NCBI RefSeq assembly: GCF_017968885.1
Contig: NZ_CP072913.1
Location: 6,116,501-6,180,500, forward strand
Length of the DNA: 64,000 bases
Direction: 5' to 3'
Origin: Pseudomonas sp. Tri1
GTDB lineage: Bacteria; Pseudomonadota; Gammaproteobacteria; Pseudomonadales; Pseudomonadaceae
Shown here: positions 1 through 64,000 of the stretch, in pieces
Layout: each line of letters starts with the position of its first letter
Position numbering within the stretch: the first letter of the stretch is position 1
Translations under genes and position numbers: made by a program
The notes under the pieces: generated by a model
Database searches by the model: none
Told to the model about the DNA's origin: nothing
Seen by the model: only the letters and a program-made list of their open reading frames with translations

Positions 1-34
1 GAACGTCGTGTCGAGTCGCCCATCAAGGTCAGTC

Positions 35-1717
35 ATGAACAAGAACAATCGCCACCCAGCAGACGGTAAGAAACCCATCACCATTTTCGGGCCGGACTTT
101 CCCTTCGCCTTTGACGACTGGATCGAGCATCCGGCTGGCCTGGGCAGTATTCCGGCCCACAATCACGGTGCGGAAGTAGCGATTGTCGGTGCCGGTATCG
201 CTGGCCTGGTGGCGGCGTACGAATTAATGAAGTTGGGCCTCAAGCCCGTGGTCTATGAGGCGTCGAAAATGGGCGGGCGCCTGCGCTCGCAAGCGTTCAA
301 TGGCGCCGAAGGCGTAATTGCCGAACTAGGCGGCATGCGCTTTCCGGTGTCGTCCACCGCCTTCTATCACTATGTCGACAAGCTGGGCCTGGAGACAAAA
401 CCGTTCCCCAACCCACTGACCCCGGCCTCCGGCAGCACCGTCATCGATCTGGAGGGCCAGACCTACTACGCACAGAAATTGGCCGACCTTCCTGCATTGT
501 TCCAAGAGGTTGCCGACGCCTGGGCCGATGCGCTGGAGGACGGTTCGCGTTTTGGTGAGATCCAGCAAGCGATTCGCGACCGCGACGTGCCACGGCTCAA
601 GGCGCTGTGGAACACCCTGGTACCGCTGTGGGACGACCGCACGTTCTACGACTTCGTCGCCACCTCCAAGGCGTTCGCCAAACTCTCGTTCCAGCACCGC
701 GAAGTGTTCGGCCAGGTCGGGTTCGGCACCGGCGGCTGGGATTCGGATTTCCCCAATTCGATGCTGGAGATCTTCCGCGTCGTGATGACCAACTGCGACG
801 ATCATCAACACCTGGTGGTCGGCGGCGTCGAACAGGTCCCCCACGGCATCTGGAACCACGTGCCGGAGCGCTGCGCGCACTGGCCGGAAGGTACCAGCCT
901 GAATTCGTTGCACCTGGGCGCCCCGCGCAGCGGCGTGAAGCGCATCGCCCGCGCCGCCGATGGCCGGTTCAGTGTGACGGACGTCTGGGATAACACCCGT
1001 GAGTACGCCGCAGTGCTGGTCACCTGCCAGAGCTGGCTGCTGACCACCCAGATCGAATGTGAAGAGGCGCTGTTCTCGCAAAAAATGTGGATGGCCCTGG
1101 ACCGCACCCGCTACATGCAATCGTCGAAGACGTTCGTAATGGTCGACCGGCCATTCTGGAAGGACAAGGACCCGGAAACCGGCCGCGACCTGATGAGCAT
1201 GACCCTCACCGACCGCCTTACTCGCGGCACCTATCTGTTCGACAATGGCGATGACAAGCCCGGGGTGATTTGCCTGTCGTACTCCTGGATGAGCGATGCG
1301 TTGAAAATGCTGCCGCATCCGGTGGAAAAACGCGTGAAGCTGGCCCTCGACGCCCTGAAAAAAATCTACCCCAAGGTGGACATCGCCGCACGGATCATCG
1401 GCGATCCAATCACCGTGTCCTGGGAAGCCGACCCGCATTTCCTCGGTGCATTCAAAGGCGCCCTGCCTGGCCACTATCGCTACAACCAGCGCATGTACGC
1501 GCATTTCATGCAGGACGGCATGCCGGCCGAACAGCGCGGGATCTTTATCGCTGGCGATGACGTCTCATGGACACCGGCCTGGGTCGAAGGCGCGGTACAG
1601 ACCTCGCTCAATGCCGTGTGGGGAATCATGAAGCACTTCGGCGGTGAAACTCACGCCGAGAACCCGGGTCCAGGTGATGTGTTCCACGAGATCGGTCCGA
1701 TCGCCCTGCCCGAATAA
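35..1717 (+). CDS. davB: Lysine 2-monooxygenase (FAD amine oxidase family)
   Basis: Predicted flavoprotein that oxidatively decarboxylates L-lysine to 5-aminovaleramide, the first step of aminovalerate lysine catabolism; cytoplasmic. The protein (560 aa) has a Rossmann FAD motif VGAGIAG at residues 51-57, a GGRLRS flavin-contact segment, and a C-terminal FIAGDDVSWTPAWVEGA FAD-binding end typical of the amine oxidase/tryptophan 2-monooxygenase family. The N-terminus MNKNNRHPADGKKPITIFG matches P. putida DavB as I recall it. I chose the ATG at 35, with AAGG six bases upstream, over a GTG at 8. davA follows 12 bases downstream, which separates DavB from indole-pathway tryptophan monooxygenases. 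davDT, for the later steps, is not in the window. Confidence 0.88.
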   Translation: MNKNNRHPADGKKPITIFGPDFPFAFDDWIEHPAGLGSIPAHNHGAEVAIVGAGIAGLVAAYELMKLGLKPVVYEASKMGGRLRSQAFNGAEGVIAELGGMRFPVSSTAFYHYVDKLGLETKPFPNPLTPASGSTVIDLEGQTYYAQKLADLPALFQEVADAWADALEDGSRFGEIQQAIRDRDVPRLKALWNTLVPLWDDRTFYDFVATSKAFAKLSFQHREVFGQVGFGTGGWDSDFPNSMLEIFRVVMTNCDDHQHLVVGGVEQVPHGIWNHVPERCAHWPEGTSLNSLHLGAPRSGVKRIARAADGRFSVTDVWDNTREYAAVLVTCQSWLLTTQIECEEALFSQKMWMALDRTRYMQSSKTFVMVDRPFWKDKDPETGRDLMSMTLTDRLTRGTYLFDNGDDKPGVICLSYSWMSDALKMLPHPVEKRVKLALDALKKIYPKVDIAARIIGDPITVSWEADPHFLGAFKGALPGHYRYNQRMYAHFMQDGMPAEQRGIFIAGDDVSWTPAWVEGAVQTSLNAVWGIMKHFGGETHAENPGPGDVFHEIGPIALPE

Positions 1718-1729
1718 AAGGAGTTTTTG

Positions 1730-2524
1730 ATGCGTGTAGCCCTTTACCAATGCCCACCGCTGCCACTGGATCCGGCCGGCAACCTGCAACGCCTGCACCA
1801 AGTGGCGCTGGAGGCCAGGGGCGCCGATGTGCTGGTGCTACCCGAGATGTTCATGACCGGCTACAACATCGGCGTCGATGCGGTGAATGTATTGGCCGAG
1901 GTCTACAACGGCGAATGGGCGCAGCAGATCGGCCGAATTGCCAAGGCGGCCAGTCTGGCAATTGTCTATGGCTACCCCGAACGCGACGAAGACGGACAGA
2001 TCTACAACTCGGTGCAACTGATCGATGCCCAGGGCGAACGCCTCGCCAACTACCGCAAGAGCCACCTGTTCGGCGACCTCGATCACGCGATGTTCAGCGC
2101 CGGCGACGACGCATTGCCCATCGTGGAACTCAACGGCTGGAAACTCGGTTTCCTGATCTGCTACGACCTGGAGTTCCCGGAAAACGCTCGACGCCTGGCC
2201 CTGGCCGGTGCCGAGTTGATCCTGGTACCGACCGCCAACATGCAACCCTACGAGTTCATCGCCGACATCACCGTGCGCGCGCGGGCCATCGAGAACCAAT
2301 GTTTCGTGGCTTACGCCAATTATTGCGGTCACGAAGGTGAATTGCAGTATTGCGGCCAAAGCAGCATCGCCGCACCGGATGGCAGTCGTCCCGCGCTTGC
2401 AGGGCTGGACGAGGCCTTGATCGTGGGTGAGCTGGATCGACAGCTGATGGAAGATTCACGTGCGGCCTATAACTACCTGCACGACCGTCGGCCTGAGCTT
2501 TACGGCGACTTGCACAAGCACTGA
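1730..2524 (+). CDS. davA: 5-aminovaleramidase (nitrilase superfamily)
   Basis: Predicted carbon-nitrogen hydrolase that converts 5-aminovaleramide to 5-aminovalerate, the step after DavB. The protein has 264 aa, normal for the family. The nitrilase triad is visible: Glu39 in VLPEMF, Lys110 in NYRKSHLF and Cys144 in LICYDLEFPE. A strong AAAGGAG lies six bases before the ATG; an in-frame TTG one codon earlier is less likely. It is 12 bases after davB and presumably in the same transcript. Other amidases of this superfamily look similar, so the specificity is inferred from the davB neighbour and from remembered similarity to P. putida DavA. Confidence 0.87.
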   Translation: MRVALYQCPPLPLDPAGNLQRLHQVALEARGADVLVLPEMFMTGYNIGVDAVNVLAEVYNGEWAQQIGRIAKAASLAIVYGYPERDEDGQIYNSVQLIDAQGERLANYRKSHLFGDLDHAMFSAGDDALPIVELNGWKLGFLICYDLEFPENARRLALAGAELILVPTANMQPYEFIADITVRARAIENQCFVAYANYCGHEGELQYCGQSSIAAPDGSRPALAGLDEALIVGELDRQLMEDSRAAYNYLHDRRPELYGDLHKH

Positions 2525-2572
2525 CCCTGGCGAATCCGCTAGCATGAGCACTTCTCTGTTTTGGAAACGCTC

Positions 2573-5005
2573 ATGCCGGCCGCCGACTCCCTCCATCCTC
2601 ATGCTGAAACCCTGGCCAACGGCCTGCGGGTGACAGTGCGTCATATGCCCGGCCTCAAGCGCTGCGCGGCGGTGCTGCGGGTAGCGGCCGGCAGCCATGA
2701 TGTACCCCTGGCCTGGCCAGGCTTGGCGCACTTTCTCGAGCATCTTTTCTTCCTGGGCACCGAGCAGTTTCCCACAGGGGAAAATTTGATGGCCTACGTG
2801 CAGAGGCACGGTGGCCAGGTCAATGCGCGCACCAGCGAACGCACCACGGATTTCTTCTTCGAATTGCCACCTACGGCCTTTGCCGGCGGATTGGAGCGGT
2901 TGTCGGACATGCTTGCACATCCGTGCCTGGATGAGGCCGATCAGTTGCGCGAACGAGAAGTGCTGCACGCAGAATTCATCGCCTGGTCCCAAGACGCGGC
3001 AGCCCAGCGACAGGTTGCCCTGCTCGACGGACTGTCGGCGGCCCATCCGCTGAGAGGTTTTCATGCGGGTAATCGCGACAGCCTTGCGGTGTCGCAGCCC
3101 GAATTCCAAACGGCATTGCACGACTTCTATCGACGGTTTTACCAGAGCGCTCAAATGACCCTGAGCCTGGCCGGCCCGCAAAGCGCCGAAACCTTGAAGG
3201 CATTGGCCGAGCGATTCGGTGACAACATTGCGCAGGGCGAAGCGGTTGTCAGGGATTTGCCACCCACGCTGATGGAAGCGTCCCCGGCCGTTTATCAACA
3301 GCCCCGCGAAGGTTGTCTCGATCTGCTATTGGCTTTCGAAGATTTACCCGTCGCCTCGCCACAAGCCATGGATTTTCTCTGCACGTGGCTGAACTCCAGC
3401 AAACCGGGCGGCCTGCTCGCCACGTTGCGCCAGCGCGGCCTGGCTGACAGCCTCAAGGCCACGCCGCTGTATGAGTTTGCCGGGCAGGCGCTGTTGCACA
3501 TCGAGTTCAAGCTCGACAACGATCAAGCGTCGAACCAAATCCAGCCGTTGCTGCACGATTGGCTGGGATTTTTCGCCGCCCAGGACGACTGGGCGTTATT
3601 GCGCGAGGAATTCACTGCGCTGCTGCAACGTCGATATGAAATGGGAACAGCGCTGCAACTGGCCCGTTGGGACAGTGAGAAACGCAACGGGCCCTTGTCG
3701 GAAAATGATCTGGCGAGGCTCAGGGAAATCCTCAAGCAATTGCACCCTGTGGATAACGTCACCGGGCAATGGCAACTACCCGCGCCCAACCCGTTCCTGC
3801 AAACGCCAAGCGAACCACCCCGCGCCGGCTTGATACGCGGCCAGACCAGCGCCCACCGCGGCCTACGAACCTTTGCCCAGGACCGCTCCCGAGGCCGACG
3901 GGAACGCTCGCCGATGCAATTTAGCCAGACGCTGGTGGACAACACCCCGCAGGGCGCGGTGTATCTGCGCTGGCGGTTGGCGGCGCCAGCACCGCTCGAC
4001 CTTCAAACCAGGCTCGACCGGCATCTGCAAGATCTGCGTGAAGAGGCGTGTCAGGCCGGTGTAGACGTCACTTTCGAGCCCTGCGGCAATCATCAATGGC
4101 TGCTGAAACTGGTCGGCCTGCAGGCGCCCATACCGTTGGTGCTCGAGCACATCCTGGCGAAACTGGGCCAACCGCTGCCGACGGTCCAGGCCAGGAACGC
4201 AATCGCATTGATGCCGATCCGACACCTGCTGAGGGAGTTGCCGAATTATCGTCAGCAACACTTGCAGCCCTCGGCATCGCCACTGGCCGACAACCTGTGG
4301 ACGACAGCCCAGTGGGACGGCCTGGCCATCGGTCTGTCAGCGGCCACCCAAGGCGCAATCAGCCCAACCCTGGCCCAGGTGCCCGGCATCGCCGCCCAGG
4401 AAGTCGAGCCGACGACACCCTCCCGGCAACGTATCTGGCACATGCTCCAACCTCCTGGCGATGAACAGGCCGTGTTGCTGTTTTGCCCCACGCCAACCCC
4501 GGCCTTGTCCGATGAAGCGGCGTGGCGGTTGCTGGCGCAGCTGTGCCAGACGCCGTTTTACCAGCGCCTGCGGGTCGAATTGCAGTTGGGCTATGCAGTG
4601 TTCAGTGGCTTGAAACAGCTCGATGGGCAAACCGGTGTGTTGTTTGGTGTTCAATCGCCCAGCGCTTCGGCGGGACAGTTGATCGCCCACGTCGAACAAT
4701 TCCTGAACGAATTACCAGAGCTGATCCAGCAGATCGACGATGCGACCCTGAGCAGCCAGCAGCAGGCCCTCGCCGCCCAGCTTCAAACCACCACCCTGCC
4801 GTGCGCCCAGGCTGCAGAACTGCTCTGGCAGGGCAAGCTGGCCGGCCGCCCGTCGGATTATCTCCAGCAGTTATCCGACGCTATCTTGCTACTGGGGCGC
4901 GAACAGCTATTGCATGCCGCCAGGCAGTTGGCTGACGCTGAAGGTGGACGGCATTGCCTGGCCAACGGGGCTTGCCCGGGATCCTCCTGGCAAGCGGCAG
5001 GATGA
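2573..5005 (+). CDS. pqqF: PQQ biosynthesis M16 metallopeptidase PqqF
   Basis: Insulinase-like (M16) zinc peptidase thought to cut the PqqA precursor after PqqE cross-links it, releasing the Glu-Tyr adduct for PQQ synthesis. It has 810 aa. The inverted zinc motif HFLEH is at residues 53-57, followed by FFLGTEQFP and a downstream LREREVLHAEF helix supplying the third ligand. The second half (about 450-810) is the usual degenerate M16 repeat. I prefer the ATG at 2573 with GGAA upstream over a TTG at 2561. It precedes pqqA but is separated by a terminator and 169 bases, so it is probably a separate unit. Its place between davA and pqqA is as in P. putida. Confidence 0.92.
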   Translation: MPAADSLHPHAETLANGLRVTVRHMPGLKRCAAVLRVAAGSHDVPLAWPGLAHFLEHLFFLGTEQFPTGENLMAYVQRHGGQVNARTSERTTDFFFELPPTAFAGGLERLSDMLAHPCLDEADQLREREVLHAEFIAWSQDAAAQRQVALLDGLSAAHPLRGFHAGNRDSLAVSQPEFQTALHDFYRRFYQSAQMTLSLAGPQSAETLKALAERFGDNIAQGEAVVRDLPPTLMEASPAVYQQPREGCLDLLLAFEDLPVASPQAMDFLCTWLNSSKPGGLLATLRQRGLADSLKATPLYEFAGQALLHIEFKLDNDQASNQIQPLLHDWLGFFAAQDDWALLREEFTALLQRRYEMGTALQLARWDSEKRNGPLSENDLARLREILKQLHPVDNVTGQWQLPAPNPFLQTPSEPPRAGLIRGQTSAHRGLRTFAQDRSRGRRERSPMQFSQTLVDNTPQGAVYLRWRLAAPAPLDLQTRLDRHLQDLREEACQAGVDVTFEPCGNHQWLLKLVGLQAPIPLVLEHILAKLGQPLPTVQARNAIALMPIRHLLRELPNYRQQHLQPSASPLADNLWTTAQWDGLAIGLSAATQGAISPTLAQVPGIAAQEVEPTTPSRQRIWHMLQPPGDEQAVLLFCPTPTPALSDEAAWRLLAQLCQTPFYQRLRVELQLGYAVFSGLKQLDGQTGVLFGVQSPSASAGQLIAHVEQFLNELPELIQQIDDATLSSQQQALAAQLQTTTLPCAQAAELLWQGKLAGRPSDYLQQLSDAILLLGREQLLHAARQLADAEGGRHCLANGACPGSSWQAAG

Positions 5006-5026
5006 TCATTGCAGCCACTGCAATGA
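5006..5026 (+). terminator. Probable intrinsic terminator after pqqF
   Basis: Perfect inverted repeat TCATTGCAG / CTGCAATGA with a CCA loop directly after the pqqF stop, followed by the T-rich AGCTTTCTTT. It would separate pqqF from the pqqA promoter region; the remaining bases to 5174 hold no gene. Confidence 0.6.
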
Positions 5027-5174
5027 GCTTTCTTTGAGAATCGCGGCGAACGAACAGGTCAGATTTAGTAACATAGCCACCTAAGCATCTGAACATCTCC
5101 GAACGGAGGTGGACTATATGTATAGATCGCACCGTACCATCTAATCAAAGCATCCCAACCAAAGGAGTATTCCC

Positions 5175-5249
5175 ATGTCCTGGTCCAAACCCGCATATAT
5201 CGACCTGCGTATCGGTTTCGAAGTCACCATGTACTTCGCCAGCCGTTGA
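5175..5249 (+). CDS. pqqA: PQQ precursor peptide PqqA
   Basis: Ribosomally made 24-residue precursor of pyrroloquinoline quinone: [20 protein letters not shown] followed by FASR. The conserved pair Glu16 and Tyr20 (E-V-T-M-Y), which PqqE joins and which become the cofactor, is intact. A strong AAAGGAG sits seven bases before the ATG. An intrinsic terminator follows 28 bases after the stop and before pqqB, so pqqA can be made in excess over the enzymes, as expected for a substrate peptide. Confidence 0.97.
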
Positions 5250-5277
5250 TTGCTGCAGGCGCTTAAACACGCAGCAC

Positions 5278-5305
5278 AACGCCTCGGTCTACCGGGGCGT
5301 TTTTT
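5278..5305 (+). terminator. Attenuator-like terminator between pqqA and pqqB
   Basis: AACGCCTCGG - TCTA - CCGGGGCGTT with one G-T wobble, followed by a run of six T from the end of the stem. It lies between the pqqA stop and the pqqB ribosome-binding site, so pqqB-E probably depend on partial read-through. Confidence 0.85.
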
Positions 5306-5330
5306 ATTACGGTTTGCAGAGGGAGCGGCC

Positions 5331-6242
5331 ATGTTCGTCCAGATTCTAGGTTCCGCCGCCGGCGGCGGTTTCCCCCAGTGGAACTGCAACTGCGCCAATT
5401 GCGCAGGTTTTCGCAATGGCAGCCTGCGGGCCGAGGCGCGCACCCAATCGTCCATCGCCATTTCCGATGACGGTGTGAACTGGGTGTTGTGCAACGCTTC
5501 TCCGGACATTCGCGCCCAACTCCAGAGCTTCGCCCCGATGCAGCCTGGCCGGGCGCTACGGGACACCGGCATTGGCGCCATCATCCTGATGGACAGCCAG
5601 ATCGACCACACCACCGGCCTGCTCAGCTTGCGTGAGGGTTGCCCACATCAAGTCTGGTGCACCGACATGGTCCATGAAGACCTGAGCACCGGTTTCCCGC
5701 TATTCAACATGCTGACCCACTGGAACGGCGGGCTGAGCTGGAACCGCATCGAGCTCGACCAGAGCTTCATCATCCCGGCCTGTCCGAACCTGCGCTTCAC
5801 GCCACTGCCATTGCGCAGCGCCGCCCCACCCTATTCCCCGCATCGTTTCGACCCGCACCCGGGCGACAACATCGGCCTGATCGTCGAAGACCTGCGCTCC
5901 GGCGGCAAACTGTTCTACGCTCCGGGCCTGGGCAAGGTGGACGGACCGTTGCTGGAGATCATGGCCGACAGCGATTGCCTGTTGGTGGACGGCACGATGT
6001 GGGACGACGATGAAATGCAGCGCCGTGGCGTCGGTACCCGCACCGGTCGGGAGATGGGCCATCTGGCACAAAACGGTCCCGGCGGGATGATCGAAGTGCT
6101 GGAGCAGTTGCCCTTGCCGCGCAAGATCCTCATTCATATCAACAACACCAACCCGATCCTCGACGAAGACTCGCCCGAACGGGCTGAACTTGTACGCCGA
6201 AAGATTGAAGTGTCTTACGACGGAATGAGTATTGAGTTGTAG
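5331..6242 (+). CDS. pqqB: PQQ biosynthesis protein PqqB
   Basis: Metallo-beta-lactamase-fold protein of PQQ synthesis, proposed to hydroxylate the tyrosine ring of the excised PqqA dipeptide. The protein has 303 aa, the normal length. The N-terminus [18 protein letters not shown] and the structural zinc motif CNCANC are diagnostic; the metal site region [11 protein letters not shown] and a late [10 protein letters not shown] are present. The ATG at 5331 is preceded by GAGGGAG at 5 bases. The frame is open upstream to 5250, but that part overlaps the terminator and is not family-like. The gap to pqqC (209 bases) holds a REPIN. Confidence 0.95.
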
Positions 6243-6309
6243 GAAGAGCGGAACGAGTCTGGGGGCGAGCTTGCGGTGGGTCAGCCAGGATGATGCCTGA
6301 AAGGACACT

Positions 6310-6400
6310 ATCGCGAGCAAGCTCGCTCCCACAGAGGTCCGAGTCGTACTGGATATCTGATTCACAGCAAAACCAGTGTGGGAGCGAGCTTGCTCGCGAT
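6310..6400. repeat. REPIN (two inverted REP sequences)
   Basis: Arms ATCGCGAGCAAGCTCGCTCC-CAC (6310-6332) and its reverse complement (6378-6400) around a 45-base spacer. This is the commonest REP type of the window. A partial GGGGGCGAGCTTGCG copy lies just upstream at about 6262. It splits the pqq operon between pqqB and pqqC. Confidence 0.85.
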
Positions 6401-6451
6401 GGGGCCTGCCCTGACACCACCGACCCCACGGGCATTTCCCGGAGAATCTAA

Positions 6452-7204
6452 ATGACTGACACCCCCCTGTCCCCCACCGAGTTCGAAGCGGCCCTGCGCG
6501 CCAAGGGCGCGTATTACCACATCCATCACCCCTATCACGTGGCGATGTATGAAGGCCGCGCGACTCGCGAGCAGATCCAGGGTTGGGTCGCGAACCGGTT
6601 TTACTATCAGGTGAACATCCCGCTCAAGGATGCCGCGATCCTGGCCAACTGCCCGGATCGGGAAATCCGCCGTGAGTGGATTCAGCGTCTACTCGACCAT
6701 GACGGTGCGCCTGGTGAAGACGGTGGCATCGAAGCCTGGCTACGACTGGGCCAAGCCGTGGGCCTGGACCCCGATCAACTGCGCTCACAGGAATTGGTGC
6801 TGCCGGGTGTGCGTTTCGCGGTGGACGCCTATGTCAACTTCGCCCGCCGGGCCTGCTGGCAGGAGGCCGCCAGCAGCTCACTGACCGAACTCTTCGCGCC
6901 GCAGATCCACCAGTCGCGCCTGGACAGCTGGCCGCAGCATTACCCGTGGATCGACCCGGCCGGCTACCAATACTTCCGCACTCGTCTGAGCCAGGCCCGG
7001 CGTGATGTGGAGCACGGCCTGGCGATTACCTTGCAGCATTACACCACCCGCCAAGGGCAGGAGCGCATGCTGGAAATTCTCCAGTTCAAACTGGACATCC
7101 TGTGGAGCATGCTCGACGCCATGAGCATGGCCTATGAATTGAACCGCCCGCCCTACCACAGCGTGACCGCGCAACGGGTGTGGCACAAAGGGATCGCCTT
7201 ATGA
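6452..7204 (+). CDS. pqqC: PQQ synthase PqqC
   Basis: Cofactor-free oxygenase that catalyses ring closure and the eight-electron oxidation of AHQQ to PQQ, the last step. The protein has 250 aa with the TenA-like helical fold and family hallmarks: [11 protein letters not shown] near residue 24, [37 protein letters not shown], and the C-terminal [10 protein letters not shown]. Histidines in HxxYH and LQHYTTR fit active-site positions of the family. GGAGAA precedes the ATG. The stop overlaps the pqqD start (ATGA), so translation is coupled. Confidence 0.97.
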
Positions 7205-7476
7205 GTTTCGACCGCAGCAAAACCCCGCGCTGGCGCCCCGGCTATCGCTTCCAGTACGAACCGGCACAGAAGGGCCATGTGCTGCTCTATCCTGAAGGCA
7301 TGATCAAGCTGAACGACAGCGCTGCGCTGATCGGCGGTCTGATCGACGGTGAACGGGATGTCGCGGCCATCATCGACGAGTTGGCCAAGCAATTCCCGGG
7401 CGTACCGGAACTCGGTGACGACATCGAGCAATTCATGGAGGTCGCCCGTGCACAGCACTGGATCGAACTTGCCTGA
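7201..7476 (+). CDS. pqqD: PqqA-binding chaperone PqqD
   Basis: Small RiPP recognition element that binds PqqA and presents it to the radical SAM enzyme PqqE. It has 91 aa, a normal length, with the family segments [29 protein letters not shown] and the [18 protein letters not shown] winged-helix-like core. It starts within the last codons of pqqC (ATGA) and its last 29 bases overlap pqqE, so C, D and E are translationally linked. Confidence 0.96.
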
Positions 7477-8617
7477 CGCTAACGGGCTACCGCCCAAGCC
7501 TGAAGTCGGCCTGCCGCTGTGGTTGCTGGCGGAGTTGACCTATCGTTGCCCGCTGCAATGCCCGTATTGCTCCAACCCGTTGGATTTTGCCGAGCAAGGC
7601 CAGGAGCTGAGCACCGAGCAGTGGTTCAAGGTCTTTCGCGAAGCCCGAGAGATGGGTGCCGCGCAACTGGGTTTTTCCGGCGGCGAACCGTTGGTGCGCC
7701 AGGACCTCGCCGACCTGATCGGCGAGGCACGCAGGCTGGGCTTCTATACCAACCTGATCACCTCCGGCATCGGCTTGACCGAACAGAAAATCAGCGACTT
7801 CAAGAAGGCCGGCCTGGACCATATCCAGATCAGTTTCCAGGCCAGCGACGAGCAAGTTAACAACCTGCTGGCCGGCTCGAAAAAAGCCTTCGCGCAAAAA
7901 CTGGAAATGGCCCGGGCAGTCAAAGCCCACGGTTATCCGATGGTGCTGAACTTCGTGACCCATCGGCACAACATCGACAAGATCGACCGCATCATCGAGT
8001 TGTGCATCGCCCTTGAGGCGGATTTCGTCGAACTTGCCACCTGCCAGTTTTACGGCTGGGCGCAACTCAACCGAGTGGGGCTGCTACCGACCAAGGAGCA
8101 GCTGGTCCGCGCTGAGCGTATCACCAACGAATACCGCGCCAAACTGGAAGCCGAAGGGCATCCGTGCAAGCTGATTTTCGTGACCCCGGACTATTACGAA
8201 GAACGCCCGAAAGCCTGCATGAACGGCTGGGGCAGCATATTCCTGACCGTGACGCCGGACGGCACTGCCCTGCCCTGTCATGGCGCCCGACAAATGCCCG
8301 TGCAATTTCCTAACGTGCGCGACCACAGCATGCAGCACATCTGGTACGACTCGTTCGGCTTCAACCGCTTTCGCGGTTACGACTGGATGCCCGAGCCCTG
8401 CCGCTCCTGCGATGAAAAAGAAAAGGACTTCGGCGGCTGTCGCTGCCAGGCGTTCATGCTCACGGGCGACGCCAGCAACGCCGACCCGGTGTGCAGCAAG
8501 TCGCAACACCACGGTATGATTCTTAAGGCTCGCGAAGAAGCCGAGCACGCCACCCAAACCATTGAGCAACTGGCCTTTCGCAATGAACGAAACTCGCGCC
8601 TCATCGCCAAAGGCTGA
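7448..8617 (+). CDS. pqqE: Radical SAM PqqA peptide cyclase PqqE
   Basis: Radical SAM/SPASM enzyme that forms the carbon-carbon bond between Glu16 and Tyr20 of PqqA. It has 389 aa. The SAM-cluster motif CPLQCPYC places cysteines at 34, 38 and 41; SPASM cysteines occur in [14 protein letters not shown] and [16 protein letters not shown], with a last one in DPVCSK. I chose GTG at 7448: GGAGG lies six bases upstream and the resulting MHSTGSN start resembles pseudomonad PqqE. A TTG at 7469 has no good binding site. It overlaps pqqD by 29 bases and the next gene by 35. Confidence 0.95.
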
Positions 8618-10412
8618 TCCGTTCAGCGCCGCCCAGGCCGTTGCTGCCGGCACCGACTTCGCCGAACTGCAGGTCGGTCCCCTAGGCTTGTTCTGGAATG
8701 AATACCGTCCCGAAGACGGCGCCTGCCGGATCTGGCATTGGCAGGATGCCAAGGCCCGTTGCCTGACCCCGGATGGGTTCAGCGCCCGCAGCCGGGTCTA
8801 CGAATACGGCGGCGGGTCGTTCTGCCTGAGCGATGACGGCGTGCTGTTTGTCAATGAGTCCGACCAGCAGCTGTATCACCAGTCACTGGCCGATTCGCGC
8901 CCGGTGAGACTGACCTCGGGAGACTGTCGATACGGTGACCTTCATTTCGTCTGCGGCCAGCTGCTGGCGGTGGAGGAACAGGGTAATCAACATCGGCTGG
9001 TGTCGATCGGACTGACGGATCATCAACGGCATCTGCTGGCTGAAGGCGCGGACTTCTATGCTTCACCGACCGTGAGCCCCGATGGTCAGCGGCTCGCCTG
9101 GATTGAGTGGAGCCGTCCCCATCAGCCATGGACTGCAACGCGGCTGATGCTGGCCGAGCGCGTAGCTTCGGGGTGGGGTGAGCCGCGCTGTGTGGCGGGC
9201 AACGGTGAAGAAGAGTCCATCCAACAGCCGCGCTTCGATGGCGCCAATCGCCTTTATTGCCTGACTGATCGCGGTGGCTACTGGCAGCCCTGGGTCGAGT
9301 CGGGCCACGGCCTGGAACCGCTGCCCGCCACTGAAGCCGATCATGCCCCGGCGCCGTGGCAATTGGGTGGCAGCACTTGGCTGCCATTGGATGAACACGC
9401 TTACCTGGCGAGTTGGACCGCGGCGGGTTTCGGCCGTCTGGGCTTATGCCGCAGCAACGGTGGCAACGAGGACTTTACCGGGACCTACAGCCGCTTTCGC
9501 AGCCTGGCGCTGGATGAGCAGTTCATTTACGCCGTCGCTGCCTCGCCAACCAGTCCGTCGGCGGTGATTGCGATTGAGCGGCAAAGTCATGAAGTGAGGG
9601 TGCTGGCCGGTGGCGTCGCACCGTTGCCCGTCGAGCAAATCAGTCGTCCGCAAACCCTGCGATATCCCTCGGCTTCAGGTGAAGCCCATGGGTTCTTTTA
9701 TCCAGCCATGAGTGCTGAAGAGAAACCTCCATTGGTGGTGTTCATTCACGGTGGCCCCACCTCAGCCTGTTATCCCCTGTTCGATCCGCGCATCCAGTAC
9801 TGGACCCAGCGCGGCTTTGCCGTCGCCGACCTCAACTACCGTGGCAGCAGCGGCTATGGTCGGGCTTATCGACAAGCGCTGCATTTGAACTGGGGCATAG
9901 TGGATGTCGAAGATGCCTGCGCGGTGGTGGCGTACCTGGATGAGCAAAACCTGGTCGATGGCCGTCGTGCATTCATTCGCGGCGGCAGTGCCGGTGGGTA
10001 TACGACCCTTTGCGCCTTGGCGTTCCATGACATCTTCCGCGCCGGCGCAAGCCTTTATGGCGTGAGCGACCCGATCGCCCTGGGCCGTGCCACACACAAA
10101 TTCGAAGCGGATTACCTGGACTGGTTGATTGGCGACCCGCAACGAGATGCCCAACGCTACCGCGCCCGTACGCCACTGCTGCATGCCGATCAAATCCGCG
10201 TACCGGTGATCTTTTTCCAGGGCGAACTGGACGCCGTAGTCGTACCGCAGCAGACCCGAGACATGGTCGCCGCTCTAGAAGACAGCGGGGTGATGGTCCA
10301 AGCACACTATTACTCGGAAGAGCGCCACGGCTTCCGCAAGGCGGCTAACCAGGCGCATGCGCTGGAGCATGAGTGGTTGTTTTATCGTAGGGTGATGGGT
10401 AGCGAGCAGTAG
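8583..10412 (+). CDS. pqqH: Prolyl oligopeptidase-family (S9) peptidase of the pqq operon
   Basis: Predicted serine peptidase, 609 aa: an N-terminal beta-propeller-like half (to about 350) and a C-terminal alpha/beta-hydrolase. The S9 triad is visible as Ser469 in RGGSAGGY, Asp550 in GELDAVV and His582 in ERHGF. The ATG lies 35 bases inside pqqE, so the gene is coupled to the operon. In P. aeruginosa the equivalent gene closes the pqqABCDE operon and has been called pqqH, from memory. A role in PqqA or PqqE-product processing is plausible but not shown by sequence. The symbol is less certain than the family call. Confidence 0.85.
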
Positions 10413-10427
10413 AAAGCCGCAAAAACG

Positions 10428-10515
10428 GTGGGAGCGAGCTTGCTCGCGATAGCGTCGGTTCAGTCAACATCTCAGTAGACTGATTGACCGCTATCGCGAG
10501 CAAGCTCGCTCCCAC
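10428..10515. repeat. REPIN
   Basis: Inverted 23-base REP arms at 10428-10450 and 10493-10515, standard core. It lies between the convergent ends of pqqH and the Pmp3-type gene. Confidence 0.85.
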
Positions 10516-10552
10516 AGGGTTTTGACTATTCAACTAATCTAGCGCCAGGCCC

Positions 10553-10711
10553 TTAGCGCTTGGCGATGATGTACACCGCATGCACGATGCCCGGGATGTA
10601 ACCCAGCAGTGTCAGCAGGATATTCAGCCAGAAAGCCCCGCCAAAACCGACTTGCAGGAACACACCCAACGGCGGCAGCAGAATGGCGATGATGATTCGA
10701 ATGATATCCAT
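10553..10711 (-). CDS. Pmp3/YqaE-type small membrane protein
   Basis: A 52-residue hydrophobic peptide, MDIIRIIIAILLPPLGVFLQ then VGFGGAFWLNILLTLLGYIPG and a short cationic end IVHAVYIIAKR. Two transmembrane segments and the LLPPLGV and LGYIPGIVHA motifs are diagnostic of the Pmp3/YqaE family (UPF0057), whose members are linked to membrane potential and salt or membrane stress. GGAG lies six bases before the ATG. It is monocistronic between a REPIN and a terminator. The exact role here is unknown. Confidence 0.9.
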   Translation of the reverse strand: MDIIRIIIAILLPPLGVFLQVGFGGAFWLNILLTLLGYIPGIVHAVYIIAKR

Positions 10712-10849
10712 GGATGACTCCTGATTGGCGATGGCTACGTTGCCATATAGCTCATTGACCCACGACCGCTCGTCAGGGTTCAGTGAAAAACATTCAGGAT
10801 GGGCGGCCGAACGGCCAAATCCACTCACGACAAAAAACGCAGGCAAAAG

Positions 10850-10873
10850 AAAACCCCGCCGAAGCGGGGTTTT
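10850..10873. terminator. Bidirectional intrinsic terminator
   Basis: AAAACCCCGC - CGAA - GCGGGGTTTT. It has T-runs on both strands. On the minus strand it would end transcripts leaving the acyl-CoA dehydrogenase at 11056-12834 before the Pmp3-type gene. The 344-base gap 10712-11055 holds this, a hairpin at 11020 and no gene. Confidence 0.85.
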
Positions 10874-11019
10874 GCAGACTGTTTCCCTGACATCCATTTC
10901 ACTCCGCCTTCCTGGCAGAATCCTACGTGTCCGTGTTGTTGCTTTGCGCATCCTGCGCGACGTCCATGTGAAGTAGATTAGCCCTGGATCCAATCTGCCG
11001 ATAGAGGGAAAACGCCAGC

Positions 11020-11049
11020 ACATTGTGTAAGCGTTTGCTTACACAATGT
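11020..11049. repeat. Perfect 13-bp inverted repeat
   Basis: ACATTGTGTAAGC - GTTT - GCTTACACAATGT, perfectly paired, six bases past the stop of the minus-strand acyl-CoA dehydrogenase. There is no T-run, so it may protect the 3' end of the mRNA or be a protein-binding site rather than a classical terminator. Confidence 0.7.
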
Positions 11050-11055
11050 CAGCTT

Positions 11056-12834
11056 TTAGAACTGTCCGGGCTCCAACAGGAACAGCGACTCGCTGCCCGC
11101 TTTCACCGAAGCACTCAAGGAATGAATGCGCGGCAGCAAACGAGCGAAGTAGAACCGCGCCGTGCCCAGTTTGCTCGCGTAGAAATCATCCTGGCTTTCT
11201 TTGCCCAAGGCCGCCTTGGCCATCAGCGCCCACATGTAGGCGTAAGCGGTGTAACCAAACGCCTGGAGATACTCCACCGAAGCCGCACCGATTTCATTCG
11301 GGTTGGTCTTCGCCCGATCCAGCAGCCATTCAGTCAGTTCGTCCAACGTACCGACCGCATCGTTCAGCGGTTTGGTGAACTCCGCCAGGTCGCTGCTTGC
11401 GGTGGCGGTGAAGTGACGGATTTCATCGGCGAACAGTTTGTAGAACGCACCGCCGCTGCCGACGATCTTGCGCCCCACCAGGTCCAGCGCCTGGATGCCG
11501 TTGGTGCCTTCGTAGATTTGCGTGATACGCACATCGCGCACCAGTTGCTCCTGACCCCATTCACGAATGTAGCCGTGGCCGCCGAAAATCTGTTGGCCGT
11601 GGACCGTAGTTTCCAGGCCCAAGTCAGTCAGGAAGGCCTTCGCCACTGGCGTCAGCAATGCCACCAAGTCTTCGGCGCGTTTGCGGGTAGTCGGCTCTTC
11701 GCTGAACTTGGCGGTGTCCAGTTGCATCGCAACGTAGGTGGAAAAGGCCCGGCCACCCTCGTTCGACGCTTTCATGGTCAGCAACATCCGGCGTACATCC
11801 GGGTGGACGATGATCGGGTCGGCAACCTTGTCCTTGTTCTGCGCGCCGGTTGGCGAACGGCTTTGCAGGCGGTCACGGGCGTATTCGATGGCGTTCTGGT
11901 AGGAGCGCTCACCGGAGGCCAGGCCTTGGATACCGACGCCCAGACGTTCGTAGTTCATCATGGTGAACATTGCCGCCAGGCCTTTGTTCGGCTCGCCTAC
12001 CAGGTAACCCACGGCTTCGTCGAAGTTCATCACGCAAGTGGCGGATGCCTGGATACCCATCTTGTGCTCGATCGAGCCGCAGTTGGCCGGGTTGCGCGCG
12101 CCCAGGCTGCCATCGGCGTTGACCATGAACTTGGGCACCAGGAACAAGGAAATGCCTTTCGGGCCAGCCGGCGCATCCGGCAGTTTCGCCAATACCAAGT
12201 GAATGATGTTCTCGGTGAGGTCGTGTTCGCCACCGGTGATGAAAATCTTGGTGCCGCTGACTTTGTAGGAACCGTCGGCCTGGGGTTCAGCCTTGGTGCG
12301 AATGATCCCCAAGTCCGTACCGGCGTGAGGTTCGGTCAGGCACATCGAGCCGGCCCAGACACCAGCGTACATGTTCGGCAAATACGCAGCTTTCAGCTCT
12401 TCGCTGGCATGGGCATTGATCGACAGGCAAGCCCCAGCGGTCAACATCGGGTACAGACCGAAGGAAAGGCTGGCGGAATTGACCATTTCCTCGACCTGGG
12501 CCGAAACGGCCTTGGGCATGCCCATGCCGCCGTATGCCGGATCACCACCGACACCAACCCAACCGCCTTCAGCGTAAGTCTTGTATGCCTGTGGGAAACC
12601 TGCCGGCGTGGTGACGGCTCCGTCAGCCCAGTGGCAACCTTCTTCGTCAGCCGCACGACTGAGGGGGGCGATGCTTTTGCTGGTGACTTTGCCGGCCTCC
12701 TCGAGAATCGCCTCGACGGTTTCAGCGTCGACGGTCTCGGCCAGGGCCGGCAGCTCGGCCCAGAGTTTGGCGACCTCGAACACTTCATTGAGGACGAAGC
12801 GCATATCGCGCAGGGGCGCTTTGTAGTCAGCCAT
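11056..12834 (-). CDS. Acyl-CoA dehydrogenase (about 600-aa FadE type)
   Basis: Predicted FAD enzyme oxidising acyl-CoA to trans-2-enoyl-CoA in beta-oxidation. The protein has 592 aa: N-terminal helical domain starting [17 protein letters not shown], middle beta-domain with MCLTEPHAGTDLG and SGTKIFITGGEHD, the C-terminal FAD domain with IYEGTNGIQALDLVGRKI, and the extra C-terminal domain of the 600-aa class. The catalytic base expected in YEGTNG is present. GAGG precedes the ATG. It is the most downstream of three paralogues here (with 13082-14878 and 16527-18332), which recall PA0506-PA0508 of P. aeruginosa. Chain-length preference cannot be read from sequence. Confidence 0.92.
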   Translation of the reverse strand: MADYKAPLRDMRFVLNEVFEVAKLWAELPALAETVDAETVEAILEEAGKVTSKSIAPLSRAADEEGCHWADGAVTTPAGFPQAYKTYAEGGWVGVGGDPAYGGMGMPKAVSAQVEEMVNSASLSFGLYPMLTAGACLSINAHASEELKAAYLPNMYAGVWAGSMCLTEPHAGTDLGIIRTKAEPQADGSYKVSGTKIFITGGEHDLTENIIHLVLAKLPDAPAGPKGISLFLVPKFMVNADGSLGARNPANCGSIEHKMGIQASATCVMNFDEAVGYLVGEPNKGLAAMFTMMNYERLGVGIQGLASGERSYQNAIEYARDRLQSRSPTGAQNKDKVADPIIVHPDVRRMLLTMKASNEGGRAFSTYVAMQLDTAKFSEEPTTRKRAEDLVALLTPVAKAFLTDLGLETTVHGQQIFGGHGYIREWGQEQLVRDVRITQIYEGTNGIQALDLVGRKIVGSGGAFYKLFADEIRHFTATASSDLAEFTKPLNDAVGTLDELTEWLLDRAKTNPNEIGAASVEYLQAFGYTAYAYMWALMAKAALGKESQDDFYASKLGTARFYFARLLPRIHSLSASVKAGSESLFLLEPGQF

Positions 12835-12982
12835 GGCAAACCTCGCAGGATCTAAACAGTTGGTTCGTAAGAAAACGGTTTTTGCAGTGGTCGGAGTGTA
12901 CCTCAACAACTTTTGCGACACATAGGGTCAACCAATGACCGTTTTGTTATTTTTGGTCACAAAGGAAGATTAGGTGATTTAT

Positions 12983-13072
12983 CGTGGCGAGGGAGCTTGC
13001 TCCGCCGGGATGCGCAGCAGCCCCTCTTTGTGAATGCTGCGCACTCAAGCGGGAGCAAGCTCCCTCGCCACG
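12983..13072. repeat. REP-type inverted repeat, GTGGCGAGGG variant
   Basis: Outer arms CGTGGCGAGGGAGCTTGCTC and GAGCAAGCTCCCTCGCCACG around a G+C-rich centre that itself has a GCGCAGCA/TGCTGCGC pair. It is a different subtype from the GTGGGAGCGAGC copies. It fills most of the 247-base gap between two acyl-CoA dehydrogenase genes. Confidence 0.8.
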
Positions 13073-13081
13073 GTTCAATTG

Positions 13082-14878
13082 TCAGAGCGCAAACAACTCC
13101 GCCGGCAGCTTCATCAGACAATCGCTTCCCGCCTCGACAGCGGCGCGGTGAGCGGCCGTGCGCGGCAGCAGGCGCTTGAAGTAGAACTCGCAAGTCGCCA
13201 GTTTGCCCCGGCAGAAATCCCCATCCCCGTTACCGCTGTCGAGTTGCGCCTGGGCCACCAACGCCATACGCAGCCACAGGTAGGCCAAGATGATGTAACC
13301 GCTGTACATCAGATAATCCACGGAAGCGGCGCCCACTTCATCCGGGTTCTTCATAGCGGCCATGCCGACGTGGGTGGTCAGTTCGCCCCACTGCTGGTTG
13401 AGCCCGTCGAGTTGCGCGATATAGTCCTTCAGTTGCGGATGTTGCCCGTTGGCAGCGCAGAACTTATGGACGATTTTAGTGAAGCCTCGCAGCAACTTGC
13501 CCTGGCTGCCCAGCACCTTGCGTCCCAATAGATCCAGGGCCTGGATGCCGTTGGTACCTTCATAGATCGGCGCGATGCGGCAGTCGCGCACCAACTGTTC
13601 CATGCCCCATTCGCGAATGAAACCATGGCCGCCAAACACCTGCATGCCGTGGTTGGTCACCTCCAGCCCGGTGTCGGTCATGAAGGCCTTGCAGATCGGG
13701 GTGAGGAACGCCAGCAGGTCCTCGGCGTCCTGGCGAGCGGTTTCGTCTTGACTCAGGTGTGCGGTGTCCAACAGTTGCGCGGTGAAATACGTCAGCGCCC
13801 GGTTGCCTTCATTGAAGGCCTTCATGGTCAGCAACATCCTGCGTACATCCGGATGAACGATGATCGGGTCGGCGGCTTTTTCCGGCGCCTTGGGGCCGGT
13901 CAGCGCGCGCATCTGCAAACGGTCGTTGGCATATTTGATCGCGCCCTGGAAACTCGCTTCCCCCAGACACAAGCCTTGCATGCCGGTGCCGAGTCGGGCG
14001 TGATTCATCATGGTGAACATGCAATTAAGGCCTTTGTTCGGCTCGCCGATCAAAAAACCCTGGGCTCCATCGAAGTTCAGCACGCAGGTGGCCGACGCCT
14101 TGATCCCCATTTTGTGCTCGATCGAGCCGCAGGAAACGCCATTGCGCACCCCCGCCTCGCCAGTGGCATCGGGCAGGAATTTAGGCACGATGAACAGCGA
14201 GATGCCTTTGGTCCCGGCGGGAGCGTCCGGCAACTTGGCCAGCACCAAATGGATGATGTTATCGCTCATGTCGTGCTCGCCGGCAGAGATGAAAATCTTG
14301 CTGCCGGAGATTGCGTAGCTGCCGTCGGCCTGGGGCACGGCGCGGGTCTTGATGATGCCCAGGTCCGTGCCGCAGTGGGCTTCGGTCAGGCACATGGTGC
14401 CGGTCCACTGGCCGGCGGTGAGTTTACTCAGGTAGGTCTGTTTCTGTTCTTCGGTGCCGTGGGCATGAATGGCCGACATCGCGCCGTGGGTCAGGCCCGG
14501 GTACATGCCCCAGGAAGTGTTGCTGGAGCCAACCATCTCGCTGATGACCAGCCCCAGGGAGCTGGGCAGGCCCTGGCCACCATATGTCGGATCCGCCGCC
14601 AGCCCATGCCAGCCACCCTCCACGTATTGTGCGAAAGCCTGTTTGAAGCCCGTAGGCGTAGTCACTACGCCATTGTCGAAATGGCAGCCCTCTTCGTCAC
14701 CCGAGCGATTGAGTGGCGCCAGCACATTCTCACAAAATTTGGCGCCCTCCTCGAGGATCGCGCTGACCATGTCCGGGCTGGCATCGCTGGCCCCCAGCTC
14801 GGCATAACGGCCATGGAAATCGAAGACGTGATCGATCAGAAAGCGCATGTCGCGCAGCGGGGCTTTGTACTCGGGCAT
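13082..14878 (-). CDS. Acyl-CoA dehydrogenase (about 600-aa FadE type)
   Basis: Second of three paralogues, 598 aa. It starts MPEYKAPLRDMRFLIDHVFD and carries [48 protein letters not shown] and the C-terminal extension. It should act in beta-oxidation in the cytoplasm with electron transfer to ETF. GGAG lies eight bases before the ATG. The SAGEHDMSDNIIH stretch is closer to the third paralogue than to the first, so the latter two probably split more recently. The substrate is not predictable. Confidence 0.92.
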   Translation of the reverse strand: MPEYKAPLRDMRFLIDHVFDFHGRYAELGASDASPDMVSAILEEGAKFCENVLAPLNRSGDEEGCHFDNGVVTTPTGFKQAFAQYVEGGWHGLAADPTYGGQGLPSSLGLVISEMVGSSNTSWGMYPGLTHGAMSAIHAHGTEEQKQTYLSKLTAGQWTGTMCLTEAHCGTDLGIIKTRAVPQADGSYAISGSKIFISAGEHDMSDNIIHLVLAKLPDAPAGTKGISLFIVPKFLPDATGEAGVRNGVSCGSIEHKMGIKASATCVLNFDGAQGFLIGEPNKGLNCMFTMMNHARLGTGMQGLCLGEASFQGAIKYANDRLQMRALTGPKAPEKAADPIIVHPDVRRMLLTMKAFNEGNRALTYFTAQLLDTAHLSQDETARQDAEDLLAFLTPICKAFMTDTGLEVTNHGMQVFGGHGFIREWGMEQLVRDCRIAPIYEGTNGIQALDLLGRKVLGSQGKLLRGFTKIVHKFCAANGQHPQLKDYIAQLDGLNQQWGELTTHVGMAAMKNPDEVGAASVDYLMYSGYIILAYLWLRMALVAQAQLDSGNGDGDFCRGKLATCEFYFKRLLPRTAAHRAAVEAGSDCLMKLPAELFAL

Positions 14879-14969
14879 GGTGGTTTTCTCCGGTAGCAGA
14901 TCGTTTCAACCTACTGCCGGCTACCGAGGCCCACAATCACAGTCCAGGCGCTGAATGCGCCGTCATCAC

Positions 14970-16295
14970 TCAACCCGCGGCGGCGTCCATGCGCACCGCG
15001 CCGCGCCGGTTCTGCCCATAGGCAATCACACAGTTGCGCCCCGCGCCCTTGGCGTTATAGAGGGCCTGGTCAGCGGACTTGAGCACTTCTTCAGGCGTGC
15101 GTTGCTCGAGGCGCTCGGCCACGCCAATGCTGACGGTCACCGATACGCTGGATGCAGCAGACCCGGAGCGACGCTGACGGCCTTGTTGATCGTCCTGGGG
15201 ACGGCTGTCGGGATTGCGCAACTGAATACTGTACGTTTCGATAGACTGGCGGATGACTTCCAGATGGGGCATGCACTCATCAATGGTTTTGCCTGCAAAC
15301 ACCAGGGCAAACTCCTCGCCGCCGTAGCGATACGCCCTACCACCACCGCCGATCTTCGATAGTTTGCTGGCCACCAGGCGCAGCACCTGGTCGCCCACAT
15401 CGTGGCCGTGGGTGTCGTTGAATTTCTTGAAGTGGTCTACGTCGCTCATCGCCAACACATAATTGCGCCCCAGGCGCTGCATGCGCTCATTCAGCGCCCG
15501 ACGTCCCGGCAAGCCGGTGAGTTCGTCACGGAAGGCCATTTGATAGGCCTCATGGGCGACCGCCGCGGCGATCATCAGCATCACCTGGCTGCACATGATG
15601 TTCAGGGTGAACGGCAGGATGAAGGTTTTCGGCAACATCCAGAACAACCCCAGCAACCCCACCAATTGCGCCGCGTGCAATGGCCGAGGGTGACGCCAGT
15701 ATTGCCAGGCCAACAACAGGAATGCAGCGGCGAACATCGGATACGACAACTGGATCAGGCTCATCCAGGCACCGTGCAACGCGGGCCAGCGGATCTCCGA
15801 AAGCCAAAGCAGCAACGCCTGGGGAAAACTTTGCTCCAGGGCCAGCGCCACACTGCCAAACACCAGCAGCACGGCGAACCGCGCCACCATGTCCTGGAAC
15901 AGGTGGGTGCGCTCCTGCCACGCTGCGAACAACCCGAACAACAGTGGCAACAACAGGCAGACGAGGTGGAACACCACCGCAGCGTCTTCGCGCACCTTGC
16001 CGTTATCGCGGTAGAAGTCAGTCTGGGTGTCCAGCAGGAAGTAGGCGATGTACACCGTGACCATCAGAAACAGTTCACGCTGACGTCGGTAGACGGCGCA
16101 ATACGCACCCCCCAGCAACAACACCAACGTAGGAAGGACGTTGAACAGCGAGGTGAAGAAAACGTTGAGATCCTTGACGTACGCAGCCGCGAGCCCCGCC
16201 AGCAACAGCAGCAAGGACGGTAGGAAATGGCTGAAACGTACAGCGGAAGAACGCGGCAAGGGTAAAGCTCCGACCGGGCTGAGCAAAGATGGCAT
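14970..16295 (-). CDS. Membrane-bound diguanylate cyclase (GGDEF)
   Basis: Predicted c-di-GMP synthase, 441 aa. The N-terminal 250 residues hold seven or eight hydrophobic helices with no recognisable sensor family. The GGDEF domain follows from DELTGLPGRRALNERM (about 257) through the metal site MSDVDHFKKFNDTHGHDVGD to GGEEF at 325-329. The residues where the RxxD inhibitory I-site would sit (316-319) are glycines, so product feedback is probably absent. A low-complexity polar insert (about 352-375) precedes SVSVTVSIGVA. It lies between two acyl-CoA dehydrogenase genes on the same strand, with no obvious phosphodiesterase partner. Confidence 0.9.
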   Translation of the reverse strand: MPSLLSPVGALPLPRSSAVRFSHFLPSLLLLLAGLAAAYVKDLNVFFTSLFNVLPTLVLLLGGAYCAVYRRQRELFLMVTVYIAYFLLDTQTDFYRDNGKVREDAAVVFHLVCLLLPLLFGLFAAWQERTHLFQDMVARFAVLLVFGSVALALEQSFPQALLLWLSEIRWPALHGAWMSLIQLSYPMFAAAFLLLAWQYWRHPRPLHAAQLVGLLGLFWMLPKTFILPFTLNIMCSQVMLMIAAAVAHEAYQMAFRDELTGLPGRRALNERMQRLGRNYVLAMSDVDHFKKFNDTHGHDVGDQVLRLVASKLSKIGGGGRAYRYGGEEFALVFAGKTIDECMPHLEVIRQSIETYSIQLRNPDSRPQDDQQGRQRRSGSAASSVSVTVSIGVAERLEQRTPEEVLKSADQALYNAKGAGRNCVIAYGQNRRGAVRMDAAAG

Positions 16296-16425
16296 TGTGC
16301 CTGCAACTGAAGCAGTAAGGCACGCGAGATGTGACAGATGTCACACTGCCATCGCTGTAACGGCAGAGGGGGCGGTTTTCTTAGGGTTGAGTTGGATGAA
16401 TATTGTTTCAGGATCGCCTTTGATG

Positions 16426-16455
16426 CCCTGTGGGAGTGAGCTTGCTCCCACAGGG
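16426..16455. repeat. Single REP-like palindrome
   Basis: CCCTGTGGGAG ... CTCCCACAGGG hairpin with an 8-base loop. It looks like a collapsed or solo REP unit in the promoter region of the minus-strand diguanylate cyclase. Confidence 0.7.
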
Positions 16456-16472
16456 GGGCTTCGCCGGGCATG

Positions 16473-16508
16473 AAAAAGCCGCTGCTCCCAAGGAAGCAGC
16501 GGCTTTTC
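16473..16508 (-). terminator. Intrinsic terminator after the 16527-18332 acyl-CoA dehydrogenase
   Basis: AAAAGCCGCTGCT / AGCAGCGGCTTTT, 13 paired bases around an 8-base loop. Read on the minus strand it ends in a T-run, 19 bases after the stop codon. Confidence 0.85.
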
Positions 16509-16526
16509 AGAAGAAACGCGTAAGGC

Positions 16527-18332
16527 TTAGTAGCCCAGCGCGAAGTCCTCTTCTTTCATGTCCATCAGGTTGTTGGCGCCCGACAGCATGGTTGCCACGT
16601 GAGTGCGGGTACGCGGCAGGATGCGCTGGAAGTAGAAGCGCGCGGTCTGCAGCTTGGCGGTGTAGAAGGCTTCCTCAGTAGTGCCGGCAGCAAGTTTTTC
16701 CGCAGCCAGGCGTGCCATGTCGGCCCAGAAGTAAGCCAGGCAGGCATAACCGGAGTACATCAGGTAGTCCACCGACGCCGCGCCGACTTCTTCACGATCT
16801 TTCATCGCCGCCATACCGACCTTCATGGTCAGCTCGCCCCATTCCTTGTTCAACGCAGCCAGAGGTCCTACGAACTCTTTGATCGCTTCATTGCCTTCGT
16901 TGCCTTGGCAGAACTTGTGGACAATCTTGGTGAAGCCCTTGAGCGCTTCGCCCTGGGTCATCAGCACTTTACGGCCCAGCAGGTCGAGAGCCTGGATGCC
17001 GGTGGTGCCTTCGTACAGCATCGAGATACGGCTGTCGCGCACGTTCTGTTCCATGCCCCACTCGGCGATGAAGCCGTGGCCGCCGTAGATCTGCACGCCA
17101 TGGTTGGCCGATTCGAAGCCGACTTCGGTCATGAACGCCTTGGCGATCGGCGTCATGAACGCCAACAGCGCATCAGCTTTTTTCTTCTCTTCTTCGTCCA
17201 CACCGTACTTGACGATGTCGACTTGCTTGGCAGTGAAGTAGACCATCGCCCGGTTACCTTCGGCGAACGCTTTCATGGTCAGCAGCATGCGACGCACGTC
17301 AGGGTGCACGATGATCGGGTCGGCCGCCTTGTCCGGCGCTTTCGGGCCAGTCAGGGAGCGCATTTGCAGGCGGTCACGCGCATATTTCAGGCCGCCTTGG
17401 AAACCGATCTCGGCGTGGGCCAGGCCTTGCAGCGCGGTGCCCAGGCGTGCGGTGTTCATGAAGGTGAACATGCAGTTCAGGCCTTTGTTCGCTGGACCGA
17501 TCAGGAAACCAGTGGCCGCGTCGAAGTTCATCACGCAAGTGGCGTTACCGTGGATACCCATCTTGTGTTCCAGGGAACCGCAGCTAACCGCGTTGCGCTG
17601 ACCGATGGAGCCGTCGGCGTTAGGCAGGAATTTTGGAACGATGAACAGCGAAATACCCTTGGTACCGGCTGGTGCGTCCGGCAGGCGCGCCAGAACGATG
17701 TGGACGATGTTGTCGGCCATGTCGTGTTCGCCGGCCGAAATGAAGATCTTGGTACCACTGACCTTGTAAGTACCGTCGGCCTGTGGCTCGGCCTTGGTGC
17801 GCAACATGCCCAGGTCGGTGCCGCAGTGCGGTTCGGTCAGGCACATGGTGCCGGTCCATTCGCCGGAAACCAGCTTGGTCAGGTAGGCCTCTTGCTGCTC
17901 AGGCGTGCCGTGTTCGGAAATGGTGTTCATCGCGCCATGGGACAGGCCTGGGTACATGCCCCACGACCAGTTGGCTTCGCCGACCATTTCGCTGACCGCC
18001 AGGCCCAGGGATTCGGGCAGGCCTTGACCGCCGTGCTCGACGTCGTGGGCCAGGCTTGGCCAGCCACCTTCGACGAATTGTTTGTAGGCTTCCTTGAAAC
18101 CGGTCGGGGTTTTCACGCCGGACTCGCTCCAGGTGCAGCCTTCGAGGTCGCCCACGCGGTTCAGCGGAGCCAGCACCTGCTCACAAAACTTGGCGCCTTC
18201 TTCGAGAATGGCGTCAACCATGTCCGGAGTTGCATCCTGGCAAGCCGGAAGGCTCTGATAATGCGCTTCATAGCCAAGCAGTTCGTCACGAACGAAGCGA
18301 ATATCACGCAAGGGGGCCTTGTAGTCAGGCAT
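16527..18332 (-). CDS. Acyl-CoA dehydrogenase, probable FadE1-type
   Basis: Third paralogue, 601 aa, starting [20 protein letters not shown], with [48 protein letters not shown] and the C-terminal domain. It has its own terminator and a promoter region with two overlapping PsrA-like operators, so it is probably induced by long-chain fatty acids. Its place near bioD matches P. aeruginosa PA0506 (FadE1), from memory; long-chain preference is inferred from that alone. AGAGG lies nine bases before the ATG. Confidence 0.92.
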
Positions 18333-18393
18333 AGCGATAAACCTCTGCTGATGTAACCGGGAATGAGCGACCGCGTGGATTTGTTGTAGCGGT

Positions 18394-18420
18394 CAAACAG
18401 TTGTTTGAAACATACGTTTA
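18394..18420. promoter_or_regulatory. Putative PsrA operators (two overlapping)
   Basis: CAAAC-AGTT-GTTTG (18394-18407) and GAAAC-ATAC-GTTTA (18407-18420) overlap by one base. Both fit the (G/C)AAAC-N4-GTTT pattern known for the fatty-acid-responsive repressor PsrA. They lie 62-88 bases upstream of the minus-strand acyl-CoA dehydrogenase start. Confidence 0.65.
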
Positions 18421-18562
18421 CGCCCAAATCTTGTCAAGCGCCGATCTTTTGCCATTCGTCATCAGCTAGAGAAAAAAGTCGGACACGGGAAATCCATCGC
18501 AGTGAAGGATCCGCGACGCGCGTAAGAAAAGATTAGTTGAGCAAGAAGACGTTAGAGACAAA

Positions 18563-18586
18563 AACGCCGCGAATAATCGCGGCGTT
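18563..18586 (-). terminator. Intrinsic terminator after the YjfB-like gene
   Basis: AACGCCGCGA - ATAA - TCGCGGCGTT, ten paired bases. On the minus strand it is followed by a run of T. It lies 23 bases past the stop of the gene at 18609-18905. Confidence 0.85.
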
Positions 18587-18608
18587 CTCGCAAAGACGGG
18601 AAGACAGA

Positions 18609-18905
18609 TCAGGCGAAGGTATCGATCAACGTCCCGAGCATTTCGTCGGATGCCTTGGCGACATTAACGCCCAGTTGCACCTGGAACTTGCCTTGGGCCA
18701 TCTCGACCATGTTGCTGGCCAGGTCCGATTGCTGGCTACGGTCTACTGAACGCAGGCGATCTACCTGGACTTCGGACGACTGGCTGGTGACCGATCGCTC
18801 GATCGTATTGTTGGCGATCTCGCTGGACGCTTGATCGACACGGTTCTGCCCTGTCTGAATAGTGCTCAGACCGGCATAGAACGCGGTGCTTCCTGAGATT
18901 TCCAT
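18609..18905 (-). CDS. YjfB-like putative motility protein
   Basis: Small protein of 98 aa without membrane segments. The N-terminal half, TAFYAGLSTIQTGQNRVDQASSEIANN, resembles the start of flagellar rod and hook proteins and of the YjfB putative-motility family; the C-terminal half, ASNMVEMAQGKFQVQLGVNV, also has the periodic hydrophobic pattern of flagellar axial helices. A link to flagella or export is therefore suggested but unproven. It is monocistronic with its own terminator, between bioD and a fatty-acid gene. Confidence 0.6.
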   Translation of the reverse strand: MEISGSTAFYAGLSTIQTGQNRVDQASSEIANNTIERSVTSQSSEVQVDRLRSVDRSQQSDLASNMVEMAQGKFQVQLGVNVAKASDEMLGTLIDTFA

Positions 18906-19026
18906 GGCAGGGCTCGTCTTCTTGAAGGGTCGACAGTGGCCATTGAATCAGAAGCCTGCGGAAAAGGCCCGACAAAAACACTAATGGCACAGTGCCTTGT
19001 CATAGCCAAAACCTTCACCGGACTGA

Positions 19027-19707
19027 TTAATCCAGCAGATCCAGGTGCAGATGCTCCGCCACCCTATCGGCGGTGACACCCTTGATCCTCGGTACTCGTC
19101 CCAGGCACGGCGCCGGGAGGCGTTCGGCCAGGGTGGCGAGGTTTTCTTCCAGGCGTGACGTCTTGGGGTCGATGATGTTCGCCACCCAACCGGCCAGTTG
19201 CAGGCCGTCCCGGGCGATGGCCTCGGCGGTCAGCAACGCATGGCTGATGCAACCCAGGCGCACGCCCACCACCAGGATCACCGGCAGGCCCAGCGCTATC
19301 GCCAGGTCCGAGAGGTTGTCCTGGTCGGCCAACGGTACACGCCAACCGCCCGCGCCCTCGATCAGTGTGAAATCGGCCTCCTGGGCCAGCACATTACGCA
19401 TCGGGCCCAGCAACGATTGCACTGTCAGCGCCACGCCGGCTTCCCGGGCGGCCAGGTGAGGCGCAATGGCCGGCTCGAACGCCACGGGATTGACCTGCGC
19501 ATACTCAAGCGGCACCGAGCACTCGGCCAACAGCGCCAAGGCATCGGCGTTGCGCAGGCCCTTGGGCGTTACTTCGCAACCAGAAGCCACGGGTTTGCCC
19601 GCTGCGGTGCTCATGCCGGCCTGTCGCGCGGCATGCAGCAGACCGGCCGCAACGGTGGTCTTGCCCACATCGGTGTCGGTGCCGGTAATGAAATAGGCCT
19701 GGCTCAT
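19027..19707 (-). CDS. bioD: Dethiobiotin synthetase
   Basis: ATP-dependent carboxylase that closes the ureido ring of dethiobiotin from DAPA, the penultimate biotin step. It has 226 aa. The P-loop GTDTDVGKT is at residues 9-17; the family motifs [16 protein letters not shown] and the nucleotide-specificity region near NIIDPK are present. The start overlaps the bioC stop (ATGA). It is the last gene of bioB-F-H-C-D. Confidence 0.96.
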
Positions 19708-20516
19708 AGCGGTTTCTCCAAGACGGCGTAGACCACCTGATAGGTCGCGGGCAACCCCTGCGCCTGTCGAAACTGTTCGTAGGCTTCAACCAACGCCAGG
19801 ATCCTCGCCCTGCCCGTCAACCCACCGGGCCGGCCAGGGTTCAGATTGTGGGCGCCCAAGGCCTTCAGCTCGTGGGTCAGACTGCGCACATCGGAGTAAT
19901 GCAACACATGGGGACGATTTTCAAGACTGACAACATGCAACCCGCTGGCTGCGCACAATTGTTGATAGGTTTCGAATGCGCGGAAACGGTTGACGTGCAC
20001 CAGGCCATCCACCTGACGCCAACTGTCGCGCAACTCGTACAAAGTGCCCACGCAAAGGCTGGTGAAAGCAAACACTCCACCGGGTTTCAATACACGATGG
20101 GCCTCGTTCAGTACCCCGGCAAAATCCGCGCACCACTGCACCGCCAGGCTGGAGAACACCAAATCGCAACTCGACGCCTGCAAGGGCAGCCGCTCGGCGT
20201 CACCGGCTACAAAATGCGCAGCTCCACCCTGGGGACGAGCGTGGTTGAGCATGCCTTCGGCGATATCCAGCGCTAGGCCGTTTGCCTCACCAAAGCGCGC
20301 GCCCAAGGCCCGGGTGAAATAACCCGTACCGCAGCCCAGGTCCATCCAGCGTTCCGGTACGAGTGAAGGTGGCACCCGCTGCAGCAATTGCTGGCCGACA
20401 TCGCGCTGCAGTTCAGCCACGCTGTCATAACTGGTTGCAGCCCGGGAAAACGAGGCCGCCACCTGGCGCTTGTCGGGCAAGGCGCCGGGGAATTTGGGAA
20501 GAGACAAATCAGTCAT
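19704..20516 (-). CDS. bioC: Malonyl-ACP O-methyltransferase BioC
   Basis: SAM methyltransferase that masks the free carboxyl of malonyl-ACP to start pimelate synthesis. It has 270 aa with motif [29 protein letters not shown] and [16 protein letters not shown] chose the ATG giving [27 protein letters not shown] because it begins just before the conserved KxxVAxSFsrAA segment. It overlaps the bioH 3' end by 8 bases and the bioD start by 4. BioC and BioH together define the BioC-BioH pimelate route in this strain. Confidence 0.94.
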
Positions 20517-21240
20517 CACCGGACTCATGCAAAAAAGCCTGGATCGCCCCCGCCACACCGTGCGGGTCCTCCAGAAGGAATCCGTGGCCGGCCTGTTCGA
20601 TCAGGCCGATTTCGACATCCGGCAGCAATACCAGCAACTCACCCGCCGCCTCGGCCGGAACCAGGGCATCGAGCCCGGCAAACAGATGCAGTTGCGGGCC
20701 ACGAAAGCTTTGCAATGCTTGGCGGGTGTCCAGTTGCGCCAGCAGTTCGAGCCCGGCCATCAAGACCTCTGGCGAAGTACTCGGCGCACCGGCCAGCAGC
20801 AACCGTGACAACCCGCGCGGATCGCCGCAGCCCTGGGCGCACAGCAGACTGAAACGCTTGAGGGTCTGGCGAGGGTCGGCGGCACATCCGGCGAGAAAAC
20901 CATCGAAGGTTTCACCGACCATTGCGTGCGGCCATTGCTCATGGGCGACGAACGAGGGATTGCTCGCCAAGGTCAGCAAGCCGCAGCAGCGCTCGCCCCG
21001 ACGCGCCGCCAGCGCCGAAGCCAACATGCCACCCAGGGACCAACCGCCCAGCCAGGCATCCTGAGGCACAACGGCATCCAACTCTTCGAGCCATTCATCG
21101 GGGTCACTCGATGTCAGGGCCGGCAACGGCTCGATTTCCACCCGCAGATGTTCGTCGAGACCTTGCAGCGCCGCCGCCAGCGGCTCCAGCGGTGAAACAC
21201 CCAGGCCCCAACCGGGCAGCAGTATCAGTCGATCACGCAT
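20509..21240 (-). CDS. bioH: Pimeloyl-ACP methyl ester carboxylesterase BioH
   Basis: Alpha/beta-hydrolase that removes the methyl group from pimeloyl-ACP methyl ester, ending chain elongation. It has 243 aa. The nucleophile elbow GWSLGG places Ser68; the acidic residue is in [10 protein letters not shown] and the histidine in [11 protein letters not shown]. The start [14 protein letters not shown] overlaps the bioF stop by 8 bases. Confidence 0.94.
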
Positions 21241-22411
21241 GGCTTGGCTCCGGTCCCAGTTGGGCAAAACACTCGGCCAGTGCATTCAACAATAGTTGCA
21301 CCTGGGCTTCGCTGTGGGCGGCGGTCAGGGTCACGCGCAAACGGGCACTGCCGGCCGGTACGGTGGGCGGGCGAATCGCGGTGACCATCAGCCCGCGCTC
21401 ACGCAGCATCTGCGACAAACGCATCGCCCGCCCCGCATCACCGATCAGGATCGGCTGGATCGGCGTGAAGCTGTCCATCAATTGCAGACCGATCTGTTCG
21501 GCGCCATGACGGAACTGACGGATCAGCACCTGCAAATGCTCACGCCGCCAATGCTCGCTGCGCAACAGCTCAAGGCTCTTGAGCGTCGCACAGGCCAGGG
21601 CCGGCGGTTGGCTGGTGGTGTAGATGTAGGGGCGGGCGAACTGGATCAGGCTCTCGATCAGTTCTTCACTGCCGGCGACAAAAGCGCCGGCGGTGCCGAA
21701 GGCCTTGCCCAAGGTGCCAACCAGCACCGGCACGTCATCCTGGCTCAAGCCAAAATGCTCGACGATACCGCCGCCATTGGCCCCCAGTGGACCGAAGCCA
21801 TGGGCATCGTCGACCATCAGCCAGGCGCCCTTGGCCTTGGCCGCACGGGCCAGTGCCGGCAGGTCGGCGATGTCGCCGTCCATGCTGAATACGCCATCGG
21901 TGACCACCAAAGTATTGCCGGTGGCTTTCTCCAGGCGGTTGGCCAGGCTTTGGGCATCGTTGTGCAGATAACGATTGAAGCGCGCACCGGACAACAACCC
22001 GGCATCGAGCAACGAAGCATGGTTCAGACGATCTTCCAGCACCGTATCGCCCTGCCCCACCAGCGCAGTGACGGCACCGAGGTTGGCCATGTAGCCGGTG
22101 GTGAACAGCAGCGCCCGCGGGCGACCGGTCAGGTCGGCCAAGGCTTCTTCCAAGGCATGATGTGGAGCGCTGTGACCGATCACCAGATGAGACGCGCCGC
22201 CACCGACGCCCCACCGAGCGGCCCCAGCGCGCCAGGCTTCGATCACTTGCGGGTGATTGGCCAAGCCCAGGTAATCGTTATTGCAGAACGCCAGCAACGG
22301 CTGGCCGTCCACCACCACTTCCGGGCCCTGCGGGCTTTCGAGCAACGGGCGCTGGCGATAGAGGTTTTCGGCACGACGGGCAGCCAGGCGTGCGGCGAGA
22401 TCAAAGGGCAT
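21233..22411 (-). CDS. bioF: 8-amino-7-oxononanoate synthase
   Basis: PLP enzyme that condenses pimeloyl-ACP with alanine to give KAPA. The protein has 392 aa with the alpha-oxoamine synthase signature: [32 protein letters not shown] and the PLP lysine Lys236 in [13 protein letters not shown]. It lies 162 bases after bioB, a gap occupied by a REPIN, and overlaps bioH. Confidence 0.97.
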
Positions 22412-22449
22412 GCAGGCCTCAACTGTTTAAAGACTGGCCAAAGCCCCTT

Positions 22450-22537
22450 GTGGGAGCGAGCTTGCTCGCGATAGCGGTGTGCCAGTCAACACAAATGTTG
22501 AGGGCTCCATCGCTATCGCGAGCAGGCTCGCTCCCAC
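22450..22537. repeat. REPIN between bioB and bioF
   Basis: Inverted REP arms at 22450-22472 and 22515-22537; the second arm has GCAGG for GCAAG. It sits inside the bio operon and could uncouple bioB mRNA from bioF. Confidence 0.85.
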
Positions 22538-22573
22538 AGTGCCTTGCATTCCAGTCAGGACATCGGTGAGTGA

Positions 22574-23629
22574 TCAAACAGCCGCGTTATAGAACTGTTC
22601 GCTGCTCTTCTGCTCCACCAGCGCCTGTTCAATCGCGGCCTGGTGCACTTCATCGGCATGCTCTTCCCGGGCTTCGGGCTGGATACCCAGGCGGGCGAAC
22701 AGCTGCATGTCCTTGTCAGCCTGCGGGTTGGCGGTGGTCAGCAGTTTGTCGCCGTAGAAAATCGAGTTGGCACCGGCGAAAAATGCCAGGGCCTGCATCT
22801 GTTCGTTCATCGCTTCGCGGCCGGCGGACAGGCGCACGTGGGACTTGGGCATCAGGATCCGCGCCACGGCGAGCATGCGAATGAAATCGAACGGATCGAC
22901 GTCTTCGGCATTCTCCAGCGGCGTGCCGGCGACTTTGACCAGCATGTTGATCGGTACCGACTCCGGATGCTCCGGCAGGTTCGCCAGCTGGATCAACAGG
23001 TTGGCGCGGTCGTCCAGGGATTCGCCCATGCCCAGGATGCCACCGGAGCAGATTTTCATCCCCGAATCACGCACGTAGGCCAGGGTTTGCAAACGCTCGC
23101 TGTAGGTACGGGTGGTGATGATGCTGCCGTAGAACTCCGGCGAGGTGTCGAGGTTGTGGTTGTAGTAGTCCAGACCGGCCTGGGCCAGCGCCGCAGTTTG
23201 CTCCTGGTCGAGGCGCCCCAGGGTCATGCAGGTTTCCAGCCCCATGGCCTTCACACCTTTGACCATCTCCAGCACATACGGCATGTCCTTGGCCGAAGGA
23301 TGCTTCCAGGCGGCGCCCATGCAGAAACGGGTCGAACCGATGGCCTTGGCCCGCGCGGCCTCTTCGAGGACCTTCTGCACTTCCAGCAACTTTTCTTTTT
23401 CCAGCCCGGTGTTGTAGTGACCGGACTGCGGACAATATTTGCAATCTTCCGGGCAGGCGCCGGTCTTGATCGACAGCAGCGTGGAAACCTGGACGCGGTT
23501 GGCGTCGAAGTGCGCGCGGTGCACGGTCTGCGCCTGGAACAACAGGTCATTGAATGGCTGAACGAAGAGTGCTTTGACTTCGGCCAAAGACCAGTCATGA
23601 CGCAGGTTGGCAGTGGTGCTGGCGCTCAT
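22574..23629 (-). CDS. bioB: Biotin synthase
   Basis: Radical SAM sulphur-insertion enzyme converting dethiobiotin to biotin. It has 351 aa with CPEDCKYC (Cys59, 63, 66) for the SAM cluster. Further cysteines in [15 protein letters not shown] and the [17 protein letters not shown] MKICSGG segment belong to the second cluster and substrate region. I chose the ATG at 23629, preceded by AAGGA; the frame is open further upstream but that part is not family-like. It is the first gene of the operon, with a BirA-like box 97-127 bases upstream. Confidence 0.97.
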
Positions 23630-23719
23630 GGGCATTTCCTTGATTATGCTTGGCTGGCGCCTGGGGTACGCAATACCCACAGGCACGACACGGATGTTCG
23701 GCATATTTAAGGAAGAGCC

Positions 23720-24460
23720 ATGCGCTGTCAACCACGATACGAAGGACCGGTTTACATCTGGTTAAAAAACAAACAATCATGCTTGCTGTGCGGCGAAACC
23801 ACCGATACACCGCAACCTATCTGCACGCCATGCGAAAGCGAGCTGCCGTGGCTTGGCGATCAATGCAGCGTCTGCGCCCTGCCGCTGCCCATGGCCGGGC
23901 TGCGTTGTGGGCAATGCGCCACGCGGCCGCCGGCCTTCGAGCGGGTCCTGGCGCCCTGGGCCTACGACTTCCCGGTGGACAGTCTGATTACCCGCTTCAA
24001 GCACCAGGCGAAATGGCCCCTTGGCCGGTTGCTGGGCGAACTGCTGGCGCAGTCGCTGCAACATCATTTCGACGAAGGGCTGGAGCGGCCCGACGCGCTG
24101 GTACCGGTGCCACTGGCTGCCCGACGCTTGCGCCAGCGGGGGTTCAACCAGGCGACGCTGCTCGCCCGCTGGCTCAGCGGGCAGTTGGGAATCCCCTGCG
24201 AGGAACACCTGCTGCGGCGCATCCAGGACACCCCCGCCCAGCAGGCACTCGATGCCAAGGCCCGGCATACAAACTTGCGCCAGGCCTTTGCCATGCTGCC
24301 TGGCGTGTTACTGCACAACCGTCACCTGGCACTGGTGGACGACGTGCTCACCACAGGTGCCACCGCCCAGGCGCTGGCGCGCCTGTTGCTCGACGCCGGC
24401 GCGGCACGTGTCGATGTGTATTGCCTGGCGCGCACGCCGAAACCCGGTGAGCCGGCTTGA
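23720..24460 (+). CDS. comF: ComF family phosphoribosyltransferase-like protein
   Basis: Predicted amidophosphoribosyltransferase-fold protein of the ComF family, linked in other bacteria to DNA uptake and single-strand DNA handling. It has 246 aa. An N-terminal zinc-ribbon-like part has [19 protein letters not shown] and CGQC; the C-terminal PRPP motif [11 protein letters not shown] is near residues 204-214. AAGGAAG lies four bases before the ATG. The first codons overlap the BirA-like operator of divergent bioB. The natural-transformation role is inferred from the family only. Confidence 0.9.
23726..23756. promoter_or_regulatory. Putative BirA operator for bioB
   Basis: TGTCAACC - N15 - GGTTTACA: two half-sites matching in 7 of 8 paired positions and close to the known proteobacterial BirA box (TTGTAAACC-N14/15-GGTTTACAA). 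It lies upstream of bioB but within codons 3-13 of divergent comF. Confidence 0.65.
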
Positions 24461-24518
24461 CGAGCCGCGCTCCAGGCGCCAACGTCCGTCCATCAATCAC
24501 TGCGCGCAGTTCTCCGAC

Positions 24519-25283
24519 ATGTCATTGCCCACGCTTCTGACCCAGCACATCGTTCGGCGCCCACAACGCATTGCGCTGCTGCAGCACATCGCCGAACAAG
24601 GCTCGATCACCCGCGCCGCCAAGAGTGCGGGCCTAAGCTACAAGGCGGCGTGGGACGCCATCGACGAGCTGAACAACCTGGCGGACCAACCATTGGTGGT
24701 GCGCAGCGTCGGCGGCAAGGGCGGTGGCGGCGCCAAGCTGTCTGACGAAGGACAACGCGTGCTGCGTCTGTATCTGCGCCTGCAAGCCTTGCAGTCGCAG
24801 TTGCTGGAAGCCAGCGAAGACGTCGGGGACCTGGGCCTGCTCAGTCGCCTGATGCTACGCACCAGCGCCCGCAATCAACTGCATGGCAAGGTGCTGGGCA
24901 TCGAAGCCCAGGGCCACAACGACCGGGTCCGCCTGGAACTGGCCCGGGGCCTGGCCATCGAAGCTCAGATCACCCACGACAGCACACTGCGCCTGGAACT
25001 GACGATCGGCACCGAAGTGGTAGCCCTGATCAAGGCCGGCTGGCTGCAATTGCACCCTGTCGGGCCAGCGGAGCAATCGGAAATCAATACACTACGCGGC
25101 GTGATCGAGCAGGTTGCCGCCGCCGAAGACGGCCCCAGTGAAGTGCGTATCAGCCTGCCCAATGGCCAGACGCTCTGCGCCCTGGCCGACCCGCTTCAGT
25201 TGCAAGAGCAGAACCTGGCAGCCGGTTCACCGGTGCAAGTGGGGTTTTCGCCAACAAATGTGCTGCTCGGCACACCGCTGTAG
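24519..25283 (+). CDS. modE: Molybdate-responsive regulator ModE
   Basis: Transcription factor of 254 aa. The N-terminal winged helix (about 1-110) has RIALLQHIAEQGSITRAAKSAG and SYKAAWDAIDELNN; a glycine-rich VGGKGGGGAKLS forms the usual turn. Two TOBE/MOP domains follow, starting RTSARNQLHGKVLGIE and after a second segment ending SPVQVGFSPTNVLLGT. The MOP pair should bind molybdate. No modABC transport genes are next to it. P. aeruginosa PA0487 is the same type next to the same neighbours, from memory. It starts 58 bases after comF. Confidence 0.88.
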   Translation: MSLPTLLTQHIVRRPQRIALLQHIAEQGSITRAAKSAGLSYKAAWDAIDELNNLADQPLVVRSVGGKGGGGAKLSDEGQRVLRLYLRLQALQSQLLEASEDVGDLGLLSRLMLRTSARNQLHGKVLGIEAQGHNDRVRLELARGLAIEAQITHDSTLRLELTIGTEVVALIKAGWLQLHPVGPAEQSEINTLRGVIEQVAAAEDGPSEVRISLPNGQTLCALADPLQLQEQNLAAGSPVQVGFSPTNVLLGTPL

Positions 25284-25350
25284 CGCGCTGCAACAATAGT
25301 TTCATCGGCTCGCTTTAAGGTGACTGCCAAAACCAGCAGGGAGCCTTGAG

Positions 25351-27252
25351 ATGAGCCTATTAGAAGAAAACCAATCCACCGACCTGGAAAAGATCGTCGG
25401 CCTGAGCCGCCGCAGTTTCATCAGCGCTGGCGCCCTGTGCGGTGCGGCGATGTTTTTGGGCGGTAACCTGCTGAGTCGCAGCGTCCTGGCCGCCGCCGTG
25501 AGCGAAGGCAACAGCAAGCTGCTGGGCTTTGCCAGCATTGCCGCCGCCACGAGCGACACCATCACCTTGCCGCCGGGCTACAAGTCCTCGGTGCTGATCA
25601 GTTGGGGCCAGCCGCTACAGAAAAATGCACCGGCGTTCGACCCCAGTGGCAACGGCACCGCCCGCGCACAGGAAATGCAGTTCGGCGACAACAATGACGG
25701 CATGAGCCTGTTCCCATTCCCCGGCGACAACGACCGGGCACTGATGGCGATCAACAACGAATACACCAACTATCGCTACCTCTTTGCCCACGGCGGCCAG
25801 CCGCAGTCGGCCGAAGACGTGCACAAGGCCCAGGCCAGCGAAGGGGTATCGGTAATCGAGGTCCAGCGTCGTCGTGGTCAGTGGCAGTTCGTCCAGGAAT
25901 CGCGCTACAACCGCCGGATCCACGGCAATACGCCGATTCGCCTGCGCGGCCCGGCCGCCGGCCACGACCTGCTGAAAACCAGCGCCGACAAGAGCGGCAA
26001 GAAAGTGCTCGGTACTTTCCAGAACTGCGCCAACGGCATGACGCCGTGGGGCACTTACCTGACTTGCGAAGAAAACTTCACCGACTGCTTCGGCAGCAGC
26101 AAATCCGATTTGCAGTTCGATGAAGCGCAAAAGCGCTATGGCGCCACCGTCACCAGTCGCGAGATCAACTGGCACTTGTACGATCCTCGCTTCGACCTGG
26201 CGAAGAACCCCAACGAACTCAATCGCCATGGTTGGGTGGTGGAAATCGACCCGTTCGATCCGCAATCCACCCCGGTGAAACGCACCGCCCTGGGTCGTTT
26301 CAAACACGAAAACGCTGCCCTGGCGCAGACCAATGACGGTCGCGCAGTGGTGTACATGGGCGACGATGAGCGCGGCGAGTTCATCTACAAGTTCGTCAGC
26401 CGCGAGCGCATCAATCCGCGCAATGCCAAGGCCAACCGCAACCTGCTGGACCATGGCACCTTGTACGTGGCGCGCTTCGATGCCGGCGACGGCAACCCGG
26501 ACCACCCCAAAGGCAAGGGCCAGTGGATCGAGCTGACCCACGGCAAGAACGGCCTCGACGCCAGCAGCGGTTTCGCCGACCAGGCCGAAGTGCTGATCCA
26601 TGCGCGCCTCGCCGCCAGCGCCGTGGGTGCCACCCGCATGGACCGCCCGGAATGGATCGTGGTCAGCCCGAAAGACGGACAGGTCTATTGCACCCTCACC
26701 AACAACTCCAAGCGCGGCGAAGACGGCCAGCCGGTGGACGGGCCGAACCCTCGGGCCAAGAACGTCTATGGCCAGATCCTGCGCTGGAGAACCGAGCGCG
26801 ACGATCACGCTTCCAAGACTTTCTCCTGGGATCTGTTCGTGGTCGCCGGTAACCCGACGGTTCACGCCGGCACGCCAAAAGCCGGCTCGTCCAACATCAA
26901 CGCGCAGAACATGTTCAACAGCCCCGATGGCCTGGGCTTCGACAAGGCCGGGCGGCTGTGGATCCTCACCGACGGCGACTCCAGCAATGCCGGGGACTTC
27001 GCCGGCATGGGCAACAACCAGATGCTCTGTGCCGACCCCAACAGCGGCGAAATCCGCCGTTTCATGGTCGGGCCGGTGGGTTGCGAAGTGACCGGGATCA
27101 GTTTTGCGCCGGACCAGAAGACCTTGTTCGTCGGGATCCAGCATCCGGGGGAAAACGGCGGCTCGACCTTCCCTGAGCACCTGCCCAATGGCAAGCCGCG
27201 GTCTTCGGTGATGGTCATTAGCCGTGAGGATGGCGGAGTGATCGGCGCCTGA
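25351..27252 (+). CDS. PhoX-family (DUF839) phosphatase, Tat-exported
   Basis: Predicted periplasmic phosphatase of the PhoX/DUF839 family, 633 aa. A twin-arginine signal SRRSFISAGALCGAA starts near residue 18 and the hydrophobic core ends at LAAAVS. The body has family segments MTPWGTYLTCEENFTDC, KHENAAL and YMGDDERGEFIYKFVS, and SPDGLGFDKAGRLWILTDGD. PhoX enzymes are calcium- and iron-dependent phosphomonoesterases; activity here is inferred. AGGGAG lies seven bases before the ATG. No Pho box was identified in the 67-base upstream gap. Confidence 0.83.
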   Translation: MSLLEENQSTDLEKIVGLSRRSFISAGALCGAAMFLGGNLLSRSVLAAAVSEGNSKLLGFASIAAATSDTITLPPGYKSSVLISWGQPLQKNAPAFDPSGNGTARAQEMQFGDNNDGMSLFPFPGDNDRALMAINNEYTNYRYLFAHGGQPQSAEDVHKAQASEGVSVIEVQRRRGQWQFVQESRYNRRIHGNTPIRLRGPAAGHDLLKTSADKSGKKVLGTFQNCANGMTPWGTYLTCEENFTDCFGSSKSDLQFDEAQKRYGATVTSREINWHLYDPRFDLAKNPNELNRHGWVVEIDPFDPQSTPVKRTALGRFKHENAALAQTNDGRAVVYMGDDERGEFIYKFVSRERINPRNAKANRNLLDHGTLYVARFDAGDGNPDHPKGKGQWIELTHGKNGLDASSGFADQAEVLIHARLAASAVGATRMDRPEWIVVSPKDGQVYCTLTNNSKRGEDGQPVDGPNPRAKNVYGQILRWRTERDDHASKTFSWDLFVVAGNPTVHAGTPKAGSSNINAQNMFNSPDGLGFDKAGRLWILTDGDSSNAGDFAGMGNNQMLCADPNSGEIRRFMVGPVGCEVTGISFAPDQKTLFVGIQHPGENGGSTFPEHLPNGKPRSSVMVISREDGGVIGA

Positions 27253-27261
27253 TTTGGCCTC

Positions 27262-27336
27262 ATCGCGAGCAAGCTCGCCCCCACAGGGATAGGCGGTACG
27301 CCGAAGATCCATTGTGGGAGCGAGCTTGCTCGCGAT
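27262..27336. repeat. REPIN
   Basis: Inverted REP arms at 27262-27284 (CGCCCCCAC variant) and 27314-27336 with a short 29-base spacer, after the PhoX-type gene. Confidence 0.85.
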
Positions 27337-27425
27337 AGCGTCAGCACAGCCGCCACCTATCTGCCTCTGTCTGCGCTACCATGCTGGGCCGGACGCGGCA
27401 GCTTTGCCGCTGCGCAGGAGTCAGC

Positions 27426-28400
27426 ATGTCCCATCCGTTTGAAACCCTCACACCCGACCTGGTACTCGACGCCGTTGAAAGCATTGGCTTCCTCAGCGAC
27501 GCCCGGGTGCTGGCCCTCAACAGCTACGAGAACCGCGTCTATCAGGTGGGCATCGAAGATGCCGAACCGCTGATCGCCAAGTTCTATCGCCCCCAGCGCT
27601 GGACCAATGAAGCGATTCTGGAGGAGCACAGCTTCACCTTCGAATTGGCCGAATACGAGGTGCCGGTGGTGGCGCCGCTGATCCACAACGGCGCCAGCCT
27701 GCATGAACACGCCGGGTTTCGTTTCACCCTGTTTCCCCGCCGCGGCGGCCGTGCACCGGAGCCGGGCAACCTCGATCAACTCTATCGCCTGGGACAATTG
27801 CTCGGGCGCCTGCACGCGGTCGGCGCGACCCGCCCGTTCGAGCATCGCGAAGCCCTGGGCGTGAAAAACTTCGGCCACGACTCGCTGGCCACCGTGCTGG
27901 AAAGCGGTTTCGTGCCCCGCAGCCTGCTGCCGGCCTACGAATCGGTCGCCAGAGACCTGCTCAAGCGCGTCGAAGAGGTCTACGCTGCCACGCCCCACAA
28001 GAACATCCGCATGCACGGCGACTGCCACCCCGGCAACATGATGTGCCGCGACGAGGTGTTCCACATCGTCGACCTGGACGACTGTCGCATGGGGCCGGCG
28101 GTGCAGGACCTGTGGATGATGCTCGCCGGTGATCGCCAGGAATGCCTGGGGCAGTTGTCGGAGTTGATGGACGGCTACCGTGAATTCCACGACTTCGATC
28201 CGCGGGAGCTGGCACTGATCGAACCACTGCGTGCCCTGCGCCTGATGCATTACAGCGCCTGGCTGGCGCGGCGCTGGGACGATCCGGCGTTCCCGCGCAG
28301 CTTCCCATGGTTCGGCAGCGAACGTTACTGGGGCGACCAGGTATTGGCGTTGCGCGAGCAGTTGGCGGCGCTCAATGAAGAGCCGTTGAAGTTGTTCTGA
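27426..28400 (+). CDS. srkA: Stress response kinase A (YihE/SrkA-type)
   Basis: Ser/Thr-type kinase of the aminoglycoside phosphotransferase fold, 324 aa. SrkA of E. coli counters MazEF-linked and envelope-stress death; that role is assumed. Visible motifs: ARVLALNSYENRVYQVG glycine-rich region, IAKFYRPQRW with the ATP lysine, catalytic loop MHGDCHPGNMM with Asp199 and Asn204, and the metal-binding IVDLDDCRMGP. AGGAG precedes the ATG at 27426 by five bases; the longer frame upstream is not used. Confidence 0.9.
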   Translation: MSHPFETLTPDLVLDAVESIGFLSDARVLALNSYENRVYQVGIEDAEPLIAKFYRPQRWTNEAILEEHSFTFELAEYEVPVVAPLIHNGASLHEHAGFRFTLFPRRGGRAPEPGNLDQLYRLGQLLGRLHAVGATRPFEHREALGVKNFGHDSLATVLESGFVPRSLLPAYESVARDLLKRVEEVYAATPHKNIRMHGDCHPGNMMCRDEVFHIVDLDDCRMGPAVQDLWMMLAGDRQECLGQLSELMDGYREFHDFDPRELALIEPLRALRLMHYSAWLARRWDDPAFPRSFPWFGSERYWGDQVLALREQLAALNEEPLKLF

Positions 28401-28432
28401 CAGGGCTTGGCCCCAACAGCACCCTGGCCCCT

Positions 28433-28520
28433 GTGGGAGCGAGCCTGCTCGCGATAGCAATTGAACATTCGACACCTCTGTCGGCAGGCATACCGCTATC
28501 GCGAGCAAGCTCGCTCCCAC
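28433..28520. repeat. REPIN
   Basis: Inverted REP arms at 28433-28455 (GAGCCTGCTC variant) and 28498-28520, in the 218-base gap between srkA and rarD. Confidence 0.85.
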
Positions 28521-28618
28521 AAGGGATTTGCGATTGGAACCTTCACAAAGGCTCCAGCACAACCTGACAAATCTCCTTACAATCACTCTTTTGTTAGCTG
28601 CCTAAGCAAGGATTCTGC

Positions 28619-29506
28619 ATGCAAGCCGCCAACCCGCGTCGCGGGTATATCCTGGGCCTGAGCGCCTACATCATCTGGGGTCTGTTCCCGATCTATTTCA
28701 AAGCCATCGCCAGCGTGCCGTCCGTGGAAATCATCATCCACCGGGTGCTGTGGTCGGCGCTGTTCGGCGCGGCATTGCTGATGGTCTGGAAACACCCGGG
28801 CTGGTGGCGTGAACTGCGGGACAACCCACGTCGGCTGGCGATTCTGGCCCTGAGTGGCACGCTGATCGCGGCCAACTGGCTGACCTACGTGTGGGCGGTG
28901 AACAACGAGCGCATGCTTGAGGCGAGCCTGGGTTATTACATCAACCCGCTGGTGAACGTACTGCTGGGCATGTTGATCCTGGGTGAGCGGCTGCGGCGCA
29001 TGCAGTGGCTGGCGGTGGGGCTGGCAGCGGTCGGCGTGGCGCAGCAGGTCTGGCAAGTGGGCAGCCTGCCGTGGGTGTCTCTGGTGCTGGCGCTGACCTT
29101 CGGTTTCTATGGGCTGATCCGCAAGCAGGCGCCCGTCAAGGCCTTGCCGGGCCTGGTGGTGGAAACCTGGATGCTGGTACCGATTGCCATTGCCTGGTTG
29201 CTGTTCAACCCGACGGCCACCAGTGCCCAACCAGCATTCTGGACCACCTCCGAAGCCTGGTGGCTGGTAGCGGCCGGCCCTGTGACGCTGGTTCCGCTGG
29301 TGTGTTTCAACGCCGCAGCGCGGCATCTGCCCTACACCACGTTGGGATTTCTCCAGTACATCGCGCCGACGCTGGTGCTGTTGCTTGCCGTGACGCTGTT
29401 CGGTGAGCACCTGTCGTCCAGCACGCTGGTGGCGTTCCTGTTTATCTGGGCTGGGCTTGCGGTGTACAGCGTCGACGCCGTGATCAGCATGCGTCGGCGC
29501 GCCTGA
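28619..29506 (+). CDS. rarD: RarD-type EamA/DMT transporter
   Basis: Inner-membrane protein of 295 aa with about ten transmembrane helices in two EamA repeats. The N-terminus GYILGLSAYIIWGLFPIYFK, the segments WAVNNERMLEASLGYYINPL and the LQYIAPT motif are hallmarks of the RarD family. The transported molecule is unknown; the chloramphenicol-sensitivity name is historical. AAGGA lies six bases before the ATG. A hairpin follows the stop. Confidence 0.9.
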   Translation: MQAANPRRGYILGLSAYIIWGLFPIYFKAIASVPSVEIIIHRVLWSALFGAALLMVWKHPGWWRELRDNPRRLAILALSGTLIAANWLTYVWAVNNERMLEASLGYYINPLVNVLLGMLILGERLRRMQWLAVGLAAVGVAQQVWQVGSLPWVSLVLALTFGFYGLIRKQAPVKALPGLVVETWMLVPIAIAWLLFNPTATSAQPAFWTTSEAWWLVAAGPVTLVPLVCFNAAARHLPYTTLGFLQYIAPTLVLLLAVTLFGEHLSSSTLVAFLFIWAGLAVYSVDAVISMRRRA

Positions 29507-29529
29507 TCAAATATTGCACAACTCTCCAC

Positions 29530-29550
29530 AGGCCACGCCTGACGTGGCCT
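29530..29550 (+). terminator. Hairpin after rarD, possible terminator
   Basis: AGGCCACG - CCTGA - CGTGGCCT, eight paired bases, 24 bases past the rarD stop. The following GCACTGATCTTTCCC is only weakly T-rich. Confidence 0.45.
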
Positions 29551-29569
29551 GCACTGATCTTTCCCAAGG

Positions 29570-29578
29570 TTATCCACA
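29570..29578 (+). promoter_or_regulatory. DnaA box (perfect TTATCCACA)
   Basis: Exact match to the strongest DnaA-binding 9-mer. A second exact copy in the same orientation lies 113 bases downstream, within the same rarD-gcvR gap, and a partial GGTTATCCA on the opposite strand ends near 29718. Function is inferred from the motif only. Confidence 0.55.
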
Positions 29579-29682
29579 GCGTGATCCCCGCCGTTTGTGC
29601 ACAAGCCCTTGAAAACTGATGGTTTTTTGATCATTCCCCGTCGAAGCCCGGCAGGCTTGGGCTGGCGCCGGGTCTCTACAGG

Positions 29683-29691
29683 TTATCCACA
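29683..29691 (+). promoter_or_regulatory. DnaA box (perfect TTATCCACA), second copy
   Basis: Second exact TTATCCACA, 33 bases before the 3' end of minus-strand gcvR. With the copy at 29570 it makes this short intergenic region a candidate DnaA-binding site away from oriC. Confidence 0.55.
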
Positions 29692-29723
29692 GGCAGGCAC
29701 AACTTTTCCTTGGATAACCCGCC

Positions 29724-30242
29724 TCACGCTTCGTCGCTGAGTTTGAGCTCTACCATCAATTCATCGGCCAGGGTTTCCAGGCGCTCCTGCAGGGTGTCCA
29801 GCGACAGGGTCAACGGCACGCCCAAGATCGCTTCGGCATGGAACAGCAACTCACTGCTCATCGGTGCCGGGCGAACATGGGTCACCAGTCGCTCGACGTT
29901 TACGCCCTGCTCGCTCAACAACCGGGTAATGTCGCGCACGATGCCAGGGCGATCATTGCCCACCAGTTCCATGGCGATGGGTTTCCAGCTGCAGGATTCT
30001 TCAAGGGCGCTTTCGGCGATCAACACGCGGATACCCTGGGTCGACAGCCCCTGCAAGGCTTCGATCAGTTCTCCCTGGGACTCGGCCGGGACGCTGAGGC
30101 GCAGGATCCCGGCAAATTGCCCGGCCAGGTGCGACATGCGGCTTTCCAGCCAGTTACCGCCGTGCGCGGCGATGCAGTCGGCAATGCGCTCGACCTGCCC
30201 GGGCTGGTCCGGGGCGAAAACAGTGATGACGAGGTGGTCCAT
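29724..30242 (-). CDS. gcvR: Glycine cleavage system regulator-like ACT-domain protein
   Basis: Protein of 172 aa made of two ACT domains: MDHLVITVFAPDQPGQVERIADCIAAHGGNW from residue 1, and MELVGNDRPGIVRDITRLLSEQGVNVERL from about 91. GcvR-type proteins bind glycine and act on the activator GcvA in enterobacteria; in pseudomonads the partner is not settled. The ATG at 30242 begins directly before the first ACT domain. It converges with rarD. Confidence 0.8.
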   Translation of the reverse strand: MDHLVITVFAPDQPGQVERIADCIAAHGGNWLESRMSHLAGQFAGILRLSVPAESQGELIEALQGLSTQGIRVLIAESALEESCSWKPIAMELVGNDRPGIVRDITRLLSEQGVNVERLVTHVRPAPMSSELLFHAEAILGVPLTLSLDTLQERLETLADELMVELKLSDEA

Positions 30243-30327
30243 GGCGCAGCCCTCTTGTTGTGGAAGAAACAGTATAGGCAGGTGATCGCGAGCAGACTGT
30301 GGGCCTGAGGATTTATACCTCACCCCT

Positions 30328-30412
30328 GTGGGAGCAAAGCTTGCTCGCGATACAGGCGCCTCGATTCCAGTGGGATCGAGTTACTGTCATCGCGAGCAAG
30401 CTTTGCTCCCAC
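30328..30412. repeat. REPIN, GAGCAAAGC variant
   Basis: Inverted 24-base arms at 30328-30351 and 30389-30412 with GTGGGAGCAAAGCTTGCTCG cores, one base longer than the standard arm. Both arms carry the same change, so they changed together or were copied as a unit. Confidence 0.8.
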
Positions 30413-30779
30413 AGGATGACAACAGATACATCGTGTACAAACATCAAGATTTATCTGGAACAATCTGTTGGTTTTTTGAGAACATCCCATGCCTCGTCGT
30501 GACTGTACTGCTTTAGTCGGTCGCGGAACGACGCAATTAGTCTAATTTTCACAAGCCCAATTGATCATGTAGTATGCCGCAGCGAGCACTACATAACGTT
30601 GAAGCGATGTCTGCTTAAGGCCAGTCGCATCCCTGAAAAGCCCCGTCAGCAAGGCTTAACACCCAGCCGCCAGCGATGGCATGTACTGGTTCCGGGGTTT
30701 GTGGTTTAAATGTCCCGAGGCTTCATTGTCAAAATCGAAGAGCTGAAAAGCGAAATAGCTGAGCAGAGTGAGGCAAGCA
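30413..30779. other. Gene-free region upstream of glcB
   Basis: No convincing coding sequence. It contains an inverted repeat ATGTAGT (30567-30573) / ACTACAT (30588-30594) and the glcB ribosome-binding site. The glcB promoter should be here; I could not assign a named operator. Confidence 0.5.
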
Positions 30780-32957
30780 ATGACTGAACACGTTCAAGTC
30801 GGTGGCCTTAAGGTCGCCAAAGTCCTGTTCGACTTCGTGAATAACGAAGCCATTCCCGGAACCGGCCTCACCGCCGACGCGTTCTGGGCCGGTGCTGACA
30901 AGGTCATCCACGACCTGGCGCCGAAGAACAAAGCCCTACTCGCCAAACGCGACGATTTCCAGGCGCGGATCGACGCCTGGCACCAGGCTCGTGCCGGCCA
31001 GGCCCACGACGCCGTGGCTTACAAAGCCTTCCTGCAAGACATTGGATACCTGCTGCCAGAAGCGGCGGATTTCCAGGCCACGACGCAAAATGTCGATGAC
31101 GAAATTGCCCGCATGGCCGGCCCGCAGCTGGTGGTGCCGGTGATGAACGCCCGCTTCGCCCTCAACGCCTCGAACGCCCGTTGGGGTTCGCTGTATGACG
31201 CACTGTACGGCACCGACGCCATCAGCGAAGCCGACGGCGCGCAGAAAGGCAAAGGCTACAACAAGGTTCGCGGCGACAAGGTCATCGCCTTTGCCCGCGC
31301 CTTCCTCGACGAAGCGGCACCGCTGGCGGCCGGCTCCCATGTCGATGCCACTGGTTACAAGATCGTCGACGGCAAACTGGTAATCGCCCTCAAGGGCGGC
31401 AGCAACAGCGGCCTGCGTGACGATGCCCAACTGATTGGCTTCCAGGGCGACGCCGCGGCCCCCACCGCCGTGCTGCTGAAGCACAACGGCCTGCACTTCG
31501 AAATCCAGATCGACGCCAGCACTCCGGTTGGCCAAACCGACGCCGCCGGCGTCAAAGACATCCTGATGGAGGCCGCGCTGACCACCATCATGGACTGCGA
31601 AGACTCGGTGGCTGCCGTCGATGCCGATGACAAAGTGGTGATCTACCGCAATTGGCTCGGCCTGATGAAAGGCGACCTGGCTGAAGAAGTCGCCAAAGGC
31701 GGCCAGACCTTCACCCGCACCATGAACGCCGACCGCGTCTACACCACTGTCGACGGTTCGAGCGTGACCCTGCACGGCCGTTCGCTGTTGTTCGTACGTA
31801 ACGTCGGCCACCTGATGACCATCGACGCGATCCTGGACCAGCATGGCAACGAAGTGCCGGAAGGCATCCTCGATGGCCTGATCACCAGCCTGGCGGCGAT
31901 CCACAGCCTCAACGGCAACACGTCGCGGCGCAACAGCCGCACCGGTTCGGTGTACATCGTCAAGCCGAAGATGCACGGTCCGGAAGAAGCGGCGTTCACC
32001 AACGAGCTGTTCGGTCGCGTTGAAGACGTGCTGAACCTGCCGCGCAACACCCTCAAGGTCGGGATCATGGACGAGGAGCGCCGGACTACGGTCAACCTCA
32101 AGGCCTGCATCAAGGCCGCCAGCGAGCGCGTGGTGTTCATCAACACCGGTTTCCTCGACCGCACCGGCGACGAAATCCACACCTCCATGGAAGCCGGCCC
32201 GATGGTGCGCAAGGCTGACATGAAAGCCGAGAAGTGGATCGCCGCGTACGAAAACTGGAACGTCGACATCGGCCTGAGCACCGGCCTGCAAGGTCGCGCA
32301 CAGATCGGCAAGGGCATGTGGGCCATGCCGGACCTGATGGCGGCGATGCTCGAACAGAAAATCGCCCATCCAATGGCCGGCGCCAACACCGCGTGGGTAC
32401 CGTCGCCGACCGCTGCTGCCCTGCACGCGCTGCATTACCACAAGGTCGATGTGTTCGCTCGCCAGGCCGAACTGGCCAAGCGAGCACGCGCTTCGGTGGA
32501 CGACATCCTGACCATCCCGCTGGCCGTCAATCCGAGCTGGACGCCAGAGCAGATCAAGAATGAACTGGACAACAACGCCCAGGGCATCCTTGGCTACGTG
32601 GTGCGCTGGATCGACCAGGGCGTTGGCTGCTCCAAGGTGCCGGACATCAACGACATCGGCCTGATGGAAGACCGTGCGACGCTGCGTATCTCCAGCCAGC
32701 ACATCGCCAACTGGCTGCGCCACGGCATCGTCACCCAAGACCAAGTGATGGAAAGCCTCAAGCGCATGGCGCCGGTGGTGGACCGCCAGAATGCCAGCGA
32801 CCCGTTGTACCGTCCGCTGGCGCCGGACTTCGACAGCAACATCGCTTTCCAGGCGGCGGTCGAACTGGTGATTGAAGGCACGAAGCAGCCTAACGGCTAC
32901 ACCGAGCCGGTGCTGCACCGTCGTCGTCGCGAGTTCAAGGCCGCCAATGGTTTGTGA
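30780..32957 (+). CDS. glcB: Malate synthase G
   Basis: Condenses glyoxylate with acetyl-CoA to malate in the glyoxylate cycle and glycolate use. The protein has 725 aa, the size of isoform G. Motifs: [72 protein letters not shown] and the C-terminal [21 protein letters not shown] lies six bases before the ATG; a GTG four codons earlier is in frame but less likely. It is followed by a strong terminator. The neighbouring gcvR is oppositely oriented. Confidence 0.97.
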
Positions 32958-32979
32958 TTGAGCGGCAGTGATGCAATGA

Positions 32980-33011
32980 AAAAAGCCCTGGTCGAAAGAT
33001 CAGGGCTTTTT
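32980..33011 (+). terminator. Intrinsic terminator after glcB
   Basis: AAAAAGCCCTG / CAGGGCTTTTT extended by GTC-GAAA-GAT to about 14 paired bases with a GAAA tetraloop and a T-run. Confidence 0.9.
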
Positions 33012-33053
33012 CATTACAAGTGAAGGTATTTGCCAAGCACTGCTTTTGTTTTT

Positions 33054-33194
33054 GTGGCGGGGGATCTATCCCCGCTGGCTGCGCAGCAACCTAAAAGAGC
33101 TGAACTCAGTCAATCTGACACACCGAGCCGGTAGCTTCAGGGTTGCAACGCAACCCAGCGGGGGGGGCGACGTTTCGATAAACCCCCTCGCCAC
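33054..33194. repeat. Long imperfect inverted repeat (GTGGCG...CGCCAC family)
   Basis: Outer ends GTGGCGGGGGAT and CCCCCTCGCCAC with nested pairs CCCCGCTGG / CCAGCGGGG and GGTTGC / GCAACC. It is a different family from the REPINs; outer-end fragments recur near 41100, 53895 and 54112. It fills the gap between glcB and the response-regulator gene. Confidence 0.65.
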
Positions 33195-33218
33195 TAGGCC
33201 CCGATTCGGCAAGTGATT

Positions 33219-33665
33219 TTAGAGATCCACCCCCAACTCATGCTTGACCAAGCCCAGCAACTTTTCGGTATCGATAGGCTTGAGCAAGAAATCCACCACG
33301 CTCAGGTGCATGGCTTCGATGGCGTCCTTCACGTCGGCGTCGCCGGACACGATGATGATCGGCAGCGCTGCCCGCTCCGACTCGCGTACCAGGCGAACCA
33401 GTTCAAGGCCATCGACGTTACCCATGCGCAGATCGGTGATCAGCAGCCCTATCGACGGCTTGGTTTCCAGCATCTTGAGTGCCGTCTCGCCACTGGCCGC
33501 GGTCATGCAGTGAATCCCGTCCAGCGCCAGAATCTCCGACAGCAACTCGCGAGCGTCCTTGTCGTCATCGACGATCAAGACGCGCTGCGGCGGCAGGTCA
33601 GGTTCCAGCATGACGGCACTCAGCGCCTCGCGCTCGTCGTCACTCAAAATATCGTGGTCGGACAT
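33219..33665 (-). CDS. Single-domain response regulator (CheY-like)
   Basis: Receiver-domain protein of 148 aa. After a 26-residue leader the REC domain has the acidic pocket VDDD (33-35), the phospho-acceptor Asp78 in LLITDLRMGNVDGLEL, IIVSGDADV with the Ser/Thr position and the lysine in FLLKPID. There is no output domain, so it acts by protein contact or phosphotransfer. It is divergent from the cNMP/CBS/DUF294 gene, which suggests common regulation. The cognate kinase is not in the window. Confidence 0.88.
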   Translation of the reverse strand: MSDHDILSDDEREALSAVMLEPDLPPQRVLIVDDDKDARELLSEILALDGIHCMTAASGETALKMLETKPSIGLLITDLRMGNVDGLELVRLVRESERAALPIIIVSGDADVKDAIEAMHLSVVDFLLKPIDTEKLLGLVKHELGVDL

Positions 33666-33923
33666 GATGCTCTCTAAGTTCTTTAAATCGATCCCCTGGC
33701 ACAGTGGTCAGACATCGTTCGGCAGCGCTTCAATGTGCACTTCGTCGGATTTTTTTCCAAGAATATTTAATGAAGATTTCTCTGACACCTGGCCTGGGAT
33801 TTTTCCGTAAGTTCGGCCCCTATTCGGCGACCTAGACTTACGTCCAATGGGCACCCCACGCTGAGGGGCCGACCATGGAGAACAGTTCCGACCACAACAA
33901 TTCGAAAAAGCTGCGTAACAGTT
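33666..33923. promoter_or_regulatory. Divergent promoter region
   Basis: The 258 bases between the response regulator and the DUF294 gene hold no supported gene. The first half is A+T-rich (around 33745-33785) and likely carries promoters. A 196-codon frame starting at 33875 is out of phase with the domain-bearing protein and is taken as a shadow. Confidence 0.5.
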
Positions 33924-35858
33924 ATGAAAAAAGCGGACGCTTTCATCCAGGCAGGGAAAACCGCGGTGTTGCAAAACATCCAGGGGACACTGCAGTTTCT
34001 CCAGCGTTTCCCTCCGTTCAATCAAATGGAAAATGCCCACCTGGCCTACCTGGTGGAGCAATGCCTGCTGCGTTTTTATGCGCCCGGCGAAAGCATCATC
34101 AAACCGGCCGACGGGCCAGTGGAGCACTTTTACATCGTCAAGCAGGGCCGGGTGGTGGGCGAACGTCCGCATACGGCCAAGGGCGGGACCGAGACCACCT
34201 TCGAAATCACCACCGGCGAATGTTTCCCCCTTGCTGCGCTGCTGGGCGAGCGGGCCACCCGTACCGAGCACCGGGCCGGCGAAGACACGTTCTGCCTGCA
34301 ATTGAACAAGCAGGCCTTCATCAAGCTGTTCGCCCTGTCCGGCCCGTTTCGCGACTTCGCCCTGCGCGGAGTGAGCAGCCTGCTCGACCAGGTCAACCAG
34401 CAGGTCCAGCAAAAGTCCGCGCAAACCCTGGGCACGCAATACTCCCTCAATACACGCTTGGGTGAACTGGCGATGCGTCATCCGGTGAGTTGCAGCCCGG
34501 ACACACCGCTGCGCGAAGGCGTGAAGTTGATGCACGAGCAACAGGTTGGCAGCATCGTGGTGGTGAATGAGCACAAAGCCCCGCTGGGGATTTTCACTCT
34601 GCGCGACCTCAGGCATGTAGTGGCCGACGGTTCTGGGGACTTTTCCCAGCCCATCGCGGCGCACATGACCCAGACACCTTTTTACCTCTCGCCGGACCAC
34701 AGCGCCTTCGACGCCGCCATCGCCATGACCGAACGGCACATCGCCCATGTCTGCCTGGTCAAGGATCAGCGCCTGTGTGGCGTGGTGTCGGAGCGCGATC
34801 TGTTTTCCCTGCAACGGGTTGACCTGGTGCACCTGGCCCGGACCATTCGCAGCGCACCAAAAGTGGAAAACCTGGTGGCCCTGCGCGGCGAAATCGGCCA
34901 ACTGGTGGAGCGCATGCTGGCCCACGGCGCGTCGTCGACCCAGATCACCCACATCATCACCCTGCTCAACGACCACACCGTGTGCCGGGTCATCGAGTTG
35001 ACCCTGGCCGACAAGGGCGACCCGGGCGTTGCGTTCAGTTGGTTGTGCTTTGGCAGTGAAGGCCGGCGCGAGCAGACCCTGCACACCGACCAGGACAACG
35101 GCATTCTGTTCGAAGCGCGGGACGCGGCCCATGCGGCGCAGATCCGCGGGTTGCTGCTGCCCATCGCCCAGCAGATCAACCAGAGCCTGGCCTTGTGTGG
35201 CTTCACCTTGTGCAAGGGCAACATCATGGCCAGCAACCCCGAGCTGTGCCTGTCCCGCGCCGAATGGGCCCGGCGCTTTGCGGCATTCATTCGTGAAGCC
35301 ACACCGGAAAACCTGCTGGGTTCGAGCATCTATTTCGACTTGCGGGTGGTCTGGGGCGATGAGCAGGGCTGCGAACAACTGCGCCAACAGGTGCTTGCAC
35401 AAGTAGCCGATAACCGTTTGTTCCAGCGCATGCTGGCCGAGAACGCGCTGCGCCATCGCCCGCCGGTGGGACGCTTCAGGGATTTCGTTCTGAGCCGCAA
35501 GAATGGTGAAAAAGCGACCCTCGACTTGAAGGTGCAGGGCCTCACGCCCTTCGTCGACGGCGCCCGTTTGCTCGCGCTGGCCAATGGCATCGAAGCCATC
35601 AATACTTTGGAGCGCTTGCGGCAACTGGTCGTCAAGGAAGTGATCGAACCGCTCGATGGCGCGGCTTATGAAGAGGCCTACCACTTCATCCAGCAGACCC
35701 GCATGCAACAACATCAATTGCAAACCCGCGAGAACCTGCCCTATTCCAATCGTGTCGACCCTGACAGCCTCAATCACCTGGACCGGCGTATCCTGCGCGA
35801 ATCCCTGCGCCAGGCCCAACGCCTGCAAAGCAGCCTGGCGGTGAGGTACCAGTTGTGA
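33924..35858 (+). CDS. cNMP-binding / CBS / DUF294 nucleotidyltransferase-like signalling protein
   Basis: Protein of 644 aa with a cyclic-nucleotide-binding-like domain (about 20-140, with FYIVKQGRVV and TTGECFPLAALLGE), two CBS motifs (about 180-290, with MHEQQVGSIVVVNE and AHVCLVKDQRLCGVVSERDL) and a DUF294 putative nucleotidyltransferase domain whose GSEGRREQTLHTDQDNG lies near 376-392, followed by the DUF294 C-terminal domain. It is expected to sense nucleotides; the substrate is unknown. The stop overlaps the exonuclease start (GTGA), so the two are coupled, a pairing common in proteobacteria, often near acetate genes. Confidence 0.88.
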   Translation: MKKADAFIQAGKTAVLQNIQGTLQFLQRFPPFNQMENAHLAYLVEQCLLRFYAPGESIIKPADGPVEHFYIVKQGRVVGERPHTAKGGTETTFEITTGECFPLAALLGERATRTEHRAGEDTFCLQLNKQAFIKLFALSGPFRDFALRGVSSLLDQVNQQVQQKSAQTLGTQYSLNTRLGELAMRHPVSCSPDTPLREGVKLMHEQQVGSIVVVNEHKAPLGIFTLRDLRHVVADGSGDFSQPIAAHMTQTPFYLSPDHSAFDAAIAMTERHIAHVCLVKDQRLCGVVSERDLFSLQRVDLVHLARTIRSAPKVENLVALRGEIGQLVERMLAHGASSTQITHIITLLNDHTVCRVIELTLADKGDPGVAFSWLCFGSEGRREQTLHTDQDNGILFEARDAAHAAQIRGLLLPIAQQINQSLALCGFTLCKGNIMASNPELCLSRAEWARRFAAFIREATPENLLGSSIYFDLRVVWGDEQGCEQLRQQVLAQVADNRLFQRMLAENALRHRPPVGRFRDFVLSRKNGEKATLDLKVQGLTPFVDGARLLALANGIEAINTLERLRQLVVKEVIEPLDGAAYEEAYHFIQQTRMQQHQLQTRENLPYSNRVDPDSLNHLDRRILRESLRQAQRLQSSLAVRYQL

Positions 35859-36562
35859 GCATTTTTTCCTGGCTACGCCCGGCCCAGCCGATGTTGCCGC
35901 CGATGTTGCAGCAGCGCCTGGAACGCCTGCCCGCCCCCTCGCCACTGGATGAACGCAGTTTGCGGGAACAGCGCTGGGTGGTGCTGGACCTGGAAACCAC
36001 CGGCTTGAACCTGAACAAGGACCAGGTGCTGTCCATCGGTGCAGTGGTGATCGAAGACGGCGCTATCGATTTCAGCCAGCAGTTCGAACGCACCTTGCAA
36101 TGCGACAAGCAGAAGCTCGGGCCGAGCGTGTTGATCCACGGCCTGGCGCCCAGCGCCATTGCCGCCGGCAGCGACCCGGCCGAGGCGCTGCTGACGTTCA
36201 TGGAATTCGTCGGCGACAGTCCGCTGCTGGCCTTTCATGCGCCATTCGACTCCCACATGCTCGGGCGGGCCTTGAAGGATTACCTGGGGTATCGCTTGCA
36301 GCATGCGTTCCTGGACGTGGCCGACCTGGCGCCGATGCTTTGCCCCCAGGCCAATCTGCGCAAGGCCGGCCTGGATGAGTGGATCGACTGGTTCAAGCTG
36401 CAAGTCTTCGACCGCCACAACGCCAGTGCCGACGCCTTGGCCACCGCCGAACTGGCGTTGATCCTGTTCAGCCGTGCCCGCCAACAGCAGATCCAGAGCC
36501 CGCTTGACCTGCAACAGCGGTTGGGCCAGTGGAAACGGCGGCAGCAGGCACCTTCGCTTTAG
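35855..36562 (+). CDS. DEDDh 3'-5' exonuclease (DnaQ-like)
   Basis: Protein of 235 aa with the epsilon-type exonuclease fold. Catalytic residues: Asp45 and Glu47 in VVLDLETTGL, Asp132 in FHAPFD, and His188 with Asp193 in HNASADALATAEL. The start is GTG overlapping the upstream stop; GAGG lies eight bases before it. Because it is translationally coupled to the cNMP/CBS/DUF294 protein it is more likely a signalling or nucleotide-clearing enzyme than the replicative proofreading subunit. Confidence 0.88.
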   Translation: MSIFSWLRPAQPMLPPMLQQRLERLPAPSPLDERSLREQRWVVLDLETTGLNLNKDQVLSIGAVVIEDGAIDFSQQFERTLQCDKQKLGPSVLIHGLAPSAIAAGSDPAEALLTFMEFVGDSPLLAFHAPFDSHMLGRALKDYLGYRLQHAFLDVADLAPMLCPQANLRKAGLDEWIDWFKLQVFDRHNASADALATAELALILFSRARQQQIQSPLDLQQRLGQWKRRQQAPSL

Positions 36563-36588
36563 AAGACTTGAGAACACAAAGCCCTCCT

Positions 36589-36675
36589 GCGGGAGCGAGC
36601 TTGCTCGCGATAGCGGTGAATCAGTGGCATTGATGTTGATTGATACTCCGCTATCGCGAGCAAGCTCGCTCCCAC
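36589..36675. repeat. REPIN
   Basis: Inverted REP arms at 36589-36611 (GCGGGAGCGAGC variant) and 36653-36675, between the exonuclease and the sigma-factor gene. Confidence 0.85.
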
Positions 36676-36762
36676 ATGGGGCTGCGTTGCTTGTCACACT
36701 CCCCCGCCACGGCTGCTCCGACCAGTGCCAATTGCTTTCTTTCCCTCGCCTCTGCCACAATC

Positions 36763-36781
36763 GCGAACAATTCTCGTTACT
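36763..36781. promoter_or_regulatory. Possible Fur box upstream of the ECF sigma gene
   Basis: GCGAACAATTCTCGTTACT matches the 19-bp Fur consensus at about ten positions by eye, with a GAGAATTGTTC core on the minus strand. It lies 21 bases before the GTG start, where a Fur site controlling a FecI-type sigma gene is expected. Confidence 0.45.
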
Positions 36782-36801
36782 TAAAACGTCGGTGATGCTC
36801 C

Positions 36802-37320
36802 GTGTCGTCAGTCCCTAGCCCTCACAGCGATCTGGTTGGTGCGTTATACCGTGACCATCGCGGTTGGCTATTGGCATGGTTGCGACGCAATGTCGCCTGT
36901 GCGCAACGGGCCGAGGACTTGAGCCAGGACACCTTCGTGCGCCTGCTGGGCCGGGAGGAGCTCAAAGCGCCCCGCGAGCCCCGGGCGTTCCTGGTGGCAA
37001 TCGCCAAGGGGTTGCTGTTCGATTATTTCCGGCGTGCGGCGTTGGAGCAGGCTTACCTCAGCGAGCTGATGCTGATTCCCGAAGCCGAACAGCCATCCGT
37101 GGAAGAACAGCAGATCATCCTCGAAGACCTCAAGCATATCGATCGCCTGCTCGGCCAACTGTCGAGCAAAGCCCGCGCGGCGTTCCTGTATAACCGCCTC
37201 GACGGCCTCGGCCACGCCGAAATCGCCGAGCGCCTGGGGGTTTCGGTGCCACGGGTACGGCAGTATCTGGCCCAGGGCATTCGGCAGTGCTATATCGCGC
37301 TTTACGGTGAGCCAACATGA
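36802..37320 (+). CDS. fiuI: FecI-type ECF sigma factor
   Basis: Sigma-70 family factor, 172 aa, with region 2 (LYRDHRGWLLAWLRRNVACAQRAEDLSQDTFVRLL) and region 4 (LLGQLSSKARAAFLYNRLDGLGHAEIAERLGVSVPRVRQYLAQGIRQ). It should direct transcription of the downstream TonB receptor gene on a signal passed by the FecR-like protein. GTG start at 36802; the stop overlaps the FecR gene by 4 bases. The name follows the P. aeruginosa fiuI-fiuR-fiuA locus, which lies near creBCD and glcB as here; the symbol is a synteny inference. Confidence 0.8.
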   Translation: MSSVPSPHSDLVGALYRDHRGWLLAWLRRNVACAQRAEDLSQDTFVRLLGREELKAPREPRAFLVAIAKGLLFDYFRRAALEQAYLSELMLIPEAEQPSVEEQQIILEDLKHIDRLLGQLSSKARAAFLYNRLDGLGHAEIAERLGVSVPRVRQYLAQGIRQCYIALYGEPT

Positions 37321-38297
37321 GCCCGGCCCATTGCAAACCGGTCTCGGCCAGCGTGCTGGATGCGGCCATAGCCTGGCAGTTATCGCTGGACTCAGGCAGC
37401 GGCAGCGCCCAGGAGCGCGAAGCCTTCGCCCGCTGGCATGCTGCGGACGAAGAACATGCCCGGGCCTGGCGGCAGTTGGGCATGCTCGACCAGCGTTTCA
37501 GCGTTGCCAGTGGACCGGCGAGGGCCGCGTTGCTGCAATCACGGGTGAGCATTCGCCGCCGGGTCCGCAAAGTGGGCAGCGGCCTGGCCAGTCTTGTCGC
37601 GGTCATCGGCCTGGCGCTGTTTGCCGGGGAGCGTTACCTGCCGCTGGATTACTGGCTGGCCGACCAACGTACCGCCACTGGCGAGCAACGCACCCTGCGC
37701 CTGGCAGACGGCACGCTGGTCAACCTCAACACCCACAGTGCACTGGACGTGCGTTTCGATGACAAGCAGCGCCGCATCGTCCTGCAGGAAGGCGAGATCC
37801 TGGTGGAAACCGGTCACAACGACCCGCGCCCGTTTATCGTCGAGACCCGCGAAGGCAGCATGCGCGCCCTCGGCACCCGGTTCCTGGTCAAGCGCGAGGA
37901 CCAAGGCACGCGCCTGAGCGTGTTGAAATCCGCGGTTGCGGCGCATCCACAGGCAACGGATGTCGAACAGATCCTGCGCGAAGGCCAGCAGGTGCTGATG
38001 CGCCGCGACGGTCTCGGGCCGACGATGGCCCTGAGCCCCGGCGCCGATGCCTGGACTCGCGGCATGCTGGTGGTGGACAACGCCCGCCTCGAAGATCTGG
38101 TCCATGAACTGGGGCGCTACCGGCACGGCTATTTGGGCGTAGAGCCACAGGTGGCGGACCTGCGCATCACCGGCAGCTTTCCGTTGCATGACACCGACCT
38201 GGCCCTGACCGCGCTGCTGCCGACCTTGCCGGTGCAGGTCGAACATCACACGCGGTGGTGGGTGGTGGTGGGCGCGCGGACCGATACCAAGCCTTGA
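37317..38297 (+). CDS. fiuR: FecR-type transmembrane sigma regulator
   Basis: Anti-sigma/activator of 326 aa. The N-terminal cytoplasmic domain has AIAWQLSLDSG, EREAFARWHAADEEHARAW (DUF4880); one membrane helix at about 88-105 (GLASLVAVIGLALFAG); then the periplasmic FecR domain with GEQRTLRLADGTLVNLNTHSALDV and RALGTRFLVKR, and a C-terminal STN-like end (LGVEPQVADLRITGSFPLHD) that should meet the receptor's signalling domain. It is translationally coupled to the sigma gene. Confidence 0.85.
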   Translation: MSPAHCKPVSASVLDAAIAWQLSLDSGSGSAQEREAFARWHAADEEHARAWRQLGMLDQRFSVASGPARAALLQSRVSIRRRVRKVGSGLASLVAVIGLALFAGERYLPLDYWLADQRTATGEQRTLRLADGTLVNLNTHSALDVRFDDKQRRIVLQEGEILVETGHNDPRPFIVETREGSMRALGTRFLVKREDQGTRLSVLKSAVAAHPQATDVEQILREGQQVLMRRDGLGPTMALSPGADAWTRGMLVVDNARLEDLVHELGRYRHGYLGVEPQVADLRITGSFPLHDTDLALTALLPTLPVQVEHHTRWWVVVGARTDTKP

Positions 38298-38322
38298 GGA
38301 ACCTCGTGTCAGTGATGACGCC

Positions 38323-38413
38323 ATCGCGAGCAAGCTCGCTCTCACAGTAGAGCGCGGCGTACACAAGGCGGGGTTCACTGAAGATCAAATGTGCGAGCGA
38401 GCTTGCTCGCGAT
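38323..38413. repeat. REPIN
   Basis: Inverted REP arms at 38323-38345 (GCTCTCAC variant) and 38391-38413 (GTGCGAGCGAGC variant), between the FecR-type gene and the receptor. Confidence 0.8.
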
Positions 38414-38558
38414 GGGACCAACCGCCTCAGCACAAAAACCAGGCTGGACTACCCGCCAGAAAACTGAATCTAAATTATTTTCATCCAGCCTCTATCACTT
38501 TTCAATTTTCATCCGGCACTCAGGCAATTGAGAAATATTTCCATTCAGGAGCCGCCGT

Positions 38559-40997
38559 ATGTCCCGCCCGCTAGACACCCTGTTGCGCCCCAGCCTGTTG
38601 GCCGTTGCCATTGCCTTTGCCGTTCCTCTCGCCAGCGGCCCGCTGCAGGCCGCCGAACAGGTCACGAGTATGCGCACCTACAACCTGCCCGCCGCGCCAT
38701 TGGCCAGCACCCTGAACCAGATCGCCAGCCAGGCCGGCCTCGCCCTGAGCCTGAATCCGTCCCTGGCCTCGGGCAAAACTTCAGCGCCGGTCCAAGGCCA
38801 GTTCGATGCCACCGGGGCACTGCGTGAGGCCCTGCGTGGCACCGGCCTGCAACTGGAACAAAGCAGCGCCGGCACCTACAGCCTGGTGGCCGTGCCTGAA
38901 GGCGTGATGGTCCTGCCGGAAACCAGCGTGATTGGCGCCGGCTTCGGCGAAACCGCGTGGGGCCCGACCGAAGGCTATGTCGCCACCCGCACCGCCGCCG
39001 GCACCAAGACCGATACGCCGATTGTCGAACTGCCACGCTCGGTGTCCGTGGTGACACGCCAGCAGATGGAAGATCGCTCCGTGCTCAACCTCAACGACGC
39101 CCTGCGCTACACCGCTGGTGTGCAGAGCAGCGGCTACGGCTCGGACTCGCGCAACGACTGGCTGCTGGTGCGTGGCTTCATACCGACCCAGTTCCTCGAT
39201 GGCCTGCCACTGCCCAAGGGCAACTACATCACGCCGAAGATCGAACCCTGGAACCTTGAACGCATCGCCGTGCTGCGCGGCCCGGCCTCTTCGGTCTACG
39301 GCCAGACGCCCCCGGGCGGCATGCTGGACATGGTCAGCCGGCGCCCACAAGCCGAGAGCAGCCACGAAGTCGAGTTGCAGGCCGGCAGCTACGAACACAA
39401 GCAGATCAACTTCGACAGCACTGGCAAGGTCGATGACGAAGGCCAGTTCCTTTATCGGGTCAGCGGCACCGTGCGCGACAGCAATTCCCAGGTCGATCAC
39501 ATCCCGGACAAACGCTACAACCTCGCCCCGAGCCTGACATGGAACATCAACGACGACACGCGCCTGACGTTCCTGTCCCAGTACACCCGCGACGACACTG
39601 GCATCACCGGGCAATTCCTGCCATTGCAGGGCACCAAACTGGCCTCGGCGGCGGGCAGGATTTCCCATCACAAGAACCTGGGCGACCCGGACTGGGAATT
39701 CTATGACCGCACCTACTACGCCCTAGGCTATGCCTTTGAACATCGCCTGAACGACACCTGGCAGTTCCGCCAGAACCTGCGCTACACCAAGAGCGACCTG
39801 GAAACCCAAGGCATCTCCGCCGGTGGGCAATTCTGGCCGGCGGGTCCTGACGAAGCGGTGAGCGCCGATGGCACGGTCAAGCGCAGTGCCAGTGTCGTTG
39901 ACGAGGACATCAGTCAGTTCGCCGTGGACAACAACTTCCAGGCCGATTTCCAGACTGGCGCGTTGAGCCACACCCTGTTGCTGGGCCTGGATCACCAGCG
40001 CGCCAACAGCAATTCGCGCTGGGATTGGGGTTCGACTGGCGTACCGACCAGCAACATCCACAACCCGGTCTACGGACAGGACTTCTCCAACGTCCAGTAC
40101 TTCACCATGTACGACTACAACCAGAAGACCCACCAGACCGGCCTGTACGTTCAGGACCAGATCGCCCTGGACAATTGGCGCCTGGCATTGGGCGGTCGTG
40201 AAGACTGGATTCACACCGGCACCGTTTTCCACAACCTGAACGATGCAACCAACACCCAACGCGACAAGAAATTCAGCGGCAACGCGGCGCTGAGCTACGT
40301 CTTCGATAATGGTGTGACGCCATACATTTCCTTCGCCCAGTCTTTCCAGGCAGCAGCGGGTTCAACCGTCAACAGCACCGATGCGTTCAAACCCACCGAA
40401 GGTGAACAATACGAAGCCGGCATCAAGTACCAACCACCCGGCACCAAGACACTGCTGACCGCCGCAGTGTTCGACCTGACCCAGAAGAACAACTCCGTGA
40501 CTGAAAACAACGTCACCCGCCAGGTGGGTGAAGTTCAGGTTCGCGGCCTGGAGCTGGAAGCCTCCGGCGATGTAACCGACAACCTCAAGCTGATCGGCTC
40601 CTACACCTACAACGACAGCGAAATCACCAAAGGCACGACGGCTGAAAAAGGCAAGCGCATGGCTCAGGTGCCGCGTAACCAGGCTACCGCGTGGGCCGAT
40701 TACACCTGGCACAACGGCCCGCTCGACGGTTTTGGCGTCGGCGCCGGTGTGCGTTATGTCGGCGACACCTACGGCAACACCACCAACACCGACTGGGGCC
40801 ATGTCGGCTCCTACACCGTTTACGACGCGTCGGCCCATTACGACCTGGGTCGCCTGAACAATTCGCTCAAAGGTGTTTCGGTGGCGGTGGATGCGAAGAA
40901 CATTTTCAACAAAGACTACCTGTCCACCTGCGATGGCTTTTATTGCTACTACGGCGATCAGCGCAACGTCGTCGCCAGTGTGAATTACAAGTGGTAG
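38559..40997 (+). CDS. fiuA: TonB-dependent siderophore receptor with signalling domain
   Basis: Outer-membrane receptor of 812 aa. A signal peptide ends near LQAAEQ (about 31). An STN secretin/TonB short N-terminal domain follows (YNLPAAPLASTLNQIASQAG to about 110), marking a transducer that talks to the FecR-type protein. The plug carries VELPRSVSVVTRQQMEDR and VLRGPASSVYGQTPPGGMLDMVSRRP; the barrel ends in VASVNYKW with the terminal aromatic. Overall type is the ferrichrome/ferrioxamine group. AGGAG lies seven bases before the ATG. The ligand is inferred only from resemblance and synteny with FiuA. Confidence 0.82.
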   Translation: MSRPLDTLLRPSLLAVAIAFAVPLASGPLQAAEQVTSMRTYNLPAAPLASTLNQIASQAGLALSLNPSLASGKTSAPVQGQFDATGALREALRGTGLQLEQSSAGTYSLVAVPEGVMVLPETSVIGAGFGETAWGPTEGYVATRTAAGTKTDTPIVELPRSVSVVTRQQMEDRSVLNLNDALRYTAGVQSSGYGSDSRNDWLLVRGFIPTQFLDGLPLPKGNYITPKIEPWNLERIAVLRGPASSVYGQTPPGGMLDMVSRRPQAESSHEVELQAGSYEHKQINFDSTGKVDDEGQFLYRVSGTVRDSNSQVDHIPDKRYNLAPSLTWNINDDTRLTFLSQYTRDDTGITGQFLPLQGTKLASAAGRISHHKNLGDPDWEFYDRTYYALGYAFEHRLNDTWQFRQNLRYTKSDLETQGISAGGQFWPAGPDEAVSADGTVKRSASVVDEDISQFAVDNNFQADFQTGALSHTLLLGLDHQRANSNSRWDWGSTGVPTSNIHNPVYGQDFSNVQYFTMYDYNQKTHQTGLYVQDQIALDNWRLALGGREDWIHTGTVFHNLNDATNTQRDKKFSGNAALSYVFDNGVTPYISFAQSFQAAAGSTVNSTDAFKPTEGEQYEAGIKYQPPGTKTLLTAAVFDLTQKNNSVTENNVTRQVGEVQVRGLELEASGDVTDNLKLIGSYTYNDSEITKGTTAEKGKRMAQVPRNQATAWADYTWHNGPLDGFGVGAGVRYVGDTYGNTTNTDWGHVGSYTVYDASAHYDLGRLNNSLKGVSVAVDAKNIFNKDYLSTCDGFYCYYGDQRNVVASVNYKW

Positions 40998-41009
40998 GCG
41001 GTTAGCGCG

Positions 41010-41096
41010 CGGGAGCAAGGCTTGCCCGCGATGGAGGCGACTCGGTTTCTAAAGGGCCGCATCGCCTGTTTCGCGGGCAAGCCTTGTTTCCACGGA
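41010..41096. repeat. Divergent REP-type inverted repeat
   Basis: GCGGGAGCAAGGCTTGCCCG and CGGGCAAGCCTTGTTTCCAC arms. It is a diverged subtype with GCAAGG-CTTGC cores. A TCCCCTCGCCAC fragment of the other long-repeat family follows at about 41101-41112. Confidence 0.65.
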
Positions 41097-41139
41097 TAAA
41101 TCCCCTCGCCACAGGTGCCCTTTTGCATCCGGATCAATC

Positions 41140-42270
41140 ATGAAAAGCAAAACCATCCGCCGCTGGTCCTTTGTCCACACCTGGACCAGCCTGATCTGCA
41201 CAGTGTTTCTGCTGATGCTGGCGATCACCGGGCTACCGTTGATCTTCCATCATGAAATCGAACACCTGCTCGGCGATGCTCCCGAGTTTCGGCAAATGCC
41301 GACTGACACGCCGCAGTTGGACCTGCAACAACTGGTGGAAAAAGCCAAGGCCCATCGCCCGGGTGAGGTGGTCCAGTATTTTGGCTGGGACGAGGACGAA
41401 CCCAACGGCGTCATCACCATCATGGCGCCAACACCCGGCACTGAACCCAATTCGTCCCACACCTTCATGCTCGACGCGCGCACTGGTGAGGCCCTGGCAA
41501 TGCCCTCGGCCAACGGCGGTTTCATGATGGTCATGCTGCGCTTGCACGTGGACATGTTCGCCGGGTTGCCGGGCAAATTGTTGCTGGCGTTCATGGGGCT
41601 GTTGTTCGTGATTGCCATCGTCTCCGGGGTGGTCCTGTACCTGCCGTTCATGCGCCGCTTGAGGTTCGCCACGGTACGCCAAGACAAATCCACGCGCCTG
41701 CGCTGGCTCGACCTGCACAACCTGATCGGTGTGGTGACGCTGGTCTGGGCGCTGACCGTTGGCGTTACCGGCGTGATCGCCGCATGCGCCGACCTGATCA
41801 TCGCCGCCTGGCGCAACGACAGCCTCAGCGCCATGGTCGAACCCTACCGCAACGCCCCGCCGCTGACGCAACTGGCACCGGCAAGCCGCTTGCTCGACAT
41901 CGCCAAGGAGGTCGCTCCGGGCATGGCGCCGAGTTTCATCGCCTTCCCCGGCACCCTGTTTTCCAGTGAGCACCACTACGGCGTATTCATGAAAGGCAGC
42001 ACCCACCTGACTTCGCATTTGCTGACCCCGGTACTGATCGACGCCAGCACCCTGGACGTCACCGCCGTGGCCGAACGGCCTTGGTACTTGGACGTCATGA
42101 GCCTGTCGTTGCCGCTGCATTTCGGCGACTACGGTGGCCGGCCGATGCAGATTTTCTGGGCGACCCTCGACGTGCTGACCATCATCGTCCTTGGCAGTGG
42201 CGTTTACCTGTGGCTGGTGCGGCGTAAAGCGGCCAAGCGTGCAACCGTCGGTGCGGAGGTCGCCTCGTGA
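41140..42270 (+). CDS. PepSY-associated membrane protein, probable siderophore reductase
   Basis: Inner-membrane protein of 376 aa with about four helices: RWSFVHTWTSLICTVFLLMLAITG at the N-terminus, a pair around 140-165 (LLLAFMGLLFVIAIVSGVVLYLPF) and 190-215, and a last one near 345-365. Histidines in HTWTS, LRLHVDMFAGLPG, LDLHNLIG and LPLHFGDYGG resemble haem ligands in FoxB/PiuB-type proteins. Next to a siderophore receptor it probably helps release iron in the periplasm or membrane. The stop overlaps the following small gene (GTGA). Confidence 0.83.
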   Translation: MKSKTIRRWSFVHTWTSLICTVFLLMLAITGLPLIFHHEIEHLLGDAPEFRQMPTDTPQLDLQQLVEKAKAHRPGEVVQYFGWDEDEPNGVITIMAPTPGTEPNSSHTFMLDARTGEALAMPSANGGFMMVMLRLHVDMFAGLPGKLLLAFMGLLFVIAIVSGVVLYLPFMRRLRFATVRQDKSTRLRWLDLHNLIGVVTLVWALTVGVTGVIAACADLIIAAWRNDSLSAMVEPYRNAPPLTQLAPASRLLDIAKEVAPGMAPSFIAFPGTLFSSEHHYGVFMKGSTHLTSHLLTPVLIDASTLDVTAVAERPWYLDVMSLSLPLHFGDYGGRPMQIFWATLDVLTIIVLGSGVYLWLVRRKAAKRATVGAEVAS

Positions 42271-42446
42271 GGCCCCGGCAATCGAGTTTCTGGAAAGTGT
42301 TTGGCGTGCCCATGGTGATCGGGGTCCTTTGCGCGGCAGGGCTGTTCAGTGCCTTGCTGGGTGACGGTCTGTGGGACGCCGTCAGTTGGCTGGGGTTGGG
42401 TATCCCCTCTGTGGTGGCGGTGTGGGGCTTGATCCCGCGCCGCTGA
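42267..42446 (+). CDS. Small two-helix membrane protein, unknown function
   Basis: A 59-residue protein with GTG start overlapping the PepSY gene stop and GGAGG seven bases before it. Two hydrophobic stretches are visible, VFGVPMVIGVLCAAGLFSAL and WLGLGIPSVVAVWGLIP, with a basic N-terminus (RPRQSSFWK) and basic end PRR. It is probably an accessory subunit of the PepSY protein given the coupling. I do not assign it to a family. Confidence 0.75.
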   Translation: MRPRQSSFWKVFGVPMVIGVLCAAGLFSALLGDGLWDAVSWLGLGIPSVVAVWGLIPRR

Positions 42447-42551
42447 GTCATTCGGGCGGGCATTGGCCAGACGCACGCCCTCCTCTGCTCGTCATACGAT
42501 AACCGCCGACACCGCCGGTTAATTCAAACCCCACAACCTTCGACATATTTA

Positions 42552-42601
42552 TTGACAAATTAATCCTTGCACTTCTATAAAGGCCAATGTTGTACGACAA
42601 C
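42552..42601 (+). promoter_or_regulatory. Sigma-70 promoter and operator for the MFS gene
   Basis: TTGACA (42552-42557), 18-base spacer, TATAAA (42576-42581). A perfect palindrome GTTGT-ACG-ACAAC (42589-42601) sits at the expected transcription start. TTGT-N3-ACAA-like sites are typical of GntR/FCD-family repressors, so a sugar-acid-type regulator is plausible; no regulator gene is adjacent. Confidence 0.65.
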
Positions 42602-42651
42602 CTACAACAAGACATGCGGCACCAACTCCAAAAATAATTGATGGTGAAGTG

Positions 42652-43950
42652 ATGAAAATCAAAGGCATCCGCTGGTGGATGGTCGGCCTGGTCACGGCCG
42701 GCCTGATGGTCAACTACCTGGCTCGCAATACCCTCTCGGTGGCCGCTCCGACCCTGATGAGCGAAATGAACATCTCCACCGAGCAGTATTCCCACATCGT
42801 CGTGGCCTGGCAGATCTGCTACGCGCTGATGCAACCGGTGGCCGGCTACATCATCGATGCCATCGGTACCAAGATGGGTTTCGCCATTTTCGCCTTCGCC
42901 TGGTCCATCGCCTGTGCCGCAGCAGCCATGGCCTCGGGCTGGCAAGGCCTGGCGTTTTTCCGTGGTTTGCTCGGCCTGACGGAAGCCGCCGGGCTGCCGG
43001 CTGCAGTAAAGACCTCTACCGAATGGTTCCCGGCCAAGGAACGCTCGGTGGCCATCGGCTGGTTCAACATCGGTTCCTCGATCGGCGCCGTACTGGCTCC
43101 GCCACTCGTGGTCTGGGCGATTCTGAACAGTGGTTGGGAGCTGGCGTTCCTGATCGTTGGCGGCCTGGGTGTGGCCTGGACGTTCCTCTGGCTGATCTTT
43201 TACAAGCATCCACGCGACCAAAAGCTCTTGGGCGACACCGAGCGCGATTACATCCTCAGCGGCCAGGAAGCCCACTTCCAAGATCCGACGCCGAAGAAAG
43301 GCAGCTGGAAACGCATCATCGCCAGCCGCAACTTCTACGCCATCGCCAGTGCCCGGATTCTCTCCGAGCCGGCTTGGCAAACGTTCAACGCCTGGATCCC
43401 GCTGTACCTGATGACCGAGCGGCACATGAACATCAAGGAGATCGCGATGTTCGCCTGGCTGCCGTTCCTGGCTGCCGACCTCGGTTGCGTGCTGGGCGGT
43501 TACCTGAGCCCGTTCTTCCACAAGTATTGCAAGGTGTCGCTGTTCACCTCGCGCAAAATGGTCCTGCTGTTCGGTGCCTCCTGCATGATCGGCCCGGCGT
43601 GCATAGGCCTGGTCGCCAGCCCGTACACGGCGATCGCCCTGCTGTGTGTCGGCGGTTTTGCCCACCAGACCCTGTCCGGCGCGCTGTACGCCATCACGTC
43701 CGATTCCTTCGGCAAGAATGAAGTCGCCACTGCCACCGGCATGGGCGGGATGTTCGGCTATCTGGGCGCGGCGGCCTTCACCCTGTTGTTTGGCGTGATG
43801 GTGACCAAGATCGGCTACAGCCCACTGTTCGTGCTGTTAGCGATCTTCGATGTGGTCGCGGCCTTTATCGTCTGGACCGTCGCCCGGGAACTCAAGCAAC
43901 AACCGACGACATCGGCACCAGCGCCGCAGGCCCTTCAACCAGCCGCCTGA
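42652..43950 (+). CDS. MFS transporter, hexuronate/sugar-acid (ACS) type
   Basis: Twelve-helix major facilitator, 432 aa. The ACS-family pattern is clear: RWWMVGLVTAGLMVNYLARNTLSVAAPTL at helix 1, RGLLGLTEAAGLPAAVKTSTEWFPAKERSVAIGWFNIGSSIGA, and a conserved LGGYLSPFF. It resembles ExuT/GudP-type carriers of hexuronates or aldarates by proton symport; the real substrate is not determinable. The ATG at 42652 follows an in-frame GTG at 42649. It is monocistronic with its own regulated promoter; no catabolic genes flank it. Confidence 0.82.
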   Translation: MKIKGIRWWMVGLVTAGLMVNYLARNTLSVAAPTLMSEMNISTEQYSHIVVAWQICYALMQPVAGYIIDAIGTKMGFAIFAFAWSIACAAAAMASGWQGLAFFRGLLGLTEAAGLPAAVKTSTEWFPAKERSVAIGWFNIGSSIGAVLAPPLVVWAILNSGWELAFLIVGGLGVAWTFLWLIFYKHPRDQKLLGDTERDYILSGQEAHFQDPTPKKGSWKRIIASRNFYAIASARILSEPAWQTFNAWIPLYLMTERHMNIKEIAMFAWLPFLAADLGCVLGGYLSPFFHKYCKVSLFTSRKMVLLFGASCMIGPACIGLVASPYTAIALLCVGGFAHQTLSGALYAITSDSFGKNEVATATGMGGMFGYLGAAAFTLLFGVMVTKIGYSPLFVLLAIFDVVAAFIVWTVARELKQQPTTSAPAPQALQPAA

Positions 43951-44050
43951 TGCATGGCGCGACCGGGACTCATCGCCCAGGTCGCGCCTGCCTTGTACAC
44001 GGCTGAACGCGCTATGCTGCGCAACAAGTCCCACTGATCGAGACGCTGCC

Positions 44051-44680
44051 ATGTCCACCCCCAGCATGACGCTGTTCCACAACCCCGCTTCACCCTTTGT
44101 CCGCAAGGTTCTGGTGCTGCTGCACGAAACCGGTCAGCAAGACCGTGTGGCACTACAGCTCAGCCAGCTCACGCCGGTCAAACCGGATCGGGCCCTGATC
44201 GATGACAACCCATTGAGCAAGATCCCGGCCCTGCGCCTGGCCAACGGCAGCGTGATCCATGACAGTCGCGTCATCCTCGACTACCTCGACCACCAGCACG
44301 TCGGCAACCCGCTGATCCCCCGGGACGGCGCGGCCCGCTGGCGGCGCTTGACCCTAGCCTCCCTGGCCGATGGGATCATGGATGCAGCCGTGATGATCCG
44401 TTACGAAACCGCCCTGCGCCCTGCGGAAAAACACTGGGACGAATGGCTCGATGCCCAACGGGACAAGATTCGCCGCGCCCTGGCCATGCTCGAAGCCGAG
44501 GCGATTGCCGAACTGGCCTGTCATTTCGACGTGGCGTCCATCAGTGTGGCCTGCGCCCTGGGCTACCTGGACCTGCGCCATCCTGACCTGGAATGGCGCA
44601 AGGCCAATCCGCAACTGGCGGCGTGGTTTGCCGAAGTCAGTTTGCGGCCTTCGATGGTTGAGACGGTGCCCAGGGTTTAG
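44051..44680 (+). CDS. Glutathione S-transferase family protein
   Basis: Protein of 209 aa with the thioredoxin-like N-terminal domain LFHNPASPFVRKVLVLLHETG (catalytic Ser in SPFVRK), cis-Pro motif NPLSKIPAL and the GSH-contact DSRVILDYLD, then the all-helical C-terminal domain. It is a beta/theta-like bacterial GST. The chosen ATG gives MSTPSMTLFHN; a second Met five codons later is also possible. It lies 100 bases after the MFS gene. The substrate is unknown. Confidence 0.88.
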   Translation: MSTPSMTLFHNPASPFVRKVLVLLHETGQQDRVALQLSQLTPVKPDRALIDDNPLSKIPALRLANGSVIHDSRVILDYLDHQHVGNPLIPRDGAARWRRLTLASLADGIMDAAVMIRYETALRPAEKHWDEWLDAQRDKIRRALAMLEAEAIAELACHFDVASISVACALGYLDLRHPDLEWRKANPQLAAWFAEVSLRPSMVETVPRV

Positions 44681-44703
44681 CTTGCATTGACCGTTCCGCC
44701 CTC

Positions 44704-44784
44704 ATCGCGAGCAAGCTCGCTCCCACATTGGGTTGCTTTGTCTGGACGACCGGGATCCCCTGTGGGAGCGAGCTTGCTCGCGAT
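44704..44784. repeat. REPIN
   Basis: Inverted REP arms at 44704-44726 and 44762-44784, both with the standard core, between the convergent GST and creD genes. Confidence 0.85.
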
Positions 44785-44878
44785 GAGCGGCACACTGGCT
44801 CCAAAGGAAACAACTCAGCAACCTGCATCACTAACACTTCTCGCCATTGCCGATCCTCACGCAACCCCAACGACCGGC

Positions 44879-46252
44879 TCATTTCACCTCTCCCAGATCA
44901 AAGCTCATGGCAGCGGCCGGCTTGGACCCAACCCCGTACCAATCCAATTTGCGGGTCAGCACCATGAACACACCCAGCAAGCTGAACAGCAACAGCGAGC
45001 CCATCAACAGCGCATAATCCTCAGCGCTCAACAAGCCATAGAGCAAGCCGTACAACCCCGCCAACCCCACCGAGAACCCCAGGCCGTGGCTCACGCTGCG
45101 CAGCACATGGCAGACATAAAACCCGATCAGCAACACACAGGCACTGGCCGACACCAGGTACGCCGGGGCAAAGCCGATGTGCTCCGACAGCGACAACAGC
45201 AGCAGGTAGAAGAACGCCAACGCCACACCCACCAAGGCGTACTGGACCGGGTGCACCGCCAGGCTCTTGAGCACTTCGAAGAGGAAGAAACCGGCGAAGG
45301 TCAGCGCGACGAACAGCAGCGCGTATTTGATCGCCCGGTCGCTCTTGAGGTATTGGTCCACCGGGTCGATGAAGCTCACACCGAAGGCGCGACTGCGGAA
45401 CGCTTCACAACTGTCGCTTGGTTCGCAGGCTTGCAACGTTTCCAGCAGGTTGGTGGAGAAAAACGACGTCTGCCAGTCAGCACTGAAGCCCTGCTCATTA
45501 ATGTCGCGATTGGTGGGTAGGTAGTTGCCGATGAAGCTGGGGTGCGGCCAGTCGGCGGACAAGTGCACCTTGGTGGATTTGCCCACCGGCAGAATCTGCA
45601 GCTCGCCGGTGCCCTGCAGGCGCAGGTCGAAGCCGAAGGTCAGCTCCGGACTGCCCTGGGCAGTGATCATCGGCAGCGGCACATGCACACCCTGCCCCAG
45701 CCAGCCAAGCCGCGAACCGGGCAAAAAGTCGACGGTCTGCTGGTTCAGTGTCAGGGTCAGCGCATTCTCGATGCCACGAATATCGCTGATACCTACGCTC
45801 AGGTACGGTTCGTCGAAGCGGTAATCGGCAAAATCCTTGACCGCCACACCGTAGCGCTCAGGCACCTTGAAGCGGCCATCGATCCGGTTATCGGCGTGGA
45901 ACAACCGCGCTTCGTAGATCCCCCGGGCACGGGTTTCAGTGCGGACCTGGCCGTCGAGCTCGAACTCTTCCGGCAAAAAATACAACTCGCCCGACCGCTC
46001 GACGGTTTCCAGGAAACGCACACCGGTCTTCTCGTTGGTATTCCAGACCTTCACCTCCTTGCGAAACGGCACCACGATCATCGGCCCGATCAGCTGCTGG
46101 CTGTAGCTGGAGCTGCGGGCGATGTCCTGCAACACACCGTCGCGCAGCTCCTGGCGCTCGTCGATGAGGCCATTGATCATCAACAGCGGGATCATCAGTA
46201 ACAGAATCAGTAGGGCAATCATGCCCAGTTTTATGGCGAGGCTGCGGTTCAT
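44879..46252 (-). CDS. creD: Inner-membrane protein CreD
   Basis: Member of the CreD family, 457 aa, the main target gene of the CreBC two-component system, affecting envelope integrity and beta-lactam response. One N-terminal helix (IKLGMIALLILLLMIPLLMI) is followed by a periplasmic domain (about 30-300) and several C-terminal helices (DRAIKYALLFVALTFAGFFLFEVL onward). The RSSSYSQQLIGPMIVVPF and FIDPVDQYLKSDRAIKY segments are family hallmarks. GGGAG precedes the ATG. A CreB-tag-like direct repeat lies 68 bases upstream. Confidence 0.93.
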   Translation of the reverse strand: MNRSLAIKLGMIALLILLLMIPLLMINGLIDERQELRDGVLQDIARSSSYSQQLIGPMIVVPFRKEVKVWNTNEKTGVRFLETVERSGELYFLPEEFELDGQVRTETRARGIYEARLFHADNRIDGRFKVPERYGVAVKDFADYRFDEPYLSVGISDIRGIENALTLTLNQQTVDFLPGSRLGWLGQGVHVPLPMITAQGSPELTFGFDLRLQGTGELQILPVGKSTKVHLSADWPHPSFIGNYLPTNRDINEQGFSADWQTSFFSTNLLETLQACEPSDSCEAFRSRAFGVSFIDPVDQYLKSDRAIKYALLFVALTFAGFFLFEVLKSLAVHPVQYALVGVALAFFYLLLLSLSEHIGFAPAYLVSASACVLLIGFYVCHVLRSVSHGLGFSVGLAGLYGLLYGLLSAEDYALLMGSLLLFSLLGVFMVLTRKLDWYGVGSKPAAAMSFDLGEVK

Positions 46253-46319
46253 GTGGGGCTCTCCCTGTTCGTATGGGGGAGAGTCTGGGGGGGCTGTGTG
46301 AGGCGTTTATGGGGAGAGT

Positions 46320-46335
46320 GTGGAGATTGTGTGGA
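46320..46335 (-). promoter_or_regulatory. Putative CreB-binding direct repeat (cre/blr tag-like)
   Basis: On the minus strand TCCAC-ACAATC-TCCAC. It has the same half-site length and six-base spacing as the TTCAC-N6-TTCAC tag known for CreB/BlrA, with one change in each half, 68 bases before creD. Confidence 0.5.
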
Positions 46336-46353
46336 AACTGACAGCCAAAAACT

Positions 46354-46436
46354 GTGGGAGCGAGCTCGCGAGGGCGGTAGATCAGTGCCAGCTATGCTGG
46401 CTGACACTGCGCTATCGCGAGCAAGCTCGCTCCCAC
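46354..46436. repeat. REPIN with one damaged arm
   Basis: The arm starting at 46354 reads GTGGGAGCGAGCTCGCGA, lacking the TTGC of the standard core, while the other arm (46414-46436) is intact. It lies between creC and creD. Confidence 0.8.
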
Positions 46437-46470
46437 AAAGGGTAGGCGTTGTCGGATAGCAGATGCGGTT

Positions 46471-47889
46471 TCAGGGCAACCGCAACACCACTTCAACCCC
46501 TCCCTCGACATTGCCAATCTGGAATGCCCCTCCATGCAACTGCACCACTTCCTCCACAAAGTTGAGCCCCAGGCCGGTACTCTTGCGGCCGCTGTCCGGG
46601 CGCGGCAGGGAGTAGAAGCGTTCGCTCAGGCGCGGCAGGGCGTAGTCAGGAATCGCTTCGGCCTGATTGAACAAGTGGATCTGCACACAATCGCCGATGC
46701 GCTCGGCACTGACGCGCAGCAGTCCGTTGACGGGGGTGAAGTCCAAGGCATTGTCCAGCAGATTGCCCAAGGCCTGATGCAACAGAAACGCCTCGCCCGT
46801 CAGCACCAGGTCGGCGGCGATGTGTTGCTCGATCCGCAACTGCCGACTCTCGATCCAGCCACCGCGAGCCTCCAGCAGCTCCTCCATCAACGCCGCCAGC
46901 GGCACCGCGACTTTTTCCTCCAGCCCCTGGCGCTGCTCGATCTGGGCCAGGTTGAGCAACCGTTCGATCAGTTGCTGCATGCGCACGCTTTCACTGTCGA
47001 TATTGCTGACAAAGCGCTGGTGCTGGGCCGCAGGCATATCGCTCTGCAGCAGCTCGGCGGCACCGCGAATCGCCGCCAGCGGGCTCTTGAGTTCGTGGGT
47101 CAACGTATGCACGTAGCGCTCAACGTAAGCCTTGCCTTCGAGCTGGGTGCGCATGTGTTCCACCGCACCCGCCAATTGCTCGAACTCGCCGCCACGATAA
47201 TGCGGCACTTCCACCCGACGGCCCTGGCTGACCGCCTGGGCGTAGCTCGTCAAGCGCCGCAATGCCGCGCTGAGCCACCACGACAGCAAGCCGCCCAGCA
47301 GCAGGCCCAAGGCGACCAACCCGGCGCCATACGCCAGCAGACGCCGCTCCGTGCGATCGATATAAGGCTGCAGCGAGCTGTTGGGCTTGGCCACGGTGAC
47401 CACACCGATGATCCGACCGTTGTCGCGGATCGGCGCGCCGACGTGCATCACCGAAGACGTCGGGTCGTCGGCAACGCTGCGGGTCGAACGAGCGCCGTAG
47501 TGGCCGCGCAGAGTCAGGTAGACGTCGTTCCAGCGCGAATAATCCTGGCCCACCGCCACGCCACTGGAGTCGAGCACCACAATGCCCTTTGCATCGGTGA
47601 CATAGATGCGGTGGCTGACCTGGTTCTTCGGCAAGCCCCAGATCGTCGCCGCCGGCTGGCGCTCGCCGTAGGCCTTGAGCAATTGCGGCCAACGATTCTG
47701 GTTGAGGGTGCCGGCCTTGAAATCGTCCCGCAGGATCTCGGCCATCAGGTTGGCCGTGTCCACCAGGGTTTCTTCGGTGGACTGGCGCACGCCAGGGCGG
47801 ATTTCTTCCATCACCGTGTTGAGCACGAAATAGCCGGTCAAACCGATGAACAGCACATACACCAGGAAAATCCGGATCCCCAGCGACAT
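46471..47889 (-). CDS. creC: Sensor histidine kinase CreC
   Basis: Membrane sensor of 472 aa. Helix 1 (IFLVYVLFIGLTGYFVLNTV) and helix 2 (about 186-205) bracket a periplasmic sensor domain of the CreC type. A HAMP-like linker leads to the phospho-acceptor His265 in LTHELKSPLAAIRGAAELL, then the N box LGNLLDNALDF and a G box STGLGLNFVEEVV. It should phosphorylate CreB. The start ATG shares a base with the creB stop (TGATG). Confidence 0.94.
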   Translation of the reverse strand: MSLGIRIFLVYVLFIGLTGYFVLNTVMEEIRPGVRQSTEETLVDTANLMAEILRDDFKAGTLNQNRWPQLLKAYGERQPAATIWGLPKNQVSHRIYVTDAKGIVVLDSSGVAVGQDYSRWNDVYLTLRGHYGARSTRSVADDPTSSVMHVGAPIRDNGRIIGVVTVAKPNSSLQPYIDRTERRLLAYGAGLVALGLLLGGLLSWWLSAALRRLTSYAQAVSQGRRVEVPHYRGGEFEQLAGAVEHMRTQLEGKAYVERYVHTLTHELKSPLAAIRGAAELLQSDMPAAQHQRFVSNIDSESVRMQQLIERLLNLAQIEQRQGLEEKVAVPLAALMEELLEARGGWIESRQLRIEQHIAADLVLTGEAFLLHQALGNLLDNALDFTPVNGLLRVSAERIGDCVQIHLFNQAEAIPDYALPRLSERFYSLPRPDSGRKSTGLGLNFVEEVVQLHGGAFQIGNVEGGVEVVLRLP

Positions 47890-48569
47890 CAGCTGTGCCC
47901 CGGACTGTAGCTGTAGCCCAGGCCCCGATGGGTCTGGATCGGCTCGGCCTCGGCCCGGACCAGGCGCAACTTGGCGCGCACGCTCTTGATGTGGCTGTCG
48001 ATGCTGCGTTCATAGCCTGCATCACTGGCCACGCCCAGGGCGTCGAGCAGTTGTTCGCGGCTGAAGACCCGTTCGGGTTGTTCCAACAGACAGTTGAGCA
48101 GGCGGAATTCATGGCGGGTGAGGTTCAGCGGTTTGCCGCGATAGCTGATTTGCACGCGATCGGCATCGACCTGAAACAGCGCCATGCCTGGCTCCATCAC
48201 CGGTCGCGGCGCCACGCGCTTGAGAATCGCCCGGACCCTGGCTGCCACCTCGCGGGGGCTGAAGGGCTTGACCACATAATCGTCGGCACCGATTTCCAGG
48301 CCCACGACCCGGTCGATCTCGCCATCCCGAGCTGTCAGAAAGATGACCGGAACGTCGCTGAAACGTCTGAGATTTTTACAAGTCTCGAATCCGCTGATAT
48401 CCGGCAGGCCCACATCGAGGATGATCAGGTCCGCCGGGGTGCTTTTCTGGTGATCGAGGGCGGCCGCGCCGAGGCTCAGCCAAGTGGTGTCGAATCCCTC
48501 CCCTTGCAGGGCAAACACCAGCGTATCGGCGATGGCGGCTTCGTCTTCGACAATCAGGATATGAGGCAT
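47889..48569 (-). CDS. creB: Response regulator CreB
   Basis: OmpR-family regulator of 226 aa. Receiver: ILIVEDEAAIADTL, phospho-acceptor Asp52 in LIILDVGLPDISGFE, VIFLTARDGEIDR and VVKPFSPREV. The winged-helix output domain has LTRHEFRLLNCLLEQPERVFSREQLLDAL and ERSIDSHIKSVRAKL. The ATG at 48569 starts directly at MPHILIVEDE. It is coupled to creC and presumably activates creD through the repeat at 46320. Confidence 0.95.
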   Translation of the reverse strand: MPHILIVEDEAAIADTLVFALQGEGFDTTWLSLGAAALDHQKSTPADLIILDVGLPDISGFETCKNLRRFSDVPVIFLTARDGEIDRVVGLEIGADDYVVKPFSPREVAARVRAILKRVAPRPVMEPGMALFQVDADRVQISYRGKPLNLTRHEFRLLNCLLEQPERVFSREQLLDALGVASDAGYERSIDSHIKSVRAKLRLVRAEAEPIQTHRGLGYSYSPGHS

Positions 48570-48638
48570 GGCTTGCGAGCCCGGCAGTAAAGTTGCCGGA
48601 ACGGTGCCCCAAGCCTCGGGGCACGTCAATCGGGGAAA

Positions 48639-49145
48639 TCAGCAGTCGGGTTTGTCTGCCGTGAAACGGCGGGCCGGGTTCACCGCTGCGCCGAACTCGC
48701 GCAGGGCCTTGGCGCCGATCAGCAATGGGTAGTTGAAGCTGCTGCGGTCGGTCAGGTTGACCTCCACCGTGCGCTTGACGTTGCCCAAGCATAGTTCCAG
48801 GTCGACCACGGGGCGCTTGGTGGGCGCGATTTTTTCGTCGTCGTCTTCATCTTCTTCAGAACGGGTCTTGATCTTACTGATGCGCGCGATCTTGTGTTCG
48901 TAGACCTTGTTGCTCGCATCCTTGGTCGCCAGGCGGAACCGTACCCAGTCATCACCGTCGCGGGTGAAGGTTTCGATGTCCTTGGCCGACAGCGACGCGG
49001 TCAGGGCGCCGGTGTCCATCTTGGCCTTGAGCACCTCGCCGCCGATTTCGGGCAACGCGATGTATTCGTAGCGCCCGTACAGGGTCGGCTCGGCGGCCAG
49101 CACTGGAAGGGCCACCAGGGAAAGCAGGGCGAGAAAGGATTTCAT
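48639..49145 (-). CDS. Retropepsin-like periplasmic protein (RimK-associated Zn-protease family)
   Basis: Protein of 168 aa with a signal peptide MKSFLALLSLVALPVLA cleaved before AEP. The body is the Pfam Zn_protease/retropepsin-like domain: YIALPEIGGEVLKAKMDTGALTASLSA with the aspartic-protease-type DTGA, and FNYPLLIGAKAL. It lacks a RimK partner here and sits before creB (70-base gap), as in other pseudomonads. It may act on envelope substrates; proteolysis is not demonstrated by sequence. Confidence 0.82.
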   Translation of the reverse strand: MKSFLALLSLVALPVLAAEPTLYGRYEYIALPEIGGEVLKAKMDTGALTASLSAKDIETFTRDGDDWVRFRLATKDASNKVYEHKIARISKIKTRSEEDEDDDEKIAPTKRPVVDLELCLGNVKRTVEVNLTDRSSFNYPLLIGAKALREFGAAVNPARRFTADKPDC

Positions 49146-49352
49146 GCAAGAGGGCTTCCTGTGTGGGTGGGATTTTAGACCGTGGCCGATGGATTCGTTC
49201 GGTTGATCGCGCACCTGTGGCCTGGGATTGCTCCCTGGCCACAAAAGCGGGTCCAGCCTACCCGAACCAACGTGAAACTTTCGTCCACGCGATTTGGCCT
49301 GCCGCCCGAAGCTGCTTATCATGGCCCGCCCATCTGTTTGCAAGAGTCATCT

Positions 49353-50246
49353 ATGCGCCGCCTGCTCACCGGCTGTTTCGTCACCCTGCTGCTGTTACTC
49401 AACACCCTGGTGCTGTTCGGCCCGCTGATGGTGTTCGCGTTGCTCAAACTGGTCCTGCCCGGGCGCTTTCGCGACTACGCCTCGTGGGCGGTGATGTGGA
49501 TCGCCGAGACCTGGGCCGAGATCGACAAGCTGATCTTTGCCCTGTGCATCCCCACCCGCTGGGACATTCGCGGCGGCGGTAACTTGCGGCGCGACACCTC
49601 CTACCTGGTGATCAGCAATCACCAATCCTGGGTCGACATCCCCGCCCTCGTCCAGACCCTCAACCGACGCACGCCATTTTTCAAGTTCTTCCTCAAGAAA
49701 GAACTGGTCTGGGTGCCCTTCCTGGGACTCGCCTGGTGGGCGCTGGACTATCCGTTCATGAAGCGCTACACCAAGGCCTTCCTGGCCAAGCATCCGGAAC
49801 TGGCCGGCAAGGATCTGGAAATCACCCGACAGGCCTGCGAGCTGTTCAAGCGCCAACCGGTCACCGTGGTGAACTACCTCGAAGGCACGCGCTTCACCGC
49901 CGCCAAAAGCCAACAGCAACAGTCACCCTTCACCCACCTGCTCAAGCCCAAGGCCGGTGGCGTGGCGTTCGTGCTCGCAGCCATGGGTGAACAACTGGAC
50001 GCGGTACTGGACGTGACCGTGGTTTATCCGCAAGCGCGCATTCCCGGGTTCTGGGACTTGATCAGCGGCGCGGTGCCCCGGGTCATCATCGACATCCAGA
50101 CCCGCGAACTGGACCCGGCGCTGTGGCAGGGCGATTACGAAAAAGACCCGGTGTTTCGCCAGCACGTGCAGGACTGGGTTAATAAGCTCTGGACTGAAAA
50201 GGACCGGCGCATCGCTGAGTTGCGCAACGAAGGGATTGGAACCTAA
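49353..50246 (+). CDS. LPLAT-family acyltransferase (YihG-like)
   Basis: Predicted membrane 1-acyl-glycerol-3-phosphate acyltransferase, 297 aa. The N-terminal membrane segment is LLTGCFVTLLLLLNTLVLFGPLMVF; the catalytic HX4D box is NHQSWVD (His90, Asp95); the acceptor motif is YLEGTRFT near 172-179, and a later PRVIIDIQTREL fits the fourth block. It is YihG-like by overall shape. The ATG at 49353 begins at the hydrophobic segment. It is the last recognisable core gene before the accessory RHS region. Confidence 0.88.
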   Translation: MRRLLTGCFVTLLLLLNTLVLFGPLMVFALLKLVLPGRFRDYASWAVMWIAETWAEIDKLIFALCIPTRWDIRGGGNLRRDTSYLVISNHQSWVDIPALVQTLNRRTPFFKFFLKKELVWVPFLGLAWWALDYPFMKRYTKAFLAKHPELAGKDLEITRQACELFKRQPVTVVNYLEGTRFTAAKSQQQQSPFTHLLKPKAGGVAFVLAAMGEQLDAVLDVTVVYPQARIPGFWDLISGAVPRVIIDIQTRELDPALWQGDYEKDPVFRQHVQDWVNKLWTEKDRRIAELRNEGIGT

Positions 50247-50263
50247 CAGTTCTGATAGTAGGC
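50243..50263. promoter_or_regulatory. Diverged copy of the accessory palindrome, upstream of rhs1
   Basis: CTAACAGTTCTGATAGTAGG: outer CCTA...TAGTAGGC as in the copies at 54796 and 56643, but shorter and with altered half-sites. It closely resembles the copy at 59369 upstream of the fifth RHS gene, and lies about 64 bases before the first. Confidence 0.45.
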
Positions 50264-50326
50264 AGCGGCTGAAAAAGCTCCGATGCTAGAGGTCCGGATG
50301 TTTGGACCTGGCACGGAGTTCGGAGC

Positions 50327-51361
50327 ATGCCTGATGCCCCTCGTGGAACCGTATTGTGTCGCTACCGCTACGACCCGCTGGATCGATTGGTCGATTGTGC
50401 ACCTTCCGCTGAGGCTGGTATTCAGCGCTTTTATTGCAAAAGTCGATTGGCTACGGAGATACAGGGCGCGGTGCAGCGAAGCGTTTTCCAGCATGACGAC
50501 CAGTTGTTGGCGCAACTTCGATGCGAGGATGTGAAGATCGATACCACCCTGTTGGCGACCGATCAGCAGCGGTCGGTGTTGAATGTGCTCGATGCGAACC
50601 GGCTTCATCCCCTTGTCTATACACCTTACGGCCATCGCCCGGCGGAAAATGGCTTGCTCAGTTTGCTTGGGTTTAACGGCGAACGGCCGGATCCGGTAAC
50701 GAGACATTATTTGTTGGGGAATGGGTATCGGGCGTTCAATCCGGTGTTGATGCGGTTTAATAGTCCGGATAGCTGGAGTCCGTTTGGTGGGGGCGGGCTG
50801 AATGCATACGTATATTGTGGAGGAGATCCGAGGAATCGGACAGATCCTTCAGGGCATATTTGGGGGATAGGAAAATTCTTCAGAAGGGTATCCAACTTGA
50901 GGCCAAAAGCGCTTAAAAGTACACAGTCAACACAATTACTTATTGCAAAACGGCCCTCATTAAGCTCTATATCAATACCTGAGCAATACTCACCGATACC
51001 ACCAATCTCTGTACCTGAGAAACGCTCACCGCCCCCACCAATCTCTGTACCTGATCAACAATCACCGGCACCACCAATTCCCCCAAAAAATGCATCGAAA
51101 CCACTGCGACCGGTTACAAAACCAAAACCATTACCAACAAACTTCACTATCATAAATAAGAAAGTCTTTATCACCTTGCCTAACGCACCAGACCATGTCT
51201 TTGTTGCTCCATATCCGTTAGACAACAAATCTATAAGTGCGCTTAGAAAAGAAGGCGTCCACATCCATCCCAGCTTACTGTCTACGCCCAGAGACAACTC
51301 CAGATTCAAGCAAGGCTTTGATCCTGGGCCTGAAATCGCGGACCTCCGCCAAACCCCATGA
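50327..51361 (+). CDS. Standalone RHS-core tip protein with proline-rich tail (rhs1)
   Basis: Protein of 344 aa with no RHS repeat shell. It begins directly with CRYRYDPLDRLVDC, then TTLLATDQQRSVLNVLDANR, YTPYGHRPAENG and the RHS-associated core LLGFNGERPDPVT ... RAFNPVLMRFNSPDSWSPF (about 112-165), ending DPSGH. The tail after about 215 is proline-rich with three tandem 12-residue units, then a unique domain TNFTIINKKVFITLPNAPDH to the end. The tail has lower G+C than the core. No signal peptide. It resembles the C-terminal part of TccC/Rhs toxins; toxicity is not shown and no immunity gene is obvious. Confidence 0.8.
   Translation: MPDAPRGTVLCRYRYDPLDRLVDCAPSAEAGIQRFYCKSRLATEIQGAVQRSVFQHDDQLLAQLRCEDVKIDTTLLATDQQRSVLNVLDANRLHPLVYTPYGHRPAENGLLSLLGFNGERPDPVTRHYLLGNGYRAFNPVLMRFNSPDSWSPFGGGGLNAYVYCGGDPRNRTDPSGHIWGIGKFFRRVSNLRPKALKSTQSTQLLIAKRPSLSSISIPEQYSPIPPISVPEKRSPPPPISVPDQQSPAPPIPPKNASKPLRPVTKPKPLPTNFTIINKKVFITLPNAPDHVFVAPYPLDNKSISALRKEGVHIHPSLLSTPRDNSRFKQGFDPGPEIADLRQTP
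50969..51076 (+). repeat. Three 36-bp tandem repeats in rhs1
   Basis: Three in-frame 12-codon units of pattern I-S-[IV]-P-[ED]-x-x-S-P-x-P-P, forming a proline-rich linker between core and tail. Copies 2 and 3 start identically (ATCTCTGTACCTGA). Copy number could vary by slippage. Confidence 0.85.
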
Positions 51362-51402
51362 ACGAAAAAAACGACTCGTTTAATTCCAAATCAACATAAA
51401 AA

Positions 51403-51420
51403 ACTGTCAACCCTGACAGT
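51403..51420. promoter_or_regulatory. Accessory palindrome ACTGTCA-ACCC-TGACAGT
   Basis: Perfect 7-bp inverted repeat with a 4-base ACCC spacer, followed by AGCCC, 58 bases before the secreted-protein gene at 51479. The flanks (AACATAAA before it) match those of the copy at 52730. Confidence 0.65.
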
Positions 51421-51478
51421 AGCCCTCACCAACCACAGCCGCAAACATGTCGCCGGGACATATTGCGGAGGCAAGTCC

Positions 51479-51886
51479 ATGCGAAACTTCATAACGGACG
51501 GCGGCGCTGGAATGTGCTTGCTGATCATCGGCCATGTCCATGCCGGAGAAGTCACCTGCCCGGCGGCAACACAAATCCATGGCACCACTGAAACAATAGA
51601 AATCCAAGATGATCGCCAATGGCAGAGCCAGGACCTAGGACAAGAGGCCAACCCGGCGGTACTGCAACTTAACGACGCCGAGTTCGCGATCCATGAACCC
51701 GACGAAGATGAACAGATACCGAGGAGAGTGACCATCACCTGCAATTACGGCGAGAACAATCTCACGCTGGATTACCTCGACTTCCAAGGGCCGACATCGT
51801 TGCCCTTGGTGCCCAACCGTTGCGCCAGCCGAGACGCCAACACCTGCAGGCGCGCGAGCGCCGACTACTTCAGCTTGAGATTCTGA
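51479..51886 (+). CDS. Small secreted four-cysteine protein (DUF3757-like), copy 1
   Basis: Protein of 135 aa. Hydrophobic N-terminus MCLLIIGHVHAGE looks like a signal peptide cleaved after HVHA; the mature part starts EVTCPAAT. Four further conserved positions with its paralogue at 52803: Cys in TITCNYG, in PNRCASRD and in NTCRRA, with DYFSLRF at the end, so two disulphides are likely. It resembles DUF3757-type small pseudomonad proteins, but I am not certain of the family. GGAGG lies seven bases before the ATG. It carries the accessory palindrome in its promoter. Confidence 0.72.
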   Translation: MRNFITDGGAGMCLLIIGHVHAGEVTCPAATQIHGTTETIEIQDDRQWQSQDLGQEANPAVLQLNDAEFAIHEPDEDEQIPRRVTITCNYGENNLTLDYLDFQGPTSLPLVPNRCASRDANTCRRASADYFSLRF

Positions 51887-51922
51887 TGGTTTCGTGGCGG
51901 ACTTTCGATGTCGCCACCTTCA

Positions 51923-52498
51923 TCAAACACCCGCACCCGTGCCCCAAATCCCCCCCAGGTACTGCAACAACGAACCGGCAACCCCTTGCTGACCAAGGTA
52001 CTGCAGGATGATCGGGGCAAACTGCCCAATCATCCCACTGTCCATGCCCAGCGCACTGAATGCGTTGTTCAGGTCATTGGTGTCCTTGACGTTACCCAGC
52101 AACCCGTCGAGCAAGGCGTTTTTATCCGAGCCACCACCGAGCAAACCACCCAGGCCATTGAGCCCGCCGATGGCGCTGTTTCCGGCGATCTGGTCCAGGC
52201 CCGGCACACTTTTGCTCAATTCGGAGAACTGCGGCTCGCTGAGCCGATTCTTCGCCAGCCCCAGCATCGCACCGGCACCGCCGATGGCCTGTTCCGGGGT
52301 GATCTTGAGTTCCGAGCCCAGGGTATTGAGCAGCCCCGCGGCTTTCGGTGCAGCGGCCACGACACCCTCCTCCTCACCTGAGTTGCCCTGCATCGCCGAC
52401 ACCACAATCGCCGCATCGCTGAGACTGAACTGCGCGAAAGCCGGGCTGGCGGCCAGAGTCAACAGGCAAGACAGTGCAAAACCGCGTGAAACCTTCAT
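51923..52498 (-). CDS. DUF2780 (VcgC/VcgE-like) secreted protein
   Basis: Protein of 191 aa with a signal peptide MKVSRGFALSCLLTLAASPA ending in FAQFS. The mature part is alanine/glycine-rich with LLNTLGSELKITPEQAIGGAGAMLGLAKNRL and a C-terminal LGMDSGMIGQFAPIILQYLG, the pattern of the DUF2780 family. Function unknown; periplasmic or exported. The start is uncertain because Met codons also occur 3 and 10 codons earlier. It is the only minus-strand gene between the acyltransferase and fdhA, apart from the fdhA fragment. Confidence 0.8.
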   Translation of the reverse strand: MKVSRGFALSCLLTLAASPAFAQFSLSDAAIVVSAMQGNSGEEEGVVAAAPKAAGLLNTLGSELKITPEQAIGGAGAMLGLAKNRLSEPQFSELSKSVPGLDQIAGNSAIGGLNGLGGLLGGGSDKNALLDGLLGNVKDTNDLNNAFSALGMDSGMIGQFAPIILQYLGQQGVAGSLLQYLGGIWGTGAGV

Positions 52499-52729
52499 CC
52501 GGGACATCCTCTTGAACATGAAAAAACCGCCCATATAGAGCGGCGTAAAGCGTGCTTTGGACTGGCGCGAACAGCTATTGTTCCTAGGCGTTGTATGCGC
52601 TTCGACCGACAGTTATTACAGACAAATCTTTCAAGACAGTGGGAAACATCTGATTTAACGAGAATCGAGTCATTTGTTATCGCCAAAAGTTACCAAACAT
52701 CCCTACACAGTTCTAAATTGACATAAATA

Positions 52730-52747
52730 ACTGCCAACCTTGACAGT
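52730..52747. promoter_or_regulatory. Accessory palindrome ACTGCCA-ACCT-TGACAGT
   Basis: Same element with one mismatch in the left half, followed by AGCCC, 55 bases before the second secreted-protein gene. A matching ACATAAATA flank lies upstream. Confidence 0.6.
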
Positions 52748-52802
52748 AGCCCGCCCGGCCAAAGCCGCGAGTATCGCTTAACGGAGCCAAGGAGCTTGGC
52801 AA

Positions 52803-53231
52803 ATGAAAAAAATACCGGCTGGAGGCGCGGTGTTACTCATGCTGATCATCGGCCATGTCCATGCCGGTGAAATAACGTGTCCGGCCGCTACAAGCATTCA
52901 TAGGAACATTGAAGCGCTGGAAGACGTTTACTCTGTCGACGGGCAGGAAAATCACGAATGGGCGAGCGAAAGCCTAGTGGACGTGATTGACCCGACCTCG
53001 CTGCGATTCGAAGGGGCCGAGTACGTTATCCATGAGTCCGACGAGGATAAGCAAGCAGCCAGGTTAGCGACCATCACTTGTAGGTACGGGGATATAAATC
53101 TGAAGTTGGCGTATCAACAGATCCTGGAACCGGCATTTTCAAGATGGGCGAACAATCGCTGCGAAAGCCGGGATACCCGAATGTGCAGGTTGATGGACAA
53201 CGATTACTTCAACCTGATTTTTGATAGGTAA
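52803..53231 (+). CDS. Small secreted four-cysteine protein (DUF3757-like), copy 2
   Basis: Paralogue of the 51479 gene, 142 aa, with MLIIGHVHAGEITCPAAT, the ESDEDKQAARLATITCRYGDINLKL block, NRCESRD and MCRLMDNDYFNLIF. The signal peptide and the cysteine positions match copy 1 while the middle differs more. Promoter regions are also homologous, so gene plus promoter was duplicated, with the DUF2780 gene now between the copies. Function unknown. Confidence 0.72.
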   Translation: MKKIPAGGAVLLMLIIGHVHAGEITCPAATSIHRNIEALEDVYSVDGQENHEWASESLVDVIDPTSLRFEGAEYVIHESDEDKQAARLATITCRYGDINLKLAYQQILEPAFSRWANNRCESRDTRMCRLMDNDYFNLIFDR

Positions 53232-53317
53232 TGGCAACTCGGTCACTGTTCTCTCAAAGCATCCTGCATCGCCTGCACAGTTACCGTACAGTGCGGCTCC
53301 TCCAGCAGAGTTTGCCT

Positions 53318-53893
53318 ATGAACGTAAAAATCGGCGGCGCGACCCTCGCGGTCATCCTGACGGGGATGCTCATTGCCCTGGGCGTCAACGAATGCCAGCG
53401 CGGCCCGCTGAATCCGGAACTGGCCGACGGCATCAGTGAAGAGCAGAAGACTTGGCTGACCATCGAGCACCGCATCAAGCGCTCCGACCCGGCCCTGATC
53501 GATGTCAGCCGCGATCAGCAAGCGCTAACCGTGCTTTACCGTCCAGGTGCTTGCGCAAATGACTGCGAGCCCTGGGTTCCGCACATGCTGCGTGTTGTCG
53601 GCCATGGCCTGGCAGCGCTCAATGGCGCGCCAGGGGGCAAGCAATACACGCAAGTGACGGTCAAGGCGCGCCTGCTGGCCGATGATGACGTGGAACTGGT
53701 CTACGACATGCCGGGCTTCGACGCGATCAAGACACAGCAGGAGGGCTACGTCACCTTTGCCAGCATGCCCCGCACCCTGAATTTCAGCGAGGACGCCTTG
53801 GCTCAAGCGCGAGACTATTGCCAAGGCCCTAGCACCCAGGGTTTCTACCCTGAATTCTGCGAGCGGGTCAGGACCGCAACGGCCCATCAATAA
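53318..53893 (+). CDS. Membrane-anchored protein of unknown function
   Basis: Protein of 191 aa. One N-terminal hydrophobic helix (IGGATLAVILTGMLIALGV) anchors it, leaving a periplasmic domain with cysteines in NECQRG, GACANDCEPW, DYCQGP and EFCERV. I do not recognise a family. I chose the Met at 53318, just before the helix; the frame stays open to 53231. It follows the second secreted-protein gene by 86 bases, but with no clear link. Confidence 0.65.
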   Translation: MNVKIGGATLAVILTGMLIALGVNECQRGPLNPELADGISEEQKTWLTIEHRIKRSDPALIDVSRDQQALTVLYRPGACANDCEPWVPHMLRVVGHGLAALNGAPGGKQYTQVTVKARLLADDDVELVYDMPGFDAIKTQQEGYVTFASMPRTLNFSEDALAQARDYCQGPSTQGFYPEFCERVRTATAHQ

Positions 53894-53912
53894 CCGTGGC
53901 GAGGGGATTTTT

Positions 53913-54025
53913 GATCGTTCCCACGCGCAGCAAGGAATGCATCCCGTGACGCTCTACGTCACCTTACAAAAGCGGAACGCGGAGCGTCCCTGGCGACATT
54001 CCCACGCAGGAGCGTGGGAACGATC
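53913..54025. repeat. GATCGTTCCCACGC inverted repeat element
   Basis: Ends GATCGTTCCCACGC and GCGTGGGAACGATC, with internal GACGCTCTACGTC and GGAACGCGGAGCGTCCC. A second copy lies at 62904-63011. GTGGCGAGGGGAT and ATCCCCTCGCCAC fragments of another family flank it (about 53896 and 54111). The 53894-54278 stretch holds no gene I can support. Confidence 0.75.
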
Positions 54026-54278
54026 GATGAACTCAATCTTCCTGGCACACCGAGTTGCCTGGTTTGGGGCCGCTACGCATCCCAGCGGGGCGGTGCGACC
54101 TTTCGCTGAATCCCCTCGCCACAATCGGCGGTGTTCCGGCCCGAATATTCGCGACCAAAAATCTTACAACTACTTGGGAAATCACCCGCAGTGGTGAGCC
54201 TTGCGCCGCCCAATGTGCGCTGCCTATAGTTCGTCCCGTCGTCCATATGGCGACTCGGGTTTGGCGACTCGATACACT

Positions 54279-54473
54279 ATGGTCAGAAGCCCTGCTTTTT
54301 GGCACGGGCTTTTGCACTCGCAGAACTGCTCAATGGCGGTTGTGCGCGGGAGGCCTTCGGGTCTGCCGGCTTCCATGGTGTCCGGTTCGCCAACCTGCGT
54401 ACAGCTGCCACCCATTCGTTTGGCGACGAGTGAGTGGCGGCATCATCGAACCCCATGGAGATCTACCGAATGA
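54279..54473 (+). CDS. Possible small ORF coupled to the 54470 gene
   Basis: A 64-codon frame starting MVRSPAFWHGLLHSQNCSMA and containing GRPSGLPASMVSGSP and VQLPPIRLATS. This pattern distantly recalls Ash/Icd-like small proteins. Its stop overlaps the next start as ATGA, the usual sign of translational coupling. There is no strong ribosome-binding site, so it may instead be a leader region. Family assignment is weak. Confidence 0.35.
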   Translation: MVRSPAFWHGLLHSQNCSMAVVRGRPSGLPASMVSGSPTCVQLPPIRLATSEWRHHRTPWRSTE

Positions 54474-54742
54474 ACCGATACATGCCCATCACCGGCGTCG
54501 ACTGCCCCCCCGCCACCCTGCTCATCGACACCCAAGCCCCCCTCGACGTCCTCTCCGAAACCGCTGCCTACCGCATCCGCGCCGTCACCCAGGTGCTGGA
54601 AAACATCGCTTTTCGCGAGGAGATCAGTTCCGACGCCGTAGTCCTCCACGACTTCGCCCTGCTCCTAGCGATTCCGTTGCGCGATGGCTGTGACGTACTG
54701 GACGTGATCGGCCGACGCTTGCAGGCGCAAGTCATGGCATGA
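54470..54742 (+). CDS. Small conserved-type protein of unknown function (DUF3077-like)
   Basis: Protein of 90 aa, starting MNRYMPITGVDCPPATLLID, without membrane segments or signal. It resembles the small DUF3077-type proteins common in Pseudomonas, a weak assignment. Its last 14 or so codons (DVIGRRLQAQVMA) and the DNA that follows are duplicated at 56547 onward, where they are fused to an fdhA fragment. It lies upstream of the first csp-rhs cassette. Confidence 0.6.
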   Translation: MNRYMPITGVDCPPATLLIDTQAPLDVLSETAAYRIRAVTQVLENIAFREEISSDAVVLHDFALLLAIPLRDGCDVLDVIGRRLQAQVMA

Positions 54743-54795
54743 CCGCCCCTGGCAGTCATCTGAATATCACCTGCGGTCAGTTATTTCCTCTCGGT

Positions 54796-54827
54796 ATTGC
54801 CTACTGTCAACTTTGACAGTAGGCAAT
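54796..54827. promoter_or_regulatory. Accessory palindrome, 15-bp arms, upstream of csp1
   Basis: ATTGCCTACTGTCAA - CT - TTGACAGTAGGCAAT: a perfect 32-base inverted repeat, the longest copy of the set, 104 bases before csp1. The core ACTGTCA-ACTT-TGACAGT matches the other copies. Confidence 0.7.
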
Positions 54828-54868
54828 CGTTTGGGCCGACTCTAAGCTCCAGCTATGACAACGAAAAC

Positions 54869-54901
54869 AAGGCCACGGGCGACCCAAGCGCCCAGGGCCT
54901 T
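54869..54901 (+). promoter_or_regulatory. Hairpin in the csp1 5' leader
   Basis: AAGGCC...GGCCTT enclosing GGGCG - ACCCAAG - CGCCC, then TATTC. The csp2 leader has a different but also paired helix at the same place (56716-56755), so pairing rather than sequence is kept. It could be an RNA thermosensor-like element or attenuator. Confidence 0.5.
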
Positions 54902-54930
54902 TATTCATTCGGGCAGGCAGGACAATAAAA

Positions 54931-55131
54931 ATGAGCGACCGAATTCAAGGAACCGTTAAATGGTTCAACGATGCAAAGGGCTATGGCTTTATCACGTGCG
55001 GCACGGGAGGCGAGGAGCTGTTCGTTCATTTCTCGGCGATAGCCGGCGAGGGTTATAAAACGCTGAAAGAAAGACAGCCCGTTTCCTTTGAAGTGGAGAA
55101 AGGCCCAAGGGGTTGCAGGCCACACGGGTGA
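54931..55131 (+). CDS. Cold-shock domain protein with frameshifted C-terminus (csp1)
   Basis: CspA-family protein, 66 aa as read. RNP1 KGYGFI (16-21) and RNP2 FVHF (31-34) are intact, with [13 protein letters not shown] and [15 protein letters not shown]. The end reads PRGCRPHG, whereas csp2 ends in [11 protein letters not shown]. The bases after about 55107 encode LQATRVTPE in another frame, so one A appears to be missing. The last beta strand is therefore lost and function may be reduced. rhs2 starts 35 bases downstream, so the two are probably co-transcribed. Confidence 0.8.
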
Positions 55132-55166
55132 CGCCGGAGTGAAAACAATCCATCAGGGGGCAGTCT

Positions 55167-56192
55167 ATGTTGGCGTATCGTGAAACGCCGCTCTGTCTCT
55201 ACCGTTACGACCCATTGGATCGCCTGGCCGATTGCACGCCATCGGCCCAGGCCAGTATCCAGCGCTTTTATCTGAAAAGCCGCTTGACGAGCGAGATACA
55301 AGGTTCGATACAGCGTTCGATTTTCCAGCAGGACGCCCAACTTCTGGCGCAACGACAGCGCCAGGATGGCGCCGTTGAAACCACCTTGCTCGCCTCCGAT
55401 CAACAACGCTCGGTATTGCACGCTCTCGATGCTACGCGACTTTATCCCTTCGCCTATACTCCCTACGGGCACCGCCCCCTGGAAAACGGCTTGCTCAGCC
55501 TGCTCGGCTTCAACGGCGAACGACCGGATCCGGTGACCGGGCATTATTTGTTGGGTAATGGGTACCGGGCGTTCAACCCGGTGTTGATGCGGTTCAACAG
55601 CCCGGACAGTTTGAGTCCGTTTGGGGAGGGTGGGTTGAATGCCTATACCTACTGCGTTGGAGACCCAGTAAATCGGAAAGACCCAACAGGTCGCTACAGC
55701 TCATTTTTTTCTACCTATTCTTCATTCCGATCTTCCTGGTTCGCAGTATTTACTGAGCGAAAGCCCTGGCAATCCCAGCCTGCACTTTCATTGCCTAGCC
55801 AAAAGATCGAAGGCATTGATAGAGTAGTTATAGACAGTATCAATCACTACAAACCCAACTCAAAAAGACTCATCACCAGCGCAGACAATGCCATTCACCA
55901 TGCGAAGCTGATCGGCCATCGCAGCAAAATAATTGAGCTGCTTAAAATCACCAAAGAAAAACTACATGCGTATGCGACCGACAGTACCAACATCATAAAA
56001 AAAATCAAAGAGACTCTTAGCTATGACTCTCTTTCAAATAGCGACGCTCCGACAGAGCATCAAATCGCCATCACCGAATATAAACACCGATTTGAACAGC
56101 TTCACTTTAAAACCGCCCAAGAAACCTATGAGCTAAATAGCGAGCTGGCTGAAAAACTCGGCCTGCGACTGTCCGCCATCCGTGAAACATGA
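55167..56192 (+). CDS. Standalone RHS-core tip protein with helical tail (rhs2)
   Basis: Protein of 341 aa: LCLYRYDPLDRLADCTP, FYLKSRLTSEIQGSIQRSIF, ETTLLASDQQRSVLHALDATR, YTPYGHRPLENGLLSLLGFNG, then the RHS-associated core to DPTGR (about 175). The tail (about 180-341) has lower G+C, is lysine- and isoleucine-rich, is predicted helical (NIIKKIKETLSYDSL, EHQIAITEYKHRFEQLHF) and has no match I recognise. AGGGGG precedes the ATG. It follows csp1 by 35 bases. No immunity gene follows: next is the fdhA fragment on the other strand. Confidence 0.8.
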   Translation: MLAYRETPLCLYRYDPLDRLADCTPSAQASIQRFYLKSRLTSEIQGSIQRSIFQQDAQLLAQRQRQDGAVETTLLASDQQRSVLHALDATRLYPFAYTPYGHRPLENGLLSLLGFNGERPDPVTGHYLLGNGYRAFNPVLMRFNSPDSLSPFGEGGLNAYTYCVGDPVNRKDPTGRYSSFFSTYSSFRSSWFAVFTERKPWQSQPALSLPSQKIEGIDRVVIDSINHYKPNSKRLITSADNAIHHAKLIGHRSKIIELLKITKEKLHAYATDSTNIIKKIKETLSYDSLSNSDAPTEHQIAITEYKHRFEQLHFKTAQETYELNSELAEKLGLRLSAIRET

Positions 56193-56243
56193 CGCTCGCG
56201 ACCAGCTTGGCAGCCAACCAGTTAAAAGTTGCCCAGTGCCAAT

Positions 56244-56546
56244 AAAAAGGGCGACATCACTGTCGCACTTTCCCCGTCTTGCCCTTTACCGCTTACGCCG
56301 CACTGAACAACTTGTGCGGATCAATCACAAACTTCTTCAGCACGCCCGCATCGAACTCGCCATACCCCTTCGGCGCGTCATCCAGGCTGATGACCTGCAC
56401 ACCGACGATTTCGGCGATGGTGATGCGGTCCCACATGATCGCTTGCATCAGTTGGCGGTTGTACTTCATTACCGGGGTCTGGCCGGTGTGGAAGCTGTGG
56501 GATTTCGCCCAGCCCAGGCCGAAGCGGATGCTCAGGCTGCCCATTT
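56244..56546 (-). pseudogene. fdhA 3' fragment
   Basis: The minus strand encodes MGSLSIRFGLGWAKSHSFHT through the C-terminus KFVIDPHKLFSAA, nearly identical to the last 83 residues of fdhA at 60606 (differences at INIA/ITIA and VPKK/VLKK). A degraded copy of the fdhA-side terminator hairpin lies at 56245-56271. The fragment stops abruptly at about 56546, where it joins the 3' end of the small-gene duplicate. It has no start or promoter and is a duplication remnant. Confidence 0.9.
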
Positions 56547-56589
56547 GGACGCGATTGGCCGGCGCTTTCAGGCCCAAGCCATGGCATGA
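56547..56589 (+). pseudogene. Duplicated 3' end of the 54470 gene
   Basis: Encodes DAIGRRFQAQAMA plus stop, matching DVIGRRLQAQVMA of the 54470 gene. Homology continues for more than 130 bases downstream through the palindrome into the csp2 leader. It marks the left edge of the second copy of the tandem duplication. Confidence 0.85.
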
Positions 56590-56642
56590 CCGCCTCTGGC
56601 AGTCATCCGAATATCACCTGCGGTCAGTTATTTCCTCTGGGT

Positions 56643-56674
56643 ATTACCTACTGTCAACTCTGACAGTAGGCAAC
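56643..56674. promoter_or_regulatory. Accessory palindrome upstream of csp2
   Basis: Core ACTGTCA-ACTC-TGACAGT (56650-56667) within TTACCTACTGTCAA ... TGACAGTAGGCAA. It is the homologous partner of the 54796 copy, with a few arm mismatches, 112 bases before csp2. Confidence 0.65.
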
Positions 56675-56715
56675 CGTTTGGGCCGATTCTAAGCTCCTGC
56701 TGTGACAACGAACAC

Positions 56716-56755
56716 AAGGCACAAGGCTATGGGCAACCCACAGTCCCTGTGCCTT
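56716..56755 (+). promoter_or_regulatory. Hairpin in the csp2 5' leader
   Basis: AAGGCACA...TGTGCCTT, eight paired bases, followed by TCTTC. It corresponds to the AAGGCC/GGCCTT helix of the csp1 leader with changes on both sides of the stem. Confidence 0.5.
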
Positions 56756-56785
56756 TCTTCATTCGGGCCAGCAGGAAGAATAAAA

Positions 56786-56998
56786 ATGAGCGACCGAATC
56801 AAAGGAACCGTTAAATGGTTTAACGACGCAAAGGGCTATGGCTTCATCACTTGTGGCAAAGGAGGCGAAGAATTGTTCGTTCATTACTCCGCGATATCCG
56901 GCGAGGGTTATAAAACATTGAAGGAAAGGCAAACCGTCTCCTTTGAAATCGAAAAGGGCGACAAAGGCATGCAAGCCACGAGAGTGACGCCGGAGTAA
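56786..56998 (+). CDS. Cold-shock domain protein (csp2)
   Basis: Full-length CspA-family protein of 70 aa, [20 protein letters not shown] then [21 protein letters not shown], ending [14 protein letters not shown]. Both RNA-binding motifs are intact. It binds single-stranded RNA/DNA by family. It is the intact sister of csp1, and rhs3 starts 26 bases downstream, so csp2-rhs3, and perhaps rhs4, form an operon. Its promoter carries the accessory palindrome. Confidence 0.88.
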
Positions 56999-57024
56999 CC
57001 ATCGGTTCACTCAGGAGTTAATCC

Positions 57025-57765
57025 ATGTCGACGAACCGTGAAACGCTGCTCTGCCGTTACCATTACGACCCATTGGATCGCTTGGCTAATTGCACCCCTC
57101 CCGCTCAGGCCAGCATTCAGCGCTTCTATCTGAAAAGCCGACTTGCCTCCGAGATACAGGGTTCAATACAGCGCTCGATTTTCCAGCAGGACGATCATCT
57201 CCTGGCGCAACAACAGCGCCAGGATGACGCCGTTGAAATCACTTTGCTCGCCACCGATAAACAACGCTCGGTATTGCACGCGCTTGATGCAACGCAGCTC
57301 CATCCTCTCGTCTACACACCTTACGGCCATCGCCTCCCCGCAAGTGGCTTACTCAGCTTGCTTGGTTTCAACGGCGAACGATCGGACCCAGTGACCGGGC
57401 ACTACTTGTTGGGTAATGGTTATCGAGCGTTCAATCCGGTGTTGATGCGATTTAACAGTCCGGACTCGATGAGCCCATTCGGAAAAGGTGGTTTGAATGC
57501 TTATGTATATGGCCAAGGTGACCCTATTAACACCTTAGATCCCACTGGACATTTCAACCTCTCCACTTTAAACCCCTTCGCGTTCAACCCCTTTAAATGG
57601 TTTAAATTTAAAACACCTGAGATGGAGCTCAATGTCCATGGTATAAAATTGCGCCTGCCTCGTGACAGGGAAGACATAAAGTTTTTCGAAAAGCCTACGA
57701 AACCTTTTATAACGAGAAATATATTTGACCCAGAACATGAAATTTACACCCCCCCGGTAGCGTAA
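57025..57765 (+). CDS. RHS-core tip protein, tail cut by a frameshift (rhs3)
   Basis: Reads as 246 aa: LLCRYHYDPLDRLANCTP, ATDKQRSVLHALDATQLHPL, YTPYGHRLPASGLLSLLGFNG, and the core MRFNSPDSMSPFGKGGLNAY to DPTGH. The tail begins HFNLSTLNPFAFNP and includes NVHGIKLRLPRDREDIKFFE, a motif shared with rhs4 and rhs5. The frame ends just after a run of seven C (57749-57755). One more C would continue the frame to 58064, giving about 346 aa, the length of its sisters. AGGAG precedes the ATG. Confidence 0.78.
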   Translation: MSTNRETLLCRYHYDPLDRLANCTPPAQASIQRFYLKSRLASEIQGSIQRSIFQQDDHLLAQQQRQDDAVEITLLATDKQRSVLHALDATQLHPLVYTPYGHRLPASGLLSLLGFNGERSDPVTGHYLLGNGYRAFNPVLMRFNSPDSMSPFGKGGLNAYVYGQGDPINTLDPTGHFNLSTLNPFAFNPFKWFKFKTPEMELNVHGIKLRLPRDREDIKFFEKPTKPFITRNIFDPEHEIYTPPVA

Positions 57766-58064
57766 GCCTTTCCGAGCGTGAAGCGATACTCAAAACGAAC
57801 AATAGGAAAATAATTATATTCGAAGAGCATTTAGCTAATGAATTAAAAATCAGCCCAAAACTTAGATCGCCGGGATTCCAAAAAATAATGGATACGGCAC
57901 AAAAAATGAAGGTAACTTACCAACAAGAACTTGCGGATTTCAACATGACCGTCGACTGGATAAATGAAAATACCTCTACAAACACATCAAACCCCGCCCC
58001 TCCATCGTTTGAATGGGTCAGGCGCAATGCGTCATCTATACGCAATCAAGGACAAACAAGCTAG
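57757..58064 (+). pseudogene. Out-of-frame remainder of the rhs3 tail
   Basis: In the shifted frame it encodes GSVSLSEREAILKTNNRKII, later FQKIMDTAQKMKVTYQQELA and NPAPPSFEWVRRN, then TAG. Its layout (helical stretch, then a P-P-[SF]-[YE] end) parallels the tails of rhs4 and rhs5. It is not translated unless the C7 tract changes length or slips. Confidence 0.75.
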
Positions 58065-58270
58065 TCTTCAATACTTATCAAGAGCAGTAACACTGCGTAT
58101 TTAGCTTTGCTGGCTTTAAAGAGTGCGACGCTGCCGTCTCACACAGTTTCATTATTAGCGGTAAAGGACGGAAGTGTTGAATTAGACGCCTCCTTCGAGA
58201 GAGGAGGATCAACGGATTACAAGCCCAATAATGGCGCTGGGATAACAGCCGGCCTATCGGGGAGCTAACC

Positions 58271-59272
58271 ATGTCAACGAACCGGACAACATTGCTCTGC
58301 CGCTACCATTACGACCCGCTAGATTGTTTGGCTGATTACACACCATCGACCGAGGTCCGCACCCAGCGCTTCTACCTGAAAGAGCGCCTGGCCAGCGAAA
58401 TCCAGGGTCCGGTACAGCGGTCGGTTTTCCAGCAGGACGACCAACTCCTGGCGCAACAACAGCGCCAGGATGACGCCGTCGAAACCACGTTGCTCGCCAC
58501 CGATAAACAACGCTCGGTATTGCACGCGCTTGATGCAACGCAGCTCCATCCTCTCGTCTACACACCTTACGGCCATCGCCTTCCCGCAAGTGGCTTACTC
58601 AGCTTGCTTGGTTTCAACGGCGAACGGTCGGACCCAGTGACCGGGCACTACTTGTTGGGTAATGGTTATCGGGCGTTCAATCCAACGCTGATGCGCTTCA
58701 ATAGCCCGGATTCGATGAGCCCATTTGGAAAGGGTGGGTTGAACGCTTACGTATATGGCCAAGGTGATCCTATTAACACGATAGACCCTACTGGACATTT
58801 TATCTTTCCCAACCCTATCAAAGGACTCATGAATTTGACAGGGCTTAAAACCCCAAAAACAACCCTTTACGTTCAGAATATTAAATTGCGCATTTTGCCC
58901 AGCGACGAAGAAATGGATTTCTTTGAAGCCCCCACAATACAATTTATACCGAAACTACGTTTAAGCCCGGAACAGCAAAACCCAAGAATCCAAAACCTAG
59001 AAAACAGGCTAATCGAGAATAGCGCAATATTAATTGGTCATGAGAGGCAGGCAGCACTCGAAATAAAAGCCGGACGCCGCACAGAATCCAAGTTCGATGT
59101 CCTTTTGGAGACGATATACTCCGATAGATCAAGCCATAATGAAAATCTGAGGACTTATGAGAAGTTGCTTCGCGAAGTGCCCCGCCCGCCTCACCATGAC
59201 GCCACTTCTGATAACCCACTACCGAATCGAGCATCGCCCTCAATTGGAAAGCAAATACGTAGACAAGTATAG
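58271..59272 (+). CDS. Standalone RHS-core tip protein (rhs4)
   Basis: Protein of 333 aa: LLCRYHYDPLDCLADYTPST, VETTLLATDKQRSVLHALDA, the core from LLGFNGERSDPVTGHYLLGN to DPTGH, then a tail with LYVQNIKLRILPSDEEMDFF, LENRLIENSAILIGHERQAA and the end LLREVPRPPHHD. A stretch of about 190 bases in the core is almost identical to rhs3. GGGGAG lies seven bases before the ATG. It probably shares the csp2-rhs3 transcript, since no palindrome lies directly upstream. Confidence 0.8.
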   Translation: MSTNRTTLLCRYHYDPLDCLADYTPSTEVRTQRFYLKERLASEIQGPVQRSVFQQDDQLLAQQQRQDDAVETTLLATDKQRSVLHALDATQLHPLVYTPYGHRLPASGLLSLLGFNGERSDPVTGHYLLGNGYRAFNPTLMRFNSPDSMSPFGKGGLNAYVYGQGDPINTIDPTGHFIFPNPIKGLMNLTGLKTPKTTLYVQNIKLRILPSDEEMDFFEAPTIQFIPKLRLSPEQQNPRIQNLENRLIENSAILIGHERQAALEIKAGRRTESKFDVLLETIYSDRSSHNENLRTYEKLLREVPRPPHHDATSDNPLPNRASPSIGKQIRRQV

Positions 59273-59368
59273 GAGTGCCTCCCTTATCAAAGACGCGATC
59301 GGCGCTACTGATCCTTGGCTGGCTTTCAAGGTTATTTCTGTGCTGTTGCGTGGGAGACTGCTATCAAC

Positions 59369-59391
59369 CTAACAGAACTGCTAGTAGGCGA
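59369..59391. promoter_or_regulatory. Diverged accessory palindrome upstream of rhs5
   Basis: CCTAACAGAACTGCTAGTAGGC, close to the rhs1 copy at 50243. A further half-site, GTCACAGTAGCCC, lies at about 59407-59419. rhs5 starts 60 bases after the first element, so it likely has its own promoter. Confidence 0.45.
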
Positions 59392-59450
59392 CCTTATCAA
59401 AATACGTCACAGTAGCCCCTGAAAAGTTCATACGCCATGGAGTACTGCTC

Positions 59451-60431
59451 ATGCCATCCGAGCGCGAAAGTCTGCTCTGCCGATACAGCTACGACCCTTT
59501 GGATCGCCTAATCAATTGCCTACCAACAACTCAGATCAACTTGCAACGTTTCTATATCAAGGGTCGTCTAACCACAGAAATTCAGGGAATGGCACAGTGC
59601 TCTATCTTTCATCTAGAGACCCAGCTTCTGGCGCAACAACAGCGCCAGGATGGCGCCGTCGAAACCACGTTGCTCGCCACCGATCAACAACGCTCTGTAC
59701 TACATGCACTCGACGCAACGCGGCCTCATCCTCTCGCCTACACACCCTACGGTCACCGTGCTCCAGAAAACGGTTTACTCAGCCTGCTCGGCTTCAACGG
59801 CGAACAACCAGACCCGGTGACCGGCCACTATTTGTTGGGCAATGGTTATAGGGCGTTCAATCCAACGCTGATGCGTTTCAATAGTCCGGACTCGATGAGC
59901 CCGTTTGGAAAGGGTGGGTTGAATGCCTACGCGTATGGCCAAGGTGACCCTGTAAATAGAGTGGACCCTACTGGCCATTTCAGCCTCGTGAAACCAATAA
60001 TGAATTTTATAGCGTTTATAACGAATAAAAAAACCGTGACTGTTCATGGGATAAAATTGCGCGTCCCGACAAATACGAAACTGAAGGCTTTCATCACAGA
60101 ACCGACCGAGAAATATGAAACACAATTGGATCTCTTCTGGACTGAAGAGAAACGTATAGATGAGGTCAGTAATTTTGAACGCTATATAATCGAGAGCAAT
60201 ACTAAACTCATTGCAGACGAGACGACGGCTGCAAAAATGATAAAGCGATCATGGCCGACTCGCGCCAATAAAGCCCTTTACACCGAATTAACCGTTCAAA
60301 TAAAAAGGAACAGAGCCCAGTACAAACACGACCTAGATGTTCTCAATAGTTTAATCCGCGAGACAAAACGCCCGCCCAGTTATGATGAAGTCTTCGAACT
60401 TCCACTACCACGTTACAGAGCATCATTTTAA
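59451..60431 (+). CDS. Standalone RHS-core tip protein (rhs5)
   Basis: Protein of 326 aa: LLCRYSYDPLDRLINCLPTT, YIKGRLTTEIQGMAQCSIFH, VETTLLATDQQRSVLHALDA, the core to DPTGH, then a tail beginning HFSLVKPIMNFIAF with TVHGIKLRVPTNTKLKAF, a long charged helical part (NFERYIIESNTKLIADETTA) and the end LIRETKRPPSYDEVFELPLP. The first 60 residues are more divergent than in rhs2-rhs4, so it is an older copy. GGAG precedes the ATG. It converges with fdhA across a shared terminator. Confidence 0.8.
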   Translation: MPSERESLLCRYSYDPLDRLINCLPTTQINLQRFYIKGRLTTEIQGMAQCSIFHLETQLLAQQQRQDGAVETTLLATDQQRSVLHALDATRPHPLAYTPYGHRAPENGLLSLLGFNGEQPDPVTGHYLLGNGYRAFNPTLMRFNSPDSMSPFGKGGLNAYAYGQGDPVNRVDPTGHFSLVKPIMNFIAFITNKKTVTVHGIKLRVPTNTKLKAFITEPTEKYETQLDLFWTEEKRIDEVSNFERYIIESNTKLIADETTAAKMIKRSWPTRANKALYTELTVQIKRNRAQYKHDLDVLNSLIRETKRPPSYDEVFELPLPRYRASF

Positions 60432-60561
60432 AGGTCAGGGCATATTCAACCACTACCTTGTCAAATAGTACGTTCCTCATCCAGGCCAGCAACGGTCGCT
60501 GGTGTTCTGCTCTAAATCTACCTTGCTAGCTCTTCGCGTCGCACGACTAGAACTCGAAAAT

Positions 60562-60590
60562 AAAAAGGGTGACTTTAAGTCACCCTTTTT
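60562..60590. terminator. Bidirectional terminator between rhs5 and fdhA
   Basis: AAAAAGGGTGACTT / AAGTCACCCTTTTT, a 14-base perfect palindrome with T-runs on both strands. Confidence 0.9.
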
Positions 60591-60605
60591 ATTAGCCTTG
60601 GCGAC

Positions 60606-61805
60606 TTACGCCGCACTAAACAACTTATGCGGATCAATCACAAACTTCTTCGGCACGCCCGCATCGAACTCGCCATACCCCTTCGGCGCGTCATCCAGGC
60701 TGATCACCTGCACACCGACGATTTCAGCAATGTTGATGCGGTCCCACATGATCGCCTGCATCAGTTGGCGGTTGTACTTCATCACCGGGGTCTGGCCGGT
60801 GTGGAAGCTGTGGGATTTGGCCCAGCCCAGGCCGAAGCGGATGCTCAGGCTGCCCATTTTTGCCGCGGCATCGACGGCGCCCGGGTCTTCGGTGACGTAG
60901 AGGCCGGGGATGCCGATTTTGCCGGCCACGCGAACCACGCCCATCAGCGAGTTGAGCACGGTGGCCGGGGCTTCGTGCTTGACGCCTTCATGGCCGTGAC
61001 CACGGGCTTCGAAGCCCACGGCGTCGACGGCGCAATCGACTTCCGGTTCGCCCAGCAGCGCGGCGATCTGTTCGTGCAGCGGGGTGTCCTTGGACAGGTC
61101 GGCGATTTCAAAACCCTGGGCCTTGGCGTGGGCCAGGCGAATCGGGTTGACGTCACCGATGATCACCACGGCGGCACCCAGCAGGCGCGCGGAAGCGGCG
61201 GCCGCCAGGCCAACCGGGCCGGCACCAGCGATGTAGACGGAGCTGCCAGGGCCAACGCCGGCGGTGACGGCGCCGTGGTAGCCGGTCGGCAGGATGTCGG
61301 ACAGACAGGTCAGGTCGCGGATTTTCTCCATGGCCTTGTCGCGGTCCGGTAGTTTCAGCAGGTTGAAGTCGGCGTACGGCACCAGCACGTATTCGGCCTG
61401 GCCGCCGGTCCAATCGCCCATGTCCACGTAACCGTAGGCACCGCCGGCACGGGCCGGGTTGACGGTCAGGCAGACACCGGTGTGTTGCTCTTTGCAGGAA
61501 CGGCAGCGCCCGCAAGCCACGTTGAACGGCACCGACACCAGATCACCGATTTTCAGGTTCTCGACGTCGCTGCCCTTTTCGATCACTTCACCGGTGATTT
61601 CGTGACCCAGGACCAGACCGGTCTGGGCGGTGGTACGGCCGCGCACCATGTGTTGGTCGGAGCCGCAGATGTTGGTGGAGACCACGCGCAGGATGACACC
61701 GTGCTCAATCTTCCTGCCGCGCGGGTCCTGCATTTTTGGATAGTCGATTTTCTGTACTTCGACCTTACCGTTGCCGAGATACACGACACCACGATTGCCA
61801 GACAT
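60606..61805 (-). CDS. fdhA: Glutathione-independent formaldehyde dehydrogenase
   Basis: Zinc- and NAD-dependent enzyme oxidising formaldehyde to formate, 399 aa. Catalytic zinc ligands: Cys47 in STNICGSDQH and His68-Glu69 in LGHEITGE; structural zinc cysteines 98, 101, 104 and 112 in ACGRCRSCKEQHTGVC; NAD motif GAGPVGLAAA. With soxG and purU upstream on the same strand, it removes formaldehyde released by sarcosine oxidation. Its 3' end was duplicated at 56244-56546. Confidence 0.95.
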   Translation of the reverse strand: MSGNRGVVYLGNGKVEVQKIDYPKMQDPRGRKIEHGVILRVVSTNICGSDQHMVRGRTTAQTGLVLGHEITGEVIEKGSDVENLKIGDLVSVPFNVACGRCRSCKEQHTGVCLTVNPARAGGAYGYVDMGDWTGGQAEYVLVPYADFNLLKLPDRDKAMEKIRDLTCLSDILPTGYHGAVTAGVGPGSSVYIAGAGPVGLAAAASARLLGAAVVIIGDVNPIRLAHAKAQGFEIADLSKDTPLHEQIAALLGEPEVDCAVDAVGFEARGHGHEGVKHEAPATVLNSLMGVVRVAGKIGIPGLYVTEDPGAVDAAAKMGSLSIRFGLGWAKSHSFHTGQTPVMKYNRQLMQAIMWDRINIAEIVGVQVISLDDAPKGYGEFDAGVPKKFVIDPHKLFSAA

Positions 61806-61913
61806 GCTTTCACCTCGCTGTTGTTTTTATGAAACTGCGTTGCCCAGGCAGGCAGCGCGTTGATTGCTCGGGTAGTGCTTGTGTCTTGTTTCTTTGTTGT
61901 CTGTAAGGGCCTC

Positions 61914-62005
61914 ATCGCGAGCAAGCTCGCTCCCACAGTGGATGGTGGGTGTCATCAGAATCTGTAGAACGACGCAGATCCTGTGGGAGCGAGCTTGCTC
62001 GCGAA
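61914..62005. repeat. REPIN between purU and fdhA
   Basis: Inverted REP arms at 61914-61936 and 61983-62005; the second ends GCGAAT instead of GCGAT. It is the first REPIN after the accessory region. Confidence 0.85.
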
Positions 62006-62030
62006 TGGGCTGCGAAGCGGCCCCAAAAAA

Positions 62031-62888
62031 CTAAAGAACGACAGTTCTGTTGGCGTTGAGAAATACCCTTCGCTCGATGTGATACCCCACGGCCCGGGCC
62101 AAGGTCAGCCCTTCGATGTCCCGCCCCTTGGCAATCAGATCCTCGGGATAGTGGCTGTGGTCCACCACTTCCACGCCCTGGGCGATGATCGGGCCTTCGT
62201 CCAGGTCGTTGTTGATGTAGTGCGCCGTGGCACCGACCAGTTTCACGCCTTTGTTGTAGGCCTGGTGATACGGCTTGGCGCCCTTGAAGCCCGGCAGCAG
62301 CGAGTGATGGATGTTGATCGCCTTGCCGTCGAGCTTGCGACACAGCTCCGGCGACAGCACTTGCATGTAGCGGGCAAGGATCACCAGCTCGGCGCCGGTG
62401 TCTTCGATCACCTGCCACACCTGCCGCTCCTGGGAGGGTTTGTCGTTCGGGTCCAGGGGGAAATGGTAGTAGGGAATCTGGTGCCAGTCGGCCAGCGGCT
62501 TGAGGTCGGGGTGGTTGGAGACCACGGCCACCACGTCCATGGACAACTGGCCGATGCGCTGGCGGTAGAGCAAGTCGTTGAGGCAGTGATCGGCCTTGGA
62601 GACCATGATCACCACTTTGGGCCGGTAGTTGGGCGGCGTCAGTTCGAAGACCATGCCGAAGGCTTGCGCACGTTCGGCCAGGCCGGCCCTGAAACTTTGC
62701 TCGTCAAAACCATCGGGCTGGCGGAACTCCACACGAATGAAGAAACGCGCCGAGAGCCGGTCGTCGAAGGAATGGTGCTCGGTGACGTAGCAGCCCTGCT
62801 CGAACAGAAAGCGGGTCACCGCGTCCACCGTGCCGAGCACGCTGGGGCAGTCGGCAGTCAAGATCCATGTGTCTGGGGCGCGGCTCAT
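62031..62888 (-). CDS. purU: Formyltetrahydrofolate deformylase
   Basis: Hydrolyses 10-formyl-THF to formate and THF, recycling folate loaded during sarcosine or formaldehyde oxidation. It has 285 aa: N-terminal ACT domain (WILTADCPSVLGTVDAVTRF) and C-terminal formyltransferase-like domain with LARYMQVLSPEL, NIHHSLLPGFKGAKPYHQAY and ATAHYINNDLDEGPIIAQ, including the catalytic Asn-His...Asp pattern. The ATG at 62888 has GAGGAG nine bases upstream. It lies between soxG and fdhA. Confidence 0.95.
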   Translation of the reverse strand: MSRAPDTWILTADCPSVLGTVDAVTRFLFEQGCYVTEHHSFDDRLSARFFIRVEFRQPDGFDEQSFRAGLAERAQAFGMVFELTPPNYRPKVVIMVSKADHCLNDLLYRQRIGQLSMDVVAVVSNHPDLKPLADWHQIPYYHFPLDPNDKPSQERQVWQVIEDTGAELVILARYMQVLSPELCRKLDGKAINIHHSLLPGFKGAKPYHQAYNKGVKLVGATAHYINNDLDEGPIIAQGVEVVDHSHYPEDLIAKGRDIEGLTLARAVGYHIERRVFLNANRTVVL

Positions 62889-62903
62889 TCGTGATACTCC
62901 TCT

Positions 62904-63011
62904 GATCGTTCCCATGTACTGCGTGGGAATGCCGCCATGGACGCTCTGCGTCCGCTTTTTGGAACGCAGAGCGTCCCGGGATGCATTCCCACGCAGAGCG
63001 TGGGAACGATC
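62904..63011. repeat. GATCGTTCCCA inverted repeat element, second copy
   Basis: Ends GATCGTTCCCAT and GCGTGGGAACGATC, internal GACGCTCTGCGTCC and GGAACGCAGAGCGTCC. It is the same family as the element at 53913, between soxG and purU. Confidence 0.8.
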
Positions 63012-63015
63012 ATGG

Positions 63016-63648
63016 TTATGCCTGCACGCTCAAGCCATACTCAGCCGCCGCATCTTGCAACCACAACCACCAGTAATCGGAGAAGCTGCGGCGGATCACC
63101 AGTTCCCAGGTGTCTTCGCCCGTGTGGCGGATCACCAGTTGCGACTTGGCGAATACCGTGCCCACGGCCTTGCCCACCGGGAAGTTGCTTGGGTGTACAT
63201 CGTAGCTGGTGGACTTCATCAGCACGTCGCGCACGTTCGGGCCGGACAGTTCGAGGATCTGCTGGCCGCCGCTGACGTTGACGATCTGGATATGCAGGTC
63301 GCCCAGGGCTTCACGCAGTTTTTTCTCGGCGGCGAACTCTTCGCCACTCGGCACCACCAGCAGCCACTCGTCCGGGCCAAGCCATTGCAGGCTGGTTTCA
63401 CCCTTGACGATGACGGTCAGCGCACCGGGCAATTCCAGGCCCAGGGCCTTGTGCACGCCGGCGGCGAACGCCGGGTCGTGGCCATCGCCACGAATGGTCA
63501 GGTGACCCAGGAGTTTTTTCTCGCGCACGGTCACGCCGGCGTTCTTGCGGCCCTTGCCCACCAGGCTGGCGAGGTCGGCATGGTGCAGCGACGACTCGGC
63601 CTTGGCCCCGGTGGTTGGGCGTTGTTGGTACACGTTGACTGCGGTCAT
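63016..63648 (-). CDS. soxG: Sarcosine oxidase gamma subunit
   Basis: Gamma subunit of heterotetrameric sarcosine oxidase, 210 aa, with the family segments LGLELPGALTVI, LQWLGPDEWLLV, LSGPNVRDVLMKSTSYDVHP and ELVIRRSFSDYWWLWLQDAA. The oxidase demethylates sarcosine to glycine with transfer of the methyl group to THF or release as formaldehyde. The ATG at 63648 has AGGTG six bases before it. It follows soxA on the minus strand. Confidence 0.93.
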   Translation of the reverse strand: MTAVNVYQQRPTTGAKAESSLHHADLASLVGKGRKNAGVTVREKKLLGHLTIRGDGHDPAFAAGVHKALGLELPGALTVIVKGETSLQWLGPDEWLLVVPSGEEFAAEKKLREALGDLHIQIVNVSGGQQILELSGPNVRDVLMKSTSYDVHPSNFPVGKAVGTVFAKSQLVIRHTGEDTWELVIRRSFSDYWWLWLQDAAAEYGLSVQA

Positions 63649-63706
63649 ATGGAGCACCTGTCTGAATACTGTTGAGTCAAACCCTTGTGGTGGCTGTCAG
63701 GCCTTC

Positions 63707-63771
63707 ATCGCGAGCAAGCTCGCTCCCACAAGGGTTACGCGATCTACTGTGGGAGCGAGCTTGCTCGCGAT
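63707..63771. repeat. REPIN between soxA and soxG
   Basis: Inverted REP arms at 63707-63729 and 63749-63771 with only a 19-base spacer, the shortest of the window. Confidence 0.85.
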
Positions 63772-63815
63772 GATGCCGACGCGGTATCGCCGGTCTCCCA
63801 CAGGACCTCAAGCCA

Positions 63816-64000
63816 CTAGATATTCTGCCGATCGCCTTTCGGATCGAAGAACACCGAAGAAACAATCTCTGCCTCGATCACGCTGCCGTCGGCCAATGGC
63901 GCGAACACTCGTTCACCCAGGCGCTTGAGGCCGCCCTTGACCACGCCCATGGCAAACGAATAGCCGAGGGAGTTGTGCGCGTAACTGGAAGTCACGTGGC
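63816..64000 (-). CDS. soxA: Sarcosine oxidase alpha subunit, C-terminal end (partial)
   Basis: Only the last 61 codons are inside the window; the gene continues beyond 64000. It reads HVTSSYAHNSLGYSFAMGVV, KGGLKRLGERVFAPLADGSV and ends FFDPKGDRQNI. HVTSS and GYSFAMGVVKGG are typical of the C-terminal aminomethyltransferase-like part of SoxA. The adjacent soxG confirms the call. Confidence 0.88.
   Translation of the reverse strand, partial: HVTSSYAHNSLGYSFAMGVVKGGLKRLGERVFAPLADGSVIEAEIVSSVFFDPKGDRQNI

Follow-up and report, generated by a model that had tools for sequence, protein, structure and literature searches.

Lux-box-like palindromes upstream of Rhs, cold-shock and secreted-protein genes in Pseudomonas, and a LuxR solo as their candidate regulator

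We found palindromic elements in front of small Rhs, cold-shock and secreted-protein genes of Pseudomonas sp. Tri1; the elements keep a similar placement upstream of genes, recur throughout the genus and are correlated with the LuxR-type regulator gene located between fpr and rsmC. On balance, we think it probable that these palindromes are lux-box-type operators bound by the fpr-rsmC LuxR protein, which activates genes of Rhs, Tc-like and secreted proteins. From the computed pattern we infer the binding by LuxR, activation rather than repression and, for the full-length form of the protein, an acyl-homoserine-lactone signal.

Palindromic elements in the 64-kb window

A motif scan of the window (the whole 64-kb stretch of DNA analysed here) with ACTGYCANNNNTGRCAGT gave exactly four copies without mismatch, at 51403, 52730, 54803 and 56650, with spacers ACCC, ACCT, ACTT and ACTC, respectively; AGSC directly follows each copy and the next start is 58, 55, 110 and 118 nt away. 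Thus, an earlier sequence-only reading of this DNA, which described four near-identical ACTGYCA-N4-TGACAGT elements with an ACYY spacer in all four, followed by AGSC and lying 55–118 bases before genes, was accurate on all these points. By our arithmetic the chance of one exact copy in 64 kb is ∼0.001. With up to three mismatches allowed the number of copies in the window did not exceed chance (10 versus 7.85 expected); therefore, only near-exact copies were counted. The features of the region are as follows.

50243..50258, + strand: Rhs-class lux-box-like element CTAACAGTTCTGATAG, then TAGGC; 68 nt before rhs1
50327..51361, + strand: rhs1, small protein that combines an RHS repeat-associated core with a C-terminal tail of its own (TIGR03696, E 5.7e-19)
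51403..51420, + strand: strict element ACTGTCAACCCTGACAGT, before a secreted-protein gene (motif scan)
51479..51886, + strand: small secreted-type protein, four cysteines after a signal-like start (read by eye)
52730..52747, + strand: strict element ACTGCCAACCTTGACAGT, before the second secreted-protein gene (motif scan)
52803..53231, + strand: second small secreted-type protein, paralogue of that at 51479
54803..54820, + strand: strict element ACTGTCAACTTTGACAGT (motif scan)
54841..54846, + strand: possible -10 element TCTAAG, 20 nt past the strict element (by eye)
54931..55131, + strand: csp1, cold-shock domain protein, 66 aa (PF00313, E 1.7e-24)
55167..56192, + strand: rhs2
56650..56667, + strand: strict element ACTGTCAACTCTGACAGT, before csp2 (motif scan)
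56688..56693, + strand: possible -10 element TCTAAG, 20 nt past the strict element (by eye)
56786..56998, + strand: csp2, cold-shock domain protein, 70 aa (PF00313, E 1.8e-28)
57025..57765, + strand: rhs3
58271..59272, + strand: rhs4
59369..59384, + strand: Rhs-class element CTAACAGAACTGCTAG, then TAGGC; 66 nt before rhs5
59451..60431, + strand: rhs5, small RHS core protein (TIGR03696, E 1.6e-21)

The four strict copies make up two pairs, both situated within duplications (the csp blocks are piecewise 75–91% alike, the secreted-protein genes 72% alike over 111 nt); therefore, the window holds two independent origins of the element, not four. The palindrome at 54803 reaches 7 bp more on either side. 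The protein encoded at 51479..51886 had no match in Pfam or NCBIfam. With a gap of 35 nt, csp1 and rhs2 are probably co-transcribed, and so probably are csp2 and rhs3; no exact CTNNCA-N4-TGNNAG was found in the 430 nt upstream of rhs4, which is possibly expressed from the csp2-rhs3 transcript. As read by eye, the place of this possible -10 element is taken by TCTAAG in four of five csp upstream regions and by CCTAAG in the fifth.

Recurrence and placement across the genus

Among the matches listed, 79 of 80 loci with the stricter form of the element were from Pseudomonas. The sequence-only reading would have been refuted by random positions of the motif genome-wide; the strict element is not placed in this way, as none of 93 copies lies inside a predicted gene and 74 have a start within 260 nt, with none assigned for the other 19 (gene calls came from a simple codon-usage script that missed some genes). 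Counting both neighbours where genes diverge, 37 sequence clusters, 23 of them with a single gene, stand no more than 260 nt behind a strict element. In a set of SET-family orthologues chosen without regard to the motif, 27 of 30 had at least 12 of the 14 core bases 101–143 nt upstream of the match, and the element was kept before orthologues with only 45–50% protein identity. In a set of 14 box sites, a start was located 45–103 nt downstream at 11. Beyond the window, the Tri1 genome has one extra exact strict copy and seven copies with one mismatch, about four being expected by our arithmetic; at up to two mismatches there was no excess (93 versus 94 in the reversed control).

The elements at rhs1 and rhs5 had been taken for diverged forms of the strict element; they rather belong to a separate class, CTNNCA-N4-TGNNAG, which in its exact form is present upstream of 43 of 83 small-Rhs genes (mean of 0.5 and maximum of 3 in shuffles), these genes also having been chosen without regard to the motif. 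Only 5 of 78 half-sites of this class have GT at positions 3–4. The Tri1 genome carries two more Rhs-class sites besides those of rhs1 and rhs5: there are four CTANCANWNYTGNTAG sites (1 and 2 in the reversed control), three before small Rhs genes and the fourth before a gene that precedes a 1661-aa RHS protein.

The elements thus precede start codons and lie in promoter regions. Sequences resembling a -10 element are found at a constant distance within families and ∼5 bp apart between families; if these guesses are right, the centre of the box is at about -41.5 for csp, and for SET and rhs it is shifted upstream by another ∼5 bp or so. What stands of the original regulon proposal is the shared, promoter-proximal, dimer-type predicted operator before csp, rhs and secreted-protein genes; its view of a small regulon confined to this region does not survive the genus-wide recurrence, nor do the diverged rhs forms or the unrecognised motif.

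Operator type and the candidate regulator

As to the last point, the elements have CT-N12-AG with dyad symmetry over 16–20 bp, so that by sequence both forms fit the lux-box pattern, and the strict one shares the half-sites CTGTCA/TGACAG of the afe-box; the motif is thus not unlike known operators. RhlR of P. aeruginosa is described as using CT(N12)AG in quorum-controlled promoters (PMC2018727). The las-rhl boxes of LasR and RhlR have the same pattern in promoters as seen here; however, paired signal synthases are known in that system, whereas the putative targets here are Rhs, Tc-like and other accessory genes (PMC2018727). The afe-box of the LuxR-type AfeR of Acidithiobacillus ferrooxidans, GCTGTCAA-NN-TTGACAGC, overlaps the -35 within a 30-bp palindrome and its half-sites are identical to those of the strict element; it precedes the luxI-type afeI (PMC3759942), while here no box was found before the candidate regulator. 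The phz-boxes of PhzR in P. chlororaphis PA23 resemble the present candidates as LuxR-type boxes before quorum-controlled genes, and one operon preceded by a putative phz-box includes a gene that is annotated as ‘Type IV secretion protein Rhs’; they differ in consensus and in belonging to a paired PhzI/PhzR system (PMC7048289).

The candidate regulator in Tri1 (G000:5806830-5807540) lies between fpr and rsmC and is a putative subgroup A LuxR solo of PpoR type. It has an autoinducer-binding and a GerE domain (PF03472, E 2e-23; PF00196, E 3.1e-17), and QscR is its best PDB match. We named the ORFs beside L019 as ferredoxin-NADP reductase and rsmC-type methyltransferase; L320 matches the fpr/rsmC neighbours at 100%, being the same locus, and other genomes give type matches of 81–88%. 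The location between genes for ferredoxin-NADP reductase and an rRNA methyltransferase is that reported for the subgroup A/PpoR/PplR gene, and the domains are the same (PMC8546723, PMC2703642, PMC11543582, PMC10134790). According to the available parts of these papers, no other LuxR solos are as widespread among fluorescent pseudomonads as those of subgroup A; reporters for a member of the subgroup gave no target among flanking genes, and the PpoR over-expression tables have no Rhs gene. In the pplR mutant 79 of 84 changed genes fall, as expected of an activator, with no Rhs gene in the printed rows. Those parts mention no operator, no Rhs targets and no HTH-only form at the locus, in which they differ from what is proposed here.

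Each of the 30 strict-box genomes, a subset of the 80 sampled, has a gene of LuxR type at the fpr-rsmC locus: 28 were full-length by hit (at a cut of E ≤ 1e-45 picked after the hits were seen) and 2 HTH-only. Nine of the 30 have one Autoind_bind hit, and in eight of the nine this hit is the fpr-rsmC gene. Once lower hits are counted, the gene is also found in genomes without strict boxes; therefore, it is not sufficient. Identification of the regulator via autoregulation failed, since in none of the 30 ppoR-type loci do the 600 nt preceding the regulator contain an exact CTNNCA-N4-TGNNAG. Nor did LuxR genes adjoining the elements provide a candidate: tblastn with the five Tri1 LuxR proteins against the collected loci gave one GerE stretch, in L110.

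The type of box tends to go with the type of recognition helix, RT or ST, a split by two residues that was defined after the sequences were seen. The strict box was found in 29 of 46 RT-helix genomes versus 1 of 13 with the ST helix, leaving 17 RT-helix genomes without it; a box with the TTTT spacer was found in none of the 46 versus 5 of the 13, leaving 8 ST-helix genomes without it. The TTTT box had been partly predicted in advance of the search: the prediction held in two new genomes, G045 and G077; the class of G065 was assigned once its hit was known. Exceptions exist: G084 has the ST helix, yet six strict boxes; two genomes not among the 80, G083 and G114, likewise have the ST helix, yet elements with 13 of 14 bases before the SET gene. 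Phylogeny could be an alternative source of both the co-occurrence and the match of helix and box.

Under the proposed mechanism, the operator would have the general form CTNNCA-N4-TGNNAG and would lie ∼50–150 nt before start codons, near the promoter -35. Its putative binder, the fpr-rsmC LuxR of PpoR type, would in some species be reduced to the DNA-binding domain. Binding would activate small Rhs genes, whether or not these are paired with a cold-shock gene; further putative targets are genes for Tc-toxin-like A and C, SET-domain, delta-60 or RCC1 repeat, protease, lectin and other secreted proteins. In the window, rhs1, both secreted-protein genes, both csp-rhs pairs and rhs5 would be switched on. 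Proteins with the RT helix would favour the 54803 type and the CCTAGCAGTTCTGCTAGT type, and a protein with the ST helix the CTGGCATTTTTGCCAG type.

Alternative explanations and implications

Another FixJ/LuxR-type (GerE) protein, such as a second solo, a small HTH-only protein encoded elsewhere or a NarL-type response regulator, could bind the lux-box-like operators; we regard this as rather unlikely, though worth keeping in view. The Tri1 genome has 36 GerE-domain matches and five autoinducer-domain proteins. The three ST-helix exceptions and the lack of visible autoregulation speak for another binder, as do genomes with a damaged fpr-rsmC gene: in G074 the LuxR gene has an in-frame TGA, yet there are four boxes, and G088, with boxes as well, matches the gene in two pieces (so does G065). 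The genomes whose single Autoind_bind hit is the fpr-rsmC gene, and the restriction of the TTTT box to ST-helix genomes, speak against it. The alternative binder compared across genomes was the Tri1 solo L020, which was rejected as a general regulator: none of 79 other genomes holds a close relative of it (next best hits at 41–42% identity).

That the palindromes act as hairpins (a structure in the 5′ untranslated RNA, a terminator or a recombinase site in single-stranded DNA) is improbable. In 73 non-SET strict elements the flanks are paired at offset 3 with a frequency of 0.79 versus 0.34 expected, and 16 of the 73 have at least six extra flank pairs (mean of 2.9 and maximum of 9 when shuffled); this flank covariation is not explained by dimer binding. 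L046 is also terminator-like, followed by T8. On the other hand, it is the stem that keeps its sequence and the loop that varies, the outermost core base is unpaired in 12 of the 27 element-bearing SET orthologues, and in the Rhs class pairing at the free pair 3-12 and in the flanks is close to expectation, pair 2-13 being above it (0.85 versus 0.63). Given little or no excess pairing at 3-12 and in the flanks, a pure RNA-hairpin reading was rejected.

A LexA-like or other palindrome-binding repressor (TetR, GntR) acting on the strict element, TACTGT-N8-ACAGTA, is very improbable. The strict element does contain CTGT-N8-ACAG, the core of the enterobacterial SOS box; however, the Rhs-class elements, at like genes and distances, lack CTGT, as their rare GT at positions 3–4 indicates, and LexA was rejected on this account. 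To our knowledge, none of the identified target families is an SOS gene. There is hardly any chance that shared descent is the whole explanation, the upstream regions having been duplicated with their genes and having no present function: it would suit the four copies of the window, which sit in duplications, but not the 37 sequence clusters, 23 of them single genes, behind a strict element or its retention at SET orthologues of only 45–50% identity.

Returning to the fpr-rsmC LuxR as the binder, one could go further and suggest, tentatively and as a possibility that we would not yet call probable, that this solo is a genus-wide activator of antagonism and secretion (small Rhs, csp-rhs, Tc-like, lectin, protease and SET-domain genes). 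Box and recognition helix would have changed together, weapon genes would respond to acyl-homoserine lactones from foreign sources, and several lineages would have lost the signal domain and be left with an 80-residue DNA-binding protein in charge of the same regulon.

The paper that describes subgroup A solos as so widespread found no targets for its member; once an operator is defined and its putative target genes are named, the function of these solos becomes directly testable. The box may be a switch shared by Rhs and Tc-like genes, and it may offer a natural case of an operator and a recognition helix changing together.

Strict and Rhs-class elements in the window and its genome

A pattern search with ACTGYCANNNNTGRCAGT returned exactly four copies of the strict element (the palindrome ACTGYCA-N4-TGACAGT) in the window, upstream of cold-shock (csp) and small secreted-type genes. 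The operator proposed in the sequence-only reading is, in this respect, real. The csp blocks are a duplication (75-91% identity in pieces), as are the two secreted genes (72% identity over 111 nt); thus, the four copies amount to two independent pairs. As the strict pattern at up to three mismatches was found at the chance level (10 copies versus 7.85 by chance), we gave weight to near-exact copies only.

Elements in the window
51403: strict element, 58 nt before a small secreted-type gene
52730: strict element, 55 nt before a small secreted-type gene
54803: strict element, 110 nt before a cold-shock gene
56650: strict element, 118 nt before a cold-shock gene
50243: Rhs-class element CTAACAGTTCTGATAG, 68 nt before rhs1
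59369: Rhs-class element CTAACAGAACTGCTAG, 66 nt before rhs5

By eye, a TCTAAG-like sequence was seen 20 nt after the element in the csp family and a related one ∼25 nt after it in the SET-domain and rhs families; these sequences may serve as -10 elements.

The Rhs-class element was assessed in a set of 83 small-Rhs upstream regions not chosen by motif (60 fetched, 18 from a previous set, 5 from the window). The exact pattern CTNNCA-N4-TGNNAG was present in 43 of them, with Markov shuffles giving a mean of 0.5 and a maximum of 3; 39 boxes, with consensus CCTAGCAGTTCTGCTAGT, were situated 40-160 nt before the match. In the own genome of the window CTANCANWNYTGNTAG occurs at four sites, against 1 and 2 for the reversed control. 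Three of the four precede small Rhs genes, including rhs1 and rhs5; the fourth precedes a gene without an assigned family, and after that gene comes one for a 1661-aa protein containing both RHS repeats and an Rhs core.

Beyond the window, the own genome (6.7 Mb) carries one further exact strict copy and seven copies with one mismatch, where by our arithmetic ∼4 of the latter were expected; at up to two mismatches there was no excess (93 strict versus 94 for the reversed pattern). As judged from ORFs and Pfam/NCBIfam matches, five of these eight copies precede a plausible start, and three (L006, L010, L011) have no clear target.

Genes behind further own-genome copies
Pr6Pr membrane protein: element ∼110 nt upstream
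Polysaccharide-lyase-like secreted protein: element 106 nt upstream
Trypsin-like protease: element ∼65 nt upstream, by eye
Ricin-lectin-like protein: element 52 nt upstream
Further Rhs gene at 1670576: start uncertain; frame open through the element, next ATGs ∼100-145 nt downstream

Several other features were seen in the window. A C4 antisense RNA (RF01695, 81.6 bits; 54329-54415, + strand) is located upstream of the csp1 element, directly before a 90-aa gene at 54470. In the tail of rhs1 (50969-51078) a 36-bp unit encoding a proline-rich repeat is present three times in tandem, and the small RNA RsmY (RF00195, 122.9 bits) is at 10850-10967 (- strand). Within the csp-rhs array, a piece at 56293-56577 (- strand) matches the C-terminal end of a dehydrogenase-type gene (named by eye) at 60606-61805 (- strand); beside the csp cassette in several other genomes there is an ORF resembling the antisense of this gene. 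Together, the two observations suggest repeated insertion at the 3′-end of the dehydrogenase-type gene.

Spread and targets of the strict element

The regulon had been thought to be bound to this region; the element turned out to be genus-wide. ACTGTCAACNNTGACAGTAG was present in 57 of 298 Pseudomonas genomes (reversed control: 0 of 298), and CTACTGTCANNNNTGACAGTAG had at least 119 matching stretches across a collection covering 84 980 species; among the matches listed (80 loci), 79 were from Pseudomonas and one from Streptomyces.

The 79 Pseudomonas loci and the window gave 93 copies of ACTGTCA-N4-TGACAGT. Their positions are not random, as the regulatory role proposed earlier would have it: among these matches none of the 93 copies was inside a gene predicted by a codon-usage script, and a start was found within 260 nt for 74. 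The genes behind them (both neighbours where divergent) formed 37 sequence clusters, 23 of which were single-gene. The largest cluster (20 members) is a SET-domain family, according to the one member tested; other clusters include csp, delta-60 repeat, RCC1 repeat, Tc-toxin-like A (VRP1) and C-like (Rhs core) proteins, Ig-like repeat proteins, trypsin-like proteases, Hsp70 and small four-cysteine proteins. Pfam was run on 20 proteins, 17 from strict-copy clusters and the remaining three encoded at other sites in the own genome. At the 0.001 threshold seven of the 20 were without a match, and a further two (L114, L118) had matches only below Pfam's cut-off. When SET-family orthologues were fetched by protein, 27 of 30 had an element located 101-143 nt before the match in which 12 or more of the 14 core bases were kept; no such element was found there for L212, L223 and L226.

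Site type and box spacer

Strict and Rhs-class elements alike fit CT-N12-AG, the pattern given for the RhlR site in P. aeruginosa (PMC2018727, in excerpt). The half-sites of the strict element are the same as those of the afe-box of the LuxR-type regulator AfeR, GCTGTCAA-NN-TTGACAGC, described in the excerpted text as overlapping the -35 element within a 30-bp palindrome (PMC3759942). On these two grounds we read both classes as predicted lux-box-type operators. In the strict class, pairing continues past the core into the flanks to a greater extent than expected from composition, while the flanks of the Rhs class show little or no extra pairing; dimer binding does not account for the pairing in the strict class. 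Several strict elements (L125, L110, L070, L072, L126 and others) have a perfect locus-specific extension of the palindrome, up to 15 bp per side, above chance.

The candidate regulator is a LuxR gene located between fpr and rsmC. Its recognition helix has R-T or S-T directly before the residues aligned with VNFH; this class was assigned in 59 of 80 sampled genomes, with the other 21 having no clear match or being unread. The strict box was found in 29 of 46 RT genomes versus 1 of 13 ST genomes. Twelve small-Rhs upstream regions, from ST genomes except one (G110, helix unread), contained seven exact boxes, two being one site seen from both sides; their spacers were TTTT, AATT or ATTG in place of GTTC-like ones. 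Confinement of CTRGCATTTTTGCYAG to ST genomes was predicted in writing before the 80 genomes were searched. It was found in five, all ST (the reversed control in none), and in none of the 46 RT genomes, and was absent from 8 of 13 ST genomes. Two of the five (G024, G025) were the first sightings, G045 and G077 were new, and the helix of G065 was read after the match; Fisher p-values, uncorrected for phylogeny, were 0.0003 (all), 0.004 (without first-seen genomes) and 0.024 (also without G065). At 11 of 14 CTRGCATTTTTGCYAG sites an ORF of 90 aa or more starts 45-103 nt downstream; at L456 and L460 all ORF calls start inside the element, and L461 has no ORF nearby. Four of the first ORFs were marked Rhs by word match. 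Exceptions to the helix rule are G084 (ST helix, six strict boxes) and, outside the 80 genomes, G083 and G114 (ST helices, 13/14 elements before SET genes).

The fpr-rsmC LuxR as candidate regulator

The own genome encodes five autoinducer-binding-domain proteins; the one at 5806830-5807540, between fpr and rsmC, has both LuxR domains, with QscR as the closest solved structure. Its position is that of the subgroup A (PpoR) LuxR solos (PMC8546723, PMC10134790, both in excerpt), described in PMC8546723 as the most widespread subgroup; for the member tested there, the excerpt reports no target. Another LuxR-type gene of the own genome (2727940-2728650), near a trpC-like ORF, has closest relatives only 41-42% identical among the 79 Pseudomonas genomes sampled.

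The strict box TACTGTCA-N4-TGACAGTA was present in 30 of the 80 genomes (control matches: 0). A full-length relative of the fpr-rsmC LuxR was found in 28 of these 30 at E ≤ 1e-45, a cut set after the matches were seen, with fpr and rsmC adjoining in all 28. In the other two strict-box genomes this site is occupied by an HTH-only protein, of 118 aa in G020 and 85 aa in G068. Among 15 fetched loci with HTH-only candidates, 11 (L350-L356, L358-L361; proteins of 77-133 aa) were between fpr and rsmC, replacing the full-length solo. A single Autoind_bind match was found in 9 of the 30 strict-box genomes; in eight it was the fpr-rsmC gene. On the other side, relatives at E ≤ 1e-45 were also present in 14 of 50 genomes without the strict box, and weaker ones occupy the fpr-rsmC site in other such genomes. 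The full-length relative in G074 has an in-frame TGA, and four boxes are kept there despite it. No box precedes the regulator in 30 fpr-rsmC loci. Rhs genes are absent from the PpoR over-expression tables as excerpted (PMC2703642) and from the printed rows (∼20 of 84 genes) of the pplR mutant table, where 79 of the 84 genes fall in the mutant (PMC11543582, in excerpt). The associations between box and fpr-rsmC LuxR can also come from shared ancestry.

The motif had earlier not been recognised as a known operator. The operator kind is already known, of the lux-box type; the regulon was not found in print in our literature searches. The elements are predicted lux-box-type sites of a genus-wide Pseudomonas regulon, most likely that of the fpr-rsmC LuxR.
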